Shown here one piece after another: positions 1 to 33,556 of a DNA stretch of 33,556 bases. The notes under the pieces were generated by a model. It searched no databases. It saw nothing but the letters and a program-made list of their open reading frames with translations, and was not told where the DNA came from. The position numbers were made by a program, and so were the translations under genes. Location: contig JAUMUE010000019.1 of NCBI GenBank assembly GCA_030530845.1, positions 1-33,556 of the forward strand, in the 5' to 3' direction. Numbering within the stretch: position 1 is the stretch's first letter; each line of letters begins with the position of its first letter. This stretch comes from Limosilactobacillus sp. Its GTDB lineage: Bacteria; Bacillota; Bacilli; Lactobacillales; Lactobacillaceae.

Positions 1-79
1 TGCTTAGTCTTTCAGTTAGGAAATTTGCCCATCATTACCGATTGACAAAGATCCTGAAAATGCAGCTTCGCCTTTTTGA

Positions 80-3000
80 TTAGAATAAACTTAATTGGTT
101 TTGGTCCGGAAGTTGGTCGATCACATGGTTTTCAGTCATGAAATCGATCAGCGTCTGCGAAACCTTCCCCCGCTCTGCCAAGTCTTCCTTGGAGAGGAAT
201 GGCCGCTCTTCTCTGGCAGCCACGATTTGCTTGGCAACGTTGAGCCCCAGACCCGGTACGGCCCGGAATGGAGCAATCAGTGTATCGCCGTCGATCAGCC
301 AGTCAGAGGCGTCTGAGCGTTCGATGTCGACCATCTTAAACTTGTAGCCCCGTTCCAGCATTTCGTTTGCCAATTCAAGAATCGTCAGGAGGTTCTTTTC
401 TTTGGCACTGGCGTCGTTCCCCTTGTCGCTAATTTCCTTCATCTTTGCCTTCACTGCTTCCTTACCCCGTGACATTGCGACAACATCAAAGTCATCAGCA
501 CGAACGGAGAAGAATGCGCAGTAGTACAAGATTGGGAAGTAAACCTTAAAGTAGGCAATCCGCAGCGCCATCAAAACGTAGGCAGCCGCGTGGGCACGTG
601 GGAACATGTACTTGATCTTCAGACAGGAGTCGAGGTACCACTGTGGCACGTTGGCTTCCAACATCTTCTTTTGCCAATCTTCTGGAATTCCCCGGCCCTT
701 CCGCACGTGTTCCATAACTTGGAAAGACGTTTCAGAATCGAGGCCGTAGTGGATCAAGTCGGTCATGATGTTATCACGACATCCGATAACGTTGGCGATG
801 GTAGCAGTCCCGGCCTTGATCAGCTCTTGGGCGTTATCCAACCACACACCAGTACCGTGTGACAGTCCTGAGATCTGGAGCAGCTGTGAGTAGTTCTGTG
901 GTTGCGTGTCTTCCAACATTCCCCGCACGAACCGGGTACCGAATTCCGGCAAACCGAGCGTCCCAGTCTTACTCTGGATCTGCTCTTCAGTTACCCCTAA
1001 CGTATCAGGACTGGAGAAGAGTGACATGACACCGGGATCGTTCATCGGAATCGTCTGTGGATTGATCCCTGAAAGGTCCTGGAGTACACGAATCATCGTC
1101 GGATCATCATGCCCCAGGATATCCATCTTCAAAATGTTATCGTGGATCGAGTGGAAATCGAAGTGGGTCGTTTCCCAAGCTGCGGTCAAATCTTCGGCTG
1201 GGTATTGAACCGGCGTGAAGTCGTAAATTTCCTTGTCATCCGGCACGATAATGATACCGGCCGGGTGTTGACCAGTCGTCCGCTTGACCCCGGTTGCACC
1301 AGCGGCTAAGCGATCTTCTTCAGCACCACGTAATTGAAGGTCGTTATCACGTTCGTAGGCCTTCACGTACCCATATGCAGTCTTGTCGGCAACCGTACCG
1401 ATCGTACCGGCACGGAATACGTTCTTTTCACCGAACAACACCTTCATGTAGTTATGGGCAATTGGTTGGTAGTCCCCGGAGAAGTTCAAATCGATATCGG
1501 GAACCTTATTACCCTTGAACCCTAAGAAGGTTTGGAACGGAATATCGTGGCCGTCCTTGACCATCAAAGTGTTACAACGCGGACAATGCTTTTCAGGCAA
1601 GTCATATCCGGAACTGTATTCACCCCTGGTAAAGAAGTGCGTGTATTGACACTCTGGACAGCGGTAGTGCGGTGGCAGTGGATTAACCTCGGTGATCCCA
1701 GACAGCGTGGCAACCACACTGGAGCCGACAGATCCCCGTGAACCAACCAGGTAACCGTCCTTATTAGATTTAGCTACCAGACGTTGCGCGATCAGGTAGT
1801 GGACAGAGAAACCGTTTTTGACGATACTATTCAATTCGAGTTCGACACGGTCCTTAACCAGTTTTGGCAATGGATCGCCGTACCAGTCCTTGGCCGTCTT
1901 CCAGGTCCGGTCTTGGATTTCCTGTTCGGCCCCCGGCATGTGAGGCGTGTACAGCTTGTCCTTAACTGGGCGAATACCATCGTCGACCATATCTGCGACC
2001 TTGTTGGTGTTCGTTACAACGACTTCCTTGGCCTTTTCTTCGCCGAGCAGGTCAGTGAATTCAGTCATCATTTCATCCGTGGTCCGGAAGTGAACGTCTG
2101 GACGCTTGGTACGGTTCAGTGGGTTCGCCCCACCCTGTGAATTAATCAAGATCTGACGGTAAATACCATCGTGTTCGTCGAGGTAGTGAACATCCCCGGT
2201 CACGACAACCGGCTTATTCAATTCGTCCCCCATCTTGACCATGTTCTTCAAAATATCATCGAGGTGGGAACGGTCAGCAATCACTTGCGTCTCTAACAAT
2301 GGCGCATAGTTAGCCCGTGGCTGGATTTCGATAAAGTCGTAGTCGCGTGCCTTACGCAAGGCTTCGGAATACCCCTTTTCCATCATCGCAGTGAATACTT
2401 CACCCGATGCACAGGCGGTCCCGAGCAGCAGTCCTTCGCGGTATTTAGCCAGGACCGTCCGTGGAATCCGCGGTACACGGAAGAAGTAGTCGACGTTGGA
2501 GAACGAGACCAGCTTAAAGAGGTTCTTCAGTCCGGCCTGCGTCTGTGCCAGGATCGTGACGTGATATGGACGAGCGTGCTTGTAGGCATCGTTTTCGGCC
2601 ATGTGCTTGTTCAGATCATCGACGTACTTGATGTCGTAGCGCTTTTCAGCATCCTTCAAGAACTTGTACAGCAGGTGTCCCGTCGCTTCGGCATCATAAT
2701 TGGCCCGGTGGTGGTGTTCCAGAGCGACCTTGAATTTCTTACTCAAGGTGTTCAGACGGTACCCACGCAGGTCAGGATAAAGGAAGCGCGCCAGTGGCAA
2801 GGTATCGATGACTGGCTCGGTGATTTCTTCCATCTCGTGACGACGGTAACCGGTGTTCATGAATCCCATATCGAAGGAAACGTTATGACCGGCAATGATG
2901 GCGCCCTTACAGAAGTCCTTGAACATCTTAAAGACTTCCTCTTCTGTCTTGGAGCCACGAACCATTTCGTCGGTGATTGAGGTCAGGTTAGTGGTTTGTT

Positions 3001-4402
3001 CAGACAGTGGGAATCCGGGATCGATAAATTCGTCGAAGCGCTCGAGGACATTTCCATCTTGCATCTTGACGGCAGAAAGCTCGATTACCTTGTCGTAAAT
3101 TGCGGACAGACCGGTCGTTTCCACGTCGAAGATCACGTATGTGTGGTCGATCAGCGTATCGTGGTTTTCGTTGTATACCAGTGGAATCCCATCGTCGACA
3201 ACATTGGCTTCCATCCCGTAGAGCATCTTGATACCAAACTTGTTGCTGGCCTTGAATGCTTCAGGGAAGGCTTGGACATTCGCGTGGTCAGTAACAGCGA
3301 TCGCCTTGTGTCCCCACTTGCTTGCCTGTCCCGCTAAGTCGGTGATGGAATTAGTGGCATCCATCTGACTCATCGTTGTGTGGGTGTGAAGTTCTACCCG
3401 CTTTTCATCTTCTGGCGCTAAGTCCTTACGTGATTCGTGGGTGACTTGGTTGATGTCGTAGGCGTTTAATACCAGATCGTGCATCCAGGTATCTTCTTGG
3501 ACTGGACCACGGACCTTGAGCCACATCCCCGCCTTGATGTTGGCGAACTGTGCCTCTTCTTCAGCGTTGCGTGAGAACTTCTTCACAGCAAATGATGAAG
3601 TGTAGTCGGTCATTTCAAAGGTCAACAATTGGCGTCCGGAACGTAATTCACGGATTTCGGCGCTGAAGACGTAACCTTCGACAACGACATTTCGTTCTTC
3701 ACCTTGAATGTTGATCATTTGGGTGATTTCTTGCTTATCATTGATCACCCGACCGATTTGCGCAGGGCCATCCGCAGATGCAGGTGCCCCGCTCTTCTTG
3801 GCATTAGCCTTCTTCTTGATCTGTGCCATCGCCTTTTTTGCAAGTTCAGCATCCTCAGCTTCGTTCTTTTCCCGCAATTCCTGGATCTTGGCCTGTGATG
3901 CAGACTGGTCCACGAATGGGTGAATCTTAAAACGTGGGAATCCGAGCTTTTGGTATTGCTCTTCAATCAGTGGCAAACCCTTTTGTACCAGGATGTTCTT
4001 CACAATGTCATTTTCAACAACCACAGTCACGCGGCCATCGCGAACTTCCGGAATCATCTTCATGCAGGCTTGTTCGAGCATCGTGGAATTCAGTTCACAC
4101 TGGTCGATTACGTACTGCCAGTATTGTGCCAGCAGGTCTTGGTCCACCTCGGTCGATGGCGAACTGATCTGGAGCTTAACGTCGGCAATTTCGTTAAAGC
4201 CGATTTGCAGTGCCTGCTTGAATACCTTGAAGAGCGTGAGTGGCAGTGGCCGACGCAAAATCAGGTGAAATTCCCAAACCCGACTCTCCTTGTGCACGAT
4301 GACTGATTGCACACCAGCATCATTGAAGGCCGGATCATCCTTTTCAGGAAATTGAATTTGCTCAAGTAATTTTTCAAATAACTGGTGTCGATTTAAGGCC
4401 AC
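80..4402 (-). CDS. polC: DNA polymerase III alpha subunit, PolC type
   Basis: Replicative DNA polymerase of low-GC Gram-positives, with built-in proofreading exonuclease; 1440 residues, close to the usual length of about 1440. Visible domains in order: an N-terminal region and OB fold (about 230-320); PHP domain starting at about 336 with H339 and H341; DEDD exonuclease at about 420-590 with D426 and E428 in FDVETTG and later acidic residues D511 and D570; the second part of PHP (about 600-810); then the polymerase core with four zinc-binding cysteines (C915, C918, C940, C943) and the catalytic aspartates D969 and D971 in PDIDLNFSG. The start is GTG at 4402, nine bases after AGGAGG. It is the last gene of the rpsB-to-polC cluster and is separated from proS by a terminator, so it may also use another promoter. 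Identification is secure. Confidence 0.98.
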
Positions 4403-4421
4403 TTATAATTTCCTCCTACTC

Positions 4422-4461
4422 AAAAAAAGTGACGCCCCGATTATTTAATTCTTCGCGTCAC
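4422..4461 (-). terminator. Intrinsic terminator between proS and polC
   Basis: On the minus strand GTGACGC (4461-4455) pairs with GCGTCAC (4435-4429) and is followed directly by seven T (4428-4422). It lies 8 bases after the proS stop and only about 20 bases before the polC start, so some transcripts should end before polC. Confidence 0.8.
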
Positions 4462-4469
4462 AATTTATG

Positions 4470-6206
4470 TTATTCGTTGTCGTCAGTAGATCCAGATAAT
4501 TGCTTGAGTAAAATCTGGATAGTGTTAACGAGTTCTTCTTGCTTAACTTCGATGTTTTCGCCGGTCTTACGTAACTTAACTTCGACGATACCTTCATCAG
4601 CCTTCTTACCAACAGTAACCCGGACTGGAATACCAATCAGGTCAGAGTCAGCAAACTTAACTCCGGCACGTTCTTTACGGTCGTCAACTAAGACTTCGTA
4701 GCCTGCGCTGGTCAATTGCTTTTCGATTTCGTTAGCCATTGCCACTTGTTCTTCCTTCTTAACGTTAGTAGGAATTACGTGGATGTCGAATGGAGCAATT
4801 GCTTGTGGCCATACAAGACCGTTTTCGTCGGCGTTTTGTTCTGCAACAGCTGAGAGCAGACGGGTAACACCGATACCGTAACAACCCATGATCATGTCAA
4901 CTAAGCGACCATTTTCGTCGAGCACTTGGGCACCAAGCGTCTTGGAGTAACCAGTACCAAGCTTGAAGATGTGACCGATTTCGATACCGTTAGTGAACTT
5001 GATTGGGTAACCATCTGGTGCGAGCTCGCCTTCCTTAACGTTACGGAAGTCGCCGAATTCGTCAACACGGATGTCGCGGTCAAGGTTGGCATTGATGTAG
5101 TGGAATCCGTCTTCGTTAGCACCACATGCCATGTTAACCATTACCTTAACGTATTCGTCAGCGAGGACCTTGATGTCTTCACTAACACCAACTGGGCCAA
5201 GGCTACCTGGGTGAGCATTCAGGTACTTTTGTGCGTCGTCATCTGATGCCAATTCAATATCATCACAGTCGAGGGCGTTAGTAACCTTAGTTTCGTTAAC
5301 CTCGTCGTTACCACGCATCAAGACGAGAACTGGTTGAACTTCTTCACCGGTCTTAGCAAGGTAGAGCATCGTCTTGATAACTTGTGATGGTTCTACACCC
5401 AGAGCTTGTGCAGCTTCGTCAACTGAGTGTGCGCCCGGAGTTGCTACCTTTTCTAATTCTTCTGGTGCGTCAGTTTGTTGAACACCAGTAAATTTAGCAG
5501 ATGCCTTTTCAATGTTGGCAGCGTAACCACCGTCAGTGTATACGATAACGTCTTCACCGACTTCAGCAGGAGCAGAGAATTCTTGTGAGTTGTCCCCACC
5601 GATCGTACCAGAGTCAGCCAAGATTACCTTGTAGTCCAAGCCAATCCGATCAAAGATAGCACGGTAGGCCTTAGCTTGATTGTCGTAAGCTTCATCCAAA
5701 CCAGCTTGGTCAGCGGAGAATGAGTAACCGTCGTACATGGAGAATTCCTTACCACGAAGGACACCGAAACGAGGACGACCTTCATCACGGAACTTGTCGG
5801 TGATTTGGTAAACAACCAGTGGCAACTTCTTGTAGGACTTGATTGAGTCACGAAGAATTGAAGTAACTGGTTCTTCATCAGTTGGACCCAGGACAAATTT
5901 ACGTTCGTTACGATCGCTGAACTTGTAGAGGTTGTCACCGTATGCTTCGTAACGACCAGTTTGTTGCCACATTTCAGCTGGCAGCATTGATGGAATTTGC
6001 ATTTCGCAAGCATCGATATTATCCATTTCTTCGCGGATAATACCTTCAATCTTGCGGATCACGCGGTAAGCCATTGGTAAGTATGACCATACCCCTGCAG
6101 AAATTTGGTAGATGTAACCGGCACGGGCCATCATAATGTGGCTCAGCACTTCCGCATCACTTGGCGCTTCCTTTTTTGTAGGAATTAACATTTTTGATTG
6201 CTTCAT
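4470..6206 (-). CDS. proS: Prolyl-tRNA synthetase (bacterial type with editing insertion)
   Basis: Charges tRNA-Pro with proline in the cytoplasm. The 578-residue protein has the class II synthetase layout: motif 2 region with LGPTDEEP at 106-113, motif 3 near the end of the catalytic core with MGCYGIGVTR, and an anticodon-binding C-terminal domain. Between motifs 2 and 3 lies a long insertion (about 225-390) that resembles the YbaK/INS editing domain, which in bacterial ProS hydrolyses Ala-tRNA-Pro. The ATG at 6206 is preceded by GGAG seven bases upstream. It follows rseP by 22 bases in the same operon. No T-box leader is visible upstream, so control seems to come from the operon promoter. 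Confidence 0.97.
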   Translation of the reverse strand: MKQSKMLIPTKKEAPSDAEVLSHIMMARAGYIYQISAGVWSYLPMAYRVIRKIEGIIREEMDNIDACEMQIPSMLPAEMWQQTGRYEAYGDNLYKFSDRNERKFVLGPTDEEPVTSILRDSIKSYKKLPLVVYQITDKFRDEGRPRFGVLRGKEFSMYDGYSFSADQAGLDEAYDNQAKAYRAIFDRIGLDYKVILADSGTIGGDNSQEFSAPAEVGEDVIVYTDGGYAANIEKASAKFTGVQQTDAPEELEKVATPGAHSVDEAAQALGVEPSQVIKTMLYLAKTGEEVQPVLVLMRGNDEVNETKVTNALDCDDIELASDDDAQKYLNAHPGSLGPVGVSEDIKVLADEYVKVMVNMACGANEDGFHYINANLDRDIRVDEFGDFRNVKEGELAPDGYPIKFTNGIEIGHIFKLGTGYSKTLGAQVLDENGRLVDMIMGCYGIGVTRLLSAVAEQNADENGLVWPQAIAPFDIHVIPTNVKKEEQVAMANEIEKQLTSAGYEVLVDDRKERAGVKFADSDLIGIPVRVTVGKKADEGIVEVKLRKTGENIEVKQEELVNTIQILLKQLSGSTDDNE

Positions 6207-6228
6207 TTCATTTCTCCTTCAATCGATG

Positions 6229-7503
6229 CTACCGGATGAAATAACGTTGGATGTCATTCCAGGTAACTAAAATCATTAGTACTAATAGTATCATAAACCC
6301 AATCATCGTAACAATTCCCTCGGCCTTTTCCGGGATTGGACGGCGGATGATTCCCTCGATGATATTCAAGAGAAGCTTTCCCCCATCAAGCGCAGGAATT
6401 GGCAAGAGGTTGACGATTCCGAGGTTAATTGAGAGCATGGCCAAAAAGCTGACGACACCGTTAAACCCGAGCGCAGTAGCTTGAGAAGTACCGGCGTAGA
6501 TTGCGACTGGTCCCCCAAAGTCGTTGAGGCTAAATCCATGCGTGAACATGTGGCCGAGCACTGAGAAGATCAATGTGGCGGAGGCCAAGAATTCCTTCCA
6601 ACCAAAGCTCAAGCGGTCCTTAATTGAGGTGCTACGAGCTTCCAGGATTCCAATTTGGCCGACCTTTTGCTTGCCGGACTTCACCGTCTTTGGTGTCACC
6701 GTCATGGTCTTGCTGTGACCGTTACGGACAATGGTCAGCTTAGTCTTTTGACCAGGTTTAGTAGAAATATTGGCTGATAATTCACTCCAGTTAGAAACCT
6801 TCGTAGAATTAATCTTGACGATCCGGTCGCCAGCCTTGATTCCGGCTTTGGCGGCAACCGATCCTGAATTGACCGTACCAACTTGGTTAGTATTTGTCGG
6901 AACGGCTGCCATCGTGAAACCGAGGACGATGAATGCGACTAGTGACAGGATGAAGTTGTTCATTGGTCCTGCAAAGTTGATCATCATCCGTGCAGGCAGA
7001 CTAGCAGACTTGATTTGAACGTCACGTGGAGCAATTTGTACCTGTGTACCATCGTGTTCTACAACAATTGCGTCGTGGTCGACTTGGTAGGTTTTGAGTT
7101 CACCCTCGTCACCGTTGACGTAACCCTTAACCCACAATTCATCAGTCAACTCAGAGTCAACTAATTGCATCGGGATACCAGAGAAAAGCGTGGTCTTGGA
7201 ACTGGTATTAATCTTGACCACCTTGTCTTGGTCGTTGAGCTGCAGAGTGACCGGAGTACCAGGGCGAAGTTCATCATCGTCTTGGTCATCATTTCCGGCC
7301 AGACGTACGTAACCACCAATGGGTAAGATCCGGACTGTGTATGTTGTCCCGTCCTTGCGTTTCCACCAAATCTTGGGACCCATACCAATAGAGAATTCAC
7401 GAACCAGGACACCGGCCCGCTTAGCAAAATAGTAGTGCCCATATTCATGTACCAGGACCAAAATCCCAAATACAATGATAAAGGTAATAATAGTAACTAT
7501 CAC
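6229..7503 (-). CDS. rseP: Site-2 intramembrane zinc metalloprotease RseP/RasP
   Basis: Membrane-embedded S2P protease that cuts single-pass membrane proteins such as anti-sigma factors and leftover signal peptides. The 424-residue protein has the HEYGH zinc motif (H19, E20, H23) in the first transmembrane segment, a PDZ domain at about 205-270, and the distal NLLPIPALDGG motif with D373 as third zinc ligand. Further membrane segments lie near 180-200, 345-365 and 400-420. A hydrophilic, acidic insertion (about 72-165) follows the first conserved block. The start is GTG at 7503, after a GGAAGG stretch. It lies between cdsA and proS, as in many Firmicutes. The substrate in this organism cannot be told from the window. 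Confidence 0.96.
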   Translation of the reverse strand: MIVTIITFIIVFGILVLVHEYGHYYFAKRAGVLVREFSIGMGPKIWWKRKDGTTYTVRILPIGGYVRLAGNDDQDDDELRPGTPVTLQLNDQDKVVKINTSSKTTLFSGIPMQLVDSELTDELWVKGYVNGDEGELKTYQVDHDAIVVEHDGTQVQIAPRDVQIKSASLPARMMINFAGPMNNFILSLVAFIVLGFTMAAVPTNTNQVGTVNSGSVAAKAGIKAGDRIVKINSTKVSNWSELSANISTKPGQKTKLTIVRNGHSKTMTVTPKTVKSGKQKVGQIGILEARSTSIKDRLSFGWKEFLASATLIFSVLGHMFTHGFSLNDFGGPVAIYAGTSQATALGFNGVVSFLAMLSINLGIVNLLPIPALDGGKLLLNIIEGIIRRPIPEKAEGIVTMIGFMILLVLMILVTWNDIQRYFIR

Positions 7504-7523
7504 GAAATCCCTTCCTTATCAGC

Positions 7524-8315
7524 TTACATGAACGCGATAATGAACATGTGCAACAGTGGCATCACAATCAGCATGCTGTCGAAGCGGTCTAAAATACCAC
7601 CGTGGCCTGGCAAGATCTTACCAGAGTCCTTCACGCCGTAGTAACGCTTGAGTGATGATTCAATCAGGTCACCGAATTGGCCGAAGATTGAAAGCACCAG
7701 AGTTTGGGCAATTACCCAGCCCATTGCTTCTCCTAAAGTGAAGTAATATGCGAAGATGGCAAGGATGACAGTAGCGGCAACAGTACCACCAATTGAACCT
7801 TCCCACGTCTTGTTAGGACTAACCTTTGGAGCGAGCTTGTGACGACCGATTTGACGACCAATCAGGTAAGCACCACTATCAGTAATCCAGACGATCAGCA
7901 TTGCGTAAAGCAACATGATAAAACCGTATGAACGAATGTCAAGGAAGTAGTGGAAACCAACACCGACGTACATCATAGCAAGCGTCAAGACACCGGCATC
8001 GTCAAAGCTGAACCGTTGCTTGCGAATAACTGTGTGTAAGAGCAACAAGATCACCAGAATGTAGAATGCATACCAGCGCGTTGCCAAGGTTGGCAAGAAC
8101 TTCAGCCAGGTGTCCGGCAGAATCAGTAGCGTCACACCAAGGTATGAGATGATCGCTTCAAATGAAATCAAGAACATCTTCTTCATGATCAAGATTTCTG
8201 ACATTGCGACGATACCTAAAACGACGGCAGCGACAGTCAATGGCCAGCCCCCGTATACGATTAATGGGATAAATACTGCGAGTGCAATAATCGCAGTGAT
8301 AACTCTTGTCTTCAT
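7524..8315 (-). CDS. cdsA: Phosphatidate cytidylyltransferase
   Basis: Converts phosphatidic acid and CTP to CDP-diacylglycerol, the precursor of phosphatidylglycerol and cardiolipin. The 263-residue protein is almost wholly hydrophobic with about seven or eight membrane helices. It carries the family signature near the C-terminal third: D146-SGAY followed by SPNKTWEGSIGG starting at S166. The ATG at 8315 is 11 bases after uppS. The uppS-cdsA-rseP order is conserved in many bacteria and joins two lipid-precursor enzymes to a membrane protease. It works downstream of acyltransferases such as the plsC product at 13659. Confidence 0.96.
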   Translation of the reverse strand: MKTRVITAIIALAVFIPLIVYGGWPLTVAAVVLGIVAMSEILIMKKMFLISFEAIISYLGVTLLILPDTWLKFLPTLATRWYAFYILVILLLLHTVIRKQRFSFDDAGVLTLAMMYVGVGFHYFLDIRSYGFIMLLYAMLIVWITDSGAYLIGRQIGRHKLAPKVSPNKTWEGSIGGTVAATVILAIFAYYFTLGEAMGWVIAQTLVLSIFGQFGDLIESSLKRYYGVKDSGKILPGHGGILDRFDSMLIVMPLLHMFIIAFM

Positions 8316-8326
8316 TTTTACATCTC

Positions 8327-9091
8327 CTACTTGTTGGTCAAACCACCGAAGCGCCGGTGACGACCTTGGAATTTAATAATTGCTTCTTTGAGTGATTCAG
8401 CGTCAAAATCTGGCCAGTGTTCTGGAACAAATTCGAGCTCACTGTATGCCAATTGCCACAGCAAGAAGTTACTGATTCGTTCTTCACCACTAGTCCGAAT
8501 CAACAGGTCAGGATCAGCTAAATCGCCTAATTCACTAGTCATCATGTGACCACTGATTAAGTCGTCATCGATGTCATCAGGATTAATCTTTCCAGCAGAG
8601 ACATCACTAGCAATTGACTTAACCGCGCGTGTGATCTCATCACGACTACCATAATTCAGGGCAAAATTAAGCACCATACCATCACAATCAGCAGTGTCGC
8701 GGATGGCATCCTTAACAGCCGTTTGTGTTTGTTCCGGCAAACGGGTAATATCGCCCATCACCATTACGCGGACGTTGTTTTTGATCAAGTCCGGCACAAA
8801 GGTGGAGAAGAAACGGATTGGTAATTGCATTAAGTAGCTTACCTCAGTCGTTGGGCGTTTCCAGTTTTCGGTCGAGAAGGCATACAAAGTCAGGACCTTC
8901 ACTCCGAGCTTGCTGGCTGCGATAGTCACGGTCTTAACAGTTTGCATACCCTGCTTATGGCCTGCTACACGAGGCAAGTGACGCTTTTCGGCCCAGCGAC
9001 CATTACCGTCCATGATAATGGCAATATGTTGCGGAATCCGCTCCATATCAATCGTTGATGTCTGATTAGCGACCTCTTTTTTAGAGAACAA
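8327..9091 (-). CDS. uppS: Undecaprenyl diphosphate synthase
   Basis: Adds isoprene units from IPP in cis configuration to farnesyl diphosphate to make the C55 lipid carrier for cell wall and teichoic acid synthesis. Motifs seen are IIMDGNGRW (catalytic D28 with the start used here), YAFSTENWKRP, and the C-terminal LLIRTSGEERISNFLLWQ. The start chosen is TTG at 9091 because GGAGGGG lies just upstream of it and the protein then begins MFSKKE. The upstream alternatives (TTG at 9109, ATG at 9106) have no ribosome site. This gives 254 residues. The IPP it needs comes from the mevalonate pathway, represented here by mvaS. It has its own promoter after the frr terminator. Confidence 0.95.
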   Translation of the reverse strand: MFSKKEVANQTSTIDMERIPQHIAIIMDGNGRWAEKRHLPRVAGHKQGMQTVKTVTIAASKLGVKVLTLYAFSTENWKRPTTEVSYLMQLPIRFFSTFVPDLIKNNVRVMVMGDITRLPEQTQTAVKDAIRDTADCDGMVLNFALNYGSRDEITRAVKSIASDVSAGKINPDDIDDDLISGHMMTSELGDLADPDLLIRTSGEERISNFLLWQLAYSELEFVPEHWPDFDAESLKEAIIKFQGRHRRFGGLTNK

Positions 9092-9146
9092 TCTTTTCCC
9101 CTCCATCAAATTTAAACTTTCGCTATTTTAAACAATAAGCTAGTTA

Positions 9147-9175
9147 ATTATAAAGCTCTTAGCGAAAAAAAACAA
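9147..9175 (-). promoter_or_regulatory. Promoter of uppS-cdsA-rseP-proS
   Basis: The minus strand shows a perfect TATAAT (9152-9147) with TTGTTT 17 bases upstream (9175-9170), inside a T8 run. It lies after the frr terminator and about 55 bases before the uppS start. An 8-bp inverted repeat (TTTCGCTA at about 9118 and TAGCGAAA at about 9160) encloses the -10 region. Confidence 0.65.
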
Positions 9176-9183
9176 TTTTATCG

Positions 9184-9223
9184 CAATCAAAAAAGGGGTT
9201 GCGAGCAGATCCCGCACCCCCTT
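9184..9223 (-). terminator. Intrinsic terminator after frr
   Basis: Minus-strand arms 9223-9213 and 9203-9193 form an 11-position stem with one mismatch (AAGGGG outer part, TGCG inner part) and a 9-base loop, followed by TTTTTTGATTG. It begins 11 bases after the frr stop. Confidence 0.85.
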
Positions 9224-9233
9224 GTAATTGGCT

Positions 9234-9794
9234 TTATGAAAGTAATTCTTTTTCCTTTTCAGCAGCGATTGCTTCCAAGTTCTTGATCCCGGCGTCGGTT
9301 TCATCTTGAACCTTCTTTTCCAGGTCATGGAATTCATCATCGTTGAAGTCGCCGGCCTTGTTACCCTTCTTCAGGTCATCCATGGCTTCACGACGAACGT
9401 TACGAACAGCAACCTTAGCCTTTTCAAGTTCAGCCTTAACGTCCTTAACCAATTCCTTACGACGGTCTTCCGTCAATTGTGGAATTACCAGGCGGATTGC
9501 ACTACCGTCGTTTTGTGGAGTCAATCCCAGGTTAGAAGCGTAAATAGCGTGTTCGATATCTTCCAAAATGCTTTCGTCATATGGCTTAACCAATAATTGA
9601 CGAGCTTCTGGAATAGTGATTGATGCAACTTGGTTTAATGGTGTTGGTGCACCATAGTATTCAACGTTGACAGAGTTGAGCAATGAAGCGTTGGCTTGAC
9701 CTGCACGAATGTCGGCAAGGTTGCGTTGCAAAGCTTCACCAGACTTCTTCATCTTGTCCTTTGCATCATTTAAGATTTCTTTGTTTGATGCCAT
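9234..9794 (-). CDS. frr: Ribosome recycling factor
   Basis: Splits post-termination ribosomes together with EF-G. At 186 residues it has the usual length of about 185. It opens with a long helix containing GEALQRNLADIRAGQANASL, has the PYDESILEDIEHAI region in the middle, and ends with a charged helix (about 130-180) of the three-helix-bundle domain. The ATG at 9794 is preceded by GAGGGGG and lies two bases after the pyrH stop (TAAAAATG), suggesting translational coupling. A strong terminator follows. The rpsB-tsf-pyrH-frr order is one of the most conserved in bacteria. Confidence 0.98.
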   Translation of the reverse strand: MASNKEILNDAKDKMKKSGEALQRNLADIRAGQANASLLNSVNVEYYGAPTPLNQVASITIPEARQLLVKPYDESILEDIEHAIYASNLGLTPQNDGSAIRLVIPQLTEDRRKELVKDVKAELEKAKVAVRNVRREAMDDLKKGNKAGDFNDDEFHDLEKKVQDETDAGIKNLEAIAAEKEKELLS

Positions 9795-9796
9795 TT

Positions 9797-10573
<777 letters not shown>

Positions 10574-10591
10574 CTCAGCCAATCCGAACGC

Positions 10592-11473
10592 TTAGTTCAT
10601 TTGGTCCTTAACTTCTTGTGCAAAGTCGCCTTGCTTCTTTTCGATACCTTCGCCGACTTCGTAACGGATGAATGACTTCAATGAGCCACCGTTTTCCTTA
10701 ACGAATTGAGCAACAGTCTTGTCTGAGTCCTTAACAAAGTCTTGGTCTGCCAAGCAGATTTGTGAAAGGAACTTGTTCAAACGACCATCGATGATCTTTT
10801 CGATGATGTTTTCAGGCTTGTTGCTGTTTTCGTTCATAGTTTCTTCCTTGAAGATAGCACGTTCGTGGTCGATACGGTCTTGAGGAACGTCTTCACGAGT
10901 GCAGAATTCAGGGTTGATAGCGGCAACGTGCATAGCAACGTCCTTAGCAGTAGCTTCGTCAGCACCGTCAAGTACAACTAATGCAGCGATTTGGCCACCT
11001 TGGTGTAAGTATGCACCGAAGGCTTCGTTGTCGTTCTTTTCAACAACAGTGAAACGACGAAGGCTAACCTTTTCACCAGTCTTTTGAGTAGTGCTGATGA
11101 TGTCGTCGTTCAAAGTACCGTTTTCAGTCTTCATAGCCAAAGCTTCTTCAACATTAGCTGGCTTATTTTCACTGATTAACTTAGTAACCTTCTTCAAAAG
11201 GTCCTTGAATGGATCAGAAGCAGCAACGAAGTCAGTTTCTGAGTTCAATTCAACGATAGCAGCAGTGTTGCCAGAAACAGCAACTTCAGCTAAACCTTCA
11301 GCAGCAACACGGTCACTCTTCTTAGCAGCCTTTGCGATACCCTTTTCACGAAGGTAATCCATTGCCTTATCGATGTCACCATCACTGGCAACCAATGCCT
11401 TCTTGGCATCCATGATACCGGCACCTGACTTCTTACGTAATTGCATAACTTGAGCAGCTTTAATTTCAGCCAT
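10592..11473 (-). CDS. tsf: Translation elongation factor Ts
   Basis: Guanine-nucleotide exchange factor for EF-Tu. The 293-residue protein has the UBA-like N-terminal domain with [18 protein letters not shown] and the signature [10 protein letters not shown] in the core that displaces Mg2+ from EF-Tu. The ending [16 protein letters not shown] is typical for the family. ATG at 11473 follows AAGGAG at about ten bases. It is flanked by hairpin terminators on both sides (after rpsB and before pyrH), so its level relative to rpsB and pyrH is likely set by partial readthrough. Confidence 0.98.
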
Positions 11474-11501
11474 GACTAACTATCTCCTTTGATTATGATT
11501 A

Positions 11502-11563
11502 TTTTTCAAAAAATGGACTGTTTGTACTTAGGGCCACAATGGTCCATAACACAAAACAGCCCA
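11502..11563 (-). terminator. Intrinsic terminator or attenuator between rpsB and tsf
   Basis: On the minus strand arm 11563-11551 pairs with arm 11525-11514 (TGGACTGTTTGT) over 12 positions with one bulged base and one G-T. The 25-base loop can fold further. TTTTTTGAAAAAT follows. Since tsf has no clear promoter of its own, this is probably a leaky terminator. Confidence 0.75.
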
Positions 11564-11585
11564 AGTATTGTATTAATTAGTTAAA

Positions 11586-12359
11586 TTACTTGCCTTCAAC
11601 GCTGTTCTTAAGGTTCTTTAATGAATCTTCGCTAACAGCTTCAGCAGTTTCTTCAGCAGCTTGTTGAGCGTCGTCTTGGCCTTGGTTACCTTCTACGAAA
11701 GCATCAGCCATCTTAGCAGTGATCAGACGAACGGCACGAATAGCATCATCGTTTGATGGGATTACGTAGTCGATGTCGTCTGGGTCAGTGTTGGTATCAA
11801 CCATGGCAACGATTGGAATGTGTAACTTTTGAGCTTCCTTAACGGCGATTTGTTCCTTGTGTGGGTCCACGATGAACATTACGTCAGGAATCTTAGGCAT
11901 ATCTTCGATACCACCGAGGAAACGTTCCAACTTTTCACGTTGCTTAGTTAAAACAGCAACTTCCTTCTTTGGAAGGAGTTCGAAAGTACCGTCTTCGGAC
12001 ATCTTCTTGAGTTCCTTAAGACGAGCGATACGTGATTGGATAGTCTTCCAGTTGGTCAAAGTACCACCTAACCAACGGTGGTTAACGAAGTATTGACCAC
12101 CACGTACGGCTTCTTCTTCAATAGCATCTTGTGCTTGCTTCTTAGTACCAACAAAGAGGCAGATACCACCTTCAGCAGCCACTTGCTTCATGTAGTTGTA
12201 GGCATTGTCGATCAACTTAACAGTCTTTTGTAAGTCGATGATGTAAATACCGTTACGTTCAGTGAAGATGTATTCTTCCATCTTTGGGTTCCAGCGACGA
12301 GTTTGGTGACCGAAGTGGACACCGGCTTCAAGCAATTGCTTCATACTTACAACAGTCAT
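11586..12359 (-). CDS. rpsB: Ribosomal protein S2 (uS2)
   Basis: Component of the 30S subunit that binds late near the S1 site. The family pattern is clear: [22 protein letters not shown] at the N-terminus (split here as [14 protein letters not shown] and TRRWNPKM), [14 protein letters not shown] in the middle, and the [14 protein letters not shown] segment. The start is ATG at 12359, preceded by AGGAGG at six to eight bases; the frame is open to 12398 but that extension lacks a ribosome site. The protein has 257 residues with a short acidic C-terminal tail of a kind common in lactobacilli. A structured leader lies directly upstream. Confidence 0.98.
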
Positions 12360-12382
12360 TGTTGTACCTCCTAATGTTTTTT

Positions 12383-12446
12383 CCTCCCCGTGCGTCACTT
12401 AGCGAGGGAACCTAGGTATAGGCACATCCCTCTCTATCGACACGGG
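12383..12446 (-). promoter_or_regulatory. Structured 5' leader of rpsB (candidate autoregulatory RNA)
   Basis: The minus-strand RNA can fold into three stacked parts: CCCGTG (12446-12441) with CACGGG (12392-12387); a second helix of six plus two pairs between 12435-12427 and 12409-12401; and a small apical hairpin CCTA-TACC-TAGG (12422-12411). It ends just before two purine-rich ribosome-site-like stretches. Ribosomal protein S2 is known to regulate its own operon in other bacteria. That this leader does so is inference. Confidence 0.55.
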
Positions 12447-12457
12447 TGTGTTATATG

Positions 12458-12485
12458 TTATTAAACACCGAACACTAGTATACAA
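12458..12485 (-). promoter_or_regulatory. Possible rpsB promoter
   Basis: TTGTAT (12485-12480) and TAATAA (12463-12458) are 16 bases apart on the minus strand, directly upstream of the structured leader. The match is weak, but there is little other room, because a terminator for the upstream gene overlaps the -35 region. Confidence 0.35.
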
Positions 12486-12512
12486 AAAAGCTTGCGGGTT
12501 GACAAGCTTTTT
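12484..12512 (-). terminator. Intrinsic terminator after the trmN6/GIY-YIG pair
   Basis: Minus-strand AAAAAGCTTG (12512-12503) pairs perfectly with its complement (12494-12485) around an 8-base loop, and the T run continues to TTTTTTGTATAC. It starts 5 bases after the stop codon of the GIY-YIG gene. Confidence 0.85.
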
Positions 12513-12517
12513 AATGA

Positions 12518-12823
12518 TTATTTGTGACGATGATTTAAACGATAAAATTTAGCAACGTTAACACCATGATTTCTGAGATATTCTTCCTTCATTTGACGGC
12601 TCTGGTGCTTAAAATGATATTCTGCACTGAGCGCGTCATGCTTTGTCGCAAATTCTTCGTGGTAGATCAAGCGTAACGGGTGGCGACGCTTAATCCGTGT
12701 ATATTTGGCACCCTTATATTCCTGGTGCGCCTTGAAACGACGGTCGACATCATCGGTAAATCCGCAATAGAGCGTGTCGTCAGCGCAATACAAGACATAG
12801 ATATAATATGGTTTATTCTCCAT
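12518..12823 (-). CDS. GIY-YIG nuclease domain protein (UPF0213 type)
   Basis: Single-domain protein of 101 residues of the GIY-YIG nuclease superfamily. It has YIY at 7-9 and YCG at 19-21 in place of GIY and YIG, R28 or R29 as the expected catalytic arginine, and E68 as the likely metal-binding glutamate. The length matches the stand-alone YhbQ/YazA-like group. YazA lies next to yabB (trmN6) in Bacillus subtilis and the same neighbourhood is seen here, with an 11-base overlap with trmN6. The cellular role of this small family is not firmly known; nucleic acid cleavage is inferred from the fold. Confidence 0.9.
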   Translation of the reverse strand: MENKPYYIYVLYCADDTLYCGFTDDVDRRFKAHQEYKGAKYTRIKRRHPLRLIYHEEFATKHDALSAEYHFKHQSRQMKEEYLRNHGVNVAKFYRLNHRHK

Positions 12824-13577
12824 CCCCGTACAACAACTTTCTTACTTCTGGCAGGTAGTTTCCTTGGTCATCATTGACAATCAGCGATGGCACAATCTTT
12901 TGTCCGCCTGGCTTACCGTCTTTGATTACCTCAATCAACATTATGTTAGCATCCCGATCTGGCTTTGGATAGATAAAGCGGATCCGTTTGGGAACAAGAC
13001 GGTGGTTTTCTAGCGTAGACAAGATTTCGCTGACCCGGTCCGGACGGTGTACAAGATATCCGTGCCCGTTCATTTTTAACAGGCCACTCATCTGTTCAGC
13101 AACCATCTCTATGTTGGTTCTAATTTCGTGACGTGCGATGGCGAGGTGCTGGTTCGGGTTCTTTTGACTCTTTTCGGTAACTGGGAAGTATGGTGGGTTG
13201 CACAAAACAACGTCAGCAGAGTCCTTTTTGATGTGATCGAACACGTCCGCAATATCAATATTTAAAACACGGTAGCGGTCAGTCAGGTCGTTTAATTCGA
13301 TCGTTCGCTGTGCCATGTCTGCGATCCGTTCTTGGAGCTCGACCTCGGTGAAGTGGCCACCGAGCTTATTATGTAAGAAGAGCCCCACTGCCCCGTTTCC
13401 CGCACAGAGATCAACAATCTGTAACTTTTCGCGGTAGTTGGGACGAACGAAATCAGCTAAAAGGACCGCGTCGAGTGAAAATGCAAAGCAAGATGGACTT
13501 TGAATAATTTGGACGTCTTGACTATATAGTTGATCAATCCGCTCGTCGTCTTTCAATTTTACGGCATGCTTTTCCAT
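12813..13577 (-). CDS. trmN6: tRNA1(Val) (adenine(37)-N6)-methyltransferase-like protein
   Basis: SAM-dependent methyltransferase of 254 residues of the YabB/TrmN6 family. The SAM-binding motif is VDLCAGNGAVG at about 55-65 and the catalytic NPPY is at 127-130, the pattern for N6-adenine or glutamine methylation. The N-terminal region with SPSCFAFSLDAVLLADF is characteristic of this group. In E. coli the enzyme modifies A37 of tRNA-Val; the exact target here is inferred. ATG at 13577 follows GGAGG at nine bases. Its end overlaps the start of the GIY-YIG gene. Confidence 0.88.
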   Translation of the reverse strand: MEKHAVKLKDDERIDQLYSQDVQIIQSPSCFAFSLDAVLLADFVRPNYREKLQIVDLCAGNGAVGLFLHNKLGGHFTEVELQERIADMAQRTIELNDLTDRYRVLNIDIADVFDHIKKDSADVVLCNPPYFPVTEKSQKNPNQHLAIARHEIRTNIEMVAEQMSGLLKMNGHGYLVHRPDRVSEILSTLENHRLVPKRIRFIYPKPDRDANIMLIEVIKDGKPGGQKIVPSLIVNDDQGNYLPEVRKLLYGDGE

Positions 13578-13594
13578 TTAAATTTTCCTCCTAC

Positions 13595-13623
13595 TTGCAT
13601 ATTCGAATAATTTTCGTCATACT
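13595..13623 (+). promoter_or_regulatory. Possible plsC promoter
   Basis: TTGCAT (13595-13600) and CATACT (13618-13623) are 17 bases apart, about 35 bases before the plsC start in the 81-base divergent gap. Each box matches four of six consensus bases, so this is a modest call. Confidence 0.4.
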
Positions 13624-13658
13624 TTACACAGTTAAATTATATAGATTGGAAGATAGAT

Positions 13659-14300
13659 ATGCTCTACGACTTCTTAGTAAAAATTGTTGGGCCGTTTCTG
13701 AACTTAATCAACGGACGGACCCGCGTATATAACCAAGACAAGCTTCCGGACGGCAACTACATCATTGTCGCACCGCACCGTTCATGGATGGATCCCATCT
13801 TGATTGCACTTTCGATTTACCCAAAGAAATTCAGCTTTATGGCAAAGAAAGAATTATTCAAGGGTAAGATCGGTGACAAGTTCTTGCGTTCACTCAACGC
13901 CTACCCTGTTGACCGTAAGCACCCAGGTCCTTCAGTAATCAAGACTCCGGTCAAGATTTTGAAGAGCACTGACTTATCCACGATCATCTTTCCGACCGGT
14001 TCACGCTACTCTTCAAAGCTTAAGGGTGGTGCCACATTGATCGCTAAGATGGCTGGTGTGCCACTGGTGCCATGTGTTTACCAAGGCCCATTGTCATTTG
14101 GCAAGCTCTTTGGTCACAAGAACCCACGTAAGATCGCGTTTGGTGAACCAATTTACGTTGACCGTAAGCGGAAGTTGGATGAAGATTACCAAACTGAATT
14201 GGAACAAGCAATGCAAGATTCCTTTAACCAACTTGATAAGCAAATCGATCCAACTTACAAGTACATTGTTCCACCAAAGCCAAAAGATGATAACTTCTAA
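13659..14300 (+). CDS. plsC: 1-acyl-sn-glycerol-3-phosphate acyltransferase family protein
   Basis: Acylates lysophosphatidic acid to phosphatidic acid, the substrate of CdsA, at the membrane. The 213-residue protein has the HX4D catalytic motif HRSWMD (H40 to D45) and the conserved block FPTGSR at 111-116, where the commoner family sequence is FPEGTR. The region VPLVPCVYQGP corresponds to the fourth family motif. The first 20 residues are hydrophobic and probably anchor it. ATG at 13659 is preceded by GGAAG. It is monocistronic, ends at a strong terminator, and faces trmN6. Substrate choice (LPA) is inferred from the family. Confidence 0.88.
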   Translation: MLYDFLVKIVGPFLNLINGRTRVYNQDKLPDGNYIIVAPHRSWMDPILIALSIYPKKFSFMAKKELFKGKIGDKFLRSLNAYPVDRKHPGPSVIKTPVKILKSTDLSTIIFPTGSRYSSKLKGGATLIAKMAGVPLVPCVYQGPLSFGKLFGHKNPRKIAFGEPIYVDRKRKLDEDYQTELEQAMQDSFNQLDKQIDPTYKYIVPPKPKDDNF

Positions 14301-14304
14301 ACAA

Positions 14305-14342
14305 AAAGGACTGGATGTTCAAATCCGGTCCTTTATTGTTTT
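14305..14342. terminator. Bidirectional terminator between plsC and yneF
   Basis: Arms 14305-14316 and 14323-14334 form 12 pairs (one G-T) around a six-base loop. T-rich tails follow on both strands (ATTGTTTT on plus, TTTGTTTAG on minus), fitting the convergent genes plsC and yneF. Confidence 0.85.
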
Positions 14343-14363
14343 AAAGATTTACCTTGACTAGAA

Positions 14364-14594
14364 CTACTTGTTAGCGTTCTTAGCTTGGGCCTTCATGGAT
14401 TGCATCATTTGATGTAACTTCCGGCTTGAAGGCTTTTGACCCATTTGGAGCATCATAGTCCGTAACATTTCCTCAGAAATTGGTGGGTTATTGCGAAGGT
14501 AATTTTCCATGTACTTGCGTGCGCCGTAGAATCCAATAACAAGACCTACAATAAGTGCTAATACAACAAGTAGAATCACCATACCAGTACTCAC
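14364..14594 (-). CDS. yneF: Small membrane protein of the YneF (UPF0154) family
   Basis: A 76-residue protein with one N-terminal transmembrane helix (about 4-24, ending in [12 protein letters not shown]) followed by a soluble part with [29 protein letters not shown], which I give as the pieces [13 protein letters not shown] and [13 protein letters not shown]. This pattern is diagnostic for the UPF0154 family, whose biochemical role is not known. The start is GTG at 14594 with a GGGGGAAGG ribosome site. It follows ynzC on the minus strand, about 70 bases downstream, and may be in the same LexA-adjacent transcript. Confidence 0.9.
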
Positions 14595-14667
14595 GGTTCC
14601 TTCCCCCTTTGCTATTTACCTTTTCATCTTACACGAATGTAAAAGAGTTGAAAAGCGTTAATTATAA

Positions 14668-14919
14668 TTAATCGTCACGAAGACCTTTCTTGCGTTGTGC
14701 TTCTTTAACCTTTTCCGGCGTTACTTCTTTGCCGTTTTTGTCAAAGATTTGCATCATTTCAATATTTGAACGCATCATTTCGCGGAAATTTTTTAAGTAT
14801 TGTTGGCGCAGCTTGTTACGTTCCGCCTTTTCCTCGTCAGTGAGTCCGACCGTCTTATTCTTGTGGGCCAACTCATTGATTCGCTTGATGAGCTCGACTT
14901 GTTCTTTAGATTCGGCCAT
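14668..14919 (-). CDS. ynzC: DUF896 protein YnzC
   Basis: Small soluble protein of 83 residues, predicted to be a helical hairpin (about 5-60) with a charged tail ending RKKGLRDD. The family signature LIKRINELAHKNKTVGLT and the later EKAERNKLRQQYL are clear. In B. subtilis ynzC is the last gene of the SOS-induced yneA-yneB-ynzC operon, divergent from lexA. Here ynzC alone remains divergent from lexA, with a LexA box in between. ATG at 14919 follows GGAGG. Its molecular function is unknown; SOS regulation is inferred from the box. Confidence 0.92.
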   Translation of the reverse strand: MAESKEQVELIKRINELAHKNKTVGLTDEEKAERNKLRQQYLKNFREMMRSNIEMMQIFDKNGKEVTPEKVKEAQRKKGLRDD

Positions 14920-14952
14920 CTGAATCTTCCTCCAATAATCTAGTAACTATTA

Positions 14953-14980
14953 ATTTTATAAGAATCTATCTGTTTGTCAA
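14953..14980 (-). promoter_or_regulatory. Promoter of ynzC
   Basis: A perfect TTGACA (14980-14975 on the minus strand) is followed after 16 bases by TAAAAT (14958-14953). The LexA box begins only four bases upstream of the -35, so bound LexA should hinder the polymerase. Confidence 0.65.
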
Positions 14981-14983
14981 TTC

Positions 14984-14997
14984 CGAACATGTGTTTG
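14984..14997. promoter_or_regulatory. LexA box (SOS operator)
   Basis: CGAACATGTGTTTG fits the Gram-positive SOS box CGAACRNRYGTTYG at every position. It lies between lexA and ynzC and overlaps or touches both candidate promoters. This implies LexA autoregulation and probable SOS control of ynzC. Confidence 0.9.
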
Positions 14998-15023
14998 AAA
15001 TCCTATCACAGTTATGATATCCT
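14995..15023 (+). promoter_or_regulatory. Probable lexA promoter
   Basis: TTGAAA (14995-15000) and TATCCT (15018-15023) are 17 bases apart, with the -35 overlapping the end of the LexA box. TATGAT at 15013-15018 is an alternative -10 but lacks a spaced -35. Confidence 0.5.
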
Positions 15024-15054
15024 AATATCAGCAATAATTCAACGAGGTGTTAAC

Positions 15055-15681
15055 ATGGTAAAGCCTGCAAAAAGTAAACAATTGGCTGTTCTGGGTTACA
15101 TCCACAAGCAGGTCGAGGATCATGGTTATCCCCCAACTGTTCGTGAGATTTGTACTGCAGTCGGACTTTCATCTACTTCTACAGTCCACGGCCATATTAA
15201 CCGCCTAATCGAGGGTGGGTTCTTACAAAAAGACCCATCCAAGCCCCGGGCGTTAGAAATCACGAAGAAAGGTCTCGATGTCCTCGGCATCAAACCTAAG
15301 CAGAACAGCATTCCTCTGCTGGGTGTCGTTACAGCCGGTCAACCAATCTTAGCGGTAGAAGATGCGACAGACTATTTCCCTGTCCCACCTGCTATTAAGA
15401 ACAACGACGACCTTTTCATGCTGACTATCAAGGGTACAAGTATGATCAACGCCGGAATCTTGGATGGCGATCAAGTTATCGTACGTAAGCAGTCCACTGC
15501 TAAAGATGGTGATATCGTCATCGCTATGAACGAAGACAACGAAGCCACTTGCAAGAGATTCTATAAGGAAGATGGCTACTACCGCCTTCAACCTGAAAAC
15601 GACACGATGGATCCAATCATCTTAAAACAAGTTACAATTCTCGGACACGTTGTCGGACTCTTCCGTAACGGCGTCTTCTAG
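15055..15681 (+). CDS. lexA: LexA repressor
   Basis: Transcriptional repressor of the SOS regulon and a self-cleaving serine peptidase. With the start at ATG 15055 (GAGGTG six bases upstream) it has 208 residues. The winged helix-turn-helix spans about 1-65 with [20 protein letters not shown] as recognition region. The Ala94-Gly95 cleavage site is in VVTAGQP, and the catalytic dyad is S129 (GTSM) and K167 (EATCKRF). The reading frame is open to 14974, but that extension runs through the LexA box and has no ribosome site. It is monocistronic and ends at a perfect palindromic terminator. Confidence 0.98.
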
Positions 15682-15684
15682 AGT

Positions 15685-15716
15685 AAAAGCCACTAGCGAA
15701 TTCGCTAGTGGCTTTT
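15685..15716. terminator. Bidirectional terminator between lexA and mvaS
   Basis: A perfect 32-base palindrome, half-site AAAAGCCACTAGCGAA, with T runs on both sides. It starts 3 bases after the lexA stop and ends 3 bases before the mvaS stop codon, so it serves both convergent genes. Confidence 0.92.
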
Positions 15717-15719
15717 ATA

Positions 15720-16877
15720 TTACTTGCACTTGTAAATGCGTTGGTGATTTTTTTGTCCGGCTAAGACAAACTTAGCTTGGTCAGCGGAAATATCAAATTC
15801 GACATCATCGGCGTTCATCCCCAGGTGCTGGTTAAATGCCTGTTCGTATTCATCGATTGTGACTTGCTTGCGGGCATCTAAATCGGTGAATACTGAAGAC
15901 AAGTTATCAGCAAAACCAGGTTCTAAAATACCGGTGTAAAACTCTGCTTCTGCACCAGATCCGTATGAGAAGAGCGCGACCCGGTCGCCTGCATGCGCAG
16001 CACCATTTTGCAGGTATGACATCAGCCCAAGGTAAAGTGAGCCGGTGTAGAGGTTACCGACACGGCGACTGTAGATTTGGCTGGCAGTCAATGCATCACG
16101 GAGACGTTGGGCAGTTGCGTCGTCACGGTCACCAAGGACAGCCTCAAGTGCCTTCTTCCCCATCTTAGTAAATGGCAAGTGGAAGGTAATAGCAGACATA
16201 TCTTCAAGCCCCCGTCCAGTCAGCTGTTGGTATCGTTCCAGAGTTTGCTTGAAGAAGTCGATGTAGACGTTGGTTGAATACTTACCATCAACCATCGCTT
16301 CGGTAGCATACAGTGGTCGCCAGAAGTCCATGACGTCCTTAGTGAGGCTGACAGAGGTTGCTTCCAGCGTAATCACACGAGGGTTTTGGCTAACCAGCAT
16401 TGCGACAGCGCCGGCACCCTGGGTCACTTCACCAGGAACGGCTAAACCGTAACGCGCAATATCAGCAGCAATCACGAGGACACTCTCTTGTGGGTTGAGT
16501 GCGACCAGTCCGCGTGCAAATTGAATCCCAGCAGTTGCGGAGTAGCAGGCTTCCTTTAATTCCACCGCACGTACGAAATCATTAAGTCCCAGCAGGTGCT
16601 TGACGTAGATCGCGCTGGCCTTGGAGTTATCGATCCCGGATTCAGTCGCCACAATCACTGTAGAGATCCGGTCACGTTCTTCTGGAGTCAACATCTTGTC
16701 AGCAGCGGCCGCACCGAGCGTCACGATATCTTGTGTTGGTGGAACCACAGCTTGTTGTTCCTGGCCAATCCCGATTGTGTACTTGTCGGGTTCATCCCCG
16801 CGCACCCGTGCCAATTCGCGCAAGTCAATGTACTCGTTGGTTGTGGCAAATGCCATCTTGTCAATTCCGATTTTCAT
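15720..16877 (-). CDS. mvaS: Hydroxymethylglutaryl-CoA synthase
   Basis: Condenses acetyl-CoA and acetoacetyl-CoA to HMG-CoA, the first committed step of the mevalonate route to IPP. The 385-residue thiolase-fold protein carries the catalytic triad at the same positions as characterised Gram-positive enzymes: E79 (VATES), C111 (ELKEACYSATAG) and H233 (ITFHLPF). The start codon at 16877 shares its A with the stop of rnhA (TAATG), so the two are translationally coupled. The pathway supplies UppS and other prenyl enzymes. Why it is paired with RNase H is not clear from the sequence. Confidence 0.97.
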   Translation of the reverse strand: MKIGIDKMAFATTNEYIDLRELARVRGDEPDKYTIGIGQEQQAVVPPTQDIVTLGAAAADKMLTPEERDRISTVIVATESGIDNSKASAIYVKHLLGLNDFVRAVELKEACYSATAGIQFARGLVALNPQESVLVIAADIARYGLAVPGEVTQGAGAVAMLVSQNPRVITLEATSVSLTKDVMDFWRPLYATEAMVDGKYSTNVYIDFFKQTLERYQQLTGRGLEDMSAITFHLPFTKMGKKALEAVLGDRDDATAQRLRDALTASQIYSRRVGNLYTGSLYLGLMSYLQNGAAHAGDRVALFSYGSGAEAEFYTGILEPGFADNLSSVFTDLDARKQVTIDEYEQAFNQHLGMNADDVEFDISADQAKFVLAGQKNHQRIYKCK

Positions 16878-17584
16878 TAAAATCCACCCATCTTATCCAT
16901 TGTCGTATTCAGCAATTCATCAACAATATTATTTCCATCGTTATCCGCGTGACCCTTCGTCCATTGGAAATGCAGGTTCTTAAAGCGTGGCAACAGGTGC
17001 GTCACTTCTTGCCATAATTCCTGGTTGGCAACTGCAGATCCAGAAGCAGTCTTCCATCCCCGGTTGCGCCAACCATAGAGCCAGTGCTTCATGATTGGGT
17101 CGAGGACGTAATGGGAATCCAATGTGGCGATAATGTATTCGTCCTGCATTCCCTCTTCCAGCAGCTTGTACAGTGCGTTGATCAGGGCGAGAACTTCCAT
17201 CCGGTTATTCGTCGCACCCCATTCACCGTCAGTACCAGTAAACTTGACGCCCTTGCCCTGGATCAGGTAAGCCCAGGCCGCCTTGTCGTTGCTTTTGACG
17301 TGTTGACCGAGTTTATTACCGTGGTTCCGGGAGCCACCATCAGTATAGATCTTAATGGCGTCGCTTGGTGCTGGCGAGTCCGCGATGTCGAGTGCGAGAC
17401 CGAGCTGTTGAGATTTACGTGGTGCAGCAGTCTTTGTATTAAACCACTTTTCTGCTTCCGCACGTGTGGTGAAGGACTTGTAAATTGCACCAGAGAATCC
17501 GGAAACTTCACGTTGGCAGTCTGGCCAGCTAGTGTAAATTCCTGGGTGACGTCCCGCTTTGACTACATAGAATTTATTTGCCAT
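16877..17584 (-). CDS. rnhA: Ribonuclease HI with N-terminal hybrid-binding domain
   Basis: Cuts RNA in RNA-DNA hybrids. Starting at ATG 17584 (GGAG five bases upstream) it has 235 residues. The N-terminal domain (about 3-48, KFYVVKAGRHPGIYTSW) is of the caulimovirus/RNase H1 hybrid-binding type. The RNase H fold follows from about 76, with the four acidic residues D82 (YTDGGSRN), E130 (NNRMEVLALINAL), D156 (ATLDSHYV) and D222 (VDELLN). The upstream extension to 17620 overlaps the terminator of tRNA-Ser and is unlikely. No promoter fits in the 28 bases between that terminator and the start. Confidence 0.95.
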   Translation of the reverse strand: MANKFYVVKAGRHPGIYTSWPDCQREVSGFSGAIYKSFTTRAEAEKWFNTKTAAPRKSQQLGLALDIADSPAPSDAIKIYTDGGSRNHGNKLGQHVKSNDKAAWAYLIQGKGVKFTGTDGEWGATNNRMEVLALINALYKLLEEGMQDEYIIATLDSHYVLDPIMKHWLYGWRNRGWKTASGSAVANQELWQEVTHLLPRFKNLHFQWTKGHADNDGNNIVDELLNTTMDKMGGF

Positions 17585-17600
17585 GAATTCTCCAATCTTT

Positions 17601-17646
17601 CTAAAACAAACAATCCCCAAATCCTTTCAGAACGGATTTGGGGATT
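17601..17646 (-). terminator. Terminator/attenuator between tRNA-Ser and rnhA
   Basis: Minus-strand arms 17646-17634 and 17624-17612 form a perfect 13-bp stem (AATCCCCAAATCC) with a nine-base loop, followed by GTTTGTTTTAG. It starts nine bases after the tRNA and ends shortly before rnhA. Confidence 0.88.
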
Positions 17647-17655
17647 AACGCTTAA

Positions 17656-17744
17656 AGGAGAGTACAGGATTTGAACCTGCGCGCCCGCTCTACACGGGTT
17701 CGCCGGATTTCGAGTCCGGTGCATTACCACTCTGCCAACTCTCC
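17656..17744 (-). tRNA. tRNA-Ser (anticodon CGA)
   Basis: Cloverleaf on the minus strand: acceptor GGAGAGT pairs with ACTCTCC; D-arm; anticodon stem CCGGA/TCCGG with loop CTCGAAA, so the anticodon CGA (17712-17710) reads UCG; a long class II variable arm based on GAACCCGTGTAGAGCGGGCGC; and T-arm GCAGG-TTCAAAT-CCTGT. The long variable arm identifies serine. The 3' CCA is not encoded (the sequence continues TTTAAG), so CCA must be added after 3' trimming. The discriminator base reads as U rather than the G usual for bacterial tRNA-Ser. Confidence 0.95.
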
Positions 17745-17747
17745 ATA

Positions 17748-17805
17748 TTCAACTGCATCATTATAACAAAGAAAAATCTAAGCGTAAAGAATACATGCAG
17801 TTGAA
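17748..17805. repeat. 11-bp inverted repeat around the tRNA-Ser promoter
   Basis: TTCAACTGCAT (17748-17758) and ATGCAGTTGAA (17795-17805) are perfect inverted copies. The 36-base spacer holds the -35 and -10 boxes of the tRNA promoter. It might be a weak terminator for the upstream gene or a regulator site. Confidence 0.75.
17760..17788 (-). promoter_or_regulatory. Promoter of tRNA-Ser
   Basis: TTTACG (17788-17783) and a perfect TATAAT (17765-17760) are 17 bases apart on the minus strand, about 15 bases before the tRNA 5' end. Confidence 0.75.
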
Positions 17806-17812
17806 ATCATCG

Positions 17813-18397
17813 CTATTGATCAGCGACGTCGTAAGTCGTTTCACCGTTCTTTGCAGTGTAAACAGGCTTGTTAGTATCTGGGTTCAAAATACTTACGCTG
17901 TAATCGGCCTTCAGTGCTTCGGAAAGTTGCGCTGAAGTCTTCTTGATTGAGCTAGTCAACTTGGACCAACCAATTTCTGATGCTTGGCTTGGGTCTTGGA
18001 CTAATGCTTCGATTGCCTTGACGGTGTTATCGTCAGTTGGCGTAATTACGTAAGTGTTGGTGCTTTCCTTGAATGAAACACTACCAAGCTTTGAGTAACC
18101 CTTTTGCATTTGACGCAGAACCGCAGCTTGTTGTTGGCTGTCAGTTTGCGTGTTGTCAATTCCACCGAACGGGGTTGAGAAACTAGAAGCATTGACAGTT
18201 TGTGAGCTGTCAGCAGTAGCAGCTTGCTTGTTCTTGTGGAAGTATGGCAAGTTGATCGTGCCGTAAATCACAGCAGCCAAACTCAATATAACAATGATCG
18301 TTCCTGATTTCCATTCGTGGTACCGTTGCCAGGAATTAACCAGGTAGAAGGCACCGAGAATTAACATCATCCCACCGAAAATTACTAAGAAAATCAT
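17813..18397 (-). CDS. Unrecognised membrane-anchored protein
   Basis: A 194-residue protein I cannot assign to a family. It has two N-terminal membrane helices (about 1-20 and 34-51, joined by the short WQRYHEWKSGT loop), then a Gln/Ser/Thr-rich linker (about 58-90) and a soluble domain to the end. The domain contains QMQKGYSKLGSVSFKEST and TYVITPTDDNTVKAIEALVQ-like segments and ends in VYTAKNGETTYDVADQ. The two short hydrophobic helices suggest both ends lie on the same side, so the soluble part could be extracytoplasmic or cytoplasmic. ATG at 18397 follows AAAGGAG. It comes after the apt terminator and before tRNA-Ser; base use is like its neighbours. Confidence 0.85.
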   Translation of the reverse strand: MIFLVIFGGMMLILGAFYLVNSWQRYHEWKSGTIIVILSLAAVIYGTINLPYFHKNKQAATADSSQTVNASSFSTPFGGIDNTQTDSQQQAAVLRQMQKGYSKLGSVSFKESTNTYVITPTDDNTVKAIEALVQDPSQASEIGWSKLTSSIKKTSAQLSEALKADYSVSILNPDTNKPVYTAKNGETTYDVADQ

Positions 18398-18419
18398 TTC
18401 AATAACTCCTTTGAATTGT

Positions 18420-18450
18420 AAAAAGAAGGGTGGACAGTCTGCCTCACCCT
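18420..18450 (-). terminator. Intrinsic terminator after apt
   Basis: Minus-strand AGGGTG (18450-18445) pairs with CACCCT (18432-18427), with a 12-base loop, then TCTTTTTAC. It lies a few bases after the apt stop. Confidence 0.65.
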
Positions 18451-18454
18451 AATT

Positions 18455-18973
18455 TTAGAATTCCATCAACGTCTTTACGTCGTAGCCCTTCAGCTTGTCG
18501 CGACCATTGAGATCCTTCAAGTCAATCAAGAAGGCACAACCTACAACGACACCACCCATTTCTTCTACCATTTGGATAGTAGCGGAGATCGTACCACCAG
18601 TAGCCAAGAGGTCATCTACTACGAGGACGCGTTGGCCAGGCTTGATTGAGTCGTCTTCCATTTGAAGAGTAGCGGTACCGTATTCCAAATTGTAAGTAGC
18701 ACTTACAGCTGGACGTGGGAGCTTACCCTTCTTACGTGCTGGTGCAAAACCTACACCTAACTGGCTGGCGATTGGGCAACCAACGATGAACCCACGAGCT
18801 TCAGGTCCTACAACCATGTCCACTCCCTTGTTCTTAGCGTAATCTACTAATTCGCCAATTGCTTGCGTGTAGGCCTCGCCATCAGCCATCAGTGGAAGGA
18901 TGTCACGGAAGATAATGCCCTTTTCTGGGTAATCTGGAACACTTTCCACGTATTTATAAAGGTCTAAAGTCAT
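18455..18973 (-). CDS. apt: Adenine phosphoribosyltransferase
   Basis: Salvages adenine with PRPP to AMP. Using the ATG at 18973 it has 172 residues, the standard length, starting [19 protein letters not shown]. The PRPP-binding motif [13 protein letters not shown] lies in the C-terminal half, and [14 protein letters not shown] in the middle is typical. The frame is open to 19021, overlapping the end of recJ, but that part lacks similarity to the family. The best Shine-Dalgarno (AAAGGAG) is 12 bases from the ATG, which is rather far. It lies 23 bases after recJ, as in many lactobacilli. Confidence 0.95.
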
Positions 18974-18996
18974 CTCAGAAATTGTCTCCTTTAATT

Positions 18997-21306
18997 CTAT
19001 GACAAGCACTGCATAACCCATTTTGACAGGGTCGCTGCGTCGCTAAACAGTAAGGTCTGTTCGACTTCGTAGCGTGCAAGTTGTGCTTGATAATGATCAG
19101 TTTGCTTTAAATCGGCCTTGGTAACACCTTCGACCAGATTTAAAAGTCCATCTTCTATTTTAACAAATCCAACCTCAGAAAACACGTCAATCATCAAATT
19201 TAATCGAACTTCATTAATTCTTAATTGCCGGCTCATCGCTTCCCGTTGGATTGGCCACTTAATATTTTTGTATTGACTTAAGAAACGGTACAGGGCCGCA
19301 AAGTCGTCACGGGTCGGCATCCCCGCCAAATAAATACTATCCGTTTCATACAATAGCAGACGGATCGTCGATGGCAAGTCGGTGTCACCCGCAAAGATTT
19401 CCTTGAACAGGTCCAGTTGTGGCGGACAATCAACCACTGTGATGTTATCCCCCGCAAAGTCAACCGCTCGCGCCTCTTCTGGAGACAGCGCATGACCGGC
19501 TTCCACGTGGGGCGCAATGTTGGCACGGAGGCGTTGGTCAGCGACGACATAGTAACCACCCATCTCAAAGTGTTGTGGCGTCAGGTGGTTCGTCCGTTGA
19601 TCCAGGATAACCGTCCCGCCGATTTGGATGTCGACCAGCATTAATTGTACTGACCGTCTACCGTGCCACTCGTTGATGCTGAGCGTGACCAGGATGTCGA
19701 TGTCGGCACCCTGACCATTTAACATCGGCGCCAGGTTACCCTTACCGAATGCGACAACCGCGATTGGACCGAGGTTAAATTTCAGGTGGGAATTATCCTT
19801 ACCCATCGTCTTCACGTTGGTAGGCGCAATCCCCTTCAGTTCAAAGACTGGCTGCTCGTTGCCCGGACCAAATGGACCAAGCTGTTGCACTTCCTGGTAG
19901 AGCTGTTCATTGATCTCGCCGGCGACCAGGTGTCCGTCCACGCGCATCTTACTGCGTTCTTGGCCAGAAAAACCTTGGTTGCTGGCTTCCTGTGCTAAGG
20001 CGTCACGGAGGTCATGCAGTTTATCGGCCTCAAATGAGAGTCCACAGGCTGCGGGGTGACCACCGAATGCTACGAAGAGGTCCCGATGTGGATTAAGTGC
20101 GTCAAAGAGGTTGAAGCCGTCAATGCTCCGTCCAGAGGCCTTGGCAACTGTATCTCCGTCGTTAACACCTGCGACAATGGTTGGCTTACCGGTTTCTTCC
20201 ATAATCCGGCTGGCAACGATTCCGAGTACCCCTTGATGCCAGTTATGACCTAGGAGTACCAGGACCGGCAACTGGGAGTTTTCTTCATCGGTAGCTTGTG
20301 CGAGCGCCTCTTCCATAATGTCATCGACGTATTGGCGACGCTCCTTGTTGGCTTCTTCAACCTTGGCAGCCAACTCTTTGCCACGATCTTCATCCAGGGT
20401 GGTGAGGAGTTCAACCCCTTCCCCCGCGTTTGCGATCCGACCGAGAGCGTTCAACCGTGGTGCAATCGTGAATCCAATGTCTTGATCCGTCAACTGACTT
20501 TCATTTGCCCCTGCGAGAGAAATCAAGGCGTGTAATCCCGGCCGCATTCCCTGACGTAGGACCTGAATCCCCATTGAGATCAACGCCCGGTTTTCATCGG
20601 TCACGCCCACAACATCGGCAATTTCACCGATTGCAAGCAAGTCGAGCTGTTCTTCTGGAAATTCGTCCAAGAGCGCCCAGGCAACCTTGAAAGCAACCGC
20701 AACACCAGAGAGGTCTGGAAATGGGTAGTCACTACCAGGATAACGAGGGTGCACAATTGCCACGGCATTTGGTAGCTCTTCTGGCAATTCGTGGTGGTCG
20801 GTAATCACGACATCGACGCCCTGATCCATGACCGGATTGATGACGTCCTTACCGCTGACACCGTTGTCGACCGTAACAATTAGCTGGGTGCCACTCTCAA
20901 TAATCCGTTGGTAGGCATCGGCGTTGGGACCGTAACCATCCTTAAAGCGGTCCGGAATATAGTAATCAACGTTGGCGCCAATCCCGTTCAAGGCTTCGTA
21001 CATCACAGAAGTACTGGTGATCCCATCTGCGTCGTAGTCACCGTAGATCGTAATCTTCTCCCCATTGGCGACCGCGTCACTGATTCGCTCAACAGCCTTG
21101 TCCATATCATGCAACAAGTGCGGATCATGGACCATCTCAATGCTGGGTTTCAAGAAATTTTCGGCCTGTGTGGGATCTGTCAAGCCACGTGACACCAGTA
21201 ATTTTGCCATCACCGGAGAAACGCCAAGTGAGTCTTGCAGAGCCTGAGCCTGCGTTAAATCAACCTGTGCTGACTGATCTTGCCAGTCATAATGCGCTTT
21301 AATCAT
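18997..21306 (-). CDS. recJ: Single-stranded-DNA-specific exonuclease RecJ
   Basis: A 5'-3' exonuclease on single-stranded DNA, used in recombination, mismatch and base excision repair. The 769-residue protein has the DHH-family motifs: DYDADGITS (D90, D92, D94), TVDNG, and DHH at 170-172 in [14 protein letters not shown]1 with its GGHPAACG-like motif ([12 protein letters not shown]) and an OB fold follow. The C-terminal extension of roughly 200 residues beyond the usual core is of the kind found in Bacillales and Lactobacillales RecJ. ATG at 21306 is four bases after GGAGG. It forms a pair with apt and follows a terminator that closes the SDR gene. Confidence 0.97.
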
Positions 21307-21322
21307 TTGTCCTCCACTTCAT

Positions 21323-21359
21323 AGAAACAAGAAAGGCGTGACGAATCCGCCACTCCTTT
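21323..21359 (-). terminator. Intrinsic terminator after the SDR gene
   Basis: Minus-strand arms 21359-21348 and 21343-21332 pair at 11 of 12 positions (AAAGG outer part) around a four-base loop. CTTGTTTC follows. It lies directly after the SDR stop and shortly before recJ. Confidence 0.7.
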
Positions 21360-21360
21360 G

Positions 21361-22194
21361 TTACAGTTCACTCCTATTTTGTTGGTAATCAAAGACCTTC
21401 TTGATCGCCCAATCTCCCAGTCCTGGGACAACTTGGTAAGCCCACGCAAGGAAGGCTAAGCGACCGGGAACGTTAATTTCACGGGTTTCGTAACCGACAT
21501 TATTCCAGATTTGACGAGCCAATTCATCAACTTCGATAAACATCCATTCTGGCAAGTGACTCCGGTAGCTACCGTCCTTGTCAGCTTTGTCAAAGAATGG
21601 TGTGCGAACTGGACCAGGGTTGACCGTCAGAACTTGAACACCGTAGTCAGCGACTTCCATCCGAAGAACATTGTCGAATTGGATTACACCAGCCTTGGTA
21701 GCTGAGTAAACGGCGCTGTTTGGTGTTGGGATCTTACCACATGCAGAACCAATGTTGATAATGGCACCGTAGCCTTGGTCCATCATCTTGCGCGCCACGC
21801 ACCGACTGATATACATCAATGCCAGTAGGTTAACGTTAGTCATGGTCCCCATCGTTGCATATGATTGTTCGGCAGCTGGTGAGAATTCGGCTAATCCAGC
21901 GGCGTTAACTAAGACGTCGATGGCACCGACTTGGCTTTGAATTTCTTCTAGGACATTATCGATCTGGTCTGGTGATGTCGCGTCCATTTCAAAAGCGTAT
22001 GCAGGACGGCCTGACAGGATCAAACACTTGTCAGCAACTGCATCCAACTTTTCCTTGTCACGTGCAGTAACGACTACAATCGCACCACGGCGAGCAGCTT
22101 CCAGCGCTAAGGCCTTGCCAATGCCACTGGAACCGCCTGTGATCAGTACCACTTCATTGCGCAAAAATCTTAATGTCTTTACCCGCTTCAACAT
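21361..22194 (-). CDS. Short-chain dehydrogenase/reductase
   Basis: Classical SDR oxidoreductase of about 277 residues. Counting from the first possible start at 22200, it shows the nucleotide-binding TGGSSGIG at 21-28, NAAG near 99-102, catalytic S152 and the YSATK pair Y165 and K169. R48 in VTARDKEK suggests NADPH preference, by family rule. The second ATG (22194) is chosen because AAGGGG is eight bases upstream of it; the first is too close. It is the last gene of the obgE-rnz-SDR operon, 12 bases after rnz. The substrate cannot be told from the sequence; the conserved position in lactobacilli suggests a housekeeping role. Confidence 0.92.
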   Translation of the reverse strand: MLKRVKTLRFLRNEVVLITGGSSGIGKALALEAARRGAIVVVTARDKEKLDAVADKCLILSGRPAYAFEMDATSPDQIDNVLEEIQSQVGAIDVLVNAAGLAEFSPAAEQSYATMGTMTNVNLLALMYISRCVARKMMDQGYGAIINIGSACGKIPTPNSAVYSATKAGVIQFDNVLRMEVADYGVQVLTVNPGPVRTPFFDKADKDGSYRSHLPEWMFIEVDELARQIWNNVGYETREINVPGRLAFLAWAYQVVPGLGDWAIKKVFDYQQNRSEL

Positions 22195-22206
22195 AATCAT
22201 CGCCCC

Positions 22207-23136
22207 TTACTTATTAAAAGGAATATCTATAACATCATAATCATTGACTACCCGTGTCTCAGGGAAGACGTCACGAACTTGGTAGGCCAATTGGTATGCA
22301 GCCTTGCCAGCGTACCGTGCAGAAATATGATTGAACAGGAGGCGATTGGCACCAGCTTGCTTGGCAATTTCCGCAGCTTGGATACTTGTCGTGTGGTAGT
22401 AATTACGTGCCAGCTTGCTTTCATCCTTGGCAAAGGTACTTTCGTGAACCAGCACGTCAGCATTCTTAGCCAATTCCACGGCATTTTCGGTCCGGCGTGT
22501 GTCACCACAGATGGCAACGATCCGCCCCTTTTGTTCTTCACCGATAAAGTCCTTACCGTCAAATGTCCGACCATCTTCAAGTGTAACAGTCTTTCCGGCC
22601 TTTAATTGACCGTATACCGGACCAGATGGAATATTCAAGGCCCGTAACTTTTCAACCTGCAATTCACCAGGGTGGTCAGCTTCAACGATCCGGTAGCCAA
22701 AACAAGTAATCTTGTGGTCGAGCTTCTTAGCGATCACGGTGAAAGTCTTGTCGTGGAATATTTCGCCACCCTCTTCGATTTCAACAAAGTGCAGTGGGTA
22801 ACTCAGACGAGATTCACTGACTTGCAGCGCTGTGTTGACGAAGCGCTTGATACCAGTTGGGCCATAAATGGTCAGGGGTTCATCCCCGCCCTGGAATGAC
22901 CGTGAACTCAGCAATCCCGGCAGCCCAAAGATGTGGTCCCCATGCAGGTGGGTGATGAAGATTTTCTCGATCTTCCGTGGCCGAATTGTGGTGTTCAAGA
23001 TTTGGTGCTGAGTTGCTTCACCACAGTCAAAGAGCCAGATGGCATTTCGTTCTTCAAGCAAGCGGAGCGCAACGCTGGAAACGTTTCGTTGCTTACTTGG
23101 GGAACCGGCTCCCGTTCCTAAAAATTCAAGTTGCAT
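22207..23136 (-). CDS. rnz: Ribonuclease Z
   Basis: Metallo-beta-lactamase-fold endonuclease that cuts tRNA precursors just after the discriminator base, mainly those without an encoded CCA. The 309-residue protein has the zinc motif THLHGDH with H63, H65, D67 and H68, the same numbering as the B. subtilis enzyme. The [17 protein letters not shown] start and the exosite arm region (about 150-190) are also typical. It is 16 bases after obgE. The tRNA-Ser at 17656 in this window lacks CCA and is a natural substrate. Confidence 0.97.
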
Positions 23137-23152
23137 TATTTATTCCTACCTT

Positions 23153-24475
23153 CTATTGGATAAATTCAAAGACGAACTTGCGAATTCGTACCATATCACC
23201 GTTTTGAACACCCTTTTCACGTAAGGCATCGTCCACACCCATTTGGCGCATTTGACGAGCAAACCGTAATTGACTTTGTTCGTGAGTCAGGTCGGTCATG
23301 TCAAACAGGCGCAAGAGCTTTGCACCACCCAATACCCAGGTACCATCTTCATCCATTGTGATGGTGAAGTCTGGACCTTCTTCTTCGGTGAATTCCTTAC
23401 CCGCTTCTTCGTATTCCGGCGTGAGCAATTCGTCGTGGCTAGCACTGTCAAATTCAGGAGTTTGATCAAGCAAGTCAGCAGTCAGTTGCATCAATTGTTG
23501 GACACCTTGGTGAGTAACAGCGGAAATTTCAAAAAGTGTTGGCTTATTTTCTAAGCTATCATCGTCTTCCAATTGCTTCTTGAAGATTTCCAAATTCTTG
23601 GCAGAGTTTGGTAAATCCATCTTGGTAGCAACCACCACTTGTGGACGCTTCAGCAATTCAGGGTCGTAGTTCGCCAATTCTTGGTTGATTTGGCGGTAAC
23701 GTGCAATGGCTTGATCTTCGTCTTCACTGGACATGTCAACCAGGTGTAAGAGCACCCGGGTACGTTCGATGTGACGCAGGAACTTGAGGCCAAGACCAAT
23801 TCCCTTGGAAGCACCTTCGATCAAACCAGGCATATCAGCCATTGCGAAGTCCCGACCATCTGGCAACATTACCATCCCCAGGTTAGGTACCAGGGTGGTA
23901 AATTCGTATGCAGCGATCTTTGGCTTGGCACCAGTCACAACTGAAAGCAGAGTTGACTTACCAACAGATGGGAAACCGATCAAACCAACATCAGCCAGCA
24001 TTTTCAATTCTAATTCGAGGTAACGGTCTTCACCGGGTTCACCGTTTTCGGCAATTTCCGGTGCAGGGTTCTTAGCGCTGGCGAAGTGGATGTTACCACG
24101 GCCACCGCGACCACCCTTGGCCACTACTAATTCTTGGTCCTTTTCTACCAAGTCACCGATAATCTTACCGGTATCAAGGTCACGAACCGTAGTCCCCTGT
24201 GGCACTGCGATCACAGTGTCTTCAGCGCTCGGACCGGTCATTTGCTTGCTCATACCGTTTCCACCGTTCTTAGCTTTGAAAATCCGGTGGTAGCGGAAAT
24301 CCATCAGAGTCCGCAGACCTTCATCTACTTTGAGGACGATTGAGCCACCGTGGCCACCATCACCACCAGCAGGTCCGCCGTTTGGAACGTACTTTTCACG
24401 ACGGAAGGCAACCATCCCGTCGCCCCCCTTGCCAGCATGTGCTTCAATTTTTATTTGGTCAACAAAGGTATTCAT
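23153..24475 (-). CDS. obgE: GTPase ObgE/CgtA
   Basis: Ribosome-associated GTPase for 50S maturation and stress response. The 440-residue protein has the glycine-rich Obg fold (1-160, with [16 protein letters not shown] and GGRGGRGN), the G domain with GFPSVGKST starting at G167, the switch region [10 protein letters not shown] and the base-specificity TKMD motif. An OCT domain (about 360-440) completes it. ATG at 24475 follows GGAG. A near-consensus promoter precedes it, and rnz and the SDR gene follow closely in one operon. Confidence 0.97.
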
Positions 24476-24506
24476 TCTAATTTCTCCGTTCTTCTAACAT
24501 ATATCT

Positions 24507-24535
24507 AGTATATTTGAAAAGCTAAGGTGCGTCAA
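24507..24535 (-). promoter_or_regulatory. Promoter of obgE-rnz-SDR
   Basis: TTGACG (24535-24530) and TATACT (24512-24507) on the minus strand, 17 bases apart, each match five of six consensus bases. They lie between the uvrC stop and the obgE start. Confidence 0.8.
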
Positions 24536-24537
24536 AA

Positions 24538-26349
24538 TCAATCGTGACTACTTCCTTTTGCCACTTCCGCATTCTTTTGCAGTGAAACCTTGATCAGCTG
24601 TGCGGTTGGGCGGTTGATGCCCAGTGCGTGAATGTCGTCCACGGAGGCTTGAGCAATTTTGGTGATTGATCCGTATTTCTTTAAGAGCTTCGTCCGCGTG
24701 CGTGGTCCGACACCCTTGATCTCATCTAGACGGGAGCTAAGTGAGTGCTTGGTGTGGACGTTGCGGTGGAAGGTGATGGCGAAGCGGTGCACCTCATCTT
24801 GGATCCGTTGCACGAGGTAGAATCCTTGGCTACGGGGGTTGAGGCGGACATGTTCGTCGTTGTCCCCAAACAGCAGGTCAGCGGTCTTGTGCTTGTCGTT
24901 TTTGACCATCCCAACAACGGGAATATCGAGTCCCAGTTCGTTTTCCAGAACGTCTTTGACCGCATCCATCTGAATCTGTCCCCCATCCATGAAGATCATG
25001 TCGGGCATCGGCTTGTTTTCCTTCAGTAAGCGTGTATAGCGCCGGCGGATCACTTCGCGGGTGCTGGCTGCTTCGTCGGCGTGGTCGATCACCGTGGTCA
25101 ACTTGTACTTGCGATAGAGCTTCTTGGCGGGTTCACCGTTGACGAAGACCACCATCGCACTGACCGGGTCGGCACCTTGGATGTGTGAGTGGTCAAATGC
25201 TTCAATTGTCTGGCCCTCAGGCAGTCCGAGCGCATCGGTAATTTCCTTCATCGCACCGGTCGTCTTTTGTTTGTCTAATTCCAGCAGGCGGAACTTTTCA
25301 TCGAGCGTCAAACGGGCATTTTCTGCTGCCATCTCCATCAGGTCACGCTTCTCACCCCGCTCTGGAGTCCGGACCGGAATACCGAGAATTTCACTGATTT
25401 CTTTATTTGGTAAGCCCGCCGGAAGCAGGAGTTCACGTGGCAGGATATTGTTACGCCGGTTGTAGAACTGCAAAATAAAGCTGGTCATTTCTTCGACTGC
25501 GGTGTCCACGATTGGGAAGAGTCGTTTTTCCCGCTTCATCAGCCGTGCTTGACGGATAAAGAATACCTGGATGGAAAGCCAACCCTTGTCCATATAGAAA
25601 TTAAAGAGGTCACGTGGCGTCTTATCGTTTGAAATGATCTTTTGCTTTTCAACCGTGACTTCAATGTAGTGGAGCTGGTCGCGGATTTCCGCTGCCCGCT
25701 CGAATTCAAGGCTATCGGACGCCTTTTGCATTTGTGCCGTCAGCTGTTTTTTCACGGTTGCGGTATTCCCGTTCAAGAAGGATTTGATTTGCTTAACCTG
25801 GGCCTCGTATGCGGACTCAGGAACTTCCTTGAAACAGGCTCCAAGGCATTGTCCCATGTGGTAATACAAGCATGGACGGCCCTGGTAGCCATTGCACCGC
25901 CGCAGTGGATAAACCTTCTGAATAAAGTGGACGGTTTCTTCGGCTGCGTAGACGTTTGGGTATGGACCAAAGTAGTATGCGCCATCCTTTTTAATCTGCC
26001 CAGTGATCTTGATTTGTGGATCGCGTTCATTGGTGATCTTGATGTATGGGTAACCAGTCCCCCGCTTCAGCTTGATGTTAAAGTATGGCTGATGTTTTTG
26101 GATCAGAGTGATTTCGAGCAGGAAGGATTCCTTGTTGGTTGAGGTGACGATGGTTTCAAAATCAGCGACCTCTGAGACCATCTTGGCAACCTTCCCCGTG
26201 TGACTCGACTTGAAATATGAGCGGACCCGGTTTTTCAGGTTCTTGGCCTTACCAACGTAGATGATCTGCCCGTTGATGTTTTTCATAATGTAACAACCGG
26301 GTTTGTCCGGCAGTAACGCTAACTTATGTTCAAGATATTCACTTGCCAT
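24538..26349 (-). CDS. uvrC: Excinuclease ABC subunit C
   Basis: Makes the dual incisions in nucleotide excision repair together with UvrA and UvrB. The 603-residue protein has the GIY-YIG domain for the 3' cut at the N-terminus (PGCYIMK at 17-23, IYVGKAKNLKNRV at 30-42), a cysteine-rich region in the first 200 residues, a UVR motif for UvrB contact at about 200-235, the RNase H-like domain for the 5' cut (FDHSHIQGADPVSAMV) and a helix-hairpin-helix pair at the C-terminus (IKGVGPRTRTKLLKKYGS). ATG at 26349 is close to GGAGGG. No LexA box is seen at its promoter. Confidence 0.97.
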   Translation of the reverse strand: MASEYLEHKLALLPDKPGCYIMKNINGQIIYVGKAKNLKNRVRSYFKSSHTGKVAKMVSEVADFETIVTSTNKESFLLEITLIQKHQPYFNIKLKRGTGYPYIKITNERDPQIKITGQIKKDGAYYFGPYPNVYAAEETVHFIQKVYPLRRCNGYQGRPCLYYHMGQCLGACFKEVPESAYEAQVKQIKSFLNGNTATVKKQLTAQMQKASDSLEFERAAEIRDQLHYIEVTVEKQKIISNDKTPRDLFNFYMDKGWLSIQVFFIRQARLMKREKRLFPIVDTAVEEMTSFILQFYNRRNNILPRELLLPAGLPNKEISEILGIPVRTPERGEKRDLMEMAAENARLTLDEKFRLLELDKQKTTGAMKEITDALGLPEGQTIEAFDHSHIQGADPVSAMVVFVNGEPAKKLYRKYKLTTVIDHADEAASTREVIRRRYTRLLKENKPMPDMIFMDGGQIQMDAVKDVLENELGLDIPVVGMVKNDKHKTADLLFGDNDEHVRLNPRSQGFYLVQRIQDEVHRFAITFHRNVHTKHSLSSRLDEIKGVGPRTRTKLLKKYGSITKIAQASVDDIHALGINRPTAQLIKVSLQKNAEVAKGSSHD

Positions 26350-26381
26350 CTTAACCCTCCGTACTTTATTGCTAACTATTT

Positions 26382-26411
26382 ATTATATCGGAAAAAGCAG
26401 GCCGAGGGCAA
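26382..26411 (-). promoter_or_regulatory. Promoter of uvrC
   Basis: A perfect TATAAT (26387-26382) with TTGCCC (26411-26406) 18 bases upstream on the minus strand, about 33 bases before the uvrC start. Confidence 0.6.
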
Positions 26412-26441
26412 AGAAAGTGAACGGTTTTCATGATTATTTTC

Positions 26442-26471
26442 TTGCTAGAATTTATGGGCCTATGCTAAGAT
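26442..26471 (+). promoter_or_regulatory. Promoter of the 44-codon gene
   Basis: TTGCTA (26442-26447) and TAAGAT (26466-26471) are 18 bases apart, with a TG one base before the -10 (extended -10). The start codon is 28 bases downstream. Confidence 0.55.
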
Positions 26472-26498
26472 TAGGTCAAACAAAAAGGAGCGATGAAT

Positions 26499-26633
26499 AT
26501 GGGCTTAGTATCACGGCGGAGCGAACAACTGGACCGCCTCTTCGACCAATTCGCAATTGATCCCAAGAAGAAGCAACCAGTTGAAAAGCCAAAAGACGAC
26601 AAAAAGAAAGAAACAAAGGAAGACGACAAGTAG
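26499..26633 (+). CDS. Small charged protein, 44 residues
   Basis: A short open frame with a full set of expression signals: an extended -10 promoter, AAGGAG eight bases before the ATG at 26499, and an intrinsic terminator ten bases after the stop. It begins MGLVSRRSEQLDRLFDQFAI, a likely amphipathic helix, and the second half is a highly charged Lys/Asp/Glu tail ending KEDDK. It has no membrane segment or cysteine. The start pattern is reminiscent of the tiny SPJ_0845-type proteins annotated in lactobacilli and streptococci, but I cannot confirm that. An ATG at 26493 is too close to the ribosome site. Function unknown. Confidence 0.75.
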   Translation: MGLVSRRSEQLDRLFDQFAIDPKKKQPVEKPKDDKKKETKEDDK

Positions 26634-26643
26634 TCTCTTTGCC

Positions 26644-26675
26644 AGCAGGAAGGTTAGCGCCGACCTGCTTTTTTT
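26644..26675 (+). terminator. Terminator of the 44-codon gene
   Basis: AGCAGG (26644-26649) pairs with CCTGCT (26664-26669), followed by a run of seven T. The 14-base loop may pair further (AGGT with ACCT as an alternative). Confidence 0.75.
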
Positions 26676-26680
26676 GTGCA

Positions 26681-26712
26681 CAAAAAATCGGAGGAACCTG
26701 CATCCCTCCGAT
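26681..26712 (-). terminator. Terminator after the MazG-like gene
   Basis: Minus-strand ATCGGAGG (26712-26705) pairs with CCTCCGAT (26694-26687), ten-base loop, then TTTTTTG. It ends the clpX-engB-MazG transcript. Confidence 0.85.
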
Positions 26713-26716
26713 AGTA

Positions 26717-27016
26717 TTAGTCTTGCTTGTTGAATCCACTTGGGTAACGACGATTCAGTTCTTCGATGTTATTCTTGGCAACTTCTTCAAATGGAATGTC
26801 AGCCCATTCCGCGATTTGTGAAAGGTACCAGAGAACATCACCCATTTCGTGAACGAGGTCTTCGCGGTTGAGCTTCTTGCCCTTGAAGGTGTAGCTCTTA
26901 ACCAGGTCGACTACTTGTCCACTTTCACCGGCGAGTCCCATCGCACAGTTGGTCAATACTTGTTCGTTACCGTAAAGTGTCCGCTTTGCTGCTTCTTGGT
27001 ATTCGTTAAAATCCAC
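26717..27016 (-). CDS. MazG-like nucleotide pyrophosphohydrolase
   Basis: A 99-residue all-alpha protein of the MazG superfamily, which hydrolyses nucleoside triphosphates to monophosphates and diphosphate. The metal-binding pattern EXXE..EXXD is seen as E31-S-G-Q34 and E57-M-G-D60, so the second glutamate of the first pair is glutamine here. K40, and the DVLWYLSQIAEWADI helix are as expected. The start is GTG at 27016, two bases after the engB stop, with GGGGAT upstream. It is the last gene of the clpX-engB unit and closes with a strong terminator. Substrate unknown; a house-cleaning role is inferred. Confidence 0.85.
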   Translation of the reverse strand: MDFNEYQEAAKRTLYGNEQVLTNCAMGLAGESGQVVDLVKSYTFKGKKLNREDLVHEMGDVLWYLSQIAEWADIPFEEVAKNNIEELNRRYPSGFNKQD

Positions 27017-27018
27017 TG

Positions 27019-27609
27019 CTAGTTCATCCCCGTTTGTTCTTCAATCCAATTCCACACATCGTCTTTACCGGTTTTCTTGACTGCCGAGAAGAGAACCAAT
27101 TCAGTTTGGTCATCAATCTCCAGGGTCCGGCGTACCGTACTCTCAGCACGATTCCACGCATTACCCTTGACCTTATCAATCTTGGTAGCAACGACCATGG
27201 TTGGAATGTCGTAGTAACGCAACCAACGATACATGTTGATATCGTCTTCAGTTGGTTCGTGACGCCCATCAACCAGGAGAATCACTCCCTTTAATTGATC
27301 ACGAGTGGTCAGGTACTTTTCGATCATCTTACCGAAGCGTTCCCGTTCCTTCTTGGAAACCTTGGCATAACCGTATCCTGGAACATCGACAAAGTAGAGC
27401 TTTTCTTCTACTTCATAAAAGTTCAACGTCTGGGTCTTCCCTGGCTGACTTGATGTGTGGGCATAGTTGCGCCGATTAATCAAAACATTGGTCAGTGAAG
27501 ACTTGCCGACATTTGACCGTCCCACCAAGGCAATCTCAGGATAATCGGTGTCTGGATATTGTTCAGGCTGAACCGCACTAATTGTCAAATCAACATTATG
27601 AACTTCCAT
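27019..27609 (-). CDS. engB: Ribosome biogenesis GTPase YsxC/EngB
   Basis: Essential GTPase for 50S subunit assembly. The 196-residue protein is a bare G domain: G1 GRSNVGKS at 30-38, G3 [13 protein letters not shown]4 TKIDKVKG and a G5-like [11 protein letters not shown] at 27609 follows GGGAGAG. It is 18 bases downstream of clpX, an arrangement widely kept in Firmicutes, and two bases upstream of the MazG-like gene. Confidence 0.97.
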
Positions 27610-27627
27610 TTTACACTCTCCCGTTAA

Positions 27628-28875
27628 TTAAGACGCCTTTTCGTCCTTCATCACAAATTTTGGTTCGGCGTGATCAGTGACACAGCGCTTACCGATGACA
27701 ACTTTTTCAACATCATCACGGCTAGGCAGTTCGAACATCACGTCTTCCATAACTTCTTCTATGATGGAACGAAGACCACGCGCACCGGTATTCCGAGCGA
27801 TCGCCAACTTGGCCATTTCATTCAATGCGCCATCCGTAAAGCTCAACTCACTACCGTCAAGGCGGATCAATTCAGAATATTGCTTAACAAGGGCATTCTT
27901 AGGTTCCGTCAAGATGCGTACCAGGTCATGTTCATCAAGCTTTTCTAACGCTGTCATGACTGGCAAACGTCCGATGAATTCTGGGATCAAACCAAATTTC
28001 AGCAAGTCTTCTGGAATCACGTGTTGAAGGATGTTCTTTTCGTTGATCTCTGCGCGTTCTGCGGAGTTGGTACCAAAACCAATCGTCTTTTCACCAATCC
28101 GTTCCTTCACGATATTTTCGATCCCATCGAAGGCACCACCAACGATGAACAAGATGTTGCTGGTGTCGACTTGGATGAATTCTTGTTGTGGGTGCTTACG
28201 ACCTCCTTGAGGCGGAACGTTAGCAATTGTCCCTTCCAAGATCTTCAAAAGTGCTTGTTGAACACCTTCACCGGAGACGTCACGCGTGATTGAGACGTTT
28301 TCACTCTTCTTCGCGATCTTATCAATTTCGTCGATGTAAATAATACCCTTTTCAGCACGTTCAACATCGAAATCAGCCGCTTGGAGCAACTTCAAAATGA
28401 TGTTTTCAACGTCTTCACCAACGTATCCTGCTTCAGTCAAAGTAGTTGCGTCAGCGATCGCAAATGGTACGTTTAAAATCCGTGCTAATGATTGAGCCAA
28501 GTAAGTCTTACCTGAACCCGTTGGACCGATCACAGCGATGTTACTCTTTTGGAGCTCAGTATCGTTGTTATCACCGGTCATCATGGAATTAACACGCTTG
28601 TAGTGGTTGTAGACCGCAACGGCCAGAGTCTTCTTGGCTGCGCTTTGGCCGATTACATAGTCGTCTAATTCTCCCACGATTTCTGATGGGTTTGGGACGC
28701 GGAAAGTATTCTTTGCGTTATCTTCCGCCAATTCTTGCTTAATGATCTGTTGGCACAAATCAACACATTCATTACAGATATAAACGCCTGGTCCAGCTAC
28801 AATCTTTAATACTTCATCCTCGGACTTACCGCAGAATGAGCAATGAGCTATATTTCCACTGGTATCTTCAAACAT
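27628..28875 (-). CDS. clpX: ATP-dependent Clp protease ATP-binding subunit ClpX
   Basis: AAA+ unfoldase that feeds proteins to ClpP. The 415-residue protein begins with the C4 zinc domain (C12, C15, C34, C37) for adaptor and substrate contact. It then has Walker A GPTGSGKT at 117-124, Walker [11 protein letters not shown], the pore-loop GYVG motif, and the IGF loop (KTIGFGTN) that docks on ClpP. ATG at 28875 follows AGGAGG. The usual partner upstream is tig; here the LTA-synthase-like gene lies between them. A separate promoter is likely because a terminator closes the upstream gene. Confidence 0.98.
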
Positions 28876-28905
28876 TTATAAACCTCCTCTAAAGCCTATG
28901 AAATA

Positions 28906-28914
28906 ATAATACCA
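28906..28914 (-). promoter_or_regulatory. Possible extended -10 promoter of clpX
   Basis: TGGTATTAT on the minus strand (28914-28906) is an extended -10 element, about 30 bases before the clpX start. No good -35 is seen; nearby TTGATA is not at a regular distance. A short TTCGT/ACGAA inverted repeat lies just upstream. Confidence 0.4.
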
Positions 28915-28943
28915 AATTTCGTTATCAAATACGAACCAAAAGT

Positions 28944-28985
28944 CTCTAAAGTAAAACGACCCAGGAGGCTTTTCCCCTGGGTCGT
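28944..28985 (-). terminator. Terminator after the LTA-synthase-like gene
   Basis: Minus-strand ACGACCCAGG (28985-28976) pairs perfectly with 28965-28956, ten-base loop, followed by TTTTACTTTAGAG. It starts about ten bases after the stop codon. Confidence 0.88.
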
Positions 28986-28995
28986 ATACGTGATT

Positions 28996-31971
28996 TTACT
29001 TGAGTTTACCGTAGAAATTAGTGTTTTTGAGTGCGTATGATTTACCGACGTTCATGTCATATTGAACCAGCTCGTAATCATGGAGCAGCTCTTTTTGTTC
29101 AGGCGTCAAGGTCTTTTGATCCACCTTCTTACCAGTTTCATGGTCAATCAGTTCAAACCCTTTTCCACCGTCATAATTAATTGTAATTGCAGGCAACTTC
29201 TTATGTACCTCAGTCAAGAGCGCCTGGTATGCAGTCACCTTGCTGTCAGTTTGTTCCAACATCATTGGGATGAATTCAGACGTGTTGACGTAGTTGTAAT
29301 TAGTGTCGAGTTTGGTCTTGGCACCGTGTTCACGCGCGTACTTATTGGAGTAAATGAAGTAGCGGGTGGAGTGGAGTCTGATTGGATATTTGTAAATCAG
29401 GTCAGAGTTCAAAATTCCAGGATAGTGATCACCGTAGAAAACAATCGTAATCGGCTTATCAATATTGTCGATATGGTTAATAAACTTCTTTACGGCTTTA
29501 TCGGTGTATTCAGTTCCCTTCACGTACGTCGCAAATGAAGTACGAACTTCGTCATTGTCTAGGTATTTCCCAAATACCTTGCCCTTGTACTCATTATGCT
29601 TGTACCAATTATTGTAAGGCATGTGATTCTGAATCGACAGCAAGCTGATAAATTGACCACCCTTGCGCGAATCAATTTGGTGCAAAGCATTGTAGTACAG
29701 TGTGAAGTCAGAATCGTTTGGATTATCATCAATCTTCTTTTGATCGTAAATCTTGTACTTAGATCCAAAGTAAGCAAATTTATTAAAGCTGAATCTTTGA
29801 TAATCTTCAATTCTAGAATAGAAAGTACCGTCAAATGGATGAATGGCTGACTTATATTTGAAGTTCATACCAATCGTTGGGAAGAAAGGATGGTATGGAA
29901 CAACTTGAGTATACGCAACTAATGTTGGTATTGACATCAACCCAAGTGTAAATCCTGTCAAACCTTGGAATTCCATATTTGCGGTATCCCCACCATATCC
30001 AGTGGAAAGCATCTTTCCGTACGTAGATCTGTTTTGCATTGACCGAATAAATGGAATTGGATCGTGACCCTTGATCTTAACACCAGGAGCCATGTATGGA
30101 TCAATAAATGATTCACTTAAATTAAAGATCACAGTTTGATCACTGACATTCATTTTACGTTCTGCGTTAATGTTATTAGCAACCTTTTGATACTTATTAC
30201 TAATTTTCTCAATTGAAGATTCACTGTAGTTTTCTGGCTCTTTCATTGCGTTGATATCAATAAAATCCAAAATGTTTAAGATAGGACCAGATGTTTGTAA
30301 TCCAGTGACAGGATTATGAAATCCATAGTCACCATTATCAAAAGCAAGGTTCGCATTATAGATAAAAGTCCCCTCATGGTTGAACCATCTTGGAGTAATA
30401 AATAAACAAACACTTAGAATTAACCAAATGAAACTACGCTTAAAACCAACAGAATAGTCTAGGTTAGTTTTTCTCTCCAATACTATTAATGCAAAGCTAA
30501 GAACGATAACCACTATTAAAGCATAGATCCAAATTTGCTTATCTAGCATATGTGCCAAAGAATTCCAATTTACTAATTCGTTGAAATCAGCAGGGTAAAT
30601 TGGCTCACCACGATAAGTCAATTTAATCCTATTTGCAACTGACCAAGCTATAACGATAATGCTTGTTAATATATTCGAAGTCCAATATCTCCTTACAATA
30701 AAATATGCAATATTGAACAATGCATAAATAAACAAAGTGGTAAAGATGATAGTAAAAAATTGATGTGAAAGAAAATATATCAAAACATCAGGAGTTTGTC
30801 CAAACCCGAAGTTGATTTTGCCTTTGTTCGAAACTATAAAGATTGAGGCCCAAGATAATAAGTAAAACCATACCCAAGTACACAATACAACCCTATGTTT
30901 TTGGATAAATGATCCTACTTTGGCCCAGAAATATTCTACAAAATTGGTAAAACTACTAGGTTGATCGAATCCATCAATAATCTGGCTGATTCCCTTGCTT
31001 TTAGATGTTAAATAAACAAACAAGTATGATAATCCCCAGATAACACCTTCTAATATTACAGCAATTAATAATCGATTGATTGTAATTGAATGTGTAAAAG
31101 AAATCGGTTGGAATATATTCCCGAAAATTGGTGACTGCCAACACACGGCAGATGTTAGCATGATTTGTAATAATACCGGTTTAAGTTCCTTTATATACTT
31201 TTCAAAAATAGCAAAAATACTTGCAGACACCGTCAAGATTAGAGGTGAAGTTAAGCTTGAGAAAAGTAATGGATTCCAATTAGTTTGAACCTGTTGATAT
31301 AGCTGGGGTCCTAGTACCCCCCCCTCATTTATCAGAGTAAACGAGGCAACTGCTACTAGCACTGCAACTAATTTTTTCTTAAGGGTAAAACTAAATCTAC
31401 TAAGTAACATCCCCCAAGCAAAATACAAAACTAAATATACGCTAGTTAATGTATTTGTTACATCAAACATTCCAGCTGATGAAATAAAACTAAATAACGT
31501 TAATGTTACAAGCACAGTAAACGATTGCCTAATAGTAACCTTATCCATGCTTTTCTTGATTATAGGTTGAAGAATTATACTTATGATTACAGCAGAAAAT
31601 ATGCTAGAAGTACCGGTTAAGATTGGAAAAACAATTCCAAACATGCTCCACATCCGAAAATTTTTACCCTGTTGGTACATATAAAATGGGTAGAAAAATA
31701 ACAGACAAAATTCAGTAACAATCCAATATTTTACTGCTTCTCCATATTTAATGTCTTTTCTTCCATAAACCGCCCCAAAAACAATCATTGCTAAAACAAA
31801 AGTAAGTGTTTTAGCATTAGTTGGTAAATACCTTAAACTAACATGAGAACTCATATTCAGGTATGCTTGGAAGTCAAATCGTTGTATTAAAACAACCAAG
31901 GAAGCTATCGCAGTGACAACAAATGGCATCACCTTGGATATCTTACTGATTAATGTTTTATTTCTCAACAT
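28996..31971 (-). CDS. LTA-synthase-like phosphoglycerol transferase with extra N-terminal membrane domain
   Basis: A 991-residue membrane enzyme. The C-terminal half is of the LtaS/sulfatase family: about five helices (360-525), the RGEPIYPADF loop at 454-463, then an outer catalytic domain (about 610-930) with E620 (LSESF), T663 (GGDTANMEF, the position of the LtaS catalytic threonine), H783 (QNHMPY) and D848-H849 (YGDHYPG). These residues suggest it moves glycerol phosphate from phosphatidylglycerol to a surface polymer. The first 345 residues form about ten further helices. PILTGTSSIFSAVI at 116-129 and YFAWGMLLSRFS at 183-194 recall acyltransferase-3 proteins, but no N-terminal Arg/His catalytic pair is seen, so this is tentative. 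Base composition is AT-rich, and a G8 run lies at residues 216-219. ATG at 31971 follows GGAG. Function of the fusion is inferred. Confidence 0.82.
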   Translation of the reverse strand: MLRNKTLISKISKVMPFVVTAIASLVVLIQRFDFQAYLNMSSHVSLRYLPTNAKTLTFVLAMIVFGAVYGRKDIKYGEAVKYWIVTEFCLLFFYPFYMYQQGKNFRMWSMFGIVFPILTGTSSIFSAVIISIILQPIIKKSMDKVTIRQSFTVLVTLTLFSFISSAGMFDVTNTLTSVYLVLYFAWGMLLSRFSFTLKKKLVAVLVAVASFTLINEGGVLGPQLYQQVQTNWNPLLFSSLTSPLILTVSASIFAIFEKYIKELKPVLLQIMLTSAVCWQSPIFGNIFQPISFTHSITINRLLIAVILEGVIWGLSYLFVYLTSKSKGISQIIDGFDQPSSFTNFVEYFWAKVGSFIQKHRVVLCTWVWFYLLSWASIFIVSNKGKINFGFGQTPDVLIYFLSHQFFTIIFTTLFIYALFNIAYFIVRRYWTSNILTSIIVIAWSVANRIKLTYRGEPIYPADFNELVNWNSLAHMLDKQIWIYALIVVIVLSFALIVLERKTNLDYSVGFKRSFIWLILSVCLFITPRWFNHEGTFIYNANLAFDNGDYGFHNPVTGLQTSGPILNILDFIDINAMKEPENYSESSIEKISNKYQKVANNINAERKMNVSDQTVIFNLSESFIDPYMAPGVKIKGHDPIPFIRSMQNRSTYGKMLSTGYGGDTANMEFQGLTGFTLGLMSIPTLVAYTQVVPYHPFFPTIGMNFKYKSAIHPFDGTFYSRIEDYQRFSFNKFAYFGSKYKIYDQKKIDDNPNDSDFTLYYNALHQIDSRKGGQFISLLSIQNHMPYNNWYKHNEYKGKVFGKYLDNDEVRTSFATYVKGTEYTDKAVKKFINHIDNIDKPITIVFYGDHYPGILNSDLIYKYPIRLHSTRYFIYSNKYAREHGAKTKLDTNYNYVNTSEFIPMMLEQTDSKVTAYQALLTEVHKKLPAITINYDGGKGFELIDHETGKKVDQKTLTPEQKELLHDYELVQYDMNVGKSYALKNTNFYGKLK
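31317..31324 (-). repeat. Coding-strand G8 homopolymer
   Basis: Eight consecutive C on the plus strand, G on the coding strand, spanning codons for E216-G-G-V219 of the LTA-synthase-like protein. It is the longest G or C run I see in the window. Loss of one G gives a TAG two codons later; gain of one gives a TAA about a dozen codons later. Confidence 0.9.
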
Positions 31972-32004
31972 AAATGCTTACTCCTAATTATTATTTCAAT
32001 AAGC

Positions 32005-32049
32005 AACGCCCGAGCACTCTGCATACTAGTTACAGAGTACCCGGGCGTT
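32005..32049 (-). terminator. Long hairpin between tig and the LTA-synthase-like gene
   Basis: Arms 32005-32021 and 32033-32049 form 17 consecutive pairs (two G-T on the minus strand) around an 11-base loop. The tail on the minus strand is only moderately T-rich (GCTTATTG), so it could be a tig terminator or a leader structure of the downstream gene, whose start is 33 bases away. Confidence 0.65.
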
Positions 32050-32082
32050 TGCCGTTTGATAATTACTTATCTATTTTAGATC

Positions 32083-33381
32083 TTACTTGTCAGCCTTAAC
32101 TTGCTTTGCTGAGTCAGCAACCATGTCAACGGCCTTCTTGATCTTGATATCGTGAGCCAACATGTCCTTAGTCAATGCCTTAGCAACAGCATCTTCGTCC
32201 ATGCCGTATTGACCTGCCAAGTCCTTGATTTCAGCCTTGATTTCGTCATCAGTAGCTTCGATCTTAGCTTCGTCAACGATAGCTTGGAGTACCAAGTTAG
32301 TCTTAACACGTTGTTCAGCATCAGCAGCAAATTGCTTCTTCAAATCATCTTGAGTAGTACCAGTGATTTGGAAGTACATTTGTGGGTTGATACCTTGTTG
32401 TTGCATACCACCGAGGTATTGTTGCATTTGACGGTTAATATCTTCGTCCAACATTGATTGTGGAATAGCTTGAATGTCTGCGTTTGCAACTGCCTTTTCG
32501 ATAGCAGCGTCTTCAATAGCAGCCTTAGCTTGGTCTTCCTTTTGTTCTTCGAGTTGCTTGCGAACCTTGTCCTTCAAAGCGTCGAGAGTTTCAACGTCTT
32601 CGTCAACGTCCTTAGCGAATTCGTCGTTCAATTCAGGAAGTTGCTTTTCCTTGATTTCGTGAACAGTTACCTTGAAGAGTGCTTCCTTACCTGCGAGGTT
32701 GTCAGCGTGGTAATCTTCTGGGAAAGTAACCTTAACGTCCACGTCGTCACCAGAGTTTGCACCAATTAATTGGTCTTCGAAACCTGGGATGAATGAACCT
32801 GAACCTAATTCAAGTGAGTAGTTGTCAGCTGAACCACCGGCAAATTCTTCACCATCGATGCTACCCTTGTAGTCGATTACGACAGTGTCGCCATTAGCGG
32901 CTGGCTTACCTTCCTTAAGAACCAATTCAGCTTGTTGTTGACGCTTCTTTTCGATTTCAGCATCAACATCAGCGTCAGAAACAGTGGTGTCTTGAGCAGG
33001 AACTTCCATACCCTTGTATTCACCAAGCTTAACTTCTGGTTCAACATCAACTTCAGCAGTAATAGTCCAAGGTTGACCCTTTTCCATGCTCTTAATGTCG
33101 ATTTGTGGTTGAGCAACTGGCTTGATACCAGCTTCTTCAACAGCAGCGCTGTAGGCTTCTGGCAATACCTTGTTTAAAGCATCTTGGTATAATGCTTCTT
33201 CACCGTACATTTGGTCAAAGATTTGACGAGGTACACGGCCCTTACGGAAACCTGGTACGGTAATCTTCTTACGAGTTTCGGCGAATGCTTCGTCGATTCC
33301 CTTGTTAATAGTTTCAACATCAATGTCAAAGGTTAAAGTGCCTTTGCTGGCTTCGCTATCGCGTTCCCATTTTGCTGACAT
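32083..33381 (-). CDS. tig: Trigger factor
   Basis: Ribosome-bound chaperone and peptidyl-prolyl isomerase. Starting at ATG 33381 (GGAGG seven bases upstream) it has 432 residues, the usual length. The ribosome-docking signature GFRKGRVP is at 44-51. The FKBP-type isomerase domain covers about 160-245 with DTVVIDYKGSIDGEEFAGG, and the long helical C-terminal chaperone arms fill the rest. An upstream frame extension to 33414 overlaps the ribosome site and is rejected. It is normally followed by clpX; here another gene intervenes. The EF-Tu gene often precedes tig in lactobacilli and may lie just outside the window. Confidence 0.98.
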   Translation of the reverse strand: MSAKWERDSEASKGTLTFDIDVETINKGIDEAFAETRKKITVPGFRKGRVPRQIFDQMYGEEALYQDALNKVLPEAYSAAVEEAGIKPVAQPQIDIKSMEKGQPWTITAEVDVEPEVKLGEYKGMEVPAQDTTVSDADVDAEIEKKRQQQAELVLKEGKPAANGDTVVIDYKGSIDGEEFAGGSADNYSLELGSGSFIPGFEDQLIGANSGDDVDVKVTFPEDYHADNLAGKEALFKVTVHEIKEKQLPELNDEFAKDVDEDVETLDALKDKVRKQLEEQKEDQAKAAIEDAAIEKAVANADIQAIPQSMLDEDINRQMQQYLGGMQQQGINPQMYFQITGTTQDDLKKQFAADAEQRVKTNLVLQAIVDEAKIEATDDEIKAEIKDLAGQYGMDEDAVAKALTKDMLAHDIKIKKAVDMVADSAKQVKADK

Positions 33382-33439
33382 TTTATTTCCTCCAATTACA
33401 ATCAATTTGACCAAAAAATGGCCTTTTACATACTTTAAT

Positions 33440-33468
33440 AGTTTACCTTACGTAGCGTGCAATTGCAA
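33440..33468 (-). promoter_or_regulatory. Candidate tig promoter
   Basis: TTGCAA (33468-33463) and TAAACT (33445-33440) are 17 bases apart on the minus strand, about 60 bases before the start. A perfect TATAAT at 33484-33479 is an alternative -10 but has no convincing -35. Confidence 0.4.
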
Positions 33469-33516
33469 CATTTAGGCAATTATAGAATGGATTTTTAAAA
33501 CGGTTCTACAATATTT

Positions 33517-33553
33517 GGTAATGATGGAATGATTTTCCACCATTACCGTTTTT
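33517..33553 (+). terminator. Hairpin with T tail at the right edge
   Basis: Arms 33517-33527 and 33537-33547 (GGTAATGATGG and its near complement) pair at 10 of 11 positions and are followed by GTTTTT on the plus strand. No plus-strand gene precedes it. On the minus strand it lies upstream of tig, where it may end an outside gene such as tuf, although that side lacks a T run. Confidence 0.45.
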
Positions 33554-33556
33554 AGT

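Follow-up and report, generated by a model that had tools for sequence, protein, structure and literature searches.

Does a run of eight guanines in the coding sequence of a cell-wall enzyme act as an on-off switch, or has chance simply placed it there? The question arises in the window, the whole analysed stretch of 33,556 nucleotides from a Limosilactobacillus genome, which holds a gene of 991 codons on the minus strand (28996..31971). As the earlier note had it, eight G occupy codons 216-219 on that strand, within GAG GGG GGG GTA; the plus strand reads eight C at 31317..31324, and this is the only run of eight in the whole window. The reading frame of the 991-residue ORF is intact at the run in this assembly. 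The predictions that loss of one G would bring a stop after E-G-G-Y, and gain of one a TAA about a dozen codons on, were both borne out in silico: seven G give a product of 219 residues ending EGGY, and nine give 230 residues, GGG GGG being followed by 12 further codons and then TAA. Ten G give 220 residues, eight give 991 and eleven give 992, so that on paper a change in tract length turns the gene off, as expected of a contingency locus built on a simple repeat. A compensated double frameshift around the tract, looked for by eye only, found no support.

The guess that the gene codes for a surface-polymer enzyme proved right, since homology identifies the product as a GacH-type glycerol-phosphate transferase. 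Residues 612-909 (29245..30138, minus strand) form a sulfatase-type catalytic domain by Pfam (Sulfatase PF00884, E 1.3e-26), PDB homology and alignment; a search of NCBIfam with the 991-residue protein gave no match. With phmmer the best PDB matches were to GacH of Streptococcus pyogenes (5wcx/6dgm, E 1.3e-60; 5u9z, E 4.2e-60), followed by the lipoteichoic acid primase 4uop at E 6e-9, and the homology to the extracellular catalytic domain of GacH spans residues 575-987. Residues E620, T663, D848 and H849 are invariant across 22 aligned sequences. T663 aligns with the threonine of the GacH motif YGGGTANMEF, which we take to be T530, the residue mutated in work on GacH, and the other three presumably serve as metal ligands, as in work on LtaS and GacH. 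The N-terminus of GacH is a multi-pass membrane region, and the N-terminal part of the window protein (residues 11-526; 30394..31941, minus strand) has ten hydropathy peaks on the Kyte-Doolittle scale, the only evidence used for it. The run of eight G sits just after the fourth of these peaks (residues 196-214), and both slipped products would therefore lack the catalytic domain. A homolog on a plasmid of L. crispatus, 46.7% identical, adjoins genes annotated as LCP family protein and glycerol-3-phosphate acyltransferase, neighbours in keeping with work on a wall polymer. The product of the window gene would probably decorate the cell wall with glycerol-phosphate, a putative activity that we read from this homology.

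In S. pyogenes, GacH is reported to add glycerol-phosphate to the wall polysaccharide known as the group A carbohydrate, and deletion of gacH to raise resistance to lysozyme, histones and the phospholipase hGIIA (PMC8807736). The window gene resembles it in its homologous catalytic domain and, by hydropathy, in its membrane N-terminus, and differs in carrying the run of eight G and in standing alone, without a polysaccharide cluster anywhere in the window, between an upstream gene (32083..33381, minus strand) and a downstream gene (27628..28875, minus strand). We take these two ORFs, named from their sequences, to be tig (trigger factor) and clpX. A terminator-like hairpin of 12 pairs followed by a T-rich tail (28956..28985, minus strand) separates the gene from clpX; three terminator-like sites were found in 28700-32200, against 1.7 expected in shuffles. 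Among the 29 loci compared, drawn from 46 congeners with tig, tig and clpX adjoin in 28 with 19-292 bases between them, and the one remaining has no clpX within its 1.5-kb flank. In 600-base windows the G+C content of the gene is 31-41%, against 42-47% in the flanks. The closest whole-gene homologs, 46-48% identical, come from another genus of the same family, and the best segment in Lactobacillus records is up to 57% identical; within the same genus, the matches that extend over nearly the whole gene are 31-35% identical. On this evidence the A+T-rich gene was probably acquired and inserted between tig and clpX.

The stronger of the two competing explanations, although an unlikely one in our estimate, is that drift made GAG GGG GGG GTA in a loop of this acquired gene, where slippage would be at its basal level and off variants either purged or neutral. 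In its favour, when the window was shuffled 100 times with its dinucleotides preserved, 32 of the shuffles held at least one G8/C8 match. Shuffles that preserve codons are less accommodating, with 0.07 G8 runs expected over the 21 window ORFs of at least 200 codons and 0.007 in the GacH-type gene itself, and the latter figure counts against chance. Taken by itself, the run exceeds chance only weakly at the level of the window and is unusual for its gene; eight G is also short for a switch.

The assembly, of 1.42 Mb in 47 contigs, has three G/C runs of at least eight in all (six overlapping matches). One is a G11 in a gene for a YkuD protein, of L,D-transpeptidase type, at C9:76370-76380 (L189:3001-3011), where a start resembling a signal peptide and the YkuD domain are in different frames. 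As assembled, the secreted form appears to be off; against this, a 220-codon ORF that has no signal-like start crosses the G11 in the YkuD frame. Another is a G8 at C10:32013-32020 (L248:3001-3008), which precedes the ATG of an HTH/TPR regulator gene by a dozen bases and lies close to the expected position of a ribosome-binding site.

Homologs of the window gene were found in 36 of 50 Limosilactobacillus genomes, at 50 loci that correspond to 49 distinct genes (L026 and L082 are the same gene), and all 49 were examined. Seven of them, the window gene (G000) included, have a coding-strand G run of 8-9; C runs of at least seven were absent from the ORFs counted. The tract lies at codon 216 in the window gene, near query residue 507 in G001, G010, G043 and G048 and, again in query numbering, at about 123 in G003 and about 173 in G019. 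Judged by position and relatedness, the seven genes apparently represent four lineages with tracts at different sites. At the shared site, the G048 homolog has nine G, and 506 upstream and 475 downstream codons are open in different frames that meet at the run; G010, G043 and G001 have eight G in frame. These three genes are respectively 96.7%, 95.6% and 89% identical to that of G048 and differ from it by 5, 5 and 15 bases in the 200 flanking the tract. Tract length thus differs between homologs at one site, G8 against a frame-broken G9, a difference between species and not within a clone, and the tract occupies one site in four genomes with genes 88-99% identical to each other. In G019 the two halves of the gene lie in different frames at a run of eight, and in both G048 and G019 the half on each side of the run is open over more than 170 codons. 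Frames are broken elsewhere too: in G028 where no long run is present, and in G007 by an in-frame stop, a break without poly-G.

Some comparisons speak for drift. The sister genomes G003 and G027 encode the same peptide, LGGV, with a tract in G003 that is interrupted by GGA and CTA in G027, as drift through synonymous codons would give. The position of the tract in the window gene is not shared with congeners, which align poorly there, and the EGG loop is not conserved in homologs. Outside the genus, where the absence of tracts counts for switching in Limosilactobacillus, no G or C run of at least seven was present in 28 loci of the family (155 of 397 genomes had a match), nor in 44 further homolog loci, 34 of Lactobacillus type and ten from Bifidobacteriaceae. 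A tract conserved at one site throughout the family was accordingly rejected, most of the 34 Lactobacillus-type loci showing a loop like GVPGFNAVYW and none of them a tract. Plasmids were searched at the nucleotide level for strain variants of three tract loci: the first gave no match, the second, with an intergenic tract, gave matches, and the third matched over about 120 bases at a single end; at the protein level, 16 plasmid records held a homolog, all below 60% identity. The homolog on the L. fermentum DR9 plasmid lies in several frame pieces and has no G or C run of at least seven.

The recurrence of tracts in this gene family can be set against the genus as a whole. A census of 50 genomes, whose rounded sizes sum to about 91 Mb, returned 60 runs of at least nine and 93 of exactly eight, 153 in total, of which 0.25 would be expected in GacH-type genes by their share of length. 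Correction for codon make-up per base raises the expectation to 0.72, against seven genes observed (Poisson P 1.1e-5); counted by lineage, with at least four lineages, the same correction leaves a modest excess (P 0.006). Codon shuffles within the 49 genes are kinder to chance, with 3.7 runs of at least eight expected against seven observed, and 7.2 of at least seven against 11, so glycine-rich sequence and codon use explain part of the excess. Against chance stand 246 comparison genes taken from 20 stretches of 20 kb, chosen arbitrarily and including one in the genome of the window: these contain no G run of at least eight where 2.5 were expected, and one of at least seven where 11.1 were expected. 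Such runs are therefore generally avoided, and the GacH-type family is an exception. This avoidance, together with recurrence in the family and two frame breaks exactly at the run, weighs against drift as the whole explanation.

Long runs elsewhere in the genus were surveyed for their ORF context (26 runs, namely 25 of at least nine and the G8 at C10 of the window's own genome). Nine genes are clearly broken, both halves being open in different frames. Three of these are adhesins of KxYKxGKxW or YSIRK type with Muc_B2 or Rib domains by Pfam (L196, L198, L233), and a fourth has a signal-like start by eye (L218). Two more, a DNA methyltransferase with G11 (L200:3002-3012) and an MmeI-like enzyme with G10 (L228:3002-3011), are candidates for switchable methylation in Limosilactobacillus. 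The remainder are a ROK gene (L223), L209 and the GacH homolog (L245). Two further genes are in frame through the run, a levansucrase with a KxYKxGKxW signal (L193) and an adhesin (L244). In L196, L233 and L326, which have a KxYKxGKxW-type signal by Pfam, a G8-G9 run lies in or just past the signal and the frame is broken; L271, with such a signal by eye, has a run in the same place and is in frame.

A second survey covered 82 G8/C8 runs in 80 loci out of the 93 runs of exactly eight, leaving out six G8 in GacH genes, the C10 G8 and four others. Coding-like context was found for 56 of the 82, and not for the other 26. Surface genes are among the hosts of G8 (L271, L283, L326, L332), as are three ORFs with the run in frame (L296, L273, L298) that we take to be housekeeping genes like truA, recD and ftsW; these in-frame runs again favour chance. 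Nine of the 82 runs lie between open pieces of at least 30 codons in different frames, non-surface cases among them being L286 (genome G009), L280 (transporter-like, G008) and L318 (G030). Assembly error or decay at G8/C8 runs thus does occur, and is probably what broke L286, presumably the gene for methionyl-tRNA formyltransferase (fmt). The G8 runs are a mixed set that includes housekeeping and non-surface genes, and a G8 alone is therefore not diagnostic; where a single allele is broken, assembly error has to be reckoned with.

That the broken homologs of G048 and G019 are decaying pseudogenes or homopolymer miscalls, uninformative on switching, is nevertheless improbable: the genomes are mostly draft, the three non-surface genes are broken in the same way and the L. 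fermentum plasmid homolog is in pieces with no such run at all, but the open halves on each side of the run in G048 and G019 are long, and the nine broken long-run genes include three adhesins, L218, two DNA-modification genes and the GacH homolog.

We therefore return to slipped-strand switching, for which the seven tract-bearing homologs among 49, the frame breaks of G048 and G019 exactly at the run and the avoidance of such runs elsewhere are the grounds. It is likely that GacH-type genes of Limosilactobacillus are switched by poly-G slippage, and we put at about 0.6 the probability that the run in the window gene is itself a slipped-strand contingency site, of a kind already known in other genes. 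The switching that the earlier note had proposed is accordingly supported for the gene family within the genus. The position of the tract is not common to relatives, one sister pair has a tract that synonymous drift could make, and codon make-up accounts for part of the family excess. With eight G, the GacH-type enzyme would be made, a protein that spans the membrane several times and would transfer, by its outer domain, glycerol-phosphate from a lipid to a wall polysaccharide. If replication added or dropped one G, translation would end within the membrane part, before any catalytic domain, and the reverse slip would restore the enzyme, so that cells would switch their wall glycerol-phosphate decoration, and hence their surface charge, on and off. 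The enzyme activity, the slippage rate at eight G, the reversibility and the benefit to the cell are parts of this explanation that we infer.

A close parallel is in Bifidobacterium breve UCC2003, where a poly-G switch of sortase-dependent pili is reported, mixed tract lengths having been measured by maximum depth sequencing (PMC9187656). Both cases involve a gut commensal with a G run inside the reading frame of a gene for a surface structure, and tract length in the pilus genes decides translation into a second ORF much as it would decide on or off in the window gene; unlike the pili, the window gene is known from one assembled allele, and its target is a wall-polymer enzyme. In Gardnerella, homopolymer runs of at least eight are proposed to vary by slipped-strand mispairing, as a run of that length is here, but a median of 20 G/C tracts per genome is given and colony variants were compared (PMC11287997), whereas the present assembly has three G/C runs. 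Orsi et al. present poly-A/T tracts as a general mechanism (PMC2831843). In the open-licence literature, by title and the start of the abstract, no report of a poly-G switch in a lactobacillus was found; in two of the papers found with lactobacillus terms, 'phase variable' refers to Bacteroides capsules and E. coli fimbriae. The combination of GacH, glycerol phosphate and phase variation likewise found no paper in that literature.

A broader proposal, which we offer tentatively and at somewhat less than even odds, is that Limosilactobacillus has a repertoire of poly-G contingency genes, comprising mucin-binding adhesins, levansucrase, DNA methyltransferases, a YkuD enzyme and GacH-type wall transferases, and that poly-G switches arose afresh in the GacH-type gene on several independent occasions, in different codons, which would amount to convergent switchable wall decoration in gut commensals. 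Wall glycerol-phosphate gives the surface negative charge. If slippage does switch it in lactobacilli, the cells of a clonal probiotic culture would differ in surface chemistry, with consequences for results on adhesion, phage and host defence, and selection by the host for on or off cells would be directly measurable.
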